Source of the DNA: Verrucomicrobiia bacterium
Lineage (GTDB): Bacteria > Verrucomicrobiota > Verrucomicrobiia > Limisphaerales > Fontisphaeraceae
DNA: 64,000 nucleotides
Assembly (NCBI GenBank): GCA_026414565.1
Contig: JAOAIT010000052.1
Location: 1-64,000 of the forward strand
Reading direction: 5' to 3'
Numbering within the stretch: position 1 is the first letter of the stretch; the number at the start of each line of letters is the position of its first letter. Position numbers and translations under genes: made by a program. Shown one piece after another: positions 1 through 64,000 of this stretch. The notes under the pieces were generated by a model. That model was not told the origin of the DNA. It searched no databases and saw only the letters and a program-made list of their open reading frames with translations.

Positions 1-3000
1 CCCCTCCAGCGGCGCCTCAAAATCCCCGTTCACCACATAGTTGCTGCCCCCTCCCACCACCGTCCCCTCCTCAACCCGCACATCGTCCAGCCACACCTCC
101 CCCGCATTGCTGAACCGAAAATATAAATTGGTCTGATTCAACGTCAGCACGTTGCTCAACGTGAACGACTTGAACTGCCAGGCCAAGCCATCCAGCCAGT
201 TGATAACCCGATCGTGACGTTGCGCAAAATCCTTCAATTGCAGGGAAGCGCCGCTGCCGTCGGCGCTGGCCGGCCAGGGCGCCTCCGAATCGTAACGCAC
301 CCGATCCACCACCTCCTGACCGCCGGGCCCCATCCGCCAAAGGGTCAGCGTCTCACCATTGCGCTGCAGGTTCCCCCCATACTCATCAAACACCGCCACA
401 CCTGTGCCGTAGGCCGCTTCAAACGCCGCACGGTTTTTGGCCAAAATCAAATAAGATCGCGGCGCCAAATAGGCCCCGGAAGGGAATCGGTAATCCAGGC
501 CGTTGATGCCCCAATTCGAGAGATCAAAGGTGAAATAGGGCGAGGCGTTATATAGCTCCACGTATTCAGCACCCGGGACGGCGGGATTATACATGATCTC
601 GGTAAAACCCACATTTCCCACCGCCGCCGGAATGGGATTGGTGTAAATAACCGTGGTGGTGCGGGTAAAATTGGTCAGAAGCTGACCGTTCACGTCATAG
701 GCCAGAATGGTCAACACGTTGGAAGACTCGGACACCGGCACGCGCATCGTCCACGCCGAGAGACTGACCCACGTTATGGGATAGGCCTGTCCGTTGACCG
801 TAATCTGGGCCGCCTCCACCGGCGCAGTCCCGGCCAGGGTGATAAGGTTTGTGCCTATCACCAGATTCGTGCTGCTGGTAATGGCAAAGGCGGCATTACC
901 GCCGTTGTTGGCAATCTCGGTGTTGGCGGTGCTGATGCGCGTGGCCAGATAGGCTGGAATGGCCGAGTAATTCTGCTCAGGCACAAAACTGTTATAATGG
1001 GCAATCCACCGGTCCATGTAGGCGTTGTTATAGGTGGATTGGATGATGTCCTTCACATGGGCATAAAACCGCCGTTTGTTGGCCGGAATTTCGTTAATCA
1101 ACCGGCTGAAATTGCGATCCCCAATGAGCGCGGAGTTGGCCGCGCGCGAAAAGGAAAAGTCCATGTCTATGGGAAACGCGAGGAACTTGTTGTCCTCCGG
1201 CCGCCGGTAAAGCATGACATTATGATCATTACCAAAGGTGTAGGTGTCTCCCACCCCGCACAAAGTAACCAGGGCCCAGACCCGCATCCATTGATCCACG
1301 TCCATGACCCGGCGGCTTTGTTGATCCAGAGCCGCAGTGGCCAGGCTGAAGGTCTTGGCAAACGTTACCAGCGGGCCGTAGTCGTCCACATCCCGGTGGT
1401 TTTTCTTGATGAAGTTGTAACGGTACAACTCCGGATCATCCCCCAGATTCTGGAAATCCACCGCAATCACGCTGTCAGGGCTGGGCAGTTTGTATCCGGC
1501 AGCGTTGGTGGTGGTGGGATAGTAAATGAGTTCAAACTCATACATATCCCCATCCCCTCCGTTCACGAAGGCGGTTTCAATGAATTCATCCTCGAGCCGG
1601 GGCGCAAGAATGGCCGAACTGGTATGCCGGCTGTACGGCGCAATCACCTTGCACAGGTCCCCATAAACCCCGGGAACGCCACCTGCATGGTGCAGCATGT
1701 GCTTGATGACCATTTCCAATTGCTTGTTTTGGGTGGTGTCACCCTGCCCCGAACGATCAATCAACATGACCGGATGCACCCCGCGAAAGGGCTGATCGGC
1801 GGGGAAGGTCAGATGAAAACTGACCCGCACATCGCTGGGACGCCCCCGCTCACTGCCTTTGAGACGAATGCCGCAATCGTAATAAGGACGGTACTCATCA
1901 TAAATTATCGTCCCGGGCAGCCGGTCATTGCTCATCACGTTGGTCGCCGCATGCAGCAGCTCGCGGTTGGCCGGCGTGAGCAGTACGCGCAGGTTGTGGC
2001 CACGGGCGAATTCTGCCTGGCCATCCTCTACGGCAAACAGCGCCCCGGAGTCAGGACCGGCTGCCGGGCAGTAGGCCACCGCCCCCTGCGCATCAGTCGC
2101 GCGCACATAAAACTGCACAATATCACCGACAGTGCCGCCGGGGATCACGCCCGCGTAGCGTTCTCCCTGCGCGCTCATTAGAACGGAATTCCATGCCCCG
2201 CCGTTGACCGACCAATACAGGCGACACTCCGCCACGCCCTGCGGATCCTGCGCGGTAACCTGCACGGTGACCGGAATCCCCGCCGCAGGCACCACCGGTT
2301 GATGCAGCAGATCCCGCACGGTGGGCCCGAGGTTGGCCACCCGGCGGCTGTTGGGCGCGCCGGGCGTGCCCGTGAACACCGGCCGCCGTAAAACGGAGGT
2401 GCGCGCCACCCGGTTGAAATAAAGCCGGGTGTTCAACAGATTGTTGCCCGCCAGCCAGCGGGCACGAAAACTGATTTGGTATTCCCTTCCGTTGACAATG
2501 GTCCGCCCCCCCGTCAGCGTGGTTTCAATGTGATTATGCATGTGCTCCTGCGCTCCGGTCGCCACCAGGTGGAGCACCCGGTTGCCGGGATTATCCGGAT
2601 CGGTTATCACCCGGCTGCGCCCGTGATTCCCCAGCACCCGCCAGCCGGTCAGGCCGTTTTCAAAATTGCCATTGGCAATAATCTCCACCGGCGCGGTCGA
2701 AGGATTTTCCACCACCGATATGTCATCCACCAGACACTCGCCGGCATCCAACAGGCCAAACACAAAATCCTGCCACGTCGTCGGCTGGGTGCTGCCCGGG
2801 AACGTGGCCACCATGCGGTAAGAGTAATTCTGCCACTGTCCACGCGCAGTCTCGTCACTCGCCGCCCAGGAAGAAGGATGGGAATTATCCGCCCACGGGT
2901 CACGCAGCTCCAGGCTGGAGCCCCCGCCATCGGCATACTCCGGCCAGGGGGCGCTGTCGTAGTAGCGCACTTCATCGGCAGGATTCCCCTGGGCGTCACG

Positions 3001-5235
3001 CAGAATGATCAACTCGCCCCGCCCCGATAGCCGGCCCAGCAAATCCCCCAGGATGGTGATGCCAGGGTGCGCCGTTCTGAGCGTGGTGGCATCATTGGCC
3101 ACCACCAGATAGGCCCCCGGCCCCATCGTCACTCCCGCCGGAAACAGATACCGCACGCCGCCCTCCAACATCCAGCCGCTTAAATCCACGGTATTGGAGC
3201 CACGGTTATACAACTCAATCCATTGCGCATCTGACTCTTGCGGAGGAGCGTTGCTGCTGAAAATCAGGGGGGGATGATACATGATTTCGTTGATGACGAT
3301 GTCCCGCTGGAGATGGACCCGATTCGAGCTGCCCAAAGTCAAAACGGCTGGAACCCCCCACGCGGTCCCACCATCAGGGAAACGAGCCCGCGGATTTTTC
3401 CGCAACACCACCGTATCATACACGCGTTGCGCACCCGGCGACCACAAGGTGATGTTGACATTCTCAAAACTTCGATAACCGTCAGCCATCGGCAGCCAGC
3501 CAAGCTGTTCTCCCGTCAGGACCAGAAAGCCGCCTGGTGGCAGGGGCGGAACATTGGAAAAAACATAGGCCGGCCAGCTTCCAGACTGGCTGCCCAGTTC
3601 GCAGCCCTCCAACGTCATGGCGTTGCTCCCATAATTAAATATCTCCAGGGCCAGCGTGGCATTGGTGGCGCCGGTAAGCTCATTGATGACCAGGGTGGGC
3701 ATCGGCAGCACATAGGGCTCTGCCTGCACCTCCAGACCAAACACCGCGTCACTTTCGCCCCCCGCCGCTTGATGCAGTTCCACAGCCAGCCAGTTCGTGC
3801 CCATAACAAGATTGGTCGGATACACCACATACGGGCCGCTCCAGTTGGGCTGGAGGACATTGGTAATGGCGGGAGTTGAAGCGCTAATCTCTCCCTCAGG
3901 CAGGTTGAGGCGCAGAATCTCGGCTCCATTCACATAAATCACCGCCCCGTCATCCACCATGGGCCGCAACAACAGACGGGTGGCCTCGGGATAATTCGCA
4001 ATCACCACCGGCCGCCGGAAGTAGTAGGTGGTGCGCCCACCGGCCAGCGGCGTGTTTGTCAGGGATTGAGGGGCCGTGCCGCTGACCAGCGCCCGGAAAC
4101 CGCTGGGATCCGTGCCCGCGTTGCTGCAACGAAATTCCAGCGTGTTGGTGCCCGCCACAAATCCGTTAGTGATATAAAACGGGCCATACCAGGCATTGAA
4201 ACCGGCGGCGGTGATGCTTTGGGCCACCCCATTAAGCAGCACCTGGTTCAGGTTGTTGTCCACCGCCACGAAAAGTTGCAGCACCGCATTTTGATATTCA
4301 AAACCGCTCAAGGAAAAGGTGGTCACATAATAATAATTGCCGGCCGCCACGTTGGCGGAGCCGTTGGCCACCGGCCCAATCCATGAGGAGCTGCTGTCAT
4401 TGGCCAGCCAGTTGGGATGGTTTTGGGTCACCGTGGCCTGCGTGGGGGCGCCCCCCTGGGCGGATACCGTGAGACGATAATGCGGGTCGGCTGCCCCGGC
4501 CGTCAACACCCGGCCCTGATCATCCAGCCCGGTATTAAACAAGGTCGGAATGGACCGCACCTCAATGATCCGATTGGTGCCATGGTAATACAACGGACTT
4601 CCCACCGACCATGTGCTGTCATTAAATGCGGGAAGCCTCCATTCTTGCGGCGGAGCGGTCGCGCCATCGTAATAGCGCCACGTATCCTCTGGTCCCACCA
4701 AACGCAGGGGCCGCACCACGCCCACGCCCGGGAAATTGGGTTTTCCCGGCGTCCCCTGCGGCGTGGTGCTGAACTGCCAGTTTTGCGCCTCTTGACCGGT
4801 CCACTCGGGATCCCGCTTGGCCCACGTAAAACTCGTTGCACGCGGGTGTTTGGGCCACCAGGCAATGGAACCCGGATCAAAAACATCCATAACCCGCCCA
4901 TTGTTGTTTCGCAGGGTAAGCCGGTCCGCCAGATAAGCCTCCAATACCACGAAATTGGTCACCCCGGCACTCTGGAGCACGGGCAAAGCATTCGTACCCA
5001 GAGCCACCACCAGGTAATTGCGCCCCCGAATCACCGTGCCATCGGGCAAAGGTTGGTAATCTATCGTCCACCCCGATAGATCCATGTCCACGGCAAGCTG
5101 GTTGTACAACTCCACCCAATCATATTGTCGCAAAGTGGTGGTGCGGCTGGCCAGTTCATTGAAAACCACGGTGCTGTCGGCGTGGCTGGAAATAGTAATG
5201 CCGGCGGCCAGCAAAACAGCGAGGATTTTGCGCAT
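1..5235 (-). CDS. Giant secreted CotH-kinase / lamin-tail-domain protein, C-terminus cut by the window edge
   Basis: The minus-strand frame is open from an ATG at 5233-5235 to the left edge, so 1745 codons are visible and the stop lies outside. It opens with a signal peptide (MRKILAVLLAAG). Lamin-tail-like domains follow at about residues 20-135, 515-640, 650-770 and 1540-1640, recognisable by INEIMY or FTEIMY followed by VELYN. A CotH-like kinase region spans about 1080-1360 and ends in the acidic motif FPIDMDFSFS. Discoidin/galactose-binding-like stretches lie between them. CotH-family kinases phosphorylate secreted proteins in Bacillus and in eukaryotic effectors; the role in Verrucomicrobiota is unknown. 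I infer an exported surface or matrix protein. It is paralogous in architecture to the genes at 28936-36486 and 47101-54747. The gene is divergent from the next one, with a 192-base shared upstream region in which I see no clear promoter motif. Confidence 0.85.
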   Translation of the reverse strand, partial: MRKILAVLLAAGITISSHADSTVVFNELASRTTTLRQYDWVELYNQLAVDMDLSGWTIDYQPLPDGTVIRGRNYLVVALGTNALPVLQSAGVTNFVVLEAYLADRLTLRNNNGRVMDVFDPGSIAWWPKHPRATSFTWAKRDPEWTGQEAQNWQFSTTPQGTPGKPNFPGVGVVRPLRLVGPEDTWRYYDGATAPPQEWRLPAFNDSTWSVGSPLYYHGTNRIIEVRSIPTLFNTGLDDQGRVLTAGAADPHYRLTVSAQGGAPTQATVTQNHPNWLANDSSSSWIGPVANGSANVAAGNYYYVTTFSLSGFEYQNAVLQLFVAVDNNLNQVLLNGVAQSITAAGFNAWYGPFYITNGFVAGTNTLEFRCSNAGTDPSGFRALVSGTAPQSLTNTPLAGGRTTYYFRRPVVIANYPEATRLLLRPMVDDGAVIYVNGAEILRLNLPEGEISASTPAITNVLQPNWSGPYVVYPTNLVMGTNWLAVELHQAAGGESDAVFGLEVQAEPYVLPMPTLVINELTGATNATLALEIFNYGSNAMTLEGCELGSQSGSWPAYVFSNVPPLPPGGFLVLTGEQLGWLPMADGYRSFENVNITLWSPGAQRVYDTVVLRKNPRARFPDGGTAWGVPAVLTLGSSNRVHLQRDIVINEIMYHPPLIFSSNAPPQESDAQWIELYNRGSNTVDLSGWMLEGGVRYLFPAGVTMGPGAYLVVANDATTLRTAHPGITILGDLLGRLSGRGELIILRDAQGNPADEVRYYDSAPWPEYADGGGSSLELRDPWADNSHPSSWAASDETARGQWQNYSYRMVATFPGSTQPTTWQDFVFGLLDAGECLVDDISVVENPSTAPVEIIANGNFENGLTGWRVLGNHGRSRVITDPDNPGNRVLHLVATGAQEHMHNHIETTLTGGRTIVNGREYQISFRARWLAGNNLLNTRLYFNRVARTSVLRRPVFTGTPGAPNSRRVANLGPTVRDLLHQPVVPAAGIPVTVQVTAQDPQGVAECRLYWSVNGGAWNSVLMSAQGERYAGVIPGGTVGDIVQFYVRATDAQGAVAYCPAAGPDSGALFAVEDGQAEFARGHNLRVLLTPANRELLHAATNVMSNDRLPGTIIYDEYRPYYDCGIRLKGSERGRPSDVRVSFHLTFPADQPFRGVHPVMLIDRSGQGDTTQNKQLEMVIKHMLHHAGGVPGVYGDLCKVIAPYSRHTSSAILAPRLEDEFIETAFVNGGDGDMYEFELIYYPTTTNAAGYKLPSPDSVIAVDFQNLGDDPELYRYNFIKKNHRDVDDYGPLVTFAKTFSLATAALDQQSRRVMDVDQWMRVWALVTLCGVGDTYTFGNDHNVMLYRRPEDNKFLAFPIDMDFSFSRAANSALIGDRNFSRLINEIPANKRRFYAHVKDIIQSTYNNAYMDRWIAHYNSFVPEQNYSAIPAYLATRISTANTEIANNGGNAAFAITSSTNLVIGTNLITLAGTAPVEAAQITVNGQAYPITWVSLSAWTMRVPVSESSNVLTILAYDVNGQLLTNFTRTTTVIYTNPIPAAVGNVGFTEIMYNPAVPGAEYVELYNASPYFTFDLSNWGINGLDYRFPSGAYLAPRSYLILAKNRAAFEAAYGTGVAVFDEYGGNLQRNGETLTLWRMGPGGQEVVDRVRYDSEAPWPASADGSGASLQLKDFAQRHDRVINWLDGLAWQFKSFTLSNVLTLNQTNLYFRFSNAGEVWLDDVRVEEGTVVGGGSNYVVNGDFEAPLEG

Positions 5236-5427
5236 AGGTGTTGTTTGTTACGCCAAGGTTACACCCGGCGGGCACCACCTTCAAGTATTCATCTCCTGGC
5301 TCACCTCCTAAAGGCCACACTGCCCGGCAGGAAAAATGCATGCATCCATTGCGCGGATTGTGCTATTTTGCCAAAGTCACGATTTCGGGGCAGTTCCTCT
5401 GTCCTGAGATCAAGGTACAACGCACCT

Positions 5428-6804
5428 ATGACGGGCAAACAAACATGGGCCGCAAGGTTTTGGCACCTCTGGTGGGCCGGATTGTTCCTGGCGGCAACCG
5501 CCGGCTCCCTCTGGCCGGCCGCGCCTGAAGATGTGGTCTGGTTGCGCACCGGCGAGCGGCTTCGCGGCACCATCACCGGCATGACGGGGGAAGGCTGGTT
5601 TCGCTGGCAGCATCCGTTCATCAACGAAGAGATGCGGCTGGCCCTCACCAATGTCCTCAAAATCCGCTTTGGCAACCGCGAATCCCCCAACCGTCCCCAG
5701 GGCAACGCCTGCCAGGTGCGACTGGTCAATGGCGACTGGCTGAGCGGCCAGTTGCTGGGTTTTGATGGCACCACGCTCCTCCTGGAAAACCCCGCCTGCG
5801 GCCGGCTCCAAATTGCAAGGCACTTCATGGACGGTCTGCAGCCCGTAGAAACGGATCCCCGCATCGTCTATCAAGGCCCCACCGGTTTGGAAGGATGGAC
5901 GATGGGACAAGCCGTCGCGGGCGTGGAAGGCAACGCCTGGGTTTATGGCAACGGAGCCTTGATCGCCCAAAAAGCCGGCTCGATCGCCCGCGACGTCAAG
6001 TTGCCGGACCTCGTGGAAATATCATTTCAAGTGGAATGGGAGGGCGCGCCCACCCTGGCCCTGGCATTGTTCACCGACCGCCTGCAACCCATCCAACTGG
6101 CCAATAAAGACGAAGAGCCGGCCTTCGGCGGCTTTTACAGCCTCCAAATCTCCCTCTCCGGCTACATCATGGCCACGCTGGTGCCGGTCAAACAAAAACT
6201 GCCCCTCAATCCGCAAGGCCTGGGCATTGCCATCCATCAAAACCGCTCCCAGGAATCCCGCGCCCATTTCACCATCCGCGCCAACAAAAAGGAGCGCCTG
6301 GTTCTGCTGTATCAAAACGGAGAATTGCTGCGCCGCTGGCAGGACCCCGCCGACACGCTGGGCAATGGCACGGCACTGCGGTTTGTCAACCAGGGCCAGG
6401 GCACGCTGCGCCTCAGTCAGTTGGTGGTAAAGCACTGGGACGGCCGCCAGGCCTTGCAAACCAATCTGGTCATGCAGGGCACCAACGATCTGGTGGTTTT
6501 GTTGAACCAGGACCGCGTCTCAGGAACCTTGGGCACGTTGAAGGATAAGGAGTGGGAAGTGCTCACCCCCGTCGGGCCGGTCAAGGTGCCCGTGGAGCGC
6601 ATCGAACAATTGCACTTTTCGCCCGCAGCGCGACAAGCTCCGCCCCCCCAAACCGCCGCCCTGGCACGGTTGACCCTCGCCAATCAAGACCGCCTGGCCA
6701 TCCAATTGGAACAGTGGAGCGAAGGCAGGTTAACCGGCAAACATCCCCTCCTGGGACGTGTGGAAATCAACCCCCTCGCTTTGCGCGAGATTCTTTTTGA
6801 TTGA
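5428..6804 (+). CDS. Exported protein of unknown function
   Basis: A 458-residue protein. The frame is open further upstream, but the ATG at 5428 is chosen because it places a signal peptide (basic start, then WWAGLFLAATAG) at the N-terminus. The mature part starts with a short beta-rich module (DVVWLRTGERLRGTITG), and a related stretch recurs near the C-terminus (LVVLLNQDRVSGTLG and KVPVERIEQLHF). In between is a long beta-rich region that resembles a concanavalin-like (LamG-type) fold by pattern only. No catalytic motif is visible. Similar modules are common in exported Planctomycetes and Verrucomicrobia proteins. It may be co-transcribed with the gene at 6868, 63 bases downstream. No function is assigned. 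Confidence 0.75.
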   Translation: MTGKQTWAARFWHLWWAGLFLAATAGSLWPAAPEDVVWLRTGERLRGTITGMTGEGWFRWQHPFINEEMRLALTNVLKIRFGNRESPNRPQGNACQVRLVNGDWLSGQLLGFDGTTLLLENPACGRLQIARHFMDGLQPVETDPRIVYQGPTGLEGWTMGQAVAGVEGNAWVYGNGALIAQKAGSIARDVKLPDLVEISFQVEWEGAPTLALALFTDRLQPIQLANKDEEPAFGGFYSLQISLSGYIMATLVPVKQKLPLNPQGLGIAIHQNRSQESRAHFTIRANKKERLVLLYQNGELLRRWQDPADTLGNGTALRFVNQGQGTLRLSQLVVKHWDGRQALQTNLVMQGTNDLVVLLNQDRVSGTLGTLKDKEWEVLTPVGPVKVPVERIEQLHFSPAARQAPPPQTAALARLTLANQDRLAIQLEQWSEGRLTGKHPLLGRVEINPLALREILFD

Positions 6805-6867
6805 AGATTCACTCCGGCGGATGGTGGGCATGGACATTTGGGGGTAAGCCCGCTATGTTTGCTGCCC

Positions 6868-9800
6868 ATGGATAGCTCCAAACGGCCAATCGGCGAAGAA
6901 CGTACCCAAACGGCCTGGCTCCTCCTTTGTTTCACCTGCTCGGGGATGAGCGCCCTGATTTACGAGGTGGCCTGGGTGCGCTCGCTGGAACTGATTTTTG
7001 GCGCCACCACTTTCGCCGTGGCCACCGTCCTGGCCGCCTTCATGGGCGGACTGGCCTTTGGCAGTTATTTCATGGGCCGCCTGGCGCAACGCCTTGGCAA
7101 ATATCACCCGTTGCGCCTCTATGCCGCCCTGGAAATCGGCATCGGCCTGCTGGCCCTGGTGATCCCCCTGCTCTTCAGCGGGCTGGCGCCGCTCTATCAA
7201 GCCATTTGGAAGAAGTATCACGCCAGCTTCGCCTTGTTTAGTACCCTGCGCTTTCTGCTGTGCGTGGGCATCCTGCTCATTCCCACTTCGTTCATGGGAG
7301 CCACGCTGCCCTTGATGAGCCAGTTTGTAAATCGCACCAGCGCCACCGGTTATCTGGGCCGCCGGCGCATCGGTCTGCTTTACACCGTCAATACCGTGGG
7401 CGCAGTCTTTGGCTGTCTGGCTGCAGGTTTTCTCTTGTTTCCCTTGTTGGGACTGCAAAAAACCCAGTACACCGCCATCGCCTTGAGCACTTCGGCGGCA
7501 GTGGGCGCGTGGCTGCTCTCACGGCGATCCCCCTGGTCGCCTGCTCCGGCCTCCGCGCCAGCCACGCCGGCCGGGCCGGAGGCTCCCGCGGACCTGCCGG
7601 TGGAGCCAAAGCCGGCAGCGCCCTTCCAACCGCGCTGGGTGGCGGGCCTGCTGGTCTTGATTTATGCCATCTCCGGCTTCTCGGCCATGATGTATGAAGT
7701 CGCCTGGAGCCGCTTGCTCGTGCAAGTGCTTGGCTCGTCCACCTATGCCTACACCATCATGCTGGCCACCTTTCTGTTTGGTCTGGCCGCCGGCGCCTGG
7801 ATGGCCACGCGCTGGTTTCTGCGCACGGAAGAACCCCTCTGGACGGCGGGTCTGTGCCAGTTGGTGGTGGGAGTGACAACTTATCTGGGGTTGTTTGTCA
7901 TCGAGGAACTGCCGTTTATCTACACGCGCTTGCATGAATGGTGGCAACCGCAGTTGCCGGGCACCATGGCCTTGTTGTTTCTCATGAGTTTTGGCCTGAT
8001 GATCCTCCCCACCCTGGGACTGGGCGCCATGTTCCCGGTCACCATTCACGGCTTGCAACCCCAGGGTGGCCAGACTGCGCGCATCGTGGGTTGGGCTTAC
8101 TCCCTGAACACCGTGGGGGCCATTGCCGGCTCGATTGCTGCAGGTTTCTGGCTGGTGCCCCTGGTGGGCACCCAAACCACCTTGTTAGTGGGCGTCTCCC
8201 TGAATGGCCTGATGGCCGCCCTGGCATTCGCCGCCGCCCGTTCCGGCAGGTTCATCAAATACCGCACCGTCTTTGCGGGCCTGACGGGATTGTTCATCCT
8301 GAACAGTCTGCTGCAAACGCCCTCTTGGGACCCCGCTTTAATGGCCAGCGGCGTGTTTCGCTATGTGCGCAAGTACTACGGCTTGAGCCGGGAGGAATTT
8401 CGCGATCGCGTCCATCGCATCCATGGAGAGATTGAATTTTTCAAAGAAGGGTTGACCTGCAACGTCATTGTGTTTCGCACCGCCGTCTCCATGTCCCTGC
8501 TGGTCAATGGCAAACCCGATGCCTCCACTCCCCCGGATTTGCCCCAACCCGAATGGGCGCGTCTGGCCCAGTCAGTGGGGGATTTGCCCACCCAGATCAT
8601 GCTGGGCCAGGTGCCACTGCTCACCGCCCCCCAACAAGAGCGCGTCATGGTCATCGGCCTGGGCAGCGGAGTTACTCTGGGCTCCGTGCTCATGCACCCC
8701 GTCAAGGAGGTGGAATGCGTGGAATTGGAGGACGCCGTGGTCCAGGCCAGCCAGTTTTTCAACCGGTACAACAGCCGCCCCTTGGAGGACCCACGGGTCA
8801 GGCTCATCGTCAATGATGCCCGCAATCATCTGCTCGTCACCGAACTGAAGTACGATGTCATCATCTCTGAACCTTCCAACCCCTGGATTCCCGGCGCTGC
8901 CGCCCTGTTCACCCGCGAGTTCTTTGAACTGGCGCGCTCCCGCCTGAGTCCGCAGGGGGTCTTTTGCCAGTGGATTCAACTTTACGAGTTGCAGCCGGCC
9001 GACCTGCAGGTGATTTTGCGCAGTCTCAAGGAAGTTTTCCCCTGCCTTCACATGTTTCGGGTTGAAAGTGATGCCATCCTGCTGGCCACAACACAACCCC
9101 TGCGCTTTGATGCCGCAACCTTGCTGCAGCGGGTGACGCCGCGCGTCAAACAGGACTTCGCCCACATCGGCATGACCGGCGCGGAAGACATGCTGGCCCA
9201 CTATTGGATAGGCGAAGACGAGCTGGCCCGGGCCATTCCTGGCGGCCCCTTGAACACCGATGATAACATGTACATTGAATTCCGCGCGCCGCTGCGCATG
9301 TTGATGCCCGAGGCCGCCAAGGAACAACACCTCACTTCCTATTTCGACGCCTTCTCCTCCGCCGTCAATTTCCAGATTGATTTGCAGCGTCTGCCCCCCG
9401 GCGAGCGGCCGGTGTTCTGGCAGCGCATGGCTGAATATGCCCTGTTGCGCAAACGCCCCCGCGATGCGCGCCTGTACGCCGAACAGGCCCGCAAGGAGGG
9501 CGCCGGGCCTGCAGCCCTGGTCATCCAGGGACAGGCGCTGGAAATGCTCCAACCTGAAGCCGCAGCCCAGTGGTGGAAGGACACCGCCACCCAACATCCC
9601 CAAACCCTTGAAGTCTGGCGGGGCTATGCCCAGCACTTGCTCACCCGGACCAATTTGGAAGAGGCCCTCCAGGCCGCCCGACACCTGCAAACGCTGGCCC
9701 CGGACCTGCCGGAAAGCCGTTATTTGACCGGCAAAGCCCTGGCCCTCACCGGCCGCTGGGCCGAAGCGGCCGAGGCCTTTGGCCCCTTGTTAAATTATCC

Positions 9801-10350
9801 CCCGGTCTATACCAACCAGCCAGACATGCATGCGCTGGCGGGCTTGACCCTCGCCCGCCTGGGGCGTGATGCCCAGGCGTTGGACTTCCTGAAAGCCGCC
9901 CTGCGTGCCGACTATTGGAACCTCGATTTGCGCAAGAGTTATTCAGAAGTCCTCACCCGGCTGGGCCGGACGGAGGAAGCCGTCCTCGCGTGGCAACGCT
10001 TGGGACAACTGCGCACCAGCCGCGCCCTGAATCAACACAAAGAAGCCCGCAAGGCCATGGAGGAGAAAAAATGGACGCTGGCTGCGCAAATCCTGGAACA
10101 GGCCTATGGCCTGGACCCGTGGGAGGAAGATATCGTTTTTGACCTGGCCCAAGTCAATCACCGCCTGCAACGGTACAAGGAAAACATCGCCCTGCTGGAG
10201 CGACATCTTCTGTGGGACAAGGACAAGGCCTGGGCCGTCGGCATGTTGGGCGAAACCTTCACCGCCCTCGGGGACGAAACCAACGCCCGCGACATGTTGA
10301 AAAGATACCGCGTCCTGACCGGCCGCCCCTGGCCGGGCATAAGCAATTAA
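6868..10350 (+). CDS. Polytopic membrane protein with spermidine-synthase-like and TPR domains
   Basis: 1160 residues from the ATG at 6868; a TTG 30 bases upstream in the same frame is less likely. About 13 hydrophobic segments fill residues 10-490. They form two related halves, because SGMSALIYEVAW near residue 27 recurs as SGFSAMMYEVAW near residue 273. A Rossmann-type spermidine-synthase-like domain follows at about 560-800, with the SAM-binding-type loop VIGLGSGVTLG near residue 590. The catalytic acidic segment of true aminopropyltransferases is replaced by SEPSNPW. The last 300 residues are TPR-like helices, presumably outside the membrane domain. Such fused proteins are usually annotated as spermidine synthase or MFS-like, but real polyamine synthesis is doubtful. 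I infer a membrane-bound methyltransferase-fold protein of unknown substrate. Confidence 0.85.
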   Translation: MDSSKRPIGEERTQTAWLLLCFTCSGMSALIYEVAWVRSLELIFGATTFAVATVLAAFMGGLAFGSYFMGRLAQRLGKYHPLRLYAALEIGIGLLALVIPLLFSGLAPLYQAIWKKYHASFALFSTLRFLLCVGILLIPTSFMGATLPLMSQFVNRTSATGYLGRRRIGLLYTVNTVGAVFGCLAAGFLLFPLLGLQKTQYTAIALSTSAAVGAWLLSRRSPWSPAPASAPATPAGPEAPADLPVEPKPAAPFQPRWVAGLLVLIYAISGFSAMMYEVAWSRLLVQVLGSSTYAYTIMLATFLFGLAAGAWMATRWFLRTEEPLWTAGLCQLVVGVTTYLGLFVIEELPFIYTRLHEWWQPQLPGTMALLFLMSFGLMILPTLGLGAMFPVTIHGLQPQGGQTARIVGWAYSLNTVGAIAGSIAAGFWLVPLVGTQTTLLVGVSLNGLMAALAFAAARSGRFIKYRTVFAGLTGLFILNSLLQTPSWDPALMASGVFRYVRKYYGLSREEFRDRVHRIHGEIEFFKEGLTCNVIVFRTAVSMSLLVNGKPDASTPPDLPQPEWARLAQSVGDLPTQIMLGQVPLLTAPQQERVMVIGLGSGVTLGSVLMHPVKEVECVELEDAVVQASQFFNRYNSRPLEDPRVRLIVNDARNHLLVTELKYDVIISEPSNPWIPGAAALFTREFFELARSRLSPQGVFCQWIQLYELQPADLQVILRSLKEVFPCLHMFRVESDAILLATTQPLRFDAATLLQRVTPRVKQDFAHIGMTGAEDMLAHYWIGEDELARAIPGGPLNTDDNMYIEFRAPLRMLMPEAAKEQHLTSYFDAFSSAVNFQIDLQRLPPGERPVFWQRMAEYALLRKRPRDARLYAEQARKEGAGPAALVIQGQALEMLQPEAAAQWWKDTATQHPQTLEVWRGYAQHLLTRTNLEEALQAARHLQTLAPDLPESRYLTGKALALTGRWAEAAEAFGPLLNYPPVYTNQPDMHALAGLTLARLGRDAQALDFLKAALRADYWNLDLRKSYSEVLTRLGRTEEAVLAWQRLGQLRTSRALNQHKEARKAMEEKKWTLAAQILEQAYGLDPWEEDIVFDLAQVNHRLQRYKENIALLERHLLWDKDKAWAVGMLGETFTALGDETNARDMLKRYRVLTGRPWPGISN

Positions 10351-10609
10351 TTGCCTTCGCCCCCAACCGCCCGCAGGGTTTATTGGATGGCCAAAGCCTT
10401 GCTCTCTTGCCTCTGGCCGGCGGCCATGGCAGCCGCGTCCACCCTACCGGGCCGCCCACCGGCATAAAGCGCGTCCGCCGCGGTGTAGCCTGCAACTGCA
10501 CCCGCCTGCTCTGCCACAACGCCATCCTCCACAGCGCGCTTCCCACCGATAGGTTACCAACCATCGGCTTTCGCGTGGTGCTGGCACCCCTCATCCCATA
10601 GGCCCCTTC

Positions 10610-11956
10610 TCAGGCCACAAAGGAATAGTCATAAGGTTTGCGCATCGGCCGGCCAAGATGTGCGTTGGCCTCTTCGGCGCCCTCTCCCACAAAGCGCTCC
10701 TTGTCGGCATCCCAACGCAAGGGCCGGCCCAAACGCAGCGCAATCTGCGCCAGATGACACTCGCTGGCGCTGCGATGGCCGGTCTCCACATCGCATATCG
10801 GCGCCTTGCGCGAACGGACACACTCAAAAAAGTTCTCCATGTGGTTGCGGCTGACATACAAACGCTCCGCATTGGCCGGCAATGGGGTGGTAATAATCTC
10901 CTCCTGGCTGGCCTCAATCGCCCCACGCCGCACCCAAATCCAGCCTTCAGTGCCTTCGAACCGAATGCCATTGCGCTGCCCGTTGGGATTGACCACCCCA
11001 CCAAAGATGTTGTCATCTTTGGTGGTCTTGATGTAGTGCACCACCCCATTCGGATACTTGAACTCCACTTCATATTCACTCGGCGCGGTGTACCCGCCAG
11101 GCACCGGCGGCACAAGCACCTTGCCGCTGACCGCCGAAGGCCCATTGAAGCCCGTGGCCCAGAAGGCAATATCATTATGATGCGCCCCCCAGTCGGTAAT
11201 GGTGCCGCCGGAATACTCCAGGAAATAACGGAAAGTAACATGGCAGCGCTCCTTGACGTAAGGCACGGCCGGCGCCTGGCCCTGCCAGTAATCCCAGTCC
11301 AATCCCTCCGGCACCGGAGATGGCGCAAACGGCCCGCCGTGCAATCCTGCCGGCAACCACACAGTAATGGTTTTTAGCTGGCCAATCCGGCGGTTGCGCA
11401 CCAATTCACAGGCAAGCCGAAATTTGGCGTCGCTGCGCTGTTGAGTCCCGGTTTGCAGCACCACCTTGTATTTCTTCACCGCCCTCACCAGCTCCTGGCC
11501 TTCCGCAATGGTGAGCGTCAGCGGCTTTTCCGAGTAAATATCCTTGCGCGCCCGGGCGGCAGCCAGATTAACCAGCGTGTGCCAGTGATCCGGCGTCCCG
11601 TTCAAAATGATTTGAATATCATCCCGCTCCATGAGCTTGCGAAAATCCGTCACCAGCTCAGGGTTTTGATTCCGCTTTTTGAACTCAGCCGCCGCCCGCT
11701 CCAGATGGCGCTTGTCCACGTCGCACAGAACGCGCATCTCCCCAAATTGCAAAGCCTCCATGCCCACGCCGGTGCCGCGTCCCCCACAACCCACCAGCGC
11801 CAGCCCATATTTATCATTGGCACTGCGCGCCGGAGCAGCCGCGGGTTGCGCCTGCAACTCTTCGTAAAACCAGACGGGCAGTCCCGCCGCCGCCGCCGCC
11901 AGGGCCAGGGATTTGCCAAAGGAACGCCGCGAGATGTAAAAACGTTTTGCTGTCAT
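10610..11956 (-). CDS. Exported Gfo/Idh/MocA-family oxidoreductase
   Basis: 448 residues from the ATG at 11954-11956. A longer frame exists, but this start puts a twin-arginine-type signal (SRRSFGKSLALAAAAAG) near the N-terminus. The NAD(P)-binding fold starts at about residue 50 (ALVGCGGRGTG), and the family EKP motif is intact (YSEKPLTLT), as is a downstream histidine-rich stretch (DWGAHHNDIAFW). The C-terminal half matches the substrate domain of the family. Members oxidise or reduce sugars and cyclitols with NAD(P); Tat export of the folded enzyme with its cofactor is common in Verrucomicrobia and Planctomycetes. The gene stands alone; its 259-base downstream gap to the + gene shows nothing recognisable. 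The substrate is unknown. Confidence 0.9.
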   Translation of the reverse strand: MTAKRFYISRRSFGKSLALAAAAAGLPVWFYEELQAQPAAAPARSANDKYGLALVGCGGRGTGVGMEALQFGEMRVLCDVDKRHLERAAAEFKKRNQNPELVTDFRKLMERDDIQIILNGTPDHWHTLVNLAAARARKDIYSEKPLTLTIAEGQELVRAVKKYKVVLQTGTQQRSDAKFRLACELVRNRRIGQLKTITVWLPAGLHGGPFAPSPVPEGLDWDYWQGQAPAVPYVKERCHVTFRYFLEYSGGTITDWGAHHNDIAFWATGFNGPSAVSGKVLVPPVPGGYTAPSEYEVEFKYPNGVVHYIKTTKDDNIFGGVVNPNGQRNGIRFEGTEGWIWVRRGAIEASQEEIITTPLPANAERLYVSRNHMENFFECVRSRKAPICDVETGHRSASECHLAQIALRLGRPLRWDADKERFVGEGAEEANAHLGRPMRKPYDYSFVA

Positions 11957-12146
11957 GCAGCCATTCAAAAGCAGCCGGCGCCAGGCGTCAATGCCGGCTT
12001 GCCGGACTTGGCCCATCCTGTCCGGCCGTCAGTCACCCCACATCCTCTTTTCCCGCTTGCCCCTTCCGTCCCCTGCCCAACTCCTCCTCATCCGCGGCCA
12101 GTTTCACCGTTGCGGGTTGCAGGGCGTTTTGGCATAACTGCCCGCC

Positions 12147-13448
12147 ATGCATGATTTCAAATATGTGAATGGCGAGTTGTACTGCGAAGCTGTGCCGGTG
12201 GCCTCGCTGGTCAAGCGCTACGGCACGCCGTTGTATATCTACTCGCAGCAGACGCTCGAACAGCATTTCCAGAAGCTGGACGCGGCACTGGCCGAACTGG
12301 ATCACCTGATTTGTTATGCCGTCAAAGCCAACTCCAACCTGGCCGTCATCCGCGTGCTGGCCAACCGCGGCAGCGGTTTCGACATTGTCAGCCAGGGCGA
12401 ATTGATGCGCGTCCAGGCCGCCGGTGGCAACCCCCGCAAATGCGTCTTTGCCGGGGTGGGCAAAACCGAGGCGGAAATTCGTTACGCCCTGGAGCAGGAC
12501 ATTTATTGCTTCAACGTGGAAAGCGAGGCCGAATTGCAACGCATTGAACGGGTGGCCGCCCGCCTGAAACGGAAAGCGCCCGTGGCCATTCGCGTCAATC
12601 CCAACGTCGAGGCGCACACGCATGCCAAAATCACCACCGGCACCTATGAGAACAAGTTTGGCATCGCGTTTGAGCAGGTGCCCGCCCTCTATGCGCGCGC
12701 CAGTCGTCTGAGGCATTTGCATTTGCGGGGATTGCAAATGCACATCGGCTCCCAATTAACCCAGGTGGCCCCCTTCCGCAAAGCGGTGGAAAAAGTGGCC
12801 CCCCTCGCCGCCACACTGAAAGAACGCCACGGCATCGAGTTTTTCAGCATCGGCGGCGGTTTGGGCATCGTGTATGACCCCGCCCTGGCCAGCGGCGTGG
12901 AAACCTGGTGGAAAAAGCCGCAGGCCAGGTCCTTGTTGACACCCGCCCGCTACGCCGAGGCCCTCGTGCCCCTGCTCAAACCGCTCGGCCTGAAGGTGCT
13001 GATCGAGCCGGGGCGTTTCATTGTCGGCAACGCCGGCATCCTGGTCACACGCGTTGAGTACCTTAAGCGTACCGGAAAAAAGAATTTCGTCATCGTGGAC
13101 GCGGCCATGAATGATCTCATTCGGCCGGCGTTTTACGATGCCTATCATGAAATCGTGCCCTTGCGCAAAAAAGCGGGCGCCCTCATCCCCTCGGACGTGG
13201 TCGGCCCGGTCTGTGAATCGGGTGATTACTTTTGCAAAGATCGTCCCCTGCCCCGCGTTCAAGAAGGCGATTGCCTGGCCTTGTTGAGCGCCGGCGCGTA
13301 TGGCTCGGTGATGGGGTCCAACTACAACACCCGGCCCCGCCCGGCGGAAATTCTGGTGCACGGCCGGCAACATGCCGTGGTGCGGCAGGCGGAAGATACG
13401 GCCGCAATTTGGAAGGACGAAAAGCTGGCTCCCTGGCTGCAGGATTAG
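12147..13448 (+). CDS. lysA: Diaminopimelate decarboxylase
   Basis: 433 residues. This fold-III PLP enzyme converts meso-diaminopimelate to L-lysine and CO2, the last step of lysine synthesis, in the cytoplasm. The PLP-binding lysine is visible in CYAVKANSN (K60), the glycine-rich phosphate-binding segment in FSIGGGLG, and the active-site cysteine motif in VCESGDYF near residue 355. The length fits the family. The ATG at 12147 is the natural start because the family N-terminus (FKYVNGELYCE) begins just after it. It is convergent with mazG, and the two stop codons overlap by 4 bases. The 190-base upstream region separates it from the divergent oxidoreductase gene. Confidence 0.96.
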   Translation: MHDFKYVNGELYCEAVPVASLVKRYGTPLYIYSQQTLEQHFQKLDAALAELDHLICYAVKANSNLAVIRVLANRGSGFDIVSQGELMRVQAAGGNPRKCVFAGVGKTEAEIRYALEQDIYCFNVESEAELQRIERVAARLKRKAPVAIRVNPNVEAHTHAKITTGTYENKFGIAFEQVPALYARASRLRHLHLRGLQMHIGSQLTQVAPFRKAVEKVAPLAATLKERHGIEFFSIGGGLGIVYDPALASGVETWWKKPQARSLLTPARYAEALVPLLKPLGLKVLIEPGRFIVGNAGILVTRVEYLKRTGKKNFVIVDAAMNDLIRPAFYDAYHEIVPLRKKAGALIPSDVVGPVCESGDYFCKDRPLPRVQEGDCLALLSAGAYGSVMGSNYNTRPRPAEILVHGRQHAVVRQAEDTAAIWKDEKLAPWLQD

Positions 13449-14191
13449 TTTTTCGCTTTCGCCCCGTCTTTCAGCCGCTCCTTGTGGCGCAGACGGCGTT
13501 CTTGCCGGCTGATCTCCGCCCGCAGCAAGTCCTCCGCATTCCAGCCGCGTTGCTGCGCCGCCGCCGCCAGCGCAAACAACTGTTGCGCCAATGCCGCGCG
13601 CGTCATCGCCGTCCCGGCAGCCGGACTTTCCTTGTCCCACAGCTCGGCTTTGGTGGCTTTTTTGACCAGTTTCTGGGCGCGCAACAAGGCGGGCAAATGA
13701 CGCGGAATCCCATCCAGCGCCGAGGGCCGGGCATGGCGGGTGCCCTCTTTCTCGGCACGTTTGATTTTATCCCAGTTGGCCCACACGGTTTCAACATCCT
13801 TGACCTGTAAATCGCCAAAAACATGGGGATGACGGCGGATGAGTTTCTCGGCAATGTTGCGGCACACCGCCTCAAAATCAAACGCACCGCGCTCGCGGGC
13901 CAACTGGCAGTGAAAAACCACCTGCAGCAGCAAGTCCCCCAGTTCCTCCTCCATCTCGTGATCATCCCCCGCCTCAATGGCGTCCATGAGCTCGTACACT
14001 TCCTCCACGGCGTGAAACCGCAGGGAATGATGACTTTGCTCCCGATCCCACGGGCAGCCGTTGGGAGCACGCAACCGGGCCATGATGGCCAGAAGCCAGT
14101 TGATGGATCGGGCTTGCGGCAACGGATTCTCTTTTTCCAACTGGCGCAGAATGCTGGACAGGGACGCAGGCTTCTTTTGTTGCTTGGGCAT
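13445..14191 (-). CDS. mazG: Nucleoside triphosphate pyrophosphohydrolase MazG
   Basis: 248 residues. MazG hydrolyses (d)NTPs to the monophosphate and pyrophosphate, clearing non-canonical nucleotides and affecting alarmone levels. The Mg-binding signature EEVYELMDAIEAGD followed by EEELGDLLLQ lies at about residues 65-100, preceded by CPWDREQSH, the typical MazG N-terminal segment. The C-terminal half holds the second, usually less active, MazG repeat (EKLIRRHPHVFGD). The length is close to the roughly 260-residue bacterial norm. Its 3' end overlaps the 3' end of lysA. It lies 29 bases downstream of the DeoC-like gene on the same strand and could share its transcript. Confidence 0.95.
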   Translation of the reverse strand: MPKQQKKPASLSSILRQLEKENPLPQARSINWLLAIMARLRAPNGCPWDREQSHHSLRFHAVEEVYELMDAIEAGDDHEMEEELGDLLLQVVFHCQLARERGAFDFEAVCRNIAEKLIRRHPHVFGDLQVKDVETVWANWDKIKRAEKEGTRHARPSALDGIPRHLPALLRAQKLVKKATKAELWDKESPAAGTAMTRAALAQQLFALAAAAQQRGWNAEDLLRAEISRQERRLRHKERLKDGAKAKN

Positions 14192-14220
14192 ACGTTTTAC
14201 AGGCAGACGGCCGATGAGTT

Positions 14221-14871
14221 TCAGGAGGGACTATAACGAATCCCCACCCGCATGGCGCCAGCCGCCAATAAATCCATGACCAGACCGCGGTTGGCCGTAG
14301 GTAAGGCGGCCTTGAAAAACAGGCTGCCGCTATAGATTTCCTGCAAACGCCGGATCTCCTCCACGAGATTTACGCCGGTTAACGTCTCAGGCGCCAGCGC
14401 CAGGCAGGCGGCCTCGGCCTCCACACACAGATGGGCGGCCCGGGTGGTATCTCCCGGAGCCAGCAGCTCAGGCCGTATGGCCACTTTCAGAGGATGCTCC
14501 TCGGCGGCCTCCACCAGATCACGCAATTCCCTGACCAACGCCCGCTCCTGACCATCCAGCAGCAAAGCATGGTTGGCCGTCACCTCAAATTCCTGCGCCC
14601 CCTCATCCAGGGCGGCTTCAATCTCATACCGCTTCACATCCGCGGTCATCAGGCCCAGCGGAAAAGAAATCAACGCGCACACTTTGACCGGCGCCTCTTC
14701 AAGCCGTGCCCGCGCCCGTGCCACCCAGGCCCCGGGAACACACAAAGCCGCGGCCTGTAATGTCAGGGCCTCTTCACAGGCGCGTTCAATATGCGCCGCA
14801 GCCAGGCTGGCCTCCGCAACCGTCATGTCCAGATGCCGGGCCAGCGGCAGCGGGTTGTTAAAATCAACCAT
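14221..14871 (-). CDS. DeoC-like aldolase-fold protein lacking the Schiff-base lysine motif
   Basis: 216 residues with the length and strand pattern of deoxyribose-phosphate aldolase: AALCVPGAWV and VCALISFPLGLMTADVKRYE match the family N-terminal third. The key positions differ. The lysine of the family motif KTSTGF is absent; the equivalent stretch reads ALAPETLTGVN. The aspartate of the usual VDMVIN segment appears as glutamate in EFEVTANHAL. A second conserved lysine seems to remain in FKAALPTANRG. DeoC cleaves 2-deoxyribose-5-phosphate through a lysine imine, so the ordinary reaction is doubtful here. It may be a diverged aldolase or a non-catalytic paralogue. It lies upstream of mazG in the same direction. 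Confidence 0.75.
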   Translation of the reverse strand: MVDFNNPLPLARHLDMTVAEASLAAAHIERACEEALTLQAAALCVPGAWVARARARLEEAPVKVCALISFPLGLMTADVKRYEIEAALDEGAQEFEVTANHALLLDGQERALVRELRDLVEAAEEHPLKVAIRPELLAPGDTTRAAHLCVEAEAACLALAPETLTGVNLVEEIRRLQEIYSGSLFFKAALPTANRGLVMDLLAAGAMRVGIRYSPS

Positions 14872-14998
14872 GAGGCGACTCTAAACAGCCGCTGCCTTTC
14901 TGGCCAGCGGGATTGTGACCGGAGATGCGCGTTAGGCCATTTCTCCCGGCCATTATCAAGAACAGCGGTACGACCAGGGCATCCCTCTCAAGCCTCCC

Positions 14999-16228
14999 TC
15001 ACTGTTTGACTTGCGGCCGGTTGTATTGCGGTATCTTGAGCCGCTCTCCCCCGCGCAGGGCCGATTGATGAGCAATAATCCCCGGCACCGTCATGGCCAG
15101 AGCCGCATAAATATCCACAATGGGCGTCCGGTCAAGGAGCACCGACATGACAAAATCATGCATCAACGGACCGTGAGACCCCCCATGTCCACCTTCCGGG
15201 ACCCCGGGCGGAAGCGGCGGACGGCTGATGTCCGGCAGATTCTCCACCGCCCCGTAGTAACGCAATCCATCCATCCGGCCTTTTTCACCAAACACGCGCC
15301 CGGTTTCGTTGACCAGGCCATGCACGGATTTGGACATGAGCATGCGCGACACCCCACCTTCGGTGGTTTCAAACAGCGCAATCTCATCCGTGAAAGGATT
15401 GTTGTACCGATTGGCCCCCGGTTGAAAAGCGGCAAATGGGCCGCGAAACCCCAAACAGGAAACACTGGTGAACTGGCCGCCGGTGATGCCCACATAATAG
15501 GCCGTAGAATGCGTGGGATACCACAACGGCGGCATCCCCGTGCGCCACTCTTTATAGGATGGAATCGGGGTGGGCGAATAATGGAAATATTCGCCCTCGG
15601 AATATACAATGCGCCCAAAGGCGCCCGCCTGGTACAACACGCGCATCGCGTGGTTGGCGACATGGTACACGCTCGTCTCGGCCATCATATATTTCAAGCC
15701 GGTGCGCTTGACCGTTTCCAACAGCTCCTCCGCCTCTTCCACCGAACCCCACACCGCCGGCACGGCACACATCACATGCTTGCCATGTTTCATGGCCTCG
15801 ATGCAGTGGCGGGCATGACTGGGGGCATCCGTCGCCACAAAAACAGCTTCAATCTTCGGGTCTTTGATCAACTCCTCCAACGAGGGATACGACTTTTCAC
15901 AACGGCAGGCCTTCATCAACCCCGCGCAACGTTCCGGAATGAGATCACTCACCGCCACCACCTCCACATTCGGATGAAACTGAAACCCCCAATCCGCGCC
16001 AAACCGGCAATAACCATATCCCACTATACCCACTCTGAGCTTGCGCTCCGTCAGCGGCTCATAGGGCTTGCGCGCCTCGTTCAAGTCAATGGCTCGGGCG
16101 TTGGGAATTACCGCCCCCATCAACGCCCCCAGCGAACCCCAGCCCAGATTGGTCAAAAAGTCGCGTCGTGGCTGAGCAGATGGCGTTGACCGGATTGACC
16201 GCGCATCATGGGGGCTGAGGTGTTGCAT
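14999..16228 (-). CDS. Exported Gfo/Idh/MocA-family protein with an altered EKP motif
   Basis: 409 residues from the ATG at 16226-16228; another in-frame ATG at 16247-16249 would add seven residues, and neither has a clear ribosome-binding site. A twin-arginine-type signal is present (PRRDFLTNLGWGSLGALMG). The nucleotide-binding loop GIVGYGYCRFGADW lies near residue 67. Where the family has EKP after the KHV strand, this protein has CAVPAVWG, so the conserved lysine is missing. The rest resembles exported family members of unknown substrate (PTHSTAYYVGITGGQF). It is divergent from the peptidase-phosphatase gene at 16370. It may be a non-canonical oxidoreductase or a binding protein. Confidence 0.85.
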   Translation of the reverse strand: MQHLSPHDARSIRSTPSAQPRRDFLTNLGWGSLGALMGAVIPNARAIDLNEARKPYEPLTERKLRVGIVGYGYCRFGADWGFQFHPNVEVVAVSDLIPERCAGLMKACRCEKSYPSLEELIKDPKIEAVFVATDAPSHARHCIEAMKHGKHVMCAVPAVWGSVEEAEELLETVKRTGLKYMMAETSVYHVANHAMRVLYQAGAFGRIVYSEGEYFHYSPTPIPSYKEWRTGMPPLWYPTHSTAYYVGITGGQFTSVSCLGFRGPFAAFQPGANRYNNPFTDEIALFETTEGGVSRMLMSKSVHGLVNETGRVFGEKGRMDGLRYYGAVENLPDISRPPLPPGVPEGGHGGSHGPLMHDFVMSVLLDRTPIVDIYAALAMTVPGIIAHQSALRGGERLKIPQYNRPQVKQ

Positions 16229-16369
16229 AGGCTCGTTTTTGGCACGCATGACAGGGGGCGCCAAGTCTAAATTATACCATGCCACCACCCCAAACGCCCA
16301 TGCTGGGCTTTGCCAAGGCCTGGACTTGCCAGCCTCCATGGTTTAAGGCACATTGTTTTTATTATTTCC

Positions 16370-19300
16370 ATGAAGCGACTGGGATTTTGGTTGGCAACCT
16401 GGGCCGGTCTCTGCCTGACTGCTCACGCTGCCAACTTGCCGGCCACCCCGCCTCAGCCGGTGGTGGATACCTACCACGGCCAGACCGTCACTGACCCCTA
16501 TCAATGGTTGGAGGACGGAAACTCCACCGTCGTGCGTCAATGGACCGAGGCCCAAAACGCCGTCGCCAGAGAATACCTGGATGCCATCCCCGAGCGGCCC
16601 TGGATTGAACGCCGCCTTCGTCAACTGCTGCAAGTCGAGGCCCCCACCTACTACGGCCTGCAATGGGCGGGCGGCAGGCTCTTCGCTTTACGCTTCCAAC
16701 CGCCCCGCCAGCAACCCGAACTCGTGGTCATGGCCGGCCCGGACGATACCAATGGCCTGCGCGTGGTCCTGGACCTGAACCGGCTCGATCCCCGCGGCCG
16801 CACCAGCATGGATTTTTATGCGCCCTCCCCCAATGGACAATGGGTGGCGGTATGCCTCTCGGAAAATGGCAGCGAAGTCGGCGCCCTTCATTTCTTTGCA
16901 GTGGATACCGGCCGCAAATTGCCTGACGTCCTCCCCCGCGTACAATATCCCACCGGCGGTGGCAGTGTGGCTTGGGACGCCACCGGCCAGGGGGTCTTTT
17001 ACACGCGCTATCCCGCACCGGGGGAACGGCCGGAGGCCGATCTGGCATTTTACCAGCAAGTTTTTTATCACCGCCTCGGTGATAAGCCGGAGCAGGACCG
17101 CTACGAAATCGGGCGGGAATTCCCGCGCATTGCAGAAATTGACCTCAGCACCGGCCCCGGCGGATGGGTGCTGGCCACCGTGGCCAATGGCGATGGCGGT
17201 GAATACGCCCATTATCTGCGCGATCCCGCCGGCCCGTGGCGGCAGGTCACGCGCTTCGAAGACAAAGTCAAACAAGCGCAGTTTGGCCGCGACCCGCTCT
17301 ACGTGGAATGGCCGCGCGATGAGGGGCTCTATCTGCTCTCTTTCGACGGCGCTCCCCTCGGTAAAATCCTGCGTGTCCCTCTGCGCCAGCCCGACCTGGC
17401 GCAGGCCCGGCTGGTGGTGCCCGAACACGAGCTTTACGCCGTGCAAACCTTCGCCCCGTCCGCCAGCGGCGTGTACGTTCACTATTTATTCGGAGGACCT
17501 TCGCGCCTGGCGTGGGTGGATGCCTTTACCGGCAGCCGCCTCACCGTGCCCTTGCGCGCCACCAGTCTGGAGGGAGCACCCGCGGCAGTGCAACAAATGC
17601 TGGTCACCCGTGGCGATGAGCTCCTTTATCGCACCGCCTCTTTCATCCATCCGCCCGCCTGGCACGTCTTTAATCCCAATCAGTCCCGCAGCTCAACGCG
17701 GATCACGGCCTTGCAGGACACCACGGCGGAAGATTACGATGACACCCAGGTGACTCGCGTGGAGGTGGTATCCAAGGACGGCACCAAGGTCCCATTGAAC
17801 CTGGTGCATCTGAAAGGTTTGCGGCTCAACGGCGAGGCGCCGGCGTTGTTAACCGGCTACGGCGGTTACGGCATCAGCTTGCAGCCGTCATTCGATGCCG
17901 CCCGCCGGCTCTGGCTGGAGCAGGGAGGCGTCTGGGCCGTGGCCAATCTGCGCGGCGGCGGCGAATATGGAGAACCGTGGCATCAGGCCGGCCAGCTTAC
18001 CAACAAACAAAACGTGTTTGACGATTTTATCGCCTGCGCCGAATGGCTGATCCGCAGCAATTACACCCGCGCCGACCGCCTCATCATCCGCGGCGGCAGC
18101 AACGGCGGGCTGCTCATGGGGGCCGCCCTGACTCAGCGGCCCGATTTGTTTGCCGGCGTCATCGCGCAGGTGGGCATCTTCGACATGCTGCGCGTGGAGC
18201 GGGACCCCAACGGGGTGTTCAACACCACCGAATTTGGCTCGGTGCAAAACCGCGAACAATTCCAGGCGCTGTATGCTTACAGTCCCTATCATCACGTGCG
18301 GGACGGCGTAAACTACCCCGCCGTGTTGTTGACCACCGGCTGGCACGACGGGCGGGTGAATCCGGCGCATTCCCGCAAAATGGCCGCCCGGCTGCAGGCC
18401 ACCGCCACCAAGGCCCCTGTCTTGCTGCGCACCAGTTTCACCGCGGGCCATGGCATCGGCACAGCCTTTAATGACCGCGTGGCCGAACTGGCCGATGTCT
18501 ATGCCTTCGCCGTGCGCCACAGCCGCATGAAATACTCGGCCATCCTGCGCGGTCCCTGGTCAGGCGCTGTCACCACCAACAGCGTTTGGGTCAAAGCGCG
18601 GCTCCTGGACGAAGGGATGACGGCCCGGCTGGTGGTCAGCCGCCAACCTGATTTCTCCGAACCGCTGTACTCCGCACCTGACCGCTCCCGGACCCAAAAC
18701 TACAACCTGGTCAGCTTGCGCATGACCAATCTGGCTCCCGACACCCAGTACTATTACGCCCTGGAGATTGATGGCCGCCTCGACACCGCCCGCACGGGGC
18801 AATTCCGAACCTTTCCCGCCGGCCCCTCCTCCTTCACCATCGCGTGGGGCACCTGCGCCAAGACCGGCAGCACCAGCGATGTCTTTGACCGCATCCGTGA
18901 ACACCGGCCGTTGCTCTTCATCAACGCCGGGGACTTCCACTACCTCGACATCAACACCAACAGCATCCGCCGTTTTCGCGCCGCCTACGACCGCGTCCTG
19001 GCCTCGCCGCAACAGGCCGAATTGTACCGCACCATCCCCTTTGCGTATGTCTGGGATGACCACGACTTCGGCGGCAACAACTGCAATAAAACTACCCCCT
19101 CCCGACCAGCCGCGCGCCAGGTGTACCAGGAATATGTCCCCCATTACCCGCTGGGAGCGGGCCGCGGCGATATCCCCATCTACCAGTCTTTCGAAATCGG
19201 CCGCGTGAAATTCCTGATGACCGACTGCCGCTCCGAGCGGGACCCGGCCAACCTGCCCGACAACGAGCGCAAATCCATGCTGGGCGCACGGCAAAAAGCC

Positions 19301-19894
19301 TGGCTCAAACAACAAATGCTGCAGGCCAAAGACAAATATCCTCTAATTGTGTGGATTGGCTCTGTCGGCTGGCTGGGCGAGCGTGGCACCAACTATTACC
19401 CCTTGATGGGCACCAATCAGTACGGCCTGTTCAAACATGAGGAGTTGATTCAGGAGGCCAGAGCTGCCGCCGCCCGCGGACGCCGTATCCCCCCCGCCAC
19501 CGATCAGGAGCATTGGTGCGCCTACACCACCGAACGGCGCGAAATTGCCGATTTTATCAAGGCCAACCGCATCCGCGGGGTGGTTTATCTGCACGGAGAC
19601 GCTCACAGCCTCTCGGCCGACGACGGACGCAATGGCGATTACGCCACCGGCGGCGGCGCGCCCATCCCCAGCATGGGCGCCGCGCCATTGGACAAGGAGC
19701 CATCCATCAAAGGAGGCCCCTTCAGTCATCATGTGTATAGGCCGCGCCCACCAGAGGGATGCTTTGGGTTGCTGCGCGTGGAGGACTTGGGCGAAGAAAT
19801 CCGGGTCACCTTCAGCGGGCGCAACAACAAAGACGAGGAAAAAATCCATCTGTCCTTTTCCGTGCCGGCCAAACCGCCGGCGGCTGCTCCATGA
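16370..19894 (+). CDS. Prolyl oligopeptidase (S9) fused to a PhoD-like phosphatase
   Basis: 1174 residues from the ATG at 16370, which gives a signal peptide (MKRLGFWLATWAGLCLTAHA). Residues 25-420 are a prolyl-oligopeptidase beta-propeller, starting with VVDTYHGQTVTDPYQWLED. Residues 440-715 are the alpha/beta hydrolase part, with the triad visible as S577 in GGSNGG, D660 in WHDGRVN and H694 in AGHGIG. Without any stop, a PhoD-type module follows from about 720: a fibronectin-like strand region, then metal-site motifs AGDFHY (about 855), WDDHDFGGNN (about 895) and YLHGDAHS (about 1075). S9 enzymes cut short proline-containing peptides; PhoD-like enzymes hydrolyse phosphodiesters or monoesters with Ca/Fe. 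Both parts look intact, and both would be secreted. The gene overlaps the next one by ATGA. Confidence 0.9.
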   Translation: MKRLGFWLATWAGLCLTAHAANLPATPPQPVVDTYHGQTVTDPYQWLEDGNSTVVRQWTEAQNAVAREYLDAIPERPWIERRLRQLLQVEAPTYYGLQWAGGRLFALRFQPPRQQPELVVMAGPDDTNGLRVVLDLNRLDPRGRTSMDFYAPSPNGQWVAVCLSENGSEVGALHFFAVDTGRKLPDVLPRVQYPTGGGSVAWDATGQGVFYTRYPAPGERPEADLAFYQQVFYHRLGDKPEQDRYEIGREFPRIAEIDLSTGPGGWVLATVANGDGGEYAHYLRDPAGPWRQVTRFEDKVKQAQFGRDPLYVEWPRDEGLYLLSFDGAPLGKILRVPLRQPDLAQARLVVPEHELYAVQTFAPSASGVYVHYLFGGPSRLAWVDAFTGSRLTVPLRATSLEGAPAAVQQMLVTRGDELLYRTASFIHPPAWHVFNPNQSRSSTRITALQDTTAEDYDDTQVTRVEVVSKDGTKVPLNLVHLKGLRLNGEAPALLTGYGGYGISLQPSFDAARRLWLEQGGVWAVANLRGGGEYGEPWHQAGQLTNKQNVFDDFIACAEWLIRSNYTRADRLIIRGGSNGGLLMGAALTQRPDLFAGVIAQVGIFDMLRVERDPNGVFNTTEFGSVQNREQFQALYAYSPYHHVRDGVNYPAVLLTTGWHDGRVNPAHSRKMAARLQATATKAPVLLRTSFTAGHGIGTAFNDRVAELADVYAFAVRHSRMKYSAILRGPWSGAVTTNSVWVKARLLDEGMTARLVVSRQPDFSEPLYSAPDRSRTQNYNLVSLRMTNLAPDTQYYYALEIDGRLDTARTGQFRTFPAGPSSFTIAWGTCAKTGSTSDVFDRIREHRPLLFINAGDFHYLDINTNSIRRFRAAYDRVLASPQQAELYRTIPFAYVWDDHDFGGNNCNKTTPSRPAARQVYQEYVPHYPLGAGRGDIPIYQSFEIGRVKFLMTDCRSERDPANLPDNERKSMLGARQKAWLKQQMLQAKDKYPLIVWIGSVGWLGERGTNYYPLMGTNQYGLFKHEELIQEARAAAARGRRIPPATDQEHWCAYTTERREIADFIKANRIRGVVYLHGDAHSLSADDGRNGDYATGGGAPIPSMGAAPLDKEPSIKGGPFSHHVYRPRPPEGCFGLLRVEDLGEEIRVTFSGRNNKDEEKIHLSFSVPAKPPAAAP

Positions 19895-20595
19895 AAATCA
19901 TCCAGCATCTCTTTTGGGCCGGCCTCATCCGGGCCGCAACACTCGTTCTATTGTCATTTCTGTGCGCCGCGATGGCCCAAACCGTCAGCGGGCCGGTGGC
20001 GGGCACGTGGAGCTGGAGTTTCACCATGCCTGATGGGGCCGTCGTGCGCCCGCAACTCGAACTAAAACTCACCAACGGTGTGCTCAGTGGCGTGACCCGC
20101 CTGCGCTCCGGCGCCGAGGCCCCCATCACCAATGCCGTGCTCGATGGCAATCGGTTGGCCTTTGAAGTGGTGCGCGAGCGGGAGGGCCAGCGGGTCACCA
20201 CACGCTACGAAGGAGTCATCGCCGACGGCCGGATTAAAGGTAAATTGGAGTCGAACTGGACCGGCCAGTGGCAAACTTACCCCTGGAATGCCACCCATCT
20301 TTCCCGCGACATCGAAGGACGCTGGATCTGGGGCCCCCGCGCGGTCGAATTGAAACTGGAAGGGCAGCGGCTCAAGGGCAAAGTGATTTTGGAGGGCAAC
20401 GCCGAATTTCCCGTTTTAGATGGAACCTACCGCGATGGCCAGGTGAGTTTCCGAATCGAGCGCGAACGCGAGGGCCAGCCTTACATCAACCTCTTTGATG
20501 CCACCCTGCAGGACGGAGTGCTTAAGGGGCAAATTACACGCATCTTTGGCACCGAAACCAATCGCAATGATTGGGAAGCCCGCCGGCCGCGCTGA
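19891..20595 (+). CDS. Small exported beta-rich protein, two internal repeats, unknown function
   Basis: 234 residues from the ATG at 19891, which overlaps the stop of the peptidase-phosphatase gene (ATGA), so the two are almost certainly translated together. There is a signal peptide (AATLVLLSFLCAAMA). The mature protein contains two copies of a beta-rich unit: GTWSW...LAFEVVRERE at about 37-110 and GRWIW...VSFRIERERE at about 142-205. They share the pattern of an opening W-x-W, a glycine turn and a charged R-E-R-E strand end. No catalytic motif is visible. I infer a small secreted or periplasmic partner of the upstream fusion protein, from context only. Confidence 0.75.
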   Translation: MKIIQHLFWAGLIRAATLVLLSFLCAAMAQTVSGPVAGTWSWSFTMPDGAVVRPQLELKLTNGVLSGVTRLRSGAEAPITNAVLDGNRLAFEVVREREGQRVTTRYEGVIADGRIKGKLESNWTGQWQTYPWNATHLSRDIEGRWIWGPRAVELKLEGQRLKGKVILEGNAEFPVLDGTYRDGQVSFRIEREREGQPYINLFDATLQDGVLKGQITRIFGTETNRNDWEARRPR

Positions 20596-20638
20596 CTTAA
20601 GATTTGACCCTCACCGCTCCGGGCGCAAAAATGGGCGT

Positions 20639-22171
20639 ATGCAAGCCTTCTTCAAGCCCGGCCTGTGGCTTTGTTTATTTGCCGTGTGGGGGCTGTCCGC
20701 CGCCCCTGCCCAGCCGCCGCTCAACATCGTCTTCATGGTGGCAGATGACCTCGGTTATGGCGACGTGGGCTGCTACGGACAGAAAAAAATCCCTACTCCC
20801 CATCTTGACCGGCTGGCCGCCCAGGGCATGCGTTTTACCCAGCATTACAGCGGGGCCCCCGTATGCGCTCCAGCACGCTGCGTGCTCATGACCGGCCTGC
20901 ATCTGGGACATGCCGAAATCCGCGGCAACCAGCAAGCCAAGGTGCGCTTTCCGGAGTACGACGAGGGACAGCATCCCCTCTCAGCCGGGGCCTTAACCTT
21001 CGTTCAACTGTTGCAGCAGGCCGGTTACGCCACGGGAGCCATGGGTAAATGGGGACTGGGACCCGTGGGGAGCACGGGCGATCCCAACCGCAAAGGGTTT
21101 GATCTGTTCTTCGGTTATAATTGTCAGTCCCTGGCCCATAGCTATTACCCCGCCTATTTGTGGCGCAATGCCGAAAAAGTACCCCTGAATCAGCCCTCCA
21201 TCCCCGGCCATGCCAAACAGCCGGAGGGGGAGGTGAAAATGGAGGACTGGCTGGGACAGTACTACGCCCCCGATGTCATGCTCCAGGAGGCCCTGAAGTT
21301 CATCCAGACCCAGACCCGCCAGCAGCGTCCTTTCTTTTTATTCCTGCCGTTCATTGAACCGCACGTGGCCATTCATCCCCCCAAAACCTGGGTGGAGAAA
21401 TTCCCGCGCGAATGGGACACCGAGGTGTATCGCGGAGAAAATAATTATCTCCCCCATCCGCGGCCCCGCGCCGGTTATGCCGCCATGGTGGCCCATTTGG
21501 ATGATCAGGTGGGGCAGGTGCTCAACGCCCTGGATCAAGCCGGTGTCACCGGCCACACCCTGGTGATTTTTACCAGTGACAACGGCCCGGTCATGCCCGG
21601 CCGCAGCAATTCGCGCTTCTACGTCGGCGGCGCTGACGGGGCCTTTTTCGAAAGCAACGGCGGCTTGCGCGGCCACAAAGGCAGCGTCTATGAAGGCGGC
21701 CTGCGGGTGCCCATGATCGCGCGTTTGCCCGGCCGCATCCCCGCCGGTACAGTCAATCATACCCCCTCCTACTTTGCCGACTGGTTCCCCACCCTGTGCC
21801 AGGCAGTGGGCCTCAAACCGCCCAAAGATCTGGACGGCGTGAGTCTGTGGCCGGTGCTCACAGGAAAAGTCAAAACACTAAAAAATCGTCCCCCCATGGT
21901 GTGGGTGTTTCCTGAATCCGGGGGACAGGTGGCAGTACGCCTCGGCAAGTTCAAGCTGGTGCGCCAAAATCTGAAGACCAAAGAACCCGGCCCCTGGGAA
22001 ATCTACGATATTGAGGCGGACCCGCGCGAAACACGGGACCTGGCCGGCCAGCACCCCGGCCTGATCCGGCAGGCCGAGGATATTTTGAAAAAACAAGCCC
22101 TGCCTAACCCTGTGTTTCCCGTCCCCATTCCGGGAATCCCCTCCGCCACCGCCCGGCCCGCTGCCCCCTGA
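20639..22171 (+). CDS. Exported sulfatase (type I, formylglycine-dependent)
   Basis: 510 residues from the ATG at 20639, giving a signal peptide (LWLCLFAVWGLSAAPA). The alkaline-phosphatase-fold sulfatase signature is complete: metal-binding VADDLGYGD at about 34-42, the formylglycine site C76 in VCAPARCVLMTG (C-x-P-x-R), and a second metal motif TSDNGPVMPG near 313. Enzymes of this group remove sulfate from sulfated polysaccharides or aryl sulfates after C76 has been oxidised by a formylglycine-generating enzyme, not seen in this window. The exact substrate cannot be read from the sequence. The gene follows the small exported protein by 43 bases and may belong to the same transcript. Confidence 0.93.
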   Translation: MQAFFKPGLWLCLFAVWGLSAAPAQPPLNIVFMVADDLGYGDVGCYGQKKIPTPHLDRLAAQGMRFTQHYSGAPVCAPARCVLMTGLHLGHAEIRGNQQAKVRFPEYDEGQHPLSAGALTFVQLLQQAGYATGAMGKWGLGPVGSTGDPNRKGFDLFFGYNCQSLAHSYYPAYLWRNAEKVPLNQPSIPGHAKQPEGEVKMEDWLGQYYAPDVMLQEALKFIQTQTRQQRPFFLFLPFIEPHVAIHPPKTWVEKFPREWDTEVYRGENNYLPHPRPRAGYAAMVAHLDDQVGQVLNALDQAGVTGHTLVIFTSDNGPVMPGRSNSRFYVGGADGAFFESNGGLRGHKGSVYEGGLRVPMIARLPGRIPAGTVNHTPSYFADWFPTLCQAVGLKPPKDLDGVSLWPVLTGKVKTLKNRPPMVWVFPESGGQVAVRLGKFKLVRQNLKTKEPGPWEIYDIEADPRETRDLAGQHPGLIRQAEDILKKQALPNPVFPVPIPGIPSATARPAAP

Positions 22172-22255
22172 CCGCAATCTTTTACCACCGCCCCACCTCC
22201 GCAGTCATTCGCAGATTGATTTTCCTCGCAAAAGGGGTCTAATCCGGGGGCGGGT

Positions 22256-23002
22256 ATGAAAATTATTGGTGTTATTCCGGCACGTTATGGGGCAGTCCGC
22301 TTTCCCGGCAAGCCTCTGGCGTTTATCGCAGGGAAGTTTTTGATTCAGCGCGTCATTGAGCAATGCCTCCAGGCCCGCTCCCTGGCCGAGGTCATTGTAG
22401 CCACCGATGACCGGCGCATTGCCGAGGTGGCCGGCCGTTTCGCCTCGGTCGAAATGACCTCTCCCGATCATCCCAGTGGCACCGACCGGGTGGCCGAAGT
22501 GGTGCGCCGCCGGGACTGCGACGCCGTGGTCAATTTGCAGGGGGATGAACCGCTCATGCCCCCCGCCGCCATTGATGCCGTGGCCCAGGCCCTGCACCAC
22601 GCCGAAATGACGACCGCCGCCACGCCCCTGCGCGAGCCTGCCGATTATGACAACCCCAACGCCGTAAAAGTGGTGGTGAACGCCCGCGGCCGCGCCTTGT
22701 ATTTCTCCCGGCGCACGATACCCTACCTGCGGGCTGGCGCCCACCGGCCGGTGGTGGAGCAGATGTCGGCCTTTCCCTTTCTAAAACATTTGGGCATTTA
22801 CGGTTATCGGCGGGACACACTGCTGCGGCTGGTGGCCAGTCCTGTAAGCCCGCTTGAAGCCGCCGAGCAGTTGGAACAGTTGCGCGCCCTGGAAATGGAA
22901 ATCCCCATCCACGTGGCGGTGGTGGAATATGCCGGGGCCAGTGTGGACGTGCCGGAGGACATTGCCGTGGTGGAAGCGCGGCTGAAACAACTGCCGGCCT
23001 GA
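22256..23002 (+). CDS. kdsB: 3-deoxy-manno-octulosonate cytidylyltransferase (CMP-KDO synthetase)
   Basis: 248 residues. It activates KDO with CTP to CMP-KDO for lipid A-core synthesis, which implies an outer membrane with lipopolysaccharide. Seen: the nucleotide-binding N-terminus [16 protein letters not shown], the ATDDRRI and SGTDRVAEV segments, and the metal-binding [11 protein letters not shown] near residue 96. The length matches the family. It lies 35 bases upstream of pyrG, whose product makes the CTP that KdsB uses. This pairing is common in Gram-negative genomes and supports both assignments. Confidence 0.96.
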
Positions 23003-23037
23003 GCCGGTTGAATCTTGAATTTCTTGAGGTAACGGTT

Positions 23038-24660
23038 ATGGCGGACACCAAATACATTTTTGTCACCGGCGGCGTGATCAGCTCCCTGGGCAAGGGATTG
23101 ACCGCCGCGGCCCTGGGCACCCTGCTCGAACACCGCGGCTTGAAGGTCGTCCTGCAAAAGTTCGATCCCTACCTCAACGTGGACCCGGGCACCATGAATC
23201 CCTTCCAACATGGCGAGGTCTATGTGTTGGATGACGGCGCCGAAACGGACCTGGACCTGGGCCATTACGAGCGTTTCACCAATGTCCAGTTGACCCGCCT
23301 CAACAACCTCACCAGTGGCCAGGTGTATCAGACCGTCCTGGAAAATGAACGTAAAGGCGTGTATCTGGGCAAAACGGTGCAGGTCATCCCGCACGTCACC
23401 GAGGAAATCCAGAAGCGCATCTACCTCATGGCCGAGCAGTCCAAGGCCGACGTGGTGATCACCGAAATCGGCGGCACCACCGGCGACATCGAGGGCCTGC
23501 CCTTCCTGGAGGCCATTCGGGAGTTTGCCCTCGATGTGGGCCCCAACAACGCCATGTTCATTCACGTCACCTACGTCCCCTTCATCAAGGCCGCGGGTGA
23601 GTTGAAAACCAAACCCACCCAGCAATCGGTGGCCAAATTGCGCGAAATTGGCATCACCCCCCATGTTCTCGTTTGCCGCTGCGAAAAACCGCTGGACAAG
23701 GATTTGCGCGGCAAAATCTCCATGTTCTGCAACGTCCCCCTCGAGGCCGTCATCGAAGAAAAGGATGTGGACCACTCCATTTACGAAGTGCCGCTGATGC
23801 TCCAGCGGGAGCGCATGGATGAAATCGTATGCCGGCACCTGGGCTTGAACACCCCCCAGGCGGACATGAGTCAGTGGCGCGAAATCATCCGCACCTTGAT
23901 TGCCCCCTCGCATCGCGTGCGCATTGGCGTGGTGGGCAAATACATCGGCCTCCAGGACGCCTACAAATCCGTCTATGAGGCGCTCATTCACGGCGGCATC
24001 GCCAATGACTGCGGCGTCGAAATCGTGCGCATCGAGGCCGAGGAAATCGAACGCCAGGGCGCCGAGAAAATGCTGGCCGGACTGGGCGGCATCCTGGTGC
24101 CGGGCGGCTTCGGCGAGCGCGGCATCGAAGGCAAAATCCTGGCCGCACGTTTTGCGCGGGAAAAGCGCATCCCTTACCTCGGGCTGTGTCTGGGCATGCA
24201 AATTGCCGTCATTGAATTCGCGCGCCATGTCCTCAAACTCGAACGGGCGCACTCCACGGAATTTGAACCGCGCACCCCCCACCCCGTAATCTGCCTGCAG
24301 GAAGAACAAAAACTGGTCACCAAAAAGGGCGGCACCATGCGCCTGGGCCGGCAGCCGTCACAGTTGGTCATGGGAACACTGGCGGCCAAGCTGTATGGCG
24401 CCTTTGTCATTCAGGAACGGCATCGCCACCGCTACGAATTCAACAACAAATATCGCAAGTTGTTTGAAGAGGCCGGCATGGTCTTCAGCGGCACCACGCC
24501 GGACGGCAAACTGGTGGAACTGGTCGAAATTCCAGATCATCCCTTCTTCATCGCCAGCCAGTTCCATCCCGAATTCCAAAGCAAGCCCCACCGGCCCCAC
24601 CCCCTGTTCAAGGGCTTTATTGCCGCCGCCCACCTGGCCATGCACCAGAAACCGCTGTAA
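23038..24660 (+). CDS. pyrG: CTP synthase
   Basis: 540 residues. It aminates UTP to CTP using glutamine and ATP. The ATG at 23038 is chosen over an upstream in-frame ATG at 23008 because it begins the family N-terminus ([16 protein letters not shown]) and has a GAGGT ribosome-binding site seven bases upstream. The synthase half covers about 1-270. The glutamine amidotransferase half contains the nucleophile cysteine in GLCLGMQ (about 383), and the His/Glu pair in FHPEFQSKP near the C-terminus. It lies between kdsB and folC; expression is probably coupled to kdsB. Confidence 0.97.
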
Positions 24661-24674
24661 CCGCGCTCCACGCT

Positions 24675-25985
24675 TTGAACTATTCGCAAGCCATCGCCTG
24701 GCTGGAAAGCCTGCAGATGTTCGGCGCCAAGCCCGGTCTCGAGCGCATGGTGCGGCTCGCCGCCGCCGCCGGCCATCCCGAGCAACACCTGCGATTCATC
24801 CACGTTGCCGGGACCAACGGCAAAGGCTCCACCTGCGCCATGTTGGAAAGCATTTACCGCCGCAAGGGGCTTAAGGTGGGCCTGTTCACCTCCCCGCATC
24901 TGGTGGCCTTTGCGGAGCGCATCCAGATCAACCGCCAATGTATCCCGCAATCCGATGTGGCCCGGCTGGCCGGGCAGCTCAAGCCCTTGGTCTCGGACTT
25001 GAGCGCCACTGACCCTCCCACCTTTTTTGAGGTCGTCACCCTCATGGCGCTGGTGTATTTCGCTGAATGCCGCTGTGAGCTGGTCATCTGGGAAACCGGC
25101 CTGGGCGGGCGGCTCGACGCCACCAACATTGTGCAGCCCCTGGCCAGCGTCATCACCAATATTGATTACGATCACGAAAAATGGCTCGGCTACACCCTTC
25201 CGGAAATCGCGGGGGAAAAGGCGGGCATCATCAAACCCAACACCCCCGTCATCCTGGCCGCCAACCGGCCTGAAGTGGCCCAGGTCATCCGCCGCCGCGC
25301 CGCCGAGCTGCAGGCGCCACTGACGGAAGTTCACCACGCCGATCGTTTTACACTGGCCGCCGCCAGCCTGGCGCTGCCTCTTTTGGGACTGCACCAACGC
25401 CTGAATGCCGCCACCGCCATCGCCACCACCCACGCCCTGCAACACCTCCTGCCCGTGGACTGGGCCGATGTCGTCGCCGGGCTGGAACAGGTGCACTGGC
25501 CCGGGCGTTTGCAACGGGTGCGCCTTGCCGGCCAGGAGTTCGTGCTGGACGGCGCCCACAATCCAGGCGGCGTGGCGGCCTTGTGCCAGGCCCTCGCCGA
25601 GCTTTATCCCCAGGAAAAACCCGCCATGATCGTGGGCATTTTGCGCGATAAAAACTGGCCCCAGATGCTGCAGACCCTCCGCCAGCAGGCCCGGCGCATG
25701 CTCCTCGTCACCGTCGGCAGCGAGCGGGCCGCCACCGCCACCGAGTTGCGCGAGGGCTGCGGCCCGGAGGATCCCTCCTGCCCCATCTCCTGCCATGTCA
25801 ATCTGGCGGAGGCCTTGCGCGCCGCCCGGGAGGAAAAACTGGTGGTGATCTGCGGCTCCCTCTACCTCGTGGGTGAAGCCCTCGAGCTGTTGCAGCTTCA
25901 ATCCGCCCCCCATCACGGCGAGGAGCGCTCCCTCAACGAATGGGGCGGCCAACCCCCCTCCCCTGCGCTTCCCCATCCCTCCTGA
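24675..25985 (+). CDS. folC: Dihydrofolate synthase / folylpolyglutamate synthase
   Basis: 436 residues. It adds glutamate to dihydropteroate and to folates, in the cytoplasm. The ATP-binding loop VAGTNGKGST lies at about 44-53, followed by TSPHLVAFAERIQIN, FFEVVTLMAL, the Mur-ligase-like ETGLGGRLDATN and a KAGIIKPNTP segment. The start is a TTG at 24675, 14 bases after the pyrG stop; its product begins MNYSQAIAWLESL, as family members do, and no better ATG is near. The C-terminal 20 residues are a poor, proline-rich tail. It probably shares the kdsB-pyrG transcript. Confidence 0.94.
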   Translation: MNYSQAIAWLESLQMFGAKPGLERMVRLAAAAGHPEQHLRFIHVAGTNGKGSTCAMLESIYRRKGLKVGLFTSPHLVAFAERIQINRQCIPQSDVARLAGQLKPLVSDLSATDPPTFFEVVTLMALVYFAECRCELVIWETGLGGRLDATNIVQPLASVITNIDYDHEKWLGYTLPEIAGEKAGIIKPNTPVILAANRPEVAQVIRRRAAELQAPLTEVHHADRFTLAAASLALPLLGLHQRLNAATAIATTHALQHLLPVDWADVVAGLEQVHWPGRLQRVRLAGQEFVLDGAHNPGGVAALCQALAELYPQEKPAMIVGILRDKNWPQMLQTLRQQARRMLLVTVGSERAATATELREGCGPEDPSCPISCHVNLAEALRAAREEKLVVICGSLYLVGEALELLQLQSAPHHGEERSLNEWGGQPPSPALPHPS

Positions 25986-26057
25986 ACAACGAAAATCGCC
26001 GGCGCCGGCAGTTTTTATTGCACTGGCCGCGCCGGCGGTGATACCCAAGAGGGGCGC

Positions 26058-27101
26058 ATGACCCGCATGGAACAATTGGAAGCTCGCCTGCGCGCCCAGC
26101 CGCGCCGCTGGCTAATCACCGGGGCCGCCGGTTTCATCGGCTCCCACCTGGTGGAAACCCTGCTGAAGTGGGACCAACCAGTGCGCGGCCTGGACAACTT
26201 CTCCACGGGAAAGAAGGACAACCTGAGAGAAGTGCAAAAATCCGTCAACGCCCGCCAGTGGGGACAATTTGAATTGCTCGAAGGCGACATCCGCGACCTG
26301 GAGCAGTGCCGGCGCGCCTGTGCAGGTGTGGACCTCGTCCTGCATCAAGCGGCTCTCGGCTCGGTGCCTCGCTCCCTCGCCGATCCCCTGGGCAGTCACG
26401 CCGTCAATGTCACCGGTACGCTCAACGTGTTTCACGCGGCCCGCGAAGCCGGCGTCCACCGGGTCATCTATGCCAGCAGCAGCGCTGTCTATGGAGACCA
26501 TCCCGACCTCCCCAAAGTGGAGGCCCGCACCGGGCAGCCGCTAAGCCCCTACGCAGCCACCAAATGCATCAATGAAATCTATGCCGGCGTGATGCAGCGT
26601 TGCTACGGCCTGCCAACCATCGGACTGCGCTATTTCAATGTCTTCGGTCCACGACAGGACCCCGAGGGCCCTTATGCTGCGGTCATCCCCCGCTGGATTG
26701 CCCGGTTGATGCGGGGAGAAACAGTGGAAATTTATGGCGACGGCCTGACCAGCCGCGATTTCTGTCCGGTCATCAACGTAGTCCTGGCCAATCTCCTGGC
26801 GGCCCTCACCGAAAAAGAACTGCCGCCCGGCCGGGTGTATAATATCGCCGTGGGACAACGCACCACCTTGAACGAATTGCACGGCCTCTTGTGCGCGCAC
26901 CTGCACCAGGCCAGGCCCAACCTCAAATTGCCGCCGCCTGCTTATAAAGACTTCCGGCCCGGCGATGTCCGCCATTCGCTGGCGGACATTACCCAGGCGC
27001 AACAAGAGCTGGGTTACGAACCACTGGAAACCGTAACCGAGGGATTGGCACGTTCTATGGATTGGTATCTAACTCATCTGGACCTCCCCGCCCCCCAGTA
27101 G
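26058..27101 (+). CDS. NAD-dependent nucleotide-sugar epimerase (UDP-GlcNAc/Glc 4-epimerase type)
   Basis: 347 residues of the extended short-chain dehydrogenase family. The NAD-binding motif TGAAGFIGSH is at about 20-30. The active-site serine-tyrosine-lysine set is in YASSSAVYGD and SPYAATKC. RYFNVFGPRQDP and GDGLTSRDFCPV are typical of the WbpP/Vi-polysaccharide type of 4-epimerase, which interconverts UDP-GlcNAc and UDP-GalNAc, so this is the most likely activity. Plain UDP-glucose 4-epimerase is the alternative. Its product would feed surface polysaccharide or glycoprotein synthesis. The ATG at 26058 is preceded by a GAGGGG ribosome-binding site. It ends four bases before the next gene's ATG. 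Confidence 0.9.
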   Translation: MTRMEQLEARLRAQPRRWLITGAAGFIGSHLVETLLKWDQPVRGLDNFSTGKKDNLREVQKSVNARQWGQFELLEGDIRDLEQCRRACAGVDLVLHQAALGSVPRSLADPLGSHAVNVTGTLNVFHAAREAGVHRVIYASSSAVYGDHPDLPKVEARTGQPLSPYAATKCINEIYAGVMQRCYGLPTIGLRYFNVFGPRQDPEGPYAAVIPRWIARLMRGETVEIYGDGLTSRDFCPVINVVLANLLAALTEKELPPGRVYNIAVGQRTTLNELHGLLCAHLHQARPNLKLPPPAYKDFRPGDVRHSLADITQAQQELGYEPLETVTEGLARSMDWYLTHLDLPAPQ

Positions 27102-27105
27102 GCCC

Positions 27106-28086
27106 ATGAAACCCTCAATCTACTGTTTCCTGACGTGCCTCTGGGTATTGAAGGGGATGTCGGCTGCCGATTCCATGGCTTTTCCCAACCCTGTTCTTTA
27201 TGGGGCCGACCCTCATGCGATGGTGCTGAGCAATACCTTCTGGGTTTACCCCACCTGGAGCGATGGACGCGGAGAGCGGTTCTTCGCCTTCTCTTCCACC
27301 AACCTGACCGACTGGCAGCGTCACGGCCCGCTGTTGGATTTGAAGGACGTGGCTTGGGTCAAGGACGACGGCCAGGAACGCCATCACGCGTGGGCCCCGG
27401 CCATCTTGCCCGCTCGCGGCAGGTTTTACTTTTACTATTCGGTGGGCCCGCAAAATCCCACCCCCTCGCGCATCGGCGTGGCCGTCGGCGATTCTCCCGC
27501 CGGACCCTTCAAGGACTCCGGCAAACCCCTGCTGACCGGCGGCCAGGGCTTTGAAGCCATAGACCCCATGGTATTTGCAGACCCCCGCAGCGGCAAAACC
27601 TACTTCTACGCCGGCGGCAGTGCCGGCGCCAGGCTGCGCGTATTTGAAATGAACCCGGACTTGCTCACCTTCGCCAAGGAAATCCCCGTCCAAACTCCTC
27701 CCAACTTTACCGAGGGCGTCTTCATGCATTTCGACCATGGCCAATACTATCTCTCTTACAGTCACGGAAGCTGGCGTCATGCCTCCTACTCCGTGCATTA
27801 TGCCACCGCGCCCTCCCCCATCGGGCCGTGGACGTACCGGGGCGCCATCTTAACCAGTGACGAAACGCGCAAAGGCCCCGGCCATCACTCCTTTGTGCGA
27901 CATCCGCGCACCGGAGAATGGCTCATCTTCTATCACCGCTGGGAAAATCAAACCGGCGACGGCCCCTATCGGGGCCTGCGCCAGATTTGCGTCGAAAAAG
28001 TGGACTACGAAGCTCAGGGCCTCATCCGCCCCATCCGCATGACCACCGCTCCCAACCGCAGTCCCAGTCCGGCCTCGCGCCGCTAA
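27106..28086 (+). CDS. Secreted glycoside hydrolase, GH43-like
   Basis: 326 residues with a signal peptide (CFLTCLWVLKGMSA). The five-bladed propeller GH43 family acts on arabinan and xylan side chains with three acidic residues. All three are plausible here: D35 in YGADPHAM (base), D152 in EAIDPMVF (pKa modulator) and E203 in NFTEGVFM (acid). HHAWAPAILPARGRFYFYYS is also characteristic. Exact specificity (arabinofuranosidase, xylosidase or galactosidase) cannot be told. The ATG lies four bases after the epimerase stop, so the pair is probably co-transcribed, although the functional link is unclear. It is the last + gene before the strand switch at 28.1 kb. Confidence 0.88.
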   Translation: MKPSIYCFLTCLWVLKGMSAADSMAFPNPVLYGADPHAMVLSNTFWVYPTWSDGRGERFFAFSSTNLTDWQRHGPLLDLKDVAWVKDDGQERHHAWAPAILPARGRFYFYYSVGPQNPTPSRIGVAVGDSPAGPFKDSGKPLLTGGQGFEAIDPMVFADPRSGKTYFYAGGSAGARLRVFEMNPDLLTFAKEIPVQTPPNFTEGVFMHFDHGQYYLSYSHGSWRHASYSVHYATAPSPIGPWTYRGAILTSDETRKGPGHHSFVRHPRTGEWLIFYHRWENQTGDGPYRGLRQICVEKVDYEAQGLIRPIRMTTAPNRSPSPASRR

Positions 28087-28112
28087 GCCTGGCCACCAGC
28101 CCCCTGACGGCG

Positions 28113-28874
28113 TCATTTTTTCCGGGCGACCACGAAGGCGTTAAACATGTAGAAACGCCAGGGACCCGCGTTCAGCAAAAAATCCAATGGCTTGGGCACG
28201 TAACGATCCGTGCATTCCATGCGCACGATCCGGCAGCCGTTGCGCTCCAGAAAAAAGGCGATTTCGCGGGCGTTGGTGGCCACGATGGCATCATCATCCG
28301 GGGTGAACGGTTCCTTGACGATGGGCGTCATGCGATCAAACTTCACCGCCCCGGGCTGCTCGCGCATCTGGCGCAGCTTCTCGCGCTGGCGCCGCCAGTT
28401 GCGCCACTTGTTGCCAGGACCGCGCATGCGGGGATGGTAATCGCGAAAGCCCAGGGCCCGGAAAAAATTGGGACTGGAAATGACAACCTTCCCGCCCGGC
28501 GCCACCACTCGGACGATCTCCGCGATAAAAGCCTCGGGCTCTTCTACGTGCTCCAAAACATTCAAAGCGCCGGCCGCCTCAAAAAATTGATCCGGGTAGG
28601 GTAAATGTCGCCCATCATACAGGCGGCAATGCTCGCTGATTTGTCGGGCGCGCTGAATATTCGGCTCGGAGACCTCCACCCCGTGCGCCTCGAAGCCCTG
28701 ACTCAACAAACGCGCCACTACCTGCCCCACGCCACACCCCACATCCAACACCCGGCTGCCGGGGCTGTCCGGGCGCAGCGTGTCCGCGTATTTGGCATAA
28801 AAGGCCGTGTCCCACCCCGCCAGAAACTCGGCATACGCCTCGTTATGACGATAGTACTGTTCCTGTTGCCCCAT
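28113..28874 (-). CDS. SAM-dependent methyltransferase (class I)
   Basis: 253 residues from the ATG at 28872-28874; the frame continues upstream, but the upstream translation does not look like protein. The SAM-binding motif I is VLDVGCGVGQ at about 42-51, followed by an acidic strand end (GVEVSEPN) and the motif LNVLEHVEEPEAFI, all in the Methyltransf_11/25 pattern. The C-terminal part (ALGFRDYHPRMRGPG, FYMFNAFVVARKK) resembles sugar or lipid methyltransferases of cell-envelope clusters. The substrate is unknown. It follows the giant CotH gene by 61 bases on the same strand. Confidence 0.88.
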   Translation of the reverse strand: MGQQEQYYRHNEAYAEFLAGWDTAFYAKYADTLRPDSPGSRVLDVGCGVGQVVARLLSQGFEAHGVEVSEPNIQRARQISEHCRLYDGRHLPYPDQFFEAAGALNVLEHVEEPEAFIAEIVRVVAPGGKVVISSPNFFRALGFRDYHPRMRGPGNKWRNWRRQREKLRQMREQPGAVKFDRMTPIVKEPFTPDDDAIVATNAREIAFFLERNGCRIVRMECTDRYVPKPLDFLLNAGPWRFYMFNAFVVARKK

Positions 28875-28935
28875 GCCCCAAGCATAACCGCCTGCCCCGG
28901 CGACAGGCGAAACCAAAATGCAGCCCCCTGTCAGC

Positions 28936-31900
28936 TCAAGGCAGTTGCGGCGTGGCGATGCGGTAGAACCGGGACGGCCCGCCCTGATTGGTGATGCCCA
29001 CCTGGCGATTGGTGGGCGCCGGAGCCACATCCAGGAAGCGCTGCCACTGCGTGGCGCCCACGCGATCAAGATACTGTATGGTGTAGCTCTTGTTGGAAAT
29101 CGCCTGGAATTGCAACCCGGCTGCCCCACCGTTAGCTGGCTGGATGGACAACTTCAACACACTGGCCGGATTCCGCGGATCCGTGCCCGCGATGTACTCC
29201 TGCAGATTGGTGAGCCCGTCGCCATCACTATCCTCCTGGGCATCGTTGGGATTATTCGTTTGCAGACCGTACTGGGCCTCCCATTCATCCGGCAGTCCAT
29301 CGTTGTCCGAATCCAGGCTGCCCAACGTCAAGGCAACCGTGGCAGAGAAGGCTGAGCCTACCAGGTTGGTAACACGCAAATAATATTGTCCGGCATGCTG
29401 CGGCTGCACATTGGTGATCTGGAGGGTGGCGCTGGTGGCCCCCGGCAACGGACTGTTGTTGAAGAACCACTGATAAGCCAGGGGCGCCGCGCCTGAGGCC
29501 GCAGCCGTAAACGTGACAGACCCGCCCACCGTCGTATTCACACTGGCGGGATTTTGGGTCACAACCGGCGGATCCAGTACCCACACCTGCACCACCGCGC
29601 TGGTGGCCACCCCCACCGCATTGCTCGCCACCACGTAGTAACCCCCGTTGGCCTCCGGCTGGGCATCTTCAAACGCCAACTGCATCCCCGTGGCCCCCGC
29701 CAGCAGCGTGCCGGGACTCCGGTACCACTGGTAGGTAAAAGGCCCCGTCCCGGTCATGGTGGGCGTCAGCGCAAAACTCGCCCCCCGCCGGATGTAACGG
29801 TTGGTTTGCGCAAACACTAGTCCGGGCGGCTCCGCCACCGTCAGCACTGCAGTGGCACTGGTAGCCATGCCATAAGCATTGCTCGCCACAAGCTGATAAG
29901 TGCCACTCTGGGCCAACGCCAGGTTGGTCAGAGTCAGGATGGAAGAAGCGGCATTGGTCAGCCAGTTCGTGCGATTGTGATACCAGTACAGCGCCAGCGG
30001 CTCAGTGCCAGTAACCGCAGTAACAAACATCGTGTAACCGTTGGTAATAACCGTGCGATTGGTGGGCGACTCCGTAATCACCGGCGCAACTCCCTCCGTT
30101 TGCACCGTCAACTGCACGGGATACAGGTTGGAAACCGTCCCGCTGCGCACCACCAAAATGTATTCCCCGGCCTGCTCCGGCTGGACATTGGGCAAGGTCA
30201 GGGTGGCGGTGGTGGCCCCCGAGATGTTGGTGCCGTTGCGCATCCATTGGAAGGTTTGCGACTGGCCGCCAAATCGGACGGCAAGAGTGGCATTGGAGCC
30301 CTGCAAGACCTGCACCGGACGCGGCGGCTCCACCACCGTCACAAACGCCAGGCCGCTGCTCAGGCCGTTGGTGCGCAGCTCGTTGGTGATGGTGGCCCGA
30401 TACACCCCCGCCAGTCCAACATGCACATTCTCCAACACCATCACCGGGCTATTCCGGTCAAAGTCATAACCAGGCACGGCGTTGTTGGGGTTTTGCCACC
30501 GAACGGCATGCGGCTGGGAGGCATTGTATTCAATGGATAACACGAGGTTGGAGCCGGCGGTAAGGACCTGATTGGCCTGTGGCTGCCGCGTGATGACTGG
30601 TGACAGCAGCCATTTGACAAAGGCCTGCCGGCTGAGTTCTGCTCCAAACACATTGGTCACCAGGACGGAATAGTAACCTTCCTGAGCCAGGGAGAAATTG
30701 GTGATGACCAGGCTGTTGGTGGTGGCCCCGGGAATGGGAGTGCCATTGAAAAACCACTGGTAGGAGAGCGCGCCATGCCCATTTGCCACCACCGAAAGGT
30801 TGGCCGTCGTGCCATTCGTCACCCGCAGATCAGCCGGTTGCGTCCATATCTTGGCCGGCAGATTCACCGTCAACATGGCGTTGGCACTAATGATCGAACC
30901 TGCGGTGTTGTACACCCGCACGCTGTAAGCCCCAGCTTGTGAACCTTGGACGTTGGTCAACACCAGCGTTTGGTTGGTGGCGCCAACAATGTCCCCTCCG
31001 TCAAACCGCCATTGATACCAGAACGGCGGCGTCCCTTGCGGCGTGACACTGAAGGTTACGGTGGTATATCCCAGCACCGTCTGGCTCTGCGGATTTTGCG
31101 CAATACCGGGCGGCGTCTGCACATACAATTGGGCAGGCAGACTGGCCACCGTCCCGGCGGCGTTGGAAACCAATACCGAATAAAGGCCCGCCTGCGTCAG
31201 TTGCGCGTTGGCCACCGTATGGAAGGAATTGGTGGCGTTGGGGATGTTGGTGCCATTGAACTGCCACTGATAATAGAATGGCGGCAAACCGCAAACGCCC
31301 ACGTTGAACGTCGCACTCCCGCCCACAGGAATCACCCGCAGCAAGGGATGATTAACGATCGTCGGCAGCCCGGCTGGCTTCGGCACAGTGGCCCCGCCTG
31401 GTGTGGGCACATCCGCCACCCAGTTGGCCGGTTCATTGCCAAAAGCATTGGCCTGCAATCGCTGCAGAGAATTGCCGGTGCCGGAAGTCCCGCACGGCCA
31501 GGGCGTGGTGTTGCTGTATCCCACCTTGTCCACCAGGATTTCCGGTATGGCATACAGCCCCGTCCCGGCCAGCAACGCCGGCACGCCGGGGCGCACCAGC
31601 TCCACCATGTCCCCGTCATTATTCAGGCGGCCCTCCCACGGGCCGTATATGGGCACACCCTCCGGCACTTGATACCGGGCCCGAAACGCAGCCAGAGCCG
31701 CCGGATCCAGAGCCGGATCAAAGGGCACCACCAGCAGATAGCTCCGCGGCGGCATGACCGTGTTCATGGGAAACACATACGTCACTGCATCCCGGAGAAA
31801 CCAGGTGTTGGTGGGCGCATCCACGTCATACAAAGCCACCGGTGACGCGGTGTGATTGTACAACTCGATAAACTCATCCCGGTAGTTGGCGATCACATTC

Positions 31901-34900
31901 GTGCCTTCAATAATATCGGGAGGATGATACATGATCTCCGTAATCACCACCGGGCTGATGGCGGGACCAGCGTTATTGGTTCCCAGCGAGGGAGCCGCCT
32001 GCAGGACAAACTTGTCGTCCCCCACGCTATCCACCAATCTTCCCAACGTCATGCCTTGGGGAGCCGCGCCGAAGTCGAAGCCATGATAGTAACCCGTTAA
32101 TTTCCCGGCGGCATTGGCTGAAAACAGATAAACGTCATCCCCCCGGGCGCCCAAGCCAAAACCGTTGGGAGCACCGGGCGCGTTGAATTGGTCCTCCGTG
32201 AACACCAGGTAGCCGTTGGCCGGAATGATAGTGCCCGCCGGGATGCGATACTTCTTGGGCGTGCCGAAATCATCGCTCAAATACCAATAGCTGATATCCA
32301 CGGCAAAGTTATTGGGATTATACAACTCAATCGCGTCCTTCTGTCCGGGCAGCGGAAATGCCAGCACCTCGTTAATGTACACTGGCGGGATGCTGGCGGG
32401 AGCAGGATCCTGTGCCCCAGGGGAGCCACCTTCCAGCGTGCTAAGGCGCCACGTGGCACGATTGGTATAGGTGGAAAACGCCGCATACTCATTGGCCAGC
32501 ACCAGCGAAAAATCATTACCATCACTCATCCGATACCAGGAGTTGTTATAGGCAAAGTTGGCGATGGGTTCATCCAAGCTGCCCACCAATGTCAGGCGCT
32601 CGCCGGCGTTGTCTAGAAAGCCATAATAACCACCCACCACATTGGTGACGCCGGGATACTTGGCACTGAAGGCGGCAGGATTCTTGGCAATGACAATATA
32701 GGCATTGGGGGCCAAAACAGGGGCATTGCTCGGGAAGATGTAATCAAAGCCATTGGTAAAGCGATAACCAGCCAGCGGAATGGCCGTGGTCCCGATGTTT
32801 TTCAATTCAATCCACTCAAACTGCTCGGCGCTGTTGGTATTGCCGGGCGGTCGCACCCCATTGTACATGATTTCCGTTATCGCCAGTTGCGGCGTGGCGA
32901 CCACGTACGTGGCCGTCAAGGGCCCGGACCACTTGCTGATGAGCGGCGGATTCCCTGCTCCCGTAAGATGGGTGTGGTTGACATTATAGGTCCGCGCCAC
33001 CAGTTTGGCATTGTTGGTGAGCGTGATGGGGCCGGTATAGGTCAGCGCATACGGCGCCACCGTGCCCCCGGGCGCGCGTGGATCACGTCCATCCAGCGTG
33101 TAATAGACCGTACCCACCCCCGGCCCCGTCAGCGTCACCGTCGTGCCCGGCGTAACCGCTCCCCCCTCACGGTTGCTCGTGGGCTGCCGGACAAATTGGC
33201 CATCAATAAAATCAAACCGGTTGGAGTACCAGAATTTCATCCACGTAAGCTCGCCCTGCAAGGTGCCCGGCGAGGGGAACGTGTAACTGTAACCCGAACC
33301 GCTTTGCGTGCCGGAGCGCGGCGCATATTCGGGCCACCGCGCCATGTCGCGCGGATGGGCATTCCGAATGAGATTCCCGTAGTAATCAATCATCGCGTGG
33401 ATGTTGGTGAGCGAAAGCACGCTCTGCCGCCACATCTGATAGCGATCCACCCAGAGCTGCCAGAAATCAATGTCCTGGAATAAACGGCTGTACCACGGGT
33501 TGGCAAAAATGCTGGCACTGTTGAACATGTCGGTTCCCAAATCGCCCGCCGTGCTGCGCCACAAACGCGGATTGAAGTCCCGGCCGTCAGCCGAGCCTTG
33601 CGTGCGATCATAATCCCATTGCGGCCCCCACTTCAACTTGCCGCTGCCCCGCACCTCCGGATCCCACCGCTCCTTGTGCAGATATCCGCTGAGGCGGAGT
33701 CCATCAATGTTGAACGTGACCACGTTTTGAATGTGGTAATCCACCCAGGCGATGGAATCAATGTAGGCGGCATAGCCCACCACCGGGTCCCGCCAGTTGG
33801 CTCCGGTCAGGGCGGTATAGAAGTTGTTGAAGAAATTGTTCAAATAATTCCGCTGCGGCGTGTAAGCGGCACTCACCATCTCGGCGTAATCCGGATCCAG
33901 ATAGTTCATCGTCTGGTTGCCCGCCGTGAATTGGGATTCTCCCGTATTCGCCCGATCCACGCTCACCAAATAACCGCCGGTGATGTTCACTACATTGGTT
34001 TCCTCCGGACGCACCTTGCCGATGTCCAAACGATTCTTACCGATCTTGATCTTCTCCAAAACCACATAAATCCCATGATAATCGGCTTGTTTCACCGGCC
34101 CAATGGTCCCGGCATCGTCCTGCAAATACAACTCCGCCATCTGATTGCGCGAGCTGTAATAGCCCATCTGCCGGTAGATATCATGCGCCACCGGATTATG
34201 AATCTGCACACGATCAAAATTATTGGGCGCATACAGCACCCAGTCGCTCTCCTCCGGCAAACCGCAGAAAGGCACGTCCATGTCATTGCCGGCCTCATCC
34301 TGCGCTTCCACCAGCAGGTTGGCTTTCGTCTGCCCCACCGTACTGGAGCCGCGGCGGTGGAAAATGCCCTGAAATGATAAATCCGGTTTGTTGGTCAGCG
34401 ACGACACCCCATTTTTGGGCATGAACACCTGGCAGATGACAAACCAATCGGGTTTGGAAGTAGGCGGATCACCCTGGCCATAGTCATGCAGTATGATGAG
34501 CGGCAGGTCGCTCTTATTGGTCAGCACCGAATTATCCAGGCGAATGAATGCCTCGCTCCGTCGCGGACCAGGCAACAGCCCCGGCACATAAGCCCGGGCC
34601 CGCACCAGCACGGTGTTGGTGACCAACAAGGGGCCGGTGTAAATCGGCGATGTCTCCGTCACCTGGGCATTGCCGGTAACGTAGCGAATCACAGCGTTGG
34701 AGTGAGGCGTCGAGAGCTCCAAATAAAAATTATTCCAGAAAGTCCCCGCAGTTCGCGAAAATCTGACTTCCGGCGCAAATCCCGCGCCCGCCGCGGTGTT
34801 GGCGCTGCCGGGAGTGGGCACCACAAAATAGCCAAAGGTGTTGGTCGTCCCCGTGACCAAACCATACGACACCCCCGTTTGCTGCGGTGGAAACGCCGGC

Positions 34901-36486
34901 GCAAATTGCATGACCACATTGGTGCGGGGGCTGACAAGTGCCAGGTACTCGCCTTCGCGGGCCAGATTGAAATTGGCATGCAACCGGCCATTGGGGCTGC
35001 GGCGGTCCTTGCCCGAAGCAAAGACCACCAGATAACGGTTGCCGGCCAGCGAGACCGCCGGAAAACGCCATTTGGTCAGGTTGGCGGGATCATCCGTAAG
35101 AAACCAACCGTCCAGGTTGGCAGTTTCGGTCCCGGCATTGTAAATCTCAATCCAGTCCGAATATTCACCGTCTTCATCCCGAATTACGTTCGTATATCCG
35201 CCGCTGTTGGAGGCCAGGAATTCGCTAATATAAAGCGGCGGCAGCGCCATATTGGGATCCAGCAAATAGGTCCATTGGCCGCCAGCAAAAGGATTGGCCG
35301 CCAGCGACAGATCCGTTATGCCATGATTCGGCGCCCAAGCCACTGTCACCACCCCCGTGGGCGGCTGGGGAAACTCGAAAATGTAAGAGGTGGGCGGCTG
35401 CCAAATGACGTTGGCAGCCGGCACACCATTGATGAGCAAATCACTGGCGTTAACATTGGTGACCGGCTCATCAAAAAGCACCTCCACCGTAAATAGCTTG
35501 GATACCGCCAGCCCCGGTGTCGGAATGATGCGCGCCGCCACCGGCCCGTTGGTGTCCCGCACCCGCGAGCTGACCGTGGCAAACAGCTCGATGCCCACCA
35601 CGATGTCGCTGCTGGCAGTGCCCGACTGCTTCACTTCGACGGCCAGGGTGTTTTCACCGCGCACCAAGGCCGTGGAGGGGATATTGATGACGTCCCAAAT
35701 CACCCCTTCCGGGTCTTTGGTGGTGTCGGCCCCTGTGCTGTAGGAATGATTGGGGGCGGACCCCACGCGGATGTTACCCACATAAACGCCGTTCAAATAA
35801 AAAACCGCGCCGTCATCAATCAGGTTGCTGGCCACCAACGTCGTCATGGCCGGATCGCCATTAAAGTTAAACTTGGTCCGGAAATACACCGTCACCTGCC
35901 CGCCATTGGCCTGAGCCGTCAAGGGCGTGCGAAATTGGAACGGCGCATAGACTTCGGGTGTGGTCTCATAACCCAGCAGTCCCAAACCCGTCGGCCAGGC
36001 GCTGTCATTATAAGAGGGCTCCTTCCACCCGGTGCCCAAATCGCCGCTGTTTTGGTTGTAGCGCCAGACCGTGTTGGCAATCGTGATCAAATTGGTGCCA
36101 TACGAGGGCCCCGGCACTCCGGGATCCACCCGCAGCACCGCCACCGCGCTGGTGGCCCGCCCCAGGCTGTTGGTCACCACCGCGAAGAACTGCGCCAAAT
36201 CGTCCGCCGGCTGCGCGGAGGGCAGCGTGTAGCTGGAGGCAGTGGCGCCAGTAATGGGGTTCCCATTCCGGTACCACTGGTAGCTCAACGGGGCCGTGCC
36301 GTCAGCGCCAAGGCTGAATGTGGCCGCCGAATCTTGCAGCACAATCAACGTGCCAGGCAAATTGTTGGTAATGACCGGCGGACCCTCCGCCGCCGTTGCC
36401 AATGCCATCAACCCCATGCTCAAGGCAGCGGCAAGGACACCTAAAACATTGCGACTGAGCGAACAACGAAACGAATGGGACTGCAT
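28936..36486 (-). CDS. Giant secreted CotH-kinase protein with lamin-tail domains and nine Ig-like domains
   Basis: 2516 residues with a signal peptide (LGVLAAALSMGLMALATAA). In order: an Ig-like domain (about 35-120); a galactose-binding-like stretch (about 125-300); a SbsA-type Ig domain; a lamin-tail domain at about 415-540; a chitobiase-like strand region; a CotH-like kinase region at about 655-1060 with HGIYVVLEKIKIG and the acidic motif GPQWDYDRTQGS; lamin-tail domains near 1200, 1365 and 1515; eight Ig-like domains at about 1700-2390, each with YQW and a G-x-Y-x-V-x-V-x-N ending; then a calcium-binding thrombospondin-3-like stretch (DSDNDGLPDEWE, DSDGDGLTN); and a C-terminal beta region ending in RFYRIATP. 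It is surely extracellular. A surface matrix, adhesin or kinase role is inference. Confidence 0.92.
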   Translation of the reverse strand: MQSHSFRCSLSRNVLGVLAAALSMGLMALATAAEGPPVITNNLPGTLIVLQDSAATFSLGADGTAPLSYQWYRNGNPITGATASSYTLPSAQPADDLAQFFAVVTNSLGRATSAVAVLRVDPGVPGPSYGTNLITIANTVWRYNQNSGDLGTGWKEPSYNDSAWPTGLGLLGYETTPEVYAPFQFRTPLTAQANGGQVTVYFRTKFNFNGDPAMTTLVASNLIDDGAVFYLNGVYVGNIRVGSAPNHSYSTGADTTKDPEGVIWDVINIPSTALVRGENTLAVEVKQSGTASSDIVVGIELFATVSSRVRDTNGPVAARIIPTPGLAVSKLFTVEVLFDEPVTNVNASDLLINGVPAANVIWQPPTSYIFEFPQPPTGVVTVAWAPNHGITDLSLAANPFAGGQWTYLLDPNMALPPLYISEFLASNSGGYTNVIRDEDGEYSDWIEIYNAGTETANLDGWFLTDDPANLTKWRFPAVSLAGNRYLVVFASGKDRRSPNGRLHANFNLAREGEYLALVSPRTNVVMQFAPAFPPQQTGVSYGLVTGTTNTFGYFVVPTPGSANTAAGAGFAPEVRFSRTAGTFWNNFYLELSTPHSNAVIRYVTGNAQVTETSPIYTGPLLVTNTVLVRARAYVPGLLPGPRRSEAFIRLDNSVLTNKSDLPLIILHDYGQGDPPTSKPDWFVICQVFMPKNGVSSLTNKPDLSFQGIFHRRGSSTVGQTKANLLVEAQDEAGNDMDVPFCGLPEESDWVLYAPNNFDRVQIHNPVAHDIYRQMGYYSSRNQMAELYLQDDAGTIGPVKQADYHGIYVVLEKIKIGKNRLDIGKVRPEETNVVNITGGYLVSVDRANTGESQFTAGNQTMNYLDPDYAEMVSAAYTPQRNYLNNFFNNFYTALTGANWRDPVVGYAAYIDSIAWVDYHIQNVVTFNIDGLRLSGYLHKERWDPEVRGSGKLKWGPQWDYDRTQGSADGRDFNPRLWRSTAGDLGTDMFNSASIFANPWYSRLFQDIDFWQLWVDRYQMWRQSVLSLTNIHAMIDYYGNLIRNAHPRDMARWPEYAPRSGTQSGSGYSYTFPSPGTLQGELTWMKFWYSNRFDFIDGQFVRQPTSNREGGAVTPGTTVTLTGPGVGTVYYTLDGRDPRAPGGTVAPYALTYTGPITLTNNAKLVARTYNVNHTHLTGAGNPPLISKWSGPLTATYVVATPQLAITEIMYNGVRPPGNTNSAEQFEWIELKNIGTTAIPLAGYRFTNGFDYIFPSNAPVLAPNAYIVIAKNPAAFSAKYPGVTNVVGGYYGFLDNAGERLTLVGSLDEPIANFAYNNSWYRMSDGNDFSLVLANEYAAFSTYTNRATWRLSTLEGGSPGAQDPAPASIPPVYINEVLAFPLPGQKDAIELYNPNNFAVDISYWYLSDDFGTPKKYRIPAGTIIPANGYLVFTEDQFNAPGAPNGFGLGARGDDVYLFSANAAGKLTGYYHGFDFGAAPQGMTLGRLVDSVGDDKFVLQAAPSLGTNNAGPAISPVVITEIMYHPPDIIEGTNVIANYRDEFIELYNHTASPVALYDVDAPTNTWFLRDAVTYVFPMNTVMPPRSYLLVVPFDPALDPAALAAFRARYQVPEGVPIYGPWEGRLNNDGDMVELVRPGVPALLAGTGLYAIPEILVDKVGYSNTTPWPCGTSGTGNSLQRLQANAFGNEPANWVADVPTPGGATVPKPAGLPTIVNHPLLRVIPVGGSATFNVGVCGLPPFYYQWQFNGTNIPNATNSFHTVANAQLTQAGLYSVLVSNAAGTVASLPAQLYVQTPPGIAQNPQSQTVLGYTTVTFSVTPQGTPPFWYQWRFDGGDIVGATNQTLVLTNVQGSQAGAYSVRVYNTAGSIISANAMLTVNLPAKIWTQPADLRVTNGTTANLSVVANGHGALSYQWFFNGTPIPGATTNSLVITNFSLAQEGYYSVLVTNVFGAELSRQAFVKWLLSPVITRQPQANQVLTAGSNLVLSIEYNASQPHAVRWQNPNNAVPGYDFDRNSPVMVLENVHVGLAGVYRATITNELRTNGLSSGLAFVTVVEPPRPVQVLQGSNATLAVRFGGQSQTFQWMRNGTNISGATTATLTLPNVQPEQAGEYILVVRSGTVSNLYPVQLTVQTEGVAPVITESPTNRTVITNGYTMFVTAVTGTEPLALYWYHNRTNWLTNAASSILTLTNLALAQSGTYQLVASNAYGMATSATAVLTVAEPPGLVFAQTNRYIRRGASFALTPTMTGTGPFTYQWYRSPGTLLAGATGMQLAFEDAQPEANGGYYVVASNAVGVATSAVVQVWVLDPPVVTQNPASVNTTVGGSVTFTAAASGAAPLAYQWFFNNSPLPGATSATLQITNVQPQHAGQYYLRVTNLVGSAFSATVALTLGSLDSDNDGLPDEWEAQYGLQTNNPNDAQEDSDGDGLTNLQEYIAGTDPRNPASVLKLSIQPANGGAAGLQFQAISNKSYTIQYLDRVGATQWQRFLDVAPAPTNRQVGITNQGGPSRFYRIATPQLP

Positions 36487-37833
36487 AAATCCAACTTAAT
36501 TCAAAACCACAGGCAACCAGCCACCCGCACCCGAAACAAGGCGAGGCAGGCGCTCAAGGCGGCAGCGTGTCAATGGCTTCATTACTGCGGTCACTGGGAC
36601 GCGCCAAAAGAAAACACGGATTGAGAAGGATGTCCAGTCTTCTGTGACAAAAAAGTTACATTTTTCTGGGGACACACCTCCGCCCAAGCATGACGCGATG
36701 GCCCCCCTATAAACACTGCGCCCCTGCCGAGCCTTGCGGCCCGACAGGGGCGGAAGTGGGGGGTGGGAGTTCGCCACGCTCTCTTTCCCGTGCCGACATT
36801 AGGCGCCACTTGGGCTGTCGGCTTCCCGACGCTATTCTCCACGGCAAGCGGAGTTTCCGGCCTCATAGCAGGGCCGTCCTGAACCTTGCGGTCACAGGAT
36901 TATTGAGTGAGGCCTCTCAGCTCGCTTGGGCTGGTGGTTGCGCCACCGGCTTGCGAACCAGGTCAAGACACGTCTGCGACTCCACGTCCGCGTCTTGACC
37001 CCTTGCGCCGGGACGGCCCCCGCTTTTGGCGGGGCGTTGGCCCGGTGCCACGGGTCTGACCTCTTACCTCTCAGGTTGCCTTTAGCTCACAGGCCAGCGG
37101 TGCGTTGTTCTTGCATCGCCGGCGTCTCGGAGGGTTTTCACGGGCTTTGCCGCAGCCCCGTGTCCCTCCCGGCATCACGGCCCTTTTTGTCCCACCTTTC
37201 GGTGTCTTTCTTGTGGCGGATTTAATTTTTACCGCCGGAGCCTTTGACGCCGTGCTGGACGCAGTAGCAACCTCGTACCCTCTGGGTAACTGCGATTCAC
37301 CGCGGCCCGAAACCAGCCTGCGGTTACTTGACTCAACTCGGGGCGGCTTCTCATCGCCCCTCGCTGCGCAGCTCCTCATTCGCGGGTTTGGCAGCGCGCG
37401 ACCGCTGCCAGAGGAGCTGGTGAATTATGCCTCTTTCCACGGTCTTTTATCACCGCTTCATGAGGAACCGGACCAACCAGCCTGGCCCGATTTTTCCCCA
37501 GTCACCTGGGATTATCCTTGGCCTTCCGACACCCTCCTTGCGGGGGGCCTCTTTCGGCCGTGTTCTTTCAAGGAACTGGTTACACATTACCACGAAATCC
37601 GGTACGGACAACAAAATGATATCCACAACTTGTCCACCGGCGGCCCTCCCACCATGGCCCCTAAAAAACGCCAAATCCTGCGTAAATTCGTGTTTTTTAA
37701 TCATGGTCGCAAATTATTCACCGCATCCGTGACTTGACGAAACAGCGTTGTGGATAACTTGCCGCGCAAATTCCCTGAAAACAGGGTCATGGGAGAATTT
37801 TCCCGACGAACGAACGCGCATGAAAAACCGGAT
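36487..37833. other. 1.35 kb gene-free region; hairpin-rich core at 36719-37419, possible structured RNA
   Basis: No convincing gene: the open frames on both strands are short or low-complexity and have no recognisable domain. The core instead holds many inverted repeats. 36719-36752: 13 of 15 pairs, loop TTGC. 36931-36949: 7 pairs. 36961-37000: GGTCAAGAC against GTCTTGACC. 37017-37034: CCCCGC against GCGGGG. 37139-37162: CACGGGCT against AGCCCCGTG, one bulge. 37261-37292: nested GCAGT/ACTGC and TACCC/GGGTA. 37340-37360: GGGGCG against CGCCCC. 37369-37419: a 9-pair outer stem CAGCTCCTC/GAGGAGCTG around an 8-pair inner stem TGGCAGCG/CGCTGCCA. I do not recognise tmRNA, RNase P RNA, SRP RNA or a group II intron domain V. 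Strand and identity are unknown. Confidence 0.55.
37619..37757. promoter_or_regulatory. Cluster of four DnaA-box-like 9-mers
   Basis: A perfect DnaA box (TTATCCACA) is present on the minus strand at 37749-37757. Near matches on the plus strand are ATATCCACA at 37619-37627 (8 of 9), TTGTCCACC at 37630-37638 (7 of 9) and TTATTCACC at 37714-37722 (8 of 9 to TTATNCACA). Between them lies an A/T-rich stretch (about 37680-37720). This pattern resembles a small replication origin or a DnaA-controlled region. No dnaA, dnaN, gidA or parAB gene is nearby, and the genes to its right read toward it, which is not what an origin usually shows. Confidence 0.35.
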
Positions 37834-38583
37834 TTACTCTGGTTTCCCGCCCTCAGGAGGCAAGGCAGGACACCTTGCTGTTGGCACCGTTTGCCGCAAC
37901 CGCCACAAGCCCCGCAAATCTTCCCATGCTGTGCGCAGCAGCTTCACCCGGCTGTCGCGATTCTCAGTCCAATGCACTGGCAATTCCCGCACTCGGTAAC
38001 CGCGCCGCATCGCCAGCACCAGCAGTTCAGTGTCGAAAAACCAGCCGCTATCCTGCACCAGCGGCAACAAGGCGCGCGCCGCCGGCCGGCTGATGGCCTT
38101 GAAGCCGCATTGCGCGTCGGATATTTCCACCCGGCACAGGTGGCGCAAGAGGCCCACGTAGGCGCGTGAAATCACCTCCCGCCGCCAGCTCCGCTCCGTG
38201 CGCGAGCCATCCAGCAGCCGGGAGCCGATGGCCAAATCATAAGCCCCACAGGCAATCGCCTCAATCAGTTCCGGGAACGCCTCCAAGTCCGTGGACAAAT
38301 CCACATCCATGTAGCTCAGAATGTCGGACGCGCTCGCCAGCCAGGCTGTTTTCACCGCTCCGCCACGGCCTTTTTCCGGAATTCGGGTAACACGGACTCG
38401 CCGATGCTCCCGCACCATGGACTCCGCGATGGATGACGTGCGATCAGTGGATCCATTGTCCGCTATCACCACTTCCCACGCCCACTCACACCGCCGCTCC
38501 AAAAAATCCACAAGTTTGGGAATGCAGCCGGGCAACCGGCGTTCCTCGTTATAAACAGGAATAACGACGCTGACGGTGTTCAT
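37834..38583 (-). CDS. GT2 glycosyltransferase, dolichyl-phosphate-mannose-synthase-like
   Basis: 249 residues from the ATG at 38581-38583. GT-A fold motifs are clear: VVIPVYNEERRLPG at the N-terminus, IADNGSTDRT at about 40-48, KGRGGAVKTAW at 71-81, and the metal-binding D-x-D as DVD at 93-95. The whole matches DPM1-type enzymes, which transfer a sugar from a nucleotide to polyprenyl phosphate on the cytoplasmic face. The ATG overlaps the stop of the upstream membrane protein (ATGA), so this is the third gene of a translationally coupled trio. The polyprenyl sugar would be the donor for its two membrane neighbours. Confidence 0.92.
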   Translation of the reverse strand: MNTVSVVIPVYNEERRLPGCIPKLVDFLERRCEWAWEVVIADNGSTDRTSSIAESMVREHRRVRVTRIPEKGRGGAVKTAWLASASDILSYMDVDLSTDLEAFPELIEAIACGAYDLAIGSRLLDGSRTERSWRREVISRAYVGLLRHLCRVEISDAQCGFKAISRPAARALLPLVQDSGWFFDTELLVLAMRRGYRVRELPVHWTENRDSRVKLLRTAWEDLRGLWRLRQTVPTARCPALPPEGGKPE

Positions 38584-39746
38584 AAGCCGTGTCGGACCGG
38601 GGCAAACACCGGGTGCGCCACCGCTAAAACCAAATCTCTGGCAACTACTCCCAAAGCCGCCGCCATAACCGCCGACAGCATGGAGCGGGGCACCGGCTCC
38701 ACCCCGAATAAAAAGGGCAGATAACTCAAGGCCGACGCGGTAACCACCCACATCGCCAAAAACCACCGCCGCGGCACAAAAAAAGCATAAACCAGCGCGA
38801 ACAAATCCGCCGGAAAAAAATATCGTTCGTGCATCCCGGGCATGAAGAAAGGCAGCAGGAGCACGCTCAAAAGCGCGGCGGCGGCCAGCCTTTGATCGCG
38901 GTCCTCGGTTTCCCAATTCCGCTTCAACACCACTATCAGCCCCCCGGAGGCGATGGCCGCCAATCCAATCCCCAGCCATGCCAGCGGCGTGCGCGGCTCG
39001 GCCGGCAGCCATTGGTACACATTGACCGCTCCGGCGGTCAGGTGCGGCAGGTTCTCCTGCCACAGCCAATGACCCAACACGGCTAAGACGGATTTGCCTG
39101 CCAGGATGGCGGGCAGTCCACAGGCCGCATAAACAGCCAGCGGCACCCAAAGGAGCCGCCAAGGCAAAAGCCCGCATAAGAACAGCCCGGCCAAAAAGGG
39201 CAGAAAAAACACTGCTTGTGGCTTGAAAGACACGGCCAGGCCAAATGCCGCAAGCGCCATCCAAGGACGCCGCTGCAATACGCTCAAAAACACCACCAAC
39301 AGCGCCGAAGTGTATATGATATCGCACTGGCCCCAAAGGGCGCTGTTCATCAAGACAGTGGGCCAAAACAATACCGCCGTAAAACCAGCAAGCGACAAGA
39401 ATTGGTTTTGATAACGATGCCACACCAGCCGCCCCACCAGCCAGGCCGCTACGTAGTCAAACAAGATGGAAATCAGTTTAATGGCATATAGTTTAGGCAG
39501 CGGCAGCAGTGTGGAAAACGACAGCAACACCAAGTACGGTACGTAATAATTTGAAAAATCATCCCCCAGTGACTTCCACCGTCCATGCTCCACAAAATAA
39601 TCATACCATGGACTCAGATACCCTCGGTAGTCTCCGCTTTCGAAGTCCAATAACCAACACCGGGGTGCCAACGCCAAAATGGCCATCGCACCGTAGGCCA
39701 GCCGCCTGCCGCCCGCCGTGCCAGCCATCGTAGCCGCACATTTCAT
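38580..39746 (-). CDS. Polytopic membrane mannosyltransferase-like protein
   Basis: 388 residues with about ten hydrophobic segments. The extracytoplasmic loop after the first segment contains acidic residues (LLDFESGDYRGYLSPWYDYF), as in GT-C enzymes, which use polyprenyl-phosphate sugars. Other GT-C/Gpi18-like features are QCDIIYTSALL, SFKPQAVFFLPF and PGMHERYFFP. I infer transfer of a hexose outside the cytoplasmic membrane. It overlaps the stop of the gene at 39743 and the start of the GT2 gene by four bases each, so the three are translated as a unit. The acceptor is unknown; exported proteins or surface glycans are candidates. Confidence 0.82.
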   Translation of the reverse strand: MKCAATMAGTAGGRRLAYGAMAILALAPRCWLLDFESGDYRGYLSPWYDYFVEHGRWKSLGDDFSNYYVPYLVLLSFSTLLPLPKLYAIKLISILFDYVAAWLVGRLVWHRYQNQFLSLAGFTAVLFWPTVLMNSALWGQCDIIYTSALLVVFLSVLQRRPWMALAAFGLAVSFKPQAVFFLPFLAGLFLCGLLPWRLLWVPLAVYAACGLPAILAGKSVLAVLGHWLWQENLPHLTAGAVNVYQWLPAEPRTPLAWLGIGLAAIASGGLIVVLKRNWETEDRDQRLAAAALLSVLLLPFFMPGMHERYFFPADLFALVYAFFVPRRWFLAMWVVTASALSYLPFLFGVEPVPRSMLSAVMAAALGVVARDLVLAVAHPVFAPVRHGL

Positions 39747-41191
39747 TCCTTGACCCCCTCAGCATGAGGGGACGCCTCCCCCTCCCGCCCCAACCGCCGC
39801 CACAGCCACCACAAGCCGCCTGCCAGAAAGGCGGCGTACACCGCAAACGATACATACGGCGGCAATCCCAGTACATGCTCGCCAATGCTGTAAGAAAACT
39901 GGCCCTTGAGAAAGAGCGGAATATGCAGATGGGTCAAGGGATTGTTTATTTTATTTGCCGGACAGGCGTCCGTGGCCGTCGCCAGAACGGTTAGAGCAAT
40001 GGAATAAACCACCAGCACCGTTCCCAACTTGGGAAATCGCAGCAACCCATAAGCGCAGGGCAAGGCCAACAGCGGCAGCATCGGCGCCAAATACCGCGGC
40101 CCCAACGTTGGCCCCGCTGGCCAGTCCCACACCCGCCCCGAAATAACCACCACCTGCAGCACCGGCAGAAAATAATACAGCAGCATCTCCCGCAGATCTT
40201 GCCGGAACAGGCGAAAACACCCCACCAGCGATAGCAGCAAAAATGGTGACCAGAAGAACAAGCCGCGCGCCGCGCTGAACAGAAGGTTGAAGCCCGTTTC
40301 CGCATCTGGCCATTTGATGGCATACAGCCCCTCTTTCATAACAGGAAAGGAGGCCTGATAACTGTAGGGCAGCGCAAACGGCGTTCCCAGACAGGCCCAA
40401 CTATAGGCAGGGATCAATAAAAGCGGCGGCAATGCGCCCAACCCCACCGGCCACAACCGCCACCACTGCCCCCAAAGCAGTACCGCAATCATCCCCACAA
40501 CGATAAGCCCGGCAGTGTATTCGCTCGCCAAAGCCCAACCCAGCACAAATCCCCCCAACAACTCGTAACGATGGTGCCTCACCCAGCCCTTTATTTTGGC
40601 AAGACCCACCCCTGCCCCCTCGCACCGCCCGGTTTGCCTATCCAACGCCCACAAAGCTATGGCAATGCAACCAACGGCTAATGAATGGGAAAACATCATC
40701 GTCGCATAAGGCAGCGGCGCCGCCCCCAAGAAAAACCCGGCCGTAATCAATAGGGCCGTTTGTGGTGGCACCCGTTTTTTCAGCCAGGCAAACATCGCCA
40801 CCGCTCCCAAAGCCGTAACGATAGCCAATGAGCCGGCACAGGCCACCCAACTGCTGATCAGCCATCCAAAATCGGAATCGAGCGGAATATCCACTGCCTT
40901 AAGCATCAGCGATCCGAAATAAAAGGCTGGCAATGCCAAGGCGACTGTTCCAGGAGCTTTGTCACTGTAATAATGGCCTCCGTGATACGCTTTATCTCCA
41001 GTGTTATGATGATATGAATCAATATTAATTCGGCGCTCGCTTACTATGGCATGCATCAAATCCAATCGGGATATGGCGGTAGGGCTCCTTTCCACCCCTT
41101 GATTGAGGTAGGAAAACGCAATGACCATATAAACAAACAAGCAGATATAAAAAGAAACCTTTGCGAAACGTGTTTTGAATGAGTTTATCAC
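39743..41191 (-). CDS. Polytopic membrane protein, probable GT-C glycosyltransferase
   Basis: 482 residues with about eleven hydrophobic segments and, near the N-terminus, an acidic extracytoplasmic loop (DSYHHNTGDKAYHGGHYYSDKAP), of the kind seen in membrane glycosyltransferases of the PMT/GT39 type. YSDKAPGT is a recurrent motif in uncharacterised bacterial members. The start is a GTG (41189-41191), the first start codon before the first membrane segment; a weaker choice would remove that segment. It is the first gene of the trio with 38580 and 37834. The exact sugar and acceptor are unknown. Confidence 0.78.
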   Translation of the reverse strand: MINSFKTRFAKVSFYICLFVYMVIAFSYLNQGVERSPTAISRLDLMHAIVSERRINIDSYHHNTGDKAYHGGHYYSDKAPGTVALALPAFYFGSLMLKAVDIPLDSDFGWLISSWVACAGSLAIVTALGAVAMFAWLKKRVPPQTALLITAGFFLGAAPLPYATMMFSHSLAVGCIAIALWALDRQTGRCEGAGVGLAKIKGWVRHHRYELLGGFVLGWALASEYTAGLIVVGMIAVLLWGQWWRLWPVGLGALPPLLLIPAYSWACLGTPFALPYSYQASFPVMKEGLYAIKWPDAETGFNLLFSAARGLFFWSPFLLLSLVGCFRLFRQDLREMLLYYFLPVLQVVVISGRVWDWPAGPTLGPRYLAPMLPLLALPCAYGLLRFPKLGTVLVVYSIALTVLATATDACPANKINNPLTHLHIPLFLKGQFSYSIGEHVLGLPPYVSFAVYAAFLAGGLWWLWRRLGREGEASPHAEGVKE

Positions 41192-41887
41192 TTTCTAGAC
41201 TGTTATTAGATTTTCCATTGAGGCCTCAAACTCCCCTTTTTCAGGCCGTACAGCCCCGAGCAAGCAACTGGAAAAGGCATGTTTTTCAAAATATTAACCT
41301 CTAAATCATTGGAAGGGTACGCATGCTTTTTGCACAAATAAGACTTTTCAACAGCCCAGTAACTGGCGGCCGGCGACCTCCGGAAGGTCTTTTTCTCTAC
41401 TGGGGCACACTGCTTCACCCAGCCACCACTTTCACGAGCCGTTTCGATCTCCAACTGATGCACTTGAACTACATCTCAAGCCGTTTGGTTTCACGGCCTG
41501 CGCACCGTACCAGCCCATACACGACCCGCGCCTCTCACCACTCAAAAACCGTTCCGTCCCGTTATCACGTCACATTCAGCCAACAGGTGGAAGCAGAGGC
41601 GCTGCATGTTCCAAGGGGGCGTCCCCCAGCGTGCATGTCTTTTCAATACCCCTCGAGCGTCGCCTTGTTAGTTGGTGAGGTGCAGCAACGCCTCGTACAG
41701 GCCGCACACCTGAATACCTTGGCTGAAACGCACCGTGACCGTGGCGTCCGGCACCAGACCTTGCAGCGCAAGTCATACCGTTTGTTCGACGTGTTTCGCT
41801 ACGATTTCATCATTCTACCCTATATTGTTTTGAAGTGGACGCTCAAATATCTCCAAAACCGCATGTTACATTAAACATTTATGATTA
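41192..41887. other. 0.7 kb without an intact gene; possible decayed insertion sequence
   Basis: No open frame here looks like a complete protein. On the minus strand, 41674-41775 reads as a protein-like fragment (LALQGLVPDATVTVRFSQG...) that follows a TGA and ends in TAA, so it is either a relic or chance. AAGACTTTTCAACAGCC at about 41340-41356 resembles the terminal repeats of several insertion-sequence families. Base composition drops toward A/T on the right side. I could not find a matching second terminal repeat or a target-site duplication, so the insertion-sequence reading is tentative. Confidence 0.3.
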
Positions 41888-42256
41888 TTACTGCCTGGGG
41901 CAAACAACTAGCGTCGCAATTCTAGTGGCGGTTGGCATATTACACGCTATAGTAGCTGTCCCTGCAAATACACTGCAAGCTGGAGGACCATATAGTTGCA
42001 CTGTTGCTGTGCAGCTAACATTAGTTTCGGTGCAATAAAGGAATGCACCATTGCCTGAGTGGTTGCGCACACAACGTTCGTTATATAGGCAGTCACCGAT
42101 AGCGCAATTGCCCGGAGGCAGAATCATAGTCCAGCTCCCACAGGGACCATAACTACGAACATCCCATGGACAGAACGAAACCCCTGCCGCCGTTACAAGT
42201 ACCCCTATTAGTACAAGCAGTGATGTTTTGATTATGAGGTGTATTGTTCTTTTCAT
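41888..42256 (-). CDS. Small cysteine-rich exported protein
   Basis: 122 residues from the ATG at 42254-42256, which overlaps the stop of the upstream gene by four bases and is preferred to an upstream ATG in the same frame. A signal peptide or single anchor (LIIKTSLLVLIGVLVTAAG) precedes about 95 residues with ten cysteines, an even number compatible with five disulfides. I do not recognise the family. Codon use and composition are A/T-richer than the flanking genes. The translational coupling to a MauE-like membrane protein suggests a periplasmic partner whose disulfides might be formed or used there; this is inference. Confidence 0.65.
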   Translation of the reverse strand: MKRTIHLIIKTSLLVLIGVLVTAAGVSFCPWDVRSYGPCGSWTMILPPGNCAIGDCLYNERCVRNHSGNGAFLYCTETNVSCTATVQLYGPPACSVFAGTATIACNMPTATRIATLVVCPRQ

Positions 42257-43884
42257 ATTTGTCCTTTTGTTTTTCGTTTTTTTGCCCATGCTCGCGCCAA
42301 TACAAACATGGGAAAAGCAATGACCGCTACCAACAGTACTCTTGCTGCGTTGATTCTTACATTTTTCCAAGGCGAAACGGGCGCGAATCCCAATTGCGTG
42401 AGCACCCTTGTCTCCAACGTTTGTTTGGGAAATGCTCTCGCTAACAATTCAAGCCTTTTTTCGTTAGCCTCTGGGAATGCATTGGTTGTCATATAAGTAA
42501 GAGCAGCGACACCTTTAGATTGGAACCTGTAATCAATCACATAAGCCACTTCACCATTCTCAAGTATTCGAGGTCCCTCCTTTGGCTCATCGGTGGTGAT
42601 GCTATTCACTTTGACTTTCGCAAGGTAACAGGTCGCTAGCTGATTGGCGGATGTAGCATTCGCTACTGGCGCAAAGAATCTTATATCAGCCGAGGTGGGA
42701 ATAATTATTCCACTAATGTTTGTTTCCTCATACCAGGTGACGGCAGCCAGCTCATATCCATTCGTATAAGGTGCAGGGAGTGTAATATGACTTAACGCAG
42801 CTTTTTTATGCACGTCACGTCCAAATATGATTCCTTTCTCCCTGAACACAAGTTTTCTCAGCCAGTCTTCGCCTTTGTTCTCCATATATTGATACTCGCA
42901 AAGAGCATTCGTGTTGTAAAACATACTCGCATCCGATATTTTTGGCGCGTATCCCAATCCGAAAGCATTCGTCCATAAACGTTGAGCGATCATGGTAATC
43001 CATATATTATAGATGTTGACCTCAAATGGAGGAGGAACAACTCCAGGATAGATTGCAGCTTCTTTTATGTTATGCTCCGCCGACTTTAAATGAGAGCCAG
43101 GGTTCTTTTCTTTAACGATGATGACGCCCTTTTCGTTGCATGTGGCATATTCTTTGCGAAAAAAGGCGTATTTGTTGGTCGGTGCGGATTGACTGTCGTA
43201 GAAGATGCTCCATTGAGGCCATTTTATCCATATCCGGAAACTGCCATGGCTTCCATACTCTATTCTGTTATGTTTCGGTAATATGTAGTTTTCATATAAA
43301 TACAATCCTTCAATACTCAGGGTGGTAGCGGAGGCCGCAGCTTTTGCCGGTGCCGCCCACAACCCCACAGTTAACATCGCAACAATTGGCAATCCTGAAC
43401 CTACGGATGACGATGTGGTTTGTTTTATGGAAGGGAGTAATTCTTTTGTGAAAAATAGGAAAATAGCCGATGGTATTAAGAAATAAGCTAATACGATCAC
43501 GCTGGCCGTATTGACCCAACTATCATTTAGACCTAATACCCCAACCCACCCCCCCAAGCATTTGCACGATCCATGATAATCAATGGCAATCAATCCCAGC
43601 CTGTACACGACAAATAATAAAGCACACCAAAGAATCACCAAAAGCTGCCGAATTACACTCTCTGCAAAGGCGTAACGAATCAATATGAAGCAAACCATCT
43701 CCACCCATGCCGCTGCTGCCATGACCATCCCGTTGTTGAGGAACGGCAGCAAGGGATCACTCGCCCCCAGGAACGCGCCGCTGGCAACAAATATTCCAAC
43801 CAATTTTAATAAGCTTGTCACCAGCATCAACCAGGCAACCGAGCAGATGTATATCTCCGTTAAAAAGCTCCAACGCATAATCAT
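42253..43884 (-). CDS. MauE-like membrane protein with a large extracytoplasmic domain
   Basis: 543 residues. The first 150 contain four hydrophobic segments and a C-x-C motif (C107 and C109 in GSCKCLGG), as in the MauE/DoxX-type membrane proteins linked to thiol-disulfide chemistry. A further hydrophobic segment near 175 leads to a roughly 330-residue region with no family I recognise, rich in aromatic and Asn residues, and a final membrane helix near the C-terminus (LLVAVIAFPMFVLARAW) followed by a basic tail. It is A/T-richer than its neighbours. It is translated with the cysteine-rich gene at 41888. The redox role is inferred from the C-x-C motif and context only. Confidence 0.72.
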   Translation of the reverse strand: MIMRWSFLTEIYICSVAWLMLVTSLLKLVGIFVASGAFLGASDPLLPFLNNGMVMAAAAWVEMVCFILIRYAFAESVIRQLLVILWCALLFVVYRLGLIAIDYHGSCKCLGGWVGVLGLNDSWVNTASVIVLAYFLIPSAIFLFFTKELLPSIKQTTSSSVGSGLPIVAMLTVGLWAAPAKAAASATTLSIEGLYLYENYILPKHNRIEYGSHGSFRIWIKWPQWSIFYDSQSAPTNKYAFFRKEYATCNEKGVIIVKEKNPGSHLKSAEHNIKEAAIYPGVVPPPFEVNIYNIWITMIAQRLWTNAFGLGYAPKISDASMFYNTNALCEYQYMENKGEDWLRKLVFREKGIIFGRDVHKKAALSHITLPAPYTNGYELAAVTWYEETNISGIIIPTSADIRFFAPVANATSANQLATCYLAKVKVNSITTDEPKEGPRILENGEVAYVIDYRFQSKGVAALTYMTTNAFPEANEKRLELLARAFPKQTLETRVLTQLGFAPVSPWKNVRINAARVLLVAVIAFPMFVLARAWAKKRKTKGQI

Positions 43885-43908
43885 GGGAATTTTGGGTTGC
43901 TGGCTATT

Positions 43909-44715
43909 TCATCTGTCATAGGAATATGGAACATGGGAAAGGGTGTTTGCCTGCAATTTCCGCAAATCCTCCAAATCCGCCAGATTGGAGGCCTTCTTCC
44001 AATAACTGGTTTTGGGGGCAAACGTCTTCGGCGCCTGCCACCGCCAATGCTCCGCATGGCCGTCGGCAAAGCTCAAATTGCACCCACGACTGTGCCGGTC
44101 CGCCGGCAAATTCACCCACCGCTCATCCGGCGCCGACCACACCAGAAAATGCCCGTCGTCTATGCTCTCGGCATGTTCATCAATCAATACAAACAACCGG
44201 CTGGGATTCCGTATCTGATACAGTCGGTTCACCGTCGCCTGCGCCTCATTGGTCCGCCCCCCAACATTCCCGTTCATCCCATAACTGCGCGTGCGGGGCA
44301 AACCAAGGTCTTGCCCCCGCAGGTCCCGCACCGTGGACTGGTCGGCCGGACACCGAAACAGTTGCACATTGGCCGCATAACCCAGCCGACACAAGGCGCC
44401 CCCGGCTATGTTTTGCCCAGTGGCATCGTGCGGCGCGCTGCTCAGCCCCGTCCACGAATCGGGCGCGCTCCGCCACGCGCCATTGGTGTGCAGCGCCAGG
44501 TTCGAAACCAACGCCCCCAAGTGGTCTTGCGCGTACATGTGCCACCCCAGTTGCAACTGCCGCAGGCAATTCAGGCAGGCTACCCGCGCCGCCCGCTCGC
44601 GCACCCTACCCACCGCAGGCAACAGCAAAGCCGCCAGCACGGCAAGAATCCCCACCGTCACCAGCATCTCCAACAACGTAATTCCCCTCACTTCCTTGAC
44701 CCCTGCGGCTTTCAT
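43909..44715 (-). CDS. Type IV prepilin-like (DUF1559-type) protein
   Basis: 268 residues from the ATG at 44713-44715. A type III signal is clear: a short basic leader, then G11, I12 and TLLEM with E at mature position 5, then a hydrophobic helix (LVTVGILAVLAALLLPA). A prepilin peptidase would cleave after G11. The rest has the FADGH motif near the end (LSFADGHAEHW) that is typical of the H-x9-DG/DUF1559 pseudopilins abundant in Planctomycetes and Verrucomicrobia. Membership of a type II secretion-like or pilus-like apparatus is assumed; no assembly genes are in the window. It lies 25 bases before the MauE-like gene and could start that transcript. Confidence 0.88.
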   Translation of the reverse strand: MKAAGVKEVRGITLLEMLVTVGILAVLAALLLPAVGRVRERAARVACLNCLRQLQLGWHMYAQDHLGALVSNLALHTNGAWRSAPDSWTGLSSAPHDATGQNIAGGALCRLGYAANVQLFRCPADQSTVRDLRGQDLGLPRTRSYGMNGNVGGRTNEAQATVNRLYQIRNPSRLFVLIDEHAESIDDGHFLVWSAPDERWVNLPADRHSRGCNLSFADGHAEHWRWQAPKTFAPKTSYWKKASNLADLEDLRKLQANTLSHVPYSYDR

Positions 44716-44802
44716 GTCTCGCTCCTGCCTCTCCGCATGAAATGACCCCGGCTCAAACTCCGCCGGGTTAGCCACACTATGAATCTGGGTTATTCGGGTG
44801 TC

Positions 44803-44822
44803 AAAAAAAAAAAAAAAAAAAA
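44803..44822. repeat. Run of 20 A residues
   Basis: A perfect A20 homopolymer in the gap between the prepilin-like gene and the lipoprotein gene, on a GC-rich background. It lies about 90 bases upstream of the prepilin ATG. It may be a replication-slippage site that varies in length, a promoter spacer, or a sequencing or assembly artefact. Confidence 0.9.
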
Positions 44823-44890
44823 CGCATCTCATCAAACAGATGGCACACTGTTTGCTAAGATTTTCTCTCAACCACCGCGCAGAAAAAAAT

Positions 44891-45937
44891 TCAACGCCTG
44901 CGGCCTTGTTCCACCCACATCTGACGGCGGCGCAAATCCAATGTCACGCAGTAGCGGTAAAAAAAACCGCTGCCCAGCACCACCCCAAATTCCTCCGGCC
45001 CGCTGACCGCAGGCACCCGCTGAAAGACGGCCTCCCCCAAACGCATCTCCGGCACGCTAAAGCGGCGCAACACGCGCTCGCCCCCCAAGCCCACATACAC
45101 CTCGCGCCGACCCTTGGCCGCCAACCCAGCCCACCCCAAGGCCTGCACCACATTGGAGCTGAGCATGAGCGCGGCATCATTGCCGGTATCCACCAGCGCG
45201 GCGTACTCCCGCCCCCCCAGCCGCAACGGCACGCGCAACTGAGCGTTTGTCCAAATCAACGGCGCCTGCGCCACTGCCGCCGCAGGAGGAGCAAAGTATT
45301 CACGATGCGAAAACGTGACGGCACCCCCACGATAATCAAGCTGTACGAAAGCAAACTGGCTCAAGGTGGACATGCCCAAGGCATCTCCCTTCCAACGTTC
45401 CACGGGCAGCCATCCGCCCAGGCGCCGCTCGTGCCGGGCGCCACGAATCGCCGTAAAAACATTGCGAAGGGCCAGTTCCGGACCAATGGTCACCTGTCGC
45501 ACCATGCCGAACCAGGCCTCTTCCGCGCCCGCCAGTCCTTGGAAGGCATGCCGCAGGTGCTGGGGGTCCAATGTTTGCACAAAATTGTCCAAGGCGGTGT
45601 CGGCCTCCAAAAGATTCACCGGCGCCCCGGTATCCACCACCACAGGCACAGCGCGCCCGCCATTTAATCGCACAAAGATGCGGGGCTGATGGGAATTCTC
45701 CTCCCGGCGAATCATGGGCACGGTCACAGGATCTTCAGGTCGCACCATTTCGCGCCAACGCACCACTACAGCCCCCTGCCGGTGAGTAATGGTCAAGCCT
45801 GCCTCTACGGGCGTCACCAGATTTTGCCGCAGTTGTTGTTCTTGTTCGGGAGAAAGCGCCTGTTGGCGGCTGGTTACGCATCCGGCGACCAGTACCGCCA
45901 AGCCCCCCATCCCGCACAGCCAACGGCGTATATTCAC
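44891..45937 (-). CDS. Lipoprotein with two retropepsin-like aspartic protease domains
   Basis: 348 residues from a GTG at 45935-45937 that overlaps the stop of the DUF167 gene (GTGA). A lipoprotein signal is present: hydrophobic core LAVLV and lipobox VAGC with C20. Two aspartic-protease-like units follow, each with a D-T-G motif: D102 in VVDTGAP and D250 in LVDTGND. Bacterial proteins of this kind have two retropepsin-like halves that may pair inside one chain to form the two-aspartate active site. The protein is probably anchored in the outer membrane or periplasm. Activity is not certain; substrates are unknown. Confidence 0.82.
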   Translation of the reverse strand: MNIRRWLCGMGGLAVLVAGCVTSRQQALSPEQEQQLRQNLVTPVEAGLTITHRQGAVVVRWREMVRPEDPVTVPMIRREENSHQPRIFVRLNGGRAVPVVVDTGAPVNLLEADTALDNFVQTLDPQHLRHAFQGLAGAEEAWFGMVRQVTIGPELALRNVFTAIRGARHERRLGGWLPVERWKGDALGMSTLSQFAFVQLDYRGGAVTFSHREYFAPPAAAVAQAPLIWTNAQLRVPLRLGGREYAALVDTGNDAALMLSSNVVQALGWAGLAAKGRREVYVGLGGERVLRRFSVPEMRLGEAVFQRVPAVSGPEEFGVVLGSGFFYRYCVTLDLRRRQMWVEQGRRR

Positions 45938-46302
45938 ATGAGTGCTCTGATTCGCTCCCCTATTTGCGCTGCGTTTTGTCCCCGCACCAAGATAACTTTA
46001 TGCCGGGCGGTTTGTCCCCGGAGAATGACCAGGGCATTTTTCGGACAGTCCAGACACTCTGCCAGAAGTTCAAGGAGTGCCTCATTGGCCGCACTGTCCA
46101 CCGGCGGCGCCGTGACCCGAACTTTTAATTCCTGCCCCAACACCCCTTCGATACCGCCACGCGAAGCCCGCGGCTGGACTTTGATATGCAACACAGCCCC
46201 CTGCGGGTTCGGCTGCACCCAAGGTGGTAACTCTGGCAATGGCGGTCTGACGGAGGCGGAAGCGCGCGGGCACATGCCATGAAATTTAGTGGAGAGACAC
46301 AA
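45934..46302 (-). CDS. DUF167 (YggU/UPF0235) family protein
   Basis: 122 residues if read from the TTG at 46300-46302, which has GGGAG about nine bases upstream; an ATG at 46273-46275 would give 113 residues but has no ribosome-binding site. The family signature is clear (HIKVQPRASRGGIEG, LKVRVTAPPVDSAANEAL, VILRGQTARHKVILV). DUF167 proteins are small, widespread and cytoplasmic, with no established function. It overlaps the next gene by four bases, so the two are translated together, although their presumed locations differ. Confidence 0.9.
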   Translation of the reverse strand: MCLSTKFHGMCPRASASVRPPLPELPPWVQPNPQGAVLHIKVQPRASRGGIEGVLGQELKVRVTAPPVDSAANEALLELLAECLDCPKNALVILRGQTARHKVILVRGQNAAQIGERIRALM

Positions 46303-46329
46303 AAAATCAAACTCTCCCTGCCGAACGAG

Positions 46330-47055
46330 TTAAACCTGGAGCGATAAATCCACCACCCTGGCCTTTGGCGTATAATGATGAATTATCCAACCGGTCAAAT
46401 TGACCCATCGCCGGCAACGATCCAGCACCGCGCTGTCGGCCGTGGCCACCAGACTTTCACTATGTACCAGAACGTGATCTGGATTAAGCACCAGCTCCAC
46501 CTGCCAGGGCCAACCCTCCGTTTCGGCCAAGTCGAGCATCAAATGTTTCAAGCGGCCACTGTTGGAAACCGGACGGTCCAGATACCAGCGACATTCAACG
46601 ACTCCCAATTGTCGTGTCACCTGCGCAATTAACCGCAAGGCAGGCTCCGTTTCGGCCACCCGGTGGTAATGGGCATGCACCCCCGCCACATCACGGTAAC
46701 AACCATCACGCCCCCGCAAAATCACGCCACCAGACAGAGCCACCTCCACCGCCAATAACACATTGAATCCATCCAGCCAGAGCGTTTCACCCCGCAGCGC
46801 CTCCACGGGCGCCTGGCGGGCGAGGCGGTCCGCCTGCGCGGACGCCGTGCAGGCACACCGTTTGAGCGCAAGCCGCTGGCGCGCGGTGAGATTGTAGCGA
46901 TTACCCACCAGCTCCACCGCGGATTGGAGGGCGTAATCCCGATCCAACAACCAGCACAAATCTTGCATGGCTGCCCGCAAGGCCGGCTGATGGCGCGTTT
47001 CAAACAACTCGCCATCCTCCGGCGCCACTCCGCGATGAGTAGGTTTCTTGCTCAT
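46330..47055 (-). CDS. DUF434 family protein
   Basis: 241 residues from the ATG at 47053-47055. It shows the DUF434 pattern: an N-terminal helical segment (LRAAMQDLCWLLDRDYALQSAVELVGNRYNL in pieces), the invariant-looking LWLDGFNVLLAVE, and a C-terminal DUF5616-like part with WYLDRPVSNSGRL and NPDHVLV. Acidic residues arranged like a PIN/NYN nuclease (LDGFN, DRPVSNSG) hint at a nuclease fold, but this is only a resemblance. It precedes the DUF167 gene by 27 bases and may share its transcript. Confidence 0.85.
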   Translation of the reverse strand: MSKKPTHRGVAPEDGELFETRHQPALRAAMQDLCWLLDRDYALQSAVELVGNRYNLTARQRLALKRCACTASAQADRLARQAPVEALRGETLWLDGFNVLLAVEVALSGGVILRGRDGCYRDVAGVHAHYHRVAETEPALRLIAQVTRQLGVVECRWYLDRPVSNSGRLKHLMLDLAETEGWPWQVELVLNPDHVLVHSESLVATADSAVLDRCRRWVNLTGWIIHHYTPKARVVDLSLQV

Positions 47056-47100
47056 GGTGGGCCGTGCATCCCCTCGCACCTCGGAATAATAATCTCCGGT

Positions 47101-50100
47101 TTAAGGGGACAAACGCACACGGTAAAACCGTTGTCCCCCCTCTCCCTGGGGCAATAAGTACTCCAAAGGACGATTGGTGGCCGCAATTATGGCCACGTTC
47201 GTCCAACCTGCCAAATCAGAGGAAGCCTCCACCACATAACGCAAACCCGGATTACCCTCCAAGGTCAGGCGGAATTGCCCTCCAGCCTCCAGTCGAGGGC
47301 GCGACAACACGGGCGGCGCCAGCAGGGTCACCCACGCAGGTGCAGTATCATAAGTGGCATTGGTAGTGCTTACCGTGACATGATAGGCCCCCGCATTTGT
47401 CGCCTGAAAATTAGCCAGCGTCAGCGTGGCATTGGTCATGCCGGGCAAAGGCTGGTTTTGGAAGTGCCACTGATAGAAACGCAAGGCTTGCAGGCCGGTC
47501 ATGCCGACCGACAACACCACGTTGCTGCCGGGTTGCACCGCGCGGCTCAAAGGCACGTTGGTCAGCACATTCACAAACGCCCGCTCGCTGTTGGCCCGCC
47601 CGAGGACGCCCACTTGATTGGTAATAACCACATCGTAATACACGGCATTGGTGGCGTTTAAGTTGGTCAGCGTCAGCGTCGCCACATTGCTGTCCAAAGT
47701 CATCATGGCAACCGGAATGCCCACCCGCCGCCAAGTGTAGGTGATGGGCCACGTGCCGCTGGTTTCCACGCTCAAAGTAACGCTCTCCCCCGCGGCGCGT
47801 ATGACTGCCGGCTCGGGCTGCCGGACAAAACTCACCCGATACATGACCTTGAAAAAAACCGGCGGCGTTTCATACGTCCATGAGCCATCCCGTATAACCA
47901 CCGTGTACCATCCTTCGACCTCCGCCGTGACATTGGTCAGCCCCAACGTCCGCTGCGTGGCACCGGGAACGTCCACCCCATTGCGCCGCCATTGGAAGGT
48001 GTAATTGCCCAACCCGGAAACTGTCACCGTGAGATTGGTGGTGGTGCCATTGGTGACCGCCAACGGCATGGGCGGGATGACGTAGGTGATATACACCGGC
48101 TCACTCATGGCCAGCCCGGCCACATTGGCCACCGCGCAACGGAAACGATTGGCCAACAGGGCCGGCGGGTTGGTCAGCGTCAACACCGCCTCATTCGCGC
48201 CCGCCAACGGCTGATCATCCATAAACCACTGGAATCCCGCACCCGCCGAATTGGCCACACTGAGGCGGAAGACTGCCGCCTCACCCGCACTCACAAACGC
48301 CGGCCTCGGCTGGGCGGCAATGACCGGCCCCGCAAGCAGGCTGCCGGCCTGCCGGGGCTGCGTGCCCAGCAAAAACTCCTCGTAATTGCTGAAACCATCG
48401 CCGTCGGCATCTTGATCCGCATCGGCAGAATCAAATTTATTAAAGCCGTACTCGTCTTCATAAGCATCGGGCAGCCCGTCCTGGTCTATATCCGTCCCAA
48501 GGTAGGCCGGCACATTCGCCCGGCCCGGGGTGGGCGATAACCCCCGCCAGTTGACCGGTTCATTGGCATGACGCATGGGCCAGAACCGCTGAAGCGCCGC
48601 CCCGCCCCCCGCCGCCTCGGGAGGCCAGGGCAGATTCGGCGCATAAGTAACCCCTTCAACCAGCAGGTAAGGCACATAGCCCTGCAACGGTCCCGGCCCT
48701 TGCGGGGGATCAGGCCGCTGCAATTCCACGCGCTCGCCGGCATTATCCAGGCGTCCCCGCCACGGCCCAACAAGCGGCGTATTGCTCGGCAGGTTATACC
48801 GTGTCAGAAAAGTATTTCTGGCGGTGGCATCCCTTGCCGGGTCAAATCCCACCACCAGCAGGAAACCCCGGCGCGGCAGCACCGTGCCCTGCGGAAAATC
48901 AAAGTCCACCCCACCGCGCAGGCGCCAGGTGTTGGTGGGATAAGCCGGATCATATAGCGGCACATTGTTGGTGGAGAGGTTCAACAGTTCAATGTATTCC
49001 AATACCGCCGCTTCTTCCGCATTTGTGCCCCCCGTGGGCGGGGCATACATGATCTCATTCAACACCACCGGCCCCACCAGGGGAAGGGCATTGGGCAATC
49101 CCCCGCCCTGCCTGAACTCGGCCAGACTGACCGGGTTATCCCGCCCAAACGTGCGCCGCTGCAGGGGGACGTATTCGATGCCCACAGTAGTGTTGATGCG
49201 GCCGGCGGAAACACCGTTGGCCATCGGCCCCACTGCGGCAAACGTCCGCCGACCGGTAAGACGGCCCTCGCCATCGGCCTCCGACAGCCAAACCTCAGTG
49301 CCATAAACTGAACTTAAGGCAAAAGGTTTGGCGCCCGCGTTGAATTGATATTCGTAGAAGACCAAAAAGCCCTGGGGCGCCAGCACACTGCCCTGGGGCA
49401 GGCGATATTTCCGCAGGTCATGTTCCTGATCGCTCAGGTACCACCCGCTCACATCCACCGGCGCGTTGACCAGGTTGATCAGCTCCACCGCATCCTCCAG
49501 CGGGGCATCCGTATGCGTGAGCACCTCATTAATGGCCACCGTGGTCAGGGGCAGGTAATTCGGGCGGCCGGGGGTTGGCGAGGCCGGAAATCGAGTGATG
49601 ACATTGCCCCCATCGGGCAGGCGCCCCTCCGCCACGTTCGGCAGTTGCTCCCCAAACGCAACTGTATCAATCGTGCGCCCGTCCGCTGTCCGCAGTTGCA
49701 GATTCTCGCCCAGGGCGCTCAGCGCAAACGGCAAATGGTTGGCACCCCGCGAACGGCTGCCGCTGGCGTAAAACAAGGTTTGTCGCCCCGGCCCAATGAA
49801 ACTTAGCGGCGGCAACGCTTGTTGGTTGGGCCACACCAAAGCCGGCGAATCCGCAAAGACCAGCCCGCCCAGAGCCACCGGCCGCGCATCCAGGTTGTGC
49901 AATTCCACCCAATCATCGCCGCTGTCGGGATTGGCCATCCATTCATTGATGCGCAGGTTCAGGGGATCTCCCAGCAACGCCGGCGCGGCGTTGGACTGCC
50001 CGGGAGTGGGCGCCGCCAGCAACCGCCACTCCCCATTATGCAGCCCAATGCTGAAGTCCGCTGCCTGAGGCCCAAAACTCACTGAATCCACCAACAACCC

Positions 50101-53100
50101 CTGCGCGTTGAACAAGCAGACCTCCTCGCCCTCCCCGGAAAGCCCGAAGCCCGTGTTAAGATAGGGGCCGGCGTTGGTGGTGGCCGGACGCTCACTATCA
50201 CACCAGACCACCAGGAAACCTCCCGCAGGCAGGGTGGTATTGGTCGGGAATACCCACTTGTCAGGCACGTCGCGCCGATCGCTCAACCGCATGCCCCCCA
50301 AATTCACCGTCACACCCAGGGGGTTGTATAACTCAATAAAGTCAGCCCGGCGGAACATGGCATTGGTCACGGACCCGTAATTAATCGCCAAGATTTCATT
50401 CAACCGCGGCCCGCTGTTGGTCATCTGGTAATTCGGCGCGCCGGGCGTCGGCGACAGCGGGAAATACACCAAATTGCTGCTGGCATCCGGAAGACGCCCC
50501 ATCGAAACCCCCTCCGTCTGCCGGCCATAGCTGACGCGCTGAATTAAGTTGCCAGCGCTGTCATGCAAGGCAATTGCCCCGCCACCGGCGGCCAGTTTGA
50601 AATTGAGGTGTTCCGGCCCGGCCGTCTCATCGGCAAACAATCGAAGGTAACCGCCCGCTGGAATGAATGACAACGCATTGTAGCGGTATATGGTGGCGCC
50701 GTGCTCAAAATAAACCCCCTGCAAACCAACCGGCAGGGACGCCGGATTGTAGATCTCCAGCCAGTCCTCGCTGCCAGGCGGGGAATTCGCCATCCATTCA
50801 TTGAGCACCAATTGCCCGGCCGAAGCCAGCGGCGCAGCCTGGTTGGGGGCGCGTGGTGTGGGGCGGTTGAGCACCCATTGGCCACTGACGATGCCGATGG
50901 AATAGTCGTCCAGTTGCAGCCCGAAGCCCATCGCATCCACCAGATTGGTTCGTGCATCATAGAGGTAAAGACGGTCCCCGCCCCGGTTGAGAGCAAAGCC
51001 GGTGTGCAAGCCGGGCGCCGTGTAATTGGTATCGCAGAAAACCAGCAAATAGCCGCCCCCCTCGATGGTGGTCCCGGCCGGAAAAACAAACTTCCGCGGA
51101 TTGCTGTTATCGCTCAGGCTCCAGCCGGCGAGATTGACGGCACTCATGCCGCTATTATGCAACTCCACCCAGTCGGGCATCGTACCCCCGTTGGTGAGGG
51201 TGGTCAGGTTGGCGGCCATGATTTCGTTCAAGCGAATGGGCGCCGGCGGCGTCGCGGATGCGGTGGTGACCACCCCGGGCGTGCCCCCCCATGCCGCACT
51301 GCTCCTCCAGTTGGCCGGCTCATCAGGATCCCCCTCGCGCCGGACATACTCCAGAGAATATCCATAGCCATCCGGCTCTCTGGGCCAGCCATTTTCATCA
51401 TCATAGGTCACCCAAAAGATATTGCCCTCCGGCACAAAGCGTTTATCCACAATGCCCAGCCGCTGCCCACCGTTGGATAAATTGCCACCAAAATAACCGT
51501 CCACCTTCACCCCGGGATAGCGCGCCGCAAAGGCATTGCTGCTCAGCCCCGATGCCACCAGGAAAACCTCCCCCGGCGCCAATACCCGGCCCACCGGGAA
51601 GGTGTAATTGACGCCCGCCAATCCGAAATAACTCAAGTCCACGGGCACGCCCCCGGCATTATAGATTTCAATAAACTCATAAGCATCACCCCCCGGCGGG
51701 TTGTACATGATCTCGGTGATTTGCAGCGGCGTCCCCAGTTGCTCCATGAGAAAGGCGGCCTCATTAAGGGCGCTCCAACTGGTGCCAACCAGGTGCCGCG
51801 CCTTGACCACCGTCGAGCTGTTCAAGATAACCGGTCCGGTGTACAGCCGGGCCGTAGGCTCAATGGCCCCCGTGCCATACACGCGCGGATCCAGACCATT
51901 GGTGGTGTAATAAACCGCGCCGCCCCCCGCGTTGTTGGTGATGACCAGCGCAAATCCCTGCGGCACTCGTCCCCCATGTTGATTGAAGGACGGCGCGGCA
52001 TTGGTGGGATACAAACCCGCACTGCGCATCTGGCTCAAAAACACACTCTGGCGCTGGGGAAAATAGGATTGAATCAGCCGGTTCACCTCCGGCAGCCAGT
52101 AATCATCCCGCGTATAGAGATAATACGGACCCGTTTGATATTGATGCACATCGCGGCGGTAATCCCCCCAACGGGCCGACTCCGCAATGATGGGCAGATG
52201 CAAAATGGAGGTCCACCGCTGCCAGCGCGCAATGTTGTTCTCAATGCTAAGCGCGCCGTTGTTGAACAAATGCTTGTGCGTGCGATCGGCAAACAACAGC
52301 CGGTATTCCGCGTTCAATATGAGATTGGTGTGCAGGTTGGACGGCAAATCCGTGCTCGTCACCCGGTTGTGGTTGACATCCACGATCAGTTGCTCGCCGT
52401 CCCACGTAACGTATTTGAAGCGCCCGTCCGCCGCGCGTTTGCGCACCGCGTTCCAGTTGCCATCGCGCCCCCAGTCCTGATTCGCCCCGTAAAAATTGAG
52501 CAGCATGTAATCCACAAAATGCACCATGTCCAGCCGCTGGGTCAGGGCATTGTAGTTGGCCAGATTGGTGATGGCCGGACTGGTCCCCAGCGCCACCATC
52601 GCATTATAGGCCGTCATGTCGCCATCAATCGCCTCCGTGGGTTTGGAAACAATCGCATCGTATTCCTCCGGCGCGCCGCCCAGGTAGTTCGCCGCAAAAT
52701 TGGCATCCACCCGCTCCCCAAATTCATAGACCCCCCAGTACAAACCGTTCAAATACAGATGGAAAAAGCGCGAGTGCCCGGACAACATGCCCATGTCCCG
52801 CGCGGTTTCCTTGACCCACGCATCCCGGATTCGGGTCCCCCGCAGGCGCTGGTTGGGATCCCAATGCACCCAGGAATTGTTGAAATCAGCCCGCAGCACC
52901 AGGGTGTCAAACCGCTGCACCGGCGAGTCCTCAAACACCGGATATTCCAAATCCCCTGCCCCATACTTGCCCCGGAAAAGAAGCCGGAAGGGATGCTTCG
53001 GCGTCTTTTGCGGCGTGCGCGAGGCATTGCCTTGTATGCGTATGCCGCAATCCACCTGAAAAGCCGTGGCGCCATTCGTCAAAATGAACTCCGCCGAGCA

Positions 53101-54747
53101 GGGCCGCTCCCACAAATACCGCTGATCCGCCGGCGGTTCCGGGTGCGTGTAAATCCCGTTCACCGACCCAAACAGATCATCCACACTCAGGGTGATGGAC
53201 AATATCGGCAGCGCCCGCAGCGCATTGGTCATCTGCGCCGCATACGCCGGGTGGTTCACCACCTCGGGATCCATCTCATAATCGGACGGATACCCCGTCC
53301 ACACCGTGCTGCCCACCGGATAACCCGCCGGATCATTCGGCTGCCGCAACACCTGCCCCGGAAAAATATACGTGTGCGAAACCACCTTGGAGGGCAGCAA
53401 ATTGGGATAAGTCGCCAGCACCCGCAACACCGTGGTGTTGGTGATGCGCAATGGCCCGGTGTACAACGTGCCATAACTCGGCGTGGGCGCGCTGCCGTCA
53501 GTGGTGTAACGCAACGTGGCCCCCGGCAACGGATGAGTCAAAACCAGCGTGAACGGCTGCTCAAACAATCCCCGCGCCACACTCACATGCGCCACCGGCG
53601 TCACCCCCGTCAAGGGACTGTCGGGATTGGGCGCCCCCGGCGTGGGCGAGGCGTAATACTTCCATTGCCCTCCGGGACTCAACCCATAAGAGTAATCATT
53701 CCGCTGCTCCGGAAACTGCGGCCGAAATTCCGTGACCACCTCCCGCGGCGACTCGGCATTGTACAGGCCCAGATAATCGCCGTTGAGATTCAGCCGAAAA
53801 TTGGTGTGCAGCCGCAAACCGGTCTTGCGATCCTTCCCCGACGCATGCACCACCAGATATTGGCCCGGCTGCAATACCACCGCCGGAAACACCCAACGCC
53901 CGGGATCATTCGCATTGTCCGTTAACGACATCCCGCCCAAATTCACCGGCGCGCTGCCGTAATTGTACAACTCGATCCAGTCGGTCAATTCGCCATCCTC
54001 GTCCTTGTAACCCGTCGCGCTCTCATTCCCTGCCAGAAACTCGTTGATCCGCACCGTCGGCAGGCCCAGTTGCGGATTCAAAGTCACCGTCCACCCTTCA
54101 CCCACAAAGGCATTGGGCGCCGCAGCAAAATCCACAATCCCATGATTTGTCTGCCAGGCCAGATACACCGTGCCCGTTGCCGGCTGGCTGAAACTGAAAC
54201 GATACTGCCCCGGCGCCAGCAACGTAAGCTGGCCGGCCGGCGTCCCATTGACCAGCAAACTGCCTGCCCGCACCCCGGCCACCGGCTCACTGAACACCAC
54301 CTCCACCTGCGTCAGCTTCCGCACCACCGCCCCCGCCGGCGGCGTCACCGAAACCAGGCGGGGCGCCTCCACATCCACGTAATGGTAAGTCCACCGCGCA
54401 GAAGGCGCGTCTTCCACAAAACGATTGGGGGGCTCGGCCAGATCCCGAATATCATGCCCGGCATCCCACGTCATCTGCACCTCCCCATAATTCAGGCGGT
54501 CAAACAAAAACAAATACCCGCCATTGGTGAAAATGACCGTGTGCGCCGGCATCCCGTTGGCCAGCAAATCCTCCGCCAGCACATTGGTCACCGGCTCGCT
54601 GAAGGCCACCCACACCTGGCTGAGATTGGTGGCTACCCCCGGCGGAGGTTGCATGTCCACAAGCTGCGGCGGGGTGGTATCACCCTGCGCCCATAACGCC
54701 AATCCGGTCACCAGACCGGCCCACAAACACACTATTTTACGACTCAT
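47101..54747 (-). CDS. Giant secreted CotH-kinase protein with about eight lamin-tail domains
   Basis: 2548 residues from the ATG at 54745-54747, giving a signal peptide (LWAGLVTGLALWAQG). Two SbsA-type Ig domains (about 22-115 and 120-225, each with FSEPV) come first. A lamin-tail domain follows at about 230-350, then a chitobiase-like strand region and a CotH kinase domain at about 505-790. The kinase shows the most canonical motifs in this window: YWGVYEFGERVDANF and VTWDGEQ. Seven further lamin-tail domains follow near 1009, 1172, 1309, 1446, 1599, 1736 and 1894 (INEIMA, LNEWMA and similar, then ELYN/ELHN). A calcium-binding stretch (DIDQDGLPDAYED) near 2080, Ig-like domains, and a C-terminal strand region ending RFYRVRLSP complete it. 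Extracellular; the biological role is unknown. Confidence 0.92.
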   Translation of the reverse strand: MSRKIVCLWAGLVTGLALWAQGDTTPPQLVDMQPPPGVATNLSQVWVAFSEPVTNVLAEDLLANGMPAHTVIFTNGGYLFLFDRLNYGEVQMTWDAGHDIRDLAEPPNRFVEDAPSARWTYHYVDVEAPRLVSVTPPAGAVVRKLTQVEVVFSEPVAGVRAGSLLVNGTPAGQLTLLAPGQYRFSFSQPATGTVYLAWQTNHGIVDFAAAPNAFVGEGWTVTLNPQLGLPTVRINEFLAGNESATGYKDEDGELTDWIELYNYGSAPVNLGGMSLTDNANDPGRWVFPAVVLQPGQYLVVHASGKDRKTGLRLHTNFRLNLNGDYLGLYNAESPREVVTEFRPQFPEQRNDYSYGLSPGGQWKYYASPTPGAPNPDSPLTGVTPVAHVSVARGLFEQPFTLVLTHPLPGATLRYTTDGSAPTPSYGTLYTGPLRITNTTVLRVLATYPNLLPSKVVSHTYIFPGQVLRQPNDPAGYPVGSTVWTGYPSDYEMDPEVVNHPAYAAQMTNALRALPILSITLSVDDLFGSVNGIYTHPEPPADQRYLWERPCSAEFILTNGATAFQVDCGIRIQGNASRTPQKTPKHPFRLLFRGKYGAGDLEYPVFEDSPVQRFDTLVLRADFNNSWVHWDPNQRLRGTRIRDAWVKETARDMGMLSGHSRFFHLYLNGLYWGVYEFGERVDANFAANYLGGAPEEYDAIVSKPTEAIDGDMTAYNAMVALGTSPAITNLANYNALTQRLDMVHFVDYMLLNFYGANQDWGRDGNWNAVRKRAADGRFKYVTWDGEQLIVDVNHNRVTSTDLPSNLHTNLILNAEYRLLFADRTHKHLFNNGALSIENNIARWQRWTSILHLPIIAESARWGDYRRDVHQYQTGPYYLYTRDDYWLPEVNRLIQSYFPQRQSVFLSQMRSAGLYPTNAAPSFNQHGGRVPQGFALVITNNAGGGAVYYTTNGLDPRVYGTGAIEPTARLYTGPVILNSSTVVKARHLVGTSWSALNEAAFLMEQLGTPLQITEIMYNPPGGDAYEFIEIYNAGGVPVDLSYFGLAGVNYTFPVGRVLAPGEVFLVASGLSSNAFAARYPGVKVDGYFGGNLSNGGQRLGIVDKRFVPEGNIFWVTYDDENGWPREPDGYGYSLEYVRREGDPDEPANWRSSAAWGGTPGVVTTASATPPAPIRLNEIMAANLTTLTNGGTMPDWVELHNSGMSAVNLAGWSLSDNSNPRKFVFPAGTTIEGGGYLLVFCDTNYTAPGLHTGFALNRGGDRLYLYDARTNLVDAMGFGLQLDDYSIGIVSGQWVLNRPTPRAPNQAAPLASAGQLVLNEWMANSPPGSEDWLEIYNPASLPVGLQGVYFEHGATIYRYNALSFIPAGGYLRLFADETAGPEHLNFKLAAGGGAIALHDSAGNLIQRVSYGRQTEGVSMGRLPDASSNLVYFPLSPTPGAPNYQMTNSGPRLNEILAINYGSVTNAMFRRADFIELYNPLGVTVNLGGMRLSDRRDVPDKWVFPTNTTLPAGGFLVVWCDSERPATTNAGPYLNTGFGLSGEGEEVCLFNAQGLLVDSVSFGPQAADFSIGLHNGEWRLLAAPTPGQSNAAPALLGDPLNLRINEWMANPDSGDDWVELHNLDARPVALGGLVFADSPALVWPNQQALPPLSFIGPGRQTLFYASGSRSRGANHLPFALSALGENLQLRTADGRTIDTVAFGEQLPNVAEGRLPDGGNVITRFPASPTPGRPNYLPLTTVAINEVLTHTDAPLEDAVELINLVNAPVDVSGWYLSDQEHDLRKYRLPQGSVLAPQGFLVFYEYQFNAGAKPFALSSVYGTEVWLSEADGEGRLTGRRTFAAVGPMANGVSAGRINTTVGIEYVPLQRRTFGRDNPVSLAEFRQGGGLPNALPLVGPVVLNEIMYAPPTGGTNAEEAAVLEYIELLNLSTNNVPLYDPAYPTNTWRLRGGVDFDFPQGTVLPRRGFLLVVGFDPARDATARNTFLTRYNLPSNTPLVGPWRGRLDNAGERVELQRPDPPQGPGPLQGYVPYLLVEGVTYAPNLPWPPEAAGGGAALQRFWPMRHANEPVNWRGLSPTPGRANVPAYLGTDIDQDGLPDAYEDEYGFNKFDSADADQDADGDGFSNYEEFLLGTQPRQAGSLLAGPVIAAQPRPAFVSAGEAAVFRLSVANSAGAGFQWFMDDQPLAGANEAVLTLTNPPALLANRFRCAVANVAGLAMSEPVYITYVIPPMPLAVTNGTTTNLTVTVSGLGNYTFQWRRNGVDVPGATQRTLGLTNVTAEVEGWYTVVIRDGSWTYETPPVFFKVMYRVSFVRQPEPAVIRAAGESVTLSVETSGTWPITYTWRRVGIPVAMMTLDSNVATLTLTNLNATNAVYYDVVITNQVGVLGRANSERAFVNVLTNVPLSRAVQPGSNVVLSVGMTGLQALRFYQWHFQNQPLPGMTNATLTLANFQATNAGAYHVTVSTTNATYDTAPAWVTLLAPPVLSRPRLEAGGQFRLTLEGNPGLRYVVEASSDLAGWTNVAIIAATNRPLEYLLPQGEGGQRFYRVRLSP

Positions 54748-54905
54748 CTTCTCATCCCAAATACACCGGGGCACTTTGCCGGTGCGTGCAGTATTCGGAC
54801 TTTATCACACCCCCCCACCCCTTTCGAGAAGATTGTTGCGCAAACACGAAAAAAACAGGTGCCGGCGCTTGGACTATAACGCGGTAAAGAGCGTCCCCAC
54901 GGCCT

Positions 54906-55865
54906 TTACATGCTCAATAGAGCGCCGAAGCGGGGGCCGCGGGTGCTGAGGCAGAGTTCGGCAAAACCCAAAAGCTGCATAACCTCGGCAAAAATGGCGG
55001 TGCCCATGAGAATGACATCGGCCCGGTTGGGCGGCAGGCCGGCAATTTGGCGGCGCCGGGCCAGGGGCAGGCTCCACAGATGATCGCGCCATTGCCGTAC
55101 TTTGTCCGCCGGCAACCGCAGGTTTTCAAGCTGTTCGCGCTCAAACCCCGTCATCCCCAGCTCCATGCGCCCCAGTATGGTGGCGGTGCCGCCAATGCCC
55201 ACCCATTGGCAGCCGGCAGGCAGGTGCGGTTGAAGCGCCGGCAATACGGCAGAACTCAAAAAGGCATGCAGCCGCTGGCAACATTCCTGTTTTTCAGCCG
55301 GCGCAGGCGGATCGCTCAAATGCGTTTTTTCCAGCCAGCGGACGCATCCCAAGGGGTAGCTCGCCTGAAACCGGGCATGGCCCCCCGCGCCCACGATGAA
55401 CTGAGCGCTGCCGCCGCCCAGATCCATCAGCAACAAATCCTGACCGGCAAAGGCCGGGTGCGATAACACGCCCAAAAAGGCCCATTCCGCCTCCGTCTCG
55501 GCCGGAATGATTTCCAAACCAAGGCCGGTGGCGCTCTTGAGGGCATCCACCAGTTCGTTGCGGTTGGCGGCTTCGCGGGCCGCGCTGGTGGCGTAAACAC
55601 GCACGGCCTCGGCGCCAAGCGCACGGGCCTGGCGGACGAAGTCGGCCACACCCTCAACCGTCCGCGCTATGGCGTGCGGTTGCAGGAGATGCTGGCGAAA
55701 AAGTCCCTCGCCGAGGCGGGTCTGATGGCTGCCCTCCATCACGGGATTGACCACCCCGTTTTGAATATCGGCCACCAGCAATTTGACCGAATTGGTGCCG
55801 ACATCAATGACCGCCCGGCGACAGCCGGCTGAAGACGGCGGAGGACTGGCGGCAGCAAGCTCCAC
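54906..55865 (-). CDS. Ppx/GppA family phosphatase
   Basis: 319 residues from a GTG at 55863-55865, 12 bases after the ROK gene. The ASKHA fold is visible: the phosphate-1 loop VIDVGTNSVKLLVAD at about 19-33, SAAREAANR near 95, and the phosphate-2 loop LLMDLGGGSAQF near 146, then GIGGTATIL. Ppx/GppA enzymes release phosphate from polyphosphate or from pppGpp. At 319 residues this is the short, N-terminal-domain-only form, without the HD-like C-terminal part of E. coli Ppx. It is the last gene of the kinase operon 54906-58422. Which substrate it uses cannot be told. Confidence 0.9.
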   Translation of the reverse strand: MELAAASPPPSSAGCRRAVIDVGTNSVKLLVADIQNGVVNPVMEGSHQTRLGEGLFRQHLLQPHAIARTVEGVADFVRQARALGAEAVRVYATSAAREAANRNELVDALKSATGLGLEIIPAETEAEWAFLGVLSHPAFAGQDLLLMDLGGGSAQFIVGAGGHARFQASYPLGCVRWLEKTHLSDPPAPAEKQECCQRLHAFLSSAVLPALQPHLPAGCQWVGIGGTATILGRMELGMTGFEREQLENLRLPADKVRQWRDHLWSLPLARRRQIAGLPPNRADVILMGTAIFAEVMQLLGFAELCLSTRGPRFGALLSM

Positions 55866-55877
55866 AAGGCGGCTGAC

Positions 55878-56876
55878 TCAGTTCTTGCCCTGCGCCTTGA
55901 GCATGCGACGGGCCAGCACGGCCCCGCCGGTAATGCCCGCCTCATCGCCCAGTTTCGAGGCAATAATTTCAATGCCTTTGGCCGTCCCGGGCATGGCGTA
56001 ATCTTGCGCCGTCTCGATGATGATGGCCATCATCTCGTCTTCCAGGGCATCCAGCACACCGCCCCCCAGCACGATAACTTCCGGATTGATGATGTTGATC
56101 AGATTGCCCACCGCAATGCCGATGTATTCGGCCGCCTCCTCCACGACCTTCTCCACAAATTTATCGCCGCGGCGGATGGCCTTGCGCAAATCACCGCTGC
56201 GCAGATCGTCCAGACTGGCTCCCAGCATGTCGGTAAGCACAGTCTTCTGCCCCTCTTTCACAGCAGTCTGAATGCGGCGAAAGATGGCTGTACGACTGGC
56301 CAGCGCCTCGAAACATCCTTTATTGCCGCAGCCGCATTTGGGGCCATTGACCTCCAGCACCATGTGGCCCACTTCGCCGGCGGTGAGGTTGTAACCGCTG
56401 AACAGCTTGCCGTCGATGATCAAACCACCCCCAATACCCGTCCCCACGAAAATGCCAATCACGTGTTTGGGTTTGGCGTTAAGCTCGGCCTCATACACGC
56501 CCAGCGTGCATACGTTGCAGTCGTTTTCAACGAAAGTAGGCACATCCAGCCGTTTCTCCAATTCCTTCTTCAGAGCTATATTCTCCCACCCGGGCATGTT
56601 GGGGGAAAAAATGACCTTGCCCGCTTCGGGATCAATCGAACCGGGCGCACCCACACCCACACCCCGCACTTGTTTGAGCTCCAGATCACACTCATCCACC
56701 GCGTCCTGCACGCAACGCGCAATCCGGTCAATCACCGCGTCTGGCCCGCGATTGGCCTTGGTGCTCAATTTGGCCGTGCCCATCAATTTAAGGGACGTGG
56801 TGAAAACCCCGGCCAGAATCTTCGTGCCGCCGAGGTCCACGCCCACCAGATATTCTTGTTTTGCCGGTTCGCTCAT
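55878..56876 (-). CDS. ROK family sugar kinase (glucokinase-like)
   Basis: 332 residues. It has the N-terminal ATP phosphate loop GVDLGGTKILAG at about 12-23, a catalytic-Asp region (FVENDCNVC), and the ROK zinc motif C-x-C-G-x-x-G-C-x-E as CGCGNKGCFE. No N-terminal DNA-binding domain is present, so it is a kinase and not a ROK repressor. Glucose or N-acetyl sugars are the likely substrates. It lies between a thymidylate-kinase-like gene (29 bases) and the Ppx/GppA gene (12 bases). Confidence 0.92.
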   Translation of the reverse strand: MSEPAKQEYLVGVDLGGTKILAGVFTTSLKLMGTAKLSTKANRGPDAVIDRIARCVQDAVDECDLELKQVRGVGVGAPGSIDPEAGKVIFSPNMPGWENIALKKELEKRLDVPTFVENDCNVCTLGVYEAELNAKPKHVIGIFVGTGIGGGLIIDGKLFSGYNLTAGEVGHMVLEVNGPKCGCGNKGCFEALASRTAIFRRIQTAVKEGQKTVLTDMLGASLDDLRSGDLRKAIRRGDKFVEKVVEEAAEYIGIAVGNLINIINPEVIVLGGGVLDALEDEMMAIIIETAQDYAMPGTAKGIEIIASKLGDEAGITGGAVLARRMLKAQGKN

Positions 56877-56905
56877 GCGCCGAGGAGGACTAAAGTGTTG
56901 TTGCC

Positions 56906-57721
56906 TCAGGACGCCCCTGCCGCCGTCTTCTGCAGGCTCTTGCCCGCCAGCACTTCCTCAATGCGGCGGCGCAGCTCCCGGTTGATTTGCTCGGGCGGCA
57001 GGTTGCCGTCAACGATGGTAAAGCCGTAGATGCGCTGCAGTAGGAGAAATTTTTCCGAGATGAGCGACTGGTACTTCAAGAAACTGTCAAACATGTCCCG
57101 GCTCAGCCCCAAATCCATGCCGCTCTCCCAATAGTCCAAATGGTAGTTCTTGGCAAAGTTGCGCTGCACCAGAATCTCCGGCGAAACATTCAGATAAAAG
57201 ACCGCGTCCGGAATGGGCGCAATGCCATAGAGGTTCTTCAGCCATTCCTCCTCCAGCCCCCGCACCAGATCACGCGCCATGAGCGTGTAAATATATCTAT
57301 CGGCCAGCACAATGAACCCGGCCGTCAACGCCGGAATGATGGTGTTCTCCAACTGATCGGCAAAGTCCGTGGCGTAAAACAGACTGAACGTGCGGCGGCT
57401 GAGAATGTTGCCGCGCTGGGCCTGCTCCAGTTCATCACGCACCAGCTCGGAACGTTTCAACCCCACCTGCACCGTCGCGTGACCGCTGCCCTCAAGCCAC
57501 TCCACCAACAGCCGGATTTGCGTGGAACGGCCGGAACCATCTGCGCCCTCGACCACAATCAATCGGCCTTGCAGATGCGAAGAATCCACATTCGGCAGGC
57601 CATGGCCATAGAAGGAGCGCGGCCGCGGCTTGGGCACAACGATGTCCGGCACCGTTACGGAGGGAGGCCTCGTCGCAGCGGACGATCGGGGCGGACGTTT
57701 GCTGGAATTGCGGGCAGGCAT
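56906..57721 (-). CDS. Thymidylate-kinase-like protein with an altered P-loop
   Basis: 271 residues from the ATG at 57719-57721; a TTG at 57725-57727 is the alternative. About 50 residues at the N-terminus are basic, proline-rich and unlike the family. The kinase part begins with RLIVVEGADGSGRST: the P-loop lysine of GxDGSGKST is replaced by arginine (R66). The DRY motif (ADRYIYTLMARD) and a C-terminal adenine/LID region are retained. It is paralogous to the gene just upstream (57724-58422), which keeps the lysine. Thymidylate kinases phosphorylate dTMP; loss of the P-loop lysine usually abolishes or lowers activity, so this copy may be a regulatory partner or have another role. Confidence 0.85.
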   Translation of the reverse strand: MPARNSSKRPPRSSAATRPPSVTVPDIVVPKPRPRSFYGHGLPNVDSSHLQGRLIVVEGADGSGRSTQIRLLVEWLEGSGHATVQVGLKRSELVRDELEQAQRGNILSRRTFSLFYATDFADQLENTIIPALTAGFIVLADRYIYTLMARDLVRGLEEEWLKNLYGIAPIPDAVFYLNVSPEILVQRNFAKNYHLDYWESGMDLGLSRDMFDSFLKYQSLISEKFLLLQRIYGFTIVDGNLPPEQINRELRRRIEEVLAGKSLQKTAAGAS

Positions 57722-57723
57722 GG

Positions 57724-58422
57724 TCAAACGGAAATGTGCACCGCGCTTTCGCGCGCGAAGGATTTCAAATCAATCCGGGCCGCCACCAGTTGGCGCACCA
57801 GCGATTGCTGGGCCTCGATGGGCTGGTTGGCATCAATGACGGTAAATTTGAATTCAGTGCTCATCGCCAGGTAACGCTCAAGGAGCCGCCCCTGGAAAAT
57901 GCGGAAACTCTCATAAGGATCCGATGACAGCCGCATATCCATCCCCGCTTCAAAGTATTTGAGCTGCGGACGGCCGCTGAGGATCCGATTCAGGGACACC
58001 TCCAGGTTGGCCCGAAAGAAAAAGGTGATGTCCGGCAGGTTGGCAAAGCTGTAAATGCCGCGCACCCAGTCCATCGGGCACCCCCGCACCGTGTCCCGGG
58101 CAAAAGCCGTGAAAATGTAGCGGTCACAAAGCACCAGATATCCGGCCCGCAACAGCGGCACCAGATGCCGCTCATAACGATCGGCAAAATCGGTGGCGTG
58201 GATGAGACTGAAGGTGGTGGGCGTCAGCAGCTCGCGCTTTTTCCCCTTGCTCGTGGCCGATTTCACCAGCTCGGAGGAGTTCCATTCGCTGAAAAAGACC
58301 TTCAATCCCTGCACCTCCAGCCACCGTTTGAGCAAATAAATCTGGGTGGATTTCCCGGAGCCGTCCAGGCCCTCAACGGCAATCAATCTTCCAGGGAAAC
58401 CAAGTTCCGCAAAGGTCTTCAT
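57724..58422 (-). CDS. Thymidylate kinase family protein (intact P-loop)
   Basis: 232 residues from the ATG at 58420-58422; the longer frame upstream is not protein-like. The P-loop GLDGSGKST is complete at about 18-26. DRYIFTAFARD (base-binding DR motif) and FFFRANLEVSLNRI follow in the usual positions. It may be the cell's dTMP kinase, but the LID differs from E. coli Tmk, so no symbol is given. The next gene's ATG lies two bases after its stop. First gene of the operon; the upstream 234 bases are shared with the divergent gene at 58657. Confidence 0.88.
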   Translation of the reverse strand: MKTFAELGFPGRLIAVEGLDGSGKSTQIYLLKRWLEVQGLKVFFSEWNSSELVKSATSKGKKRELLTPTTFSLIHATDFADRYERHLVPLLRAGYLVLCDRYIFTAFARDTVRGCPMDWVRGIYSFANLPDITFFFRANLEVSLNRILSGRPQLKYFEAGMDMRLSSDPYESFRIFQGRLLERYLAMSTEFKFTVIDANQPIEAQQSLVRQLVAARIDLKSFARESAVHISV

Positions 58423-58656
58423 CGTGCCACCGCCAGCGTAATGGAAATCCCGCCGCTGACAACTTTTTTCTCCGCGCAGAAGATGCCCGCCCGGCCGTTG
58501 CCGGCCCTGACAAACGATGGCTGGCGGCTGGGGGCTGCGCCGCCGCCCCTCATGGCACATTCAAAGTGAAGAAAGCCTTGCGTTGCAGCGTCCACTTTCT
58601 AAAGCTGCGTGCAGCGGGCTGCGTTAACCAGTCCGTCCGGCGCGCGCCACACACAC

Positions 58657-59037
58657 ATGTATTTTTGGCAAAAATATCGTTATGCCTGGCTGTTCCTGGC
58701 GATGCTGGTCTTTTGCAGCATCATGATCGTCCGCCAATACCACTTGAACGAAGACCGCCGGGTGGAATTGCGCGAAGCCTTCATCCTCCTCCATTCCCGC
58801 GGCTACACCAATGAAGCCCAGCGTCTGTTTGGCCGGTTGATTGACAACGTGCCACGCCTGACCGACCGCCAGTTGGTGGACGATTTCCAACGAACCATGA
58901 ACCTGGTGGACCCCTCCATACCCAATGAAAACAATCTCATCTGGAAATACCACTGGACGGTGAGCAACGAAATGGAAAAGCGCAGCGAGGCCACCTTGCG
59001 CCGGGCACTGAAACTGGCCCGCGAACTGGGCAAATAG
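58657..59037 (+). CDS. Small membrane-anchored protein of unknown function
   Basis: 126 residues from the ATG at 58657. A single N-terminal membrane segment (YAWLFLAMLVFCSIMIV) is followed by a charged helical part resembling a short TPR-like unit (LHSRGYTNEAQRLFGRLI, RRALKLARELGK). No known domain is recognised. Codon pattern and signal-anchor suggest a real gene. It is divergent from the thymidylate-kinase operon and 214 bases upstream of another short + membrane-protein gene. Confidence 0.65.
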   Translation: MYFWQKYRYAWLFLAMLVFCSIMIVRQYHLNEDRRVELREAFILLHSRGYTNEAQRLFGRLIDNVPRLTDRQLVDDFQRTMNLVDPSIPNENNLIWKYHWTVSNEMEKRSEATLRRALKLARELGK

Positions 59038-59251
59038 CGGCCCCAGAAACACTCCCCCACCTCCTGCTTCTTCCGGCCAGGCGCGCGGCCACGAGTGCCC
59101 CGCATACCACCTCAAACCGAACCCGGCCCCCCTCTCCCATCATGAACGGTTTTGGGTGGGGGAAGCAGCCGGTATCAACCTCTTTGGCATGGCTTATGCT
59201 TCACCCCCAGCCATGGATGCGATGAACATGCGCCTGGCTGGAGATGGAGCC

Positions 59252-59374
59252 ATGAAAAAGATGCTTCGCTTTGTCAATTGGTGGCTGGTGACCGCAAGTT
59301 TTGTGGTCTTCGCCACGCTGGAAGTGGTCTGTGTGTACTACCTGATGCTGTACCTGGGGTACATCCCCAAGTAA
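59252..59374 (+). CDS. Possible 40-residue membrane protein
   Basis: From the ATG at 59252, preceded by GGAG eight bases upstream. The product has one hydrophobic helix (WWLVTASFVVFATLEVVCVYYLML), a lysine-rich N-terminus and a short tail (YLGYIPK). The frame stays open further upstream (alternative ATGs at 59156 and 59222). The small size makes this uncertain, but the ribosome-binding site, hydrophobic pattern and the terminator downstream support a real gene. Function unknown. Confidence 0.45.
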   Translation: MKKMLRFVNWWLVTASFVVFATLEVVCVYYLMLYLGYIPK

Positions 59375-59473
59375 CGCTCCCCCAACCCTTTGCTTATGCG
59401 GTGTTCGCCTGCTGTGCTGACCACCCAAAGCAGGCGGGCGCCACCCGGTAGGTGGAGCCGCATAAGTTCCTCC

Positions 59474-59514
59474 AAAATTTGGACAGTTGGCCCGGCTGAC
59501 TGTCCAAATTTTTT
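59474..59514. terminator. Strong, probably bidirectional, intrinsic terminator
   Basis: AAATTTGGACAGT pairs with ACTGTCCAAATTT around a GC-rich loop that can add G-T and G-C pairs, followed by a run of T on the plus strand and preceded by A on the left, so it can act in both directions. It lies between the + gene ending at 59374 and the - gene ending at 59577, exactly where convergent transcripts must stop. Confidence 0.9.
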
Positions 59515-59576
59515 GCCCAAATCCAGCCCCCCCCAATGTCCTGCCTTGAGACACCGCCCCACCCCACCCGCCCGGC

Positions 59577-60641
59577 TCAGCCTTTGCGGCCCAGAATCCG
59601 ATCCAGCGCATCGCTGGTGTGGTAAATCAACGCCTCGGGATAATGCTGGTAGGGGTGGAAATACTCGAATGTCAGATAGCCCGTATAATTGACCTTCTTC
59701 AGGGCCTCCATGACCGCCGGCCAGTTGGTCGTGCCGTCCAACAAGGGACGGAAGGTTTCCAGGGAATGATCCGTGGACTTCTTGCTGAATTCCTTGAAGT
59801 GCGTATTGCGGATCCGGTGTCCCAGGATGGGAATCCAGTGCTCCGGAAATTGATACTGCATGATGTTGCCCGTGTCGAAATGCACCCGGACATGCTCGGA
59901 TTGGAAGGAATCCACAAACTGATTCATTTCAAAGGGCGACAGCAAATACCCATTGAAAAAGATGTTTTCGATGTTGAGGTAAACCCCCAGTTTCTCGGCC
60001 GTTTTCAGCAGTTGTCCCACCGCCTGCCGGGCTCTTTGATCACACAGATCATTGGGCACCGGCTCGTGATCCGTGCGCCACGGTATGTGAACCGCCCCCG
60101 GCACCACCAGCACATTTTCAACCCCCAAGTCATGCGCAGCCATGGCAATGAGCTGCGCCAGCTCCAGACCCCGAGCCCGCTTCGCCGGGTCATTGCTGGT
60201 CAACGGATACGGCCAGAACAAAAAACTGCACAAGCCGCTGATGGCAATCCCTATTTGCTCAGCCATCTTGCGAATCGCCGCATACTCCTTGGAACCCGCC
60301 TTCGGGGACAGGTCATTCTCCAAATCGTAATTCAGTTCCACAGCGTCAAACCCGGCGTCCTTGGCAAGCTGCAGGCACTGCCGGAGATTCATCTTCTCCG
60401 GATAGGGAAAAGCCCACAGATTGATGGACTTTTTCATGTTGTACAAGGTGGGTGAGGCGCGCAGCGGATTGGCCGCCGGGCCGGGCTGCGCCCCGCCGGG
60501 ACTCGCAGCCGCCGCCATCATCGCCGCCGTGGCCGTCAGGGTGGTTTGCAAAGCCGAGCGGCGGCTCACCGGCCGGCTCTCATATTCGGCCGCCTTGTGC
60601 ACGGTGGCATCCGGCCAACAGGGTGTCATCGGGGATTTCAT
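59577..60641 (-). CDS. Exported xylose-isomerase-like TIM-barrel protein
   Basis: 354 residues from the ATG at 60639-60641; two in-frame ATGs lie further upstream. A twin-arginine-type leader is present (VSRRSALQTTLTATAAMM). The sugar-isomerase/epimerase fold of AP-endonuclease family 2 type follows: INLWAFPYP, AGFDAVELNYDLE, IGIAISGLCS, NIENIFFNGY and VHFDTGN, with metal-ligand acidic residues (E in VELN and NIEN, D and H in VHFDTGN). It may isomerise or epimerise a sugar or keto-sugar outside the cytoplasm. Exported members of this family are common in Verrucomicrobia and accompany Gfo/Idh/MocA proteins such as those at 10610 and 14999. Confidence 0.88.
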   Translation of the reverse strand: MKSPMTPCWPDATVHKAAEYESRPVSRRSALQTTLTATAAMMAAAASPGGAQPGPAANPLRASPTLYNMKKSINLWAFPYPEKMNLRQCLQLAKDAGFDAVELNYDLENDLSPKAGSKEYAAIRKMAEQIGIAISGLCSFLFWPYPLTSNDPAKRARGLELAQLIAMAAHDLGVENVLVVPGAVHIPWRTDHEPVPNDLCDQRARQAVGQLLKTAEKLGVYLNIENIFFNGYLLSPFEMNQFVDSFQSEHVRVHFDTGNIMQYQFPEHWIPILGHRIRNTHFKEFSKKSTDHSLETFRPLLDGTTNWPAVMEALKKVNYTGYLTFEYFHPYQHYPEALIYHTSDALDRILGRKG

Positions 60642-60809
60642 GACGCCCAAGGTAGAGGACATACGGCGGCTTTTCAAGATTCAAGCTGCCTCACCCGCAA
60701 TTCCATAAAGAGCCAAGACCCGTCGCCCGGTGGTGCCCCTGCCCGGTGGCATCCCGCACCAGACAACTGCGGGCTGGCTTTGGGCCTCCAAGCAGGGTAA
60801 GTTGCCCAC

Positions 60810-62164
<1,355 letters not shown>

Positions 62165-62168
<4 letters not shown>

Positions 62169-62386
62169 CCTCTGCCCTCCTCCCCCGGCAGAGGCTCATG
62201 GGCGGCGCGCCCCGTCACTTGCGCGTAAGCACGGCAAAAGGGACAGGTGCCGCTCTCCACGTTTTTCACCAGTTTGTACGCCCAGCCCTGCTGTTTCCGC
62301 CGGGCCTGCCGGCACACCGGGCAACGCAGGCAAACCTGCGCCATCCATCGCTTGAGCCGGCCTGGATCGGGCGCCGCCACAGCCAT
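62165..62386 (-). CDS. Small zinc-ribbon-like protein
   Basis: 73 residues from the ATG at 62384-62386, which shares one base with the stop of hisC (TGATG), so it is translated after hisC. A longer frame inside hisC is a shadow. Cysteines are arranged as CLRCPVC, then 22 residues later CPFC, which can bind one zinc ion in a ribbon. No family is recognised. Its end overlaps the end of the convergent HtrA gene. Cytoplasmic, unknown function. Confidence 0.6.
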
Positions 62387-63498
62387 CAGGGTTGCGTGGA
62401 GCAGGGCCGGATTTCCTCCAGCGCCTCGCGCAGCGCCGCCACACAACGACGATTCTCCGCCGGTGTGCCAATCGAAATCCGCAGCCACTCCGGCAAACGA
62501 TAGCCGCCCATCGGACGTGTAATGACCCCCCGCCGTTGCATGGCCTCGAATACTCGCTGCCCCTCCCCCACTTGCACCAGTACAAAATTTGCGGCCGAGG
62601 GAATGTATTTCAGCCCCATTTTCTCCAAGACCTCCCCGTAATAGGCCAGCCCCTGCCGGTTGACCCGCCGGGTCCGTTCCACGTGCCGGGTGTCGTCCAA
62701 CGCGGCCAGTGCCGCTGCCTGCGCCACGCTGTTGATGTTGAACGGCTGGCGAATTTTCTCCAGGGCCGCCACTATCTCCGGATGGCCCAGCCCGTAGCCC
62801 AGCCGGAGCCCGGCCAGGCCGTAGATTTTGGAGAAAGTCCGCATGAGCATCAGGTTGCGCTGCTTGCCCGCCCGCAGAACTGGCAGAAAATCAGCCGGAT
62901 CCTCGAGAAACTCAATGTAGGCCTCGTCCAACACCACCATCACCTGCTCGGGCGCCTCCCGCACCAGTTGTTGCAGCGCGCGATTGGAAGCCCGCGTGCC
63001 AGTGGGGTTATTGGGGTTGGCAATGAACAGGACCCGCGTGCGCGGCGTGATCGCCCGCAGCATGGCCGGCAAATCGTGGCCGTAATTTTTGGCCGGCACC
63101 TCCACCACCGTGCCCCCAAACATCTTGGTGATGATGGGGTAGATGGCGAAACAATACTGGCTCACGACCACCTCCGCCCCCGGCTCCACCAGCGCATGGC
63201 CCAGAAACTCAATGATCTCATTCGAACCATTGCCCAGAATGATATGCTGGGGCGTCAGACCCAGTTTGGCCGCCAGCTTTTGCTTGAGGTAATACGCATT
63301 GCCATCCGGGTAAAGGTTCACCTGCGGCACGGCTTTGGCCATGGCCCGCAGGGCCTTGGGGGACGGCCCCAGCGGATTCTCATTCGAGGCCAGCTTGATG
63401 ATGTCCTCCGCCGGTAACCCCAGTTCCCGCGCCACCTCTTCAATCGGGCGGCCCGGCTGATAAACCGGCAGGTCCTTTAGTGCAGCATTGAGCTTCAT
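62386..63498 (-). CDS. hisC: Histidinol-phosphate aminotransferase
   Basis: 370 residues from the ATG at 63496-63498. A fold-I PLP enzyme that converts imidazole-acetol phosphate to histidinol phosphate in histidine synthesis. The PLP lysine is K224 in TFSKIYGLAGLRLGYG; NENPLGPSPKA, NGSNEII, FIANPNNPTGT and VLDEAYIEF are family motifs in the right order. It may also act on aromatic amino-acid precursors, as many HisC proteins do. It lies 26 bases downstream of the acetolactate synthase gene on the same strand; no other his gene is in the window. Confidence 0.95.
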   Translation of the reverse strand: MKLNAALKDLPVYQPGRPIEEVARELGLPAEDIIKLASNENPLGPSPKALRAMAKAVPQVNLYPDGNAYYLKQKLAAKLGLTPQHIILGNGSNEIIEFLGHALVEPGAEVVVSQYCFAIYPIITKMFGGTVVEVPAKNYGHDLPAMLRAITPRTRVLFIANPNNPTGTRASNRALQQLVREAPEQVMVVLDEAYIEFLEDPADFLPVLRAGKQRNLMLMRTFSKIYGLAGLRLGYGLGHPEIVAALEKIRQPFNINSVAQAAALAALDDTRHVERTRRVNRQGLAYYGEVLEKMGLKYIPSAANFVLVQVGEGQRVFEAMQRRGVITRPMGGYRLPEWLRISIGTPAENRRCVAALREALEEIRPCSTQP

Positions 63499-63524
63499 GT
63501 GTTCTAGATGCAAATAATCGCCCT

Positions 63525-64000
63525 TCAGATGATCATGTCCGCCACCGTCCGCCCCGCCGGAATGAACGGCAACACGTGCTCGGTATAGGGCACGATGATG
63601 TCCAGCACATACGGCTCCTTGGCGGCCAGCATCCGCTCCACCGCGCCCCGCAAATCTTTGCGGTACATCACCCGCTCGCAGGGAACGTTGAAACCTTTGC
63701 AAATGGTCACCCAGTCCGGGTAAATGGCCTCACGCTTCTCCGGGTCCCCCAGATAGGTGTGGCCGCGATTGCCCTGATAGAAACGATCCTCCCACTGCAC
63801 CACCATGCCCAGGTGCTGGTTGTTCAGAATGATGGCCTTGGCGGGAATCTTCTCAATGTGCGCCGTGGCCAGCTCCTGCACGTTCATCAGGAACGAGCCA
63901 TCGCCATCAATATCAATCACCTCCTTGTCCGGGCACGCCACCTTCACCCCCAACGCCGCCGGGTAGCCGAAGCCCATGGCCCCCAATCCGCCGCTGGTGA
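63525..64000 (-). CDS. ilvB: Acetolactate synthase large subunit, C-terminal part only
   Basis: The frame enters from the right edge; 158 residues are visible. They match the thiamine-diphosphate-binding C-terminal domain: [17 protein letters not shown] at the start, then [14 protein letters not shown] and NNQHLGMV, which bind Mg and diphosphate. The enzyme makes 2-acetolactate or 2-aceto-2-hydroxybutyrate for valine, leucine and isoleucine. The N-terminal two thirds and the start lie outside the window. A related ThDP enzyme cannot be fully excluded, but the [15 protein letters not shown] segment is typical of acetolactate synthase. Confidence 0.93.

Follow-up and report, generated by a model that had tools for sequence, protein, structure and literature searches.

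A conserved pair of thymidylate-kinase-like genes in Limisphaerales as a probable PPK3-type polyphosphate kinase

A 64,000-nucleotide stretch of DNA from a verrucomicrobial genome, called here the window, carries two adjacent genes, T1 and T2, whose products resemble thymidylate kinases. As judged from their sequences, they probably encode a bacterial PPK3-type polyphosphate:ADP kinase, with T1 as the catalytic subunit and T2 as its degenerate regulatory partner. The pair is taken as a heteromer of this type because it matches the layout reported for PPK3. The crenarchaeal PPK3 of Hofmann et al. is reportedly encoded by two adjacent 'thymidylate kinase' genes beside ppx, one of them catalytic and the other regulatory, in a genome that is said to have a separate true tmk, and it reportedly makes mainly ATP from ADP and polyphosphate (polyP), a store of phosphate and energy.

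The gene pair and its conservation

As shown in Table 1, T1 and T2 are followed downstream by a ROK-family gene and then by a Ppx/GppA gene, all on the minus strand, and two bases separate the stop codon of T1 (57724-57726) from the ATG of T2 (57719-57721). The tandem paralogues reported in the preliminary description, with GLDGSGKST upstream and GADGSGRST downstream, were thus confirmed from the sequence (in full, EGLDGSGKST in T1 and EGADGSGRST in T2), as was the presence of the ROK kinase and Ppx/GppA genes in the same run. Both proteins match the Pfam family Thymidylate_kin (3.5e-21 for T1, 9.9e-19 for T2), and they share 40% identity across 217 residues. Ahead of the common GRLI, T2 carries 41 residues beyond T1; this extension is basic and proline-rich, as had been described, and in its last part a motif, F[YH]GxGxP, is conserved. 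This motif occurs in 69 of 80 T2 relatives (the best 80 of 392), and an alignment of 28 rows shows no variation at G39, G41 and P43 and almost none at F37 and Y38. When the first possible start of T2 was compared with the stop of T1 in 79 loci, a four-base overlap was found in 37, a start further back in 11, and a gap in 31. A scan for promoters and terminators gave nothing above shuffled sequences. Beside the operon lies an open frame of 2557 aa (47101-54774, minus strand) with repeated segments that, by eye, are presumably lamin-tail-like and CotH-like.

Table 1. Features of the T1-T2 gene run (positions in the window)
Feature	Positions	Strand	Remarks
T1	57724..58422	-	232 aa, thymidylate-kinase-like P-loop kinase, ARD/ST1543 type; proposed catalytic subunit (cPPK3-like)
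T2	56906..57721	-	271 aa, T1 paralogue with degenerate active site; proposed regulatory subunit (rPPK3-like)
P-loop Arg codon CGT, T2 residue 65	57527..57529	-	
P-loop Lys codon AAA, T1 residue 24	58351..58353	-	Lys in 80/80 T1
T1 Arg109-Asp110 within 'DRYIFTAFARD'	58093..58098	-	replaces Gln-Gly of canonical 'DRxxxSxxAYQG'
T1 LID signature EAGMD, residues 158-162	57937..57951	-	EAGAD in ST1543, ESGMD in T2
T2 N-terminal motif FYGHGLP, residues 37-43	57593..57613	-	possible docking element
ROK-family sugar kinase	55878..56876	-	ordinary glucokinase type; PF00480 1.6e-68
Ppx/GppA exopolyphosphatase-type gene	54906..55865	-	PF02541 1.5e-45

A scan of public genomes with T2 gave 392 stretches encoding relatives, and the best 80 were analysed; according to their titles, 78 come from Verrucomicrobiota, one is assigned to Klebsiella pneumoniae (L010, a bin that is apparently misnamed) and one is simply a 'bacterium' (L011). 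The P-loop arginine is present in all 81 T2 sequences (the window plus the best 80 of 392), encoded by CGC in 40, CGT in 22, CGA in 9, CGG in 7, AGG in 2 and AGA in 1. T1 lies directly upstream of T2 in 79 of these 80 loci (best 80 of 392), and the remaining one (L026) reaches the end of its contig. The dN/dS ratios, rough values from eight pairs chosen by hand of which about half had a dS above 0.7, were 0.010-0.075 for T1 and 0.015-0.152 for T2 in seven of the eight pairs, one not being computable. On this sequence evidence, the P-loop arginine is under purifying selection, beyond chance and with no decay, because it occurs in every T2 through six codons, dN/dS is low and T1 is kept alongside. 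The search across Verrucomicrobiota that had been proposed therefore found the arginine conserved, and the idea that it could be unique to this genome, pointing to pseudogenisation, is excluded, since all 80 relatives examined (best 80 of 392) have it; with the codon usage, the low dN/dS and the adjacency of T1, the same conservation ruled out T2 as a pseudogene.

Of 116 genomes in the window's order (Limisphaerales/Pedosphaera group), 99 carry both genes; the pair was called where a genome gave two matches with E no higher than 1e-30, and the T1 profile was also used. Among 387 genomes across the phylum, a true T1 plus T2 was found in only two, both from the window's order, so that the pair is present in 0 of 385 sampled genomes of the phylum outside it, provided that no member of the order is among the unmatched genomes (rows were sorted by kinship and none appears). 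As both searches scored up to 7 candidates per genome, a miss is possible in these counts. The other 225 genomes matched in the phylum search reached 2e-24 at best, and the canonical AYQ or VYQ motif was present in all 28 of them whose loci were examined. In one genome of the order (G450, locus L220, G450:C29:19000-23000) a T1 fragment of 134 residues is open and T2 was not found, which suggests loss or breakage of the pair, or a misassembly. Long frames in five genomes (G454, G483, G416, G437 and G472) were checked as candidate T1-T2 fusions, and none is one. Relatives were also found in 33 plasmid records and 20 named-phage records, with identities up to 34% among the matches listed (20 each).

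Kinship and active sites

The identity of the pair as thymidylate kinases, given in the preliminary description, was not supported. A canonical tmk is found elsewhere in the genome (G000:C7:68603-69184, with DRFYDSTTAYQG), and neither protein reaches the cut-off of the dTMP kinase equivalog model TIGR00041 (83.25), with 81.3 for T1, only two bits short of it, and 69.6 for T2. Canonical bacterial Tmk shares the fold and the P-loop with T1 and T2, but its E47-P48, its DRxxxSxx[AV]YQG motif and its shorter LID (12 sequences) all differ in both. In T1 numbering, E47-P48 and Gln109 are present in 12 of 12 canonical sequences, whereas position 47 is W in 80 of 80 T1 and L in 81 of 81 T2, and R109 is found in 80 of 80 T1, 81 of 81 T2, ST1543 of Sulfolobus tokodaii (PDB 2plr) and 10 of 10 viral relatives. 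G160 and D162 in the LID follow the same pattern (80/80 T1, 81/81 T2, ST1543 in 2plr, 10/10 viral relatives), in the place of a gap in 12 of 12 canonical enzymes. A thymidylate kinase signature was found in none of the 80 T1, the 81 T2, the single ST1543 and the 10 viral relatives, but in 11 of the 12 canonical sequences and in 13 of the 15 viral canonical ones. The set of 12 consists of PDB 5x98 and the 11 of 29 loci (L001, L095-L122) that were caught by script patterns, the canonical loci missed by these patterns all having AYQ or VYQ on reading; the 15 viral ones are those caught among the 19 loci L141-L159, L160-L210 being left out. Because of the separate canonical tmk and the replacement of the EP and AYQG motifs, neither T1 nor T2 looks like a dTMP kinase, as far as motifs can tell. 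A duplicated tmk was ruled out on the same grounds together with the tree placement outside the canonical group. Part of the canonical loci (L095-L100, L102-L105, L107-L110, L116, L118, L119 and L121, from the same class) represents a Tmk subtype unlike the tmk of the window genome, with (F/Y/R)EPT, GIDGTGKST and DRYYxSxMAYQG-like motifs; L106 is an exception.

By sequence, structure and tree, T1 and T2 join ST1543. A T1 profile, built from 28 of the 80 T1 rows, matched ST1543 in the PDB with 235 bits, the next chain reaching 57, and T2 alone matched it with 155 bits, against 51 for the next. Foldseek searches also placed the ST1543 entries first, at 1.3e-22 versus 1.2e-12 for the next entry with T1, and at 3.8e-17 versus 6.6e-12 with T2; the AlphaFold2 models have a mean pLDDT of 89 for T1 and 75 for T2, and in the latter residues 62-64 in the P-loop and 192-206 in the LID fall below 50. 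ST1543 (PDB 2plr, 4nzy, 4rzx and 5h70) is deposited as a dTMP kinase. It is 44-48% identical to T1 in the Foldseek alignments, with one gap in the phmmer alignment, and it has the EWNSS and ARD of T1 and EAGAD where T1 has EAGMD; unlike the bacterial T1, it is archaeal, and the PDB matches include no partner for it.

A tree was built from 48 of 199 collected sequences, the tool warning of long branches. In it, T1, T2, ST1543 and the viral relatives are grouped together and are separate from canonical Tmk (100/99). Within it, T1 is one group (99/99) and T2 another (100/100), and T1 joins ST1543 and the long-branched viral L138 instead of T2 with a support of only 85/81, a single clade of T1 and T2 not being rejected (p 0.235). 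Several of the viral relatives, from IMG/VR contigs, carry additional domains. In L132 (5920-7083) and L135 (5920-7119) a T1-type kinase domain with R109-G110 is fused to an inorganic pyrophosphatase domain (PF18823 at 6.6e-11 and 2e-12, these being the two scanned), and L131 (cut by the contig end), L133, L134 and L136 are of the same fusion type, on viral contigs of up to 126 kb, with a YGFIPNT stretch common to the last three. In L137 (5455-7377), L139 (5452-7887) and L140 a NUDIX domain precedes the T1-type kinase domain, and a long C-terminal part gave no Pfam match in L137 and L139, the two scanned; the 819 residues read in L140 are those of L139, and the contigs of L137, L139 and L140 are of about 30, 97 and 369 kb.

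The active-site residues distinguish the two subunits. K24 and R82 are present in all 80 T1, in ST1543 and in 10 of 10 viral relatives, versus R24 and Q82 in 81 of 81 T2; where T1 and ST1543 have R85, all 81 T2 have N, the viral relatives being variable at this position, and K155, invariant in T1, is D in 79 T2 and N in 2. On the other hand, D100, R101, T105, R109, R113, R146, G160 and D162 are retained in 81 of 81 T2. We infer that this is the pattern that a subunit keeping the scaffold and losing catalysis would be expected to show.

Gene neighbourhood and polyphosphate metabolism

The Ppx/GppA gene, two genes downstream of the pair, is the single one detected in the window genome (a draft, 97% complete). 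Its best NCBIfam model is an exopolyphosphatase (200.9 bits, below the cut-off of 307), and that of the ROK gene is a ROK glucokinase (223.7 bits, below the cut-off of 260.35). A role as polyP glucokinase was not supported for the latter, which gave 36.4 bits with the polyP-glucose phosphotransferase model versus a cut-off of 250 and is of the ordinary ROK glucokinase type.

The neighbours of the pair in the 80 loci (best 80 of 392) were compared with 80 evenly spaced control windows of 12.75 kb from two single-contig genomes of the window's order, a grid point near the pair in one of them (G453, 1630000) being omitted; the controls held more DNA, 1.02 Mb versus 0.84 Mb in the test loci. PPX, at half-query coverage, was found near the pair in 32 of 80 loci versus 0 of 80 controls, and in 33 versus 0 when the PPX of the window alone served as query. 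In the remaining 48 loci PPX is absent within the available flank, which is under 2.5 kb downstream in 16 of the 80. Any of PPX, PPK1, SixA, CHAD and PhoU was present in 35 loci versus 1 control. The commonest neighbour is ROK (52/80 versus 0/80), although it has no known polyP role here. Apart from these two, single neighbours are not significant: PPK1, 5 loci versus 0 (p 0.059); PhoB, 7 versus 1 (p 0.064); PhoR, 7 versus 2 (p 0.17); SixA, 5 versus 1 (p 0.21); CHAD, 3 versus 0 (p 0.25); PhoU, 2 versus 0 (p 0.5); and ABC ATPase, 10 versus 7, p values that flatter the result because the 80 loci are related by descent and most queries were drawn from them.

Some loci hold several of these genes. 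The pair occurs with SixA and PPK1 in L039, L049, L053 and L081, three of which also have CHAD, and with PhoB/PhoR-type genes upstream in L016, L018, L022, L071 and L082. Domain checks were passed by PPK1, CHAD and SixA of L053, by SixA of L077, and by PhoU, the histidine kinase, the response regulator, the ABC ATPase, Ppx and the Ppx-GppA domain III of L071; the name Pst for the permeases next to PhoU comes only from inspection by eye. In three loci (L071:8838-9563, scanned with Pfam, L032:8717-9343 and L082:8814-9545), ppx is followed by a separate gene of the Ppx/GppA domain III/HD type, as if the halves of a long Ppx were split. The theme of phosphate balance put forward in the preliminary description, where it also covered nucleotides, is therefore backed by the neighbours, through PPX in 32 of 80 loci versus none of the controls, and through PPK1, CHAD, SixA and Pho genes in a few.

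The window genome also encodes PPK1 and a two-domain PPK2. Among the 116 genomes of the order, 82 have both PPK1 and the pair, 17 the pair only, 9 PPK1 only and 8 neither. In 6 of them (G395, G404, G408, G458, G461 and G467) the distance between PPK1 and the pair is at most about 9 kb, and four of these are the loci L081, L021, L053 and L049 again. The pair fills no gap, because PPK1 and PPK2 coexist with it here and 82 of the 99 genomes that carry it have PPK1 too; the idea that it replaces PPK1 was not supported. PPK2 is also a P-loop kinase that uses polyP and a nucleotide. Neither T1 nor T2 gave a Pfam match to PF03976 (PPK2) at E up to 1, and the score of T2 with the NCBIfam model of polyP:AMP phosphotransferase is at chance level (12.9 bits versus a cut-off of 547.65).

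Proposed function and competing explanations

A distinct PPK-type enzyme has been found in Sulfolobus (Hofmann 2026, as given in PMC13318637), and the titles of two works by Hofmann et al. (a 2024 preprint, 10.1101/2024.08.28.610084, and J Biol Chem 2026, 10.1016/j.jbc.2026.111283) refer to a family 3, or a distinct family, of polyP kinases (PMC13318637, PMC11677633). A paper on CHAD proteins names SixA, PPX, dTMP kinase and CHAD together in a gene group of biomining archaea (Sulfolobales; PMC10892726), genes that also occur near the pair in the loci compared here. Among the matches listed in a literature search on Verrucomicrobia and polyphosphate, none contained 'thymidylate kinase', a search that is uninformative on the two Hofmann papers.

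The likeness of the pair to PPK3 is drawn from the description given at the beginning, ST1543 of S. tokodaii being the only archaeal relative compared. The features found here that agree with it are a group apart from Tmk, a nearby exopolyphosphatase and a separate tmk, and the gene layout is the same, but with ROK between the pair and ppx. In T2, the arginine P-loop and the N-terminal FYGxGxP segment may be differences from the archaeal regulatory subunit. PPK3 is crenarchaeal, whereas T1-T2 is bacterial and coexists with PPK1 and PPK2 in the window genome.

In the proposed mechanism, T1 and T2 would form a heteromeric PPK3-type polyphosphate kinase. T1 would be its catalytic subunit, a P-loop enzyme of the thymidylate kinase fold with a basic site, specific to the family, in place of the dTMP-binding motifs, and it would reversibly move phosphate between polyP and a nucleoside diphosphate (polyP(n) + ADP = polyP(n-1) + ATP). 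T2, catalytically weak or dead, would be retained as a stable partner with an activating, stabilising or regulatory effect on T1, and its conserved FYGxGxP segment may serve for docking. PolyP would be removed hydrolytically by the exopolyphosphatase encoded nearby. The heterodimer of active and regulatory subunits suggested in the preliminary description agrees well with the conserved site of T1, the loss of several residues in T2 and their adjacency in 79 of 80 loci; the heteromer itself and its activity are what we infer. Its other suggestion, divergence to another nucleotide, was not favoured, polyphosphate being the likelier substrate.

That second suggestion leads to the main competing explanation, a heteromeric NMP kinase in which T1 acts on a nucleotide other than dTMP (or on dTMP too), T2 modulates it, and the polyP neighbours reflect general phosphate regulation. 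The fold and the Pfam family are those of thymidylate kinase, ST1543 was deposited as a dTMP kinase, and the fusion of viral T1 relatives to Nudix or inorganic pyrophosphatase domains suits nucleotide metabolism; however, the dTMP motifs are replaced in all members examined, a canonical tmk is already present, and exopolyphosphatase is found among the neighbours, joined in a few loci by PPK1, CHAD and SixA, so that we regard this explanation as rather unlikely.

It is more doubtful still that T1 is the sole enzyme of the pair, either as a polyP or as an NMP kinase, and that T2 works independently on a substrate of its own, with the arginine serving for the P-loop lysine. Such a role would agree with the purifying selection on T2 (dN/dS 0.015-0.152 in 7/8 pairs) and with its retained DR and ARD arginines, but not only Lys24 has been lost: Arg82, Arg85 and Lys155, all invariant in T1, are missing from 81 of 81 T2, parts of the P-loop (62-64) and LID (192-206) of its model have a pLDDT under 50, and T2 adjoins T1 in 79 of 79 loci with upstream DNA (from the best 80 of 392). 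An ordinary duplication of thymidylate kinase with one copy decaying, which the annotation-level similarity and the arginine substitution could suggest, is highly improbable against an arginine present in 81 of 81 sequences through six codons, the low dN/dS, the presence of both genes in 99 of the 116 genomes examined from the order, and the position of both T1 and T2 outside the canonical group.

A broader picture can also be drawn, to which we give about an even chance. PPK3 would be a cross-domain family, represented in this order by an obligate heteromer, order-wide, of an active kinase and a pseudokinase with a fixed P-loop arginine; alongside PPK1, this heteromer would turn polyP into ATP within an energy buffer, and the relatives fused to pyrophosphatase or Nudix domains in viral contigs would tap the same pool.

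If the PPK3-type reading is right, a 'thymidylate kinase' pair that is conserved, and likely misannotated, across a large order known mostly from metagenomes would be a polyphosphate energy enzyme, and the polyP kinase family of Crenarchaeota would extend to bacteria. Annotation as tmk would then misjudge both dTTP synthesis and polyP metabolism, and T1 and T2, two small proteins, would offer a natural pair of active enzyme and pseudoenzyme with a diagnostic residue.
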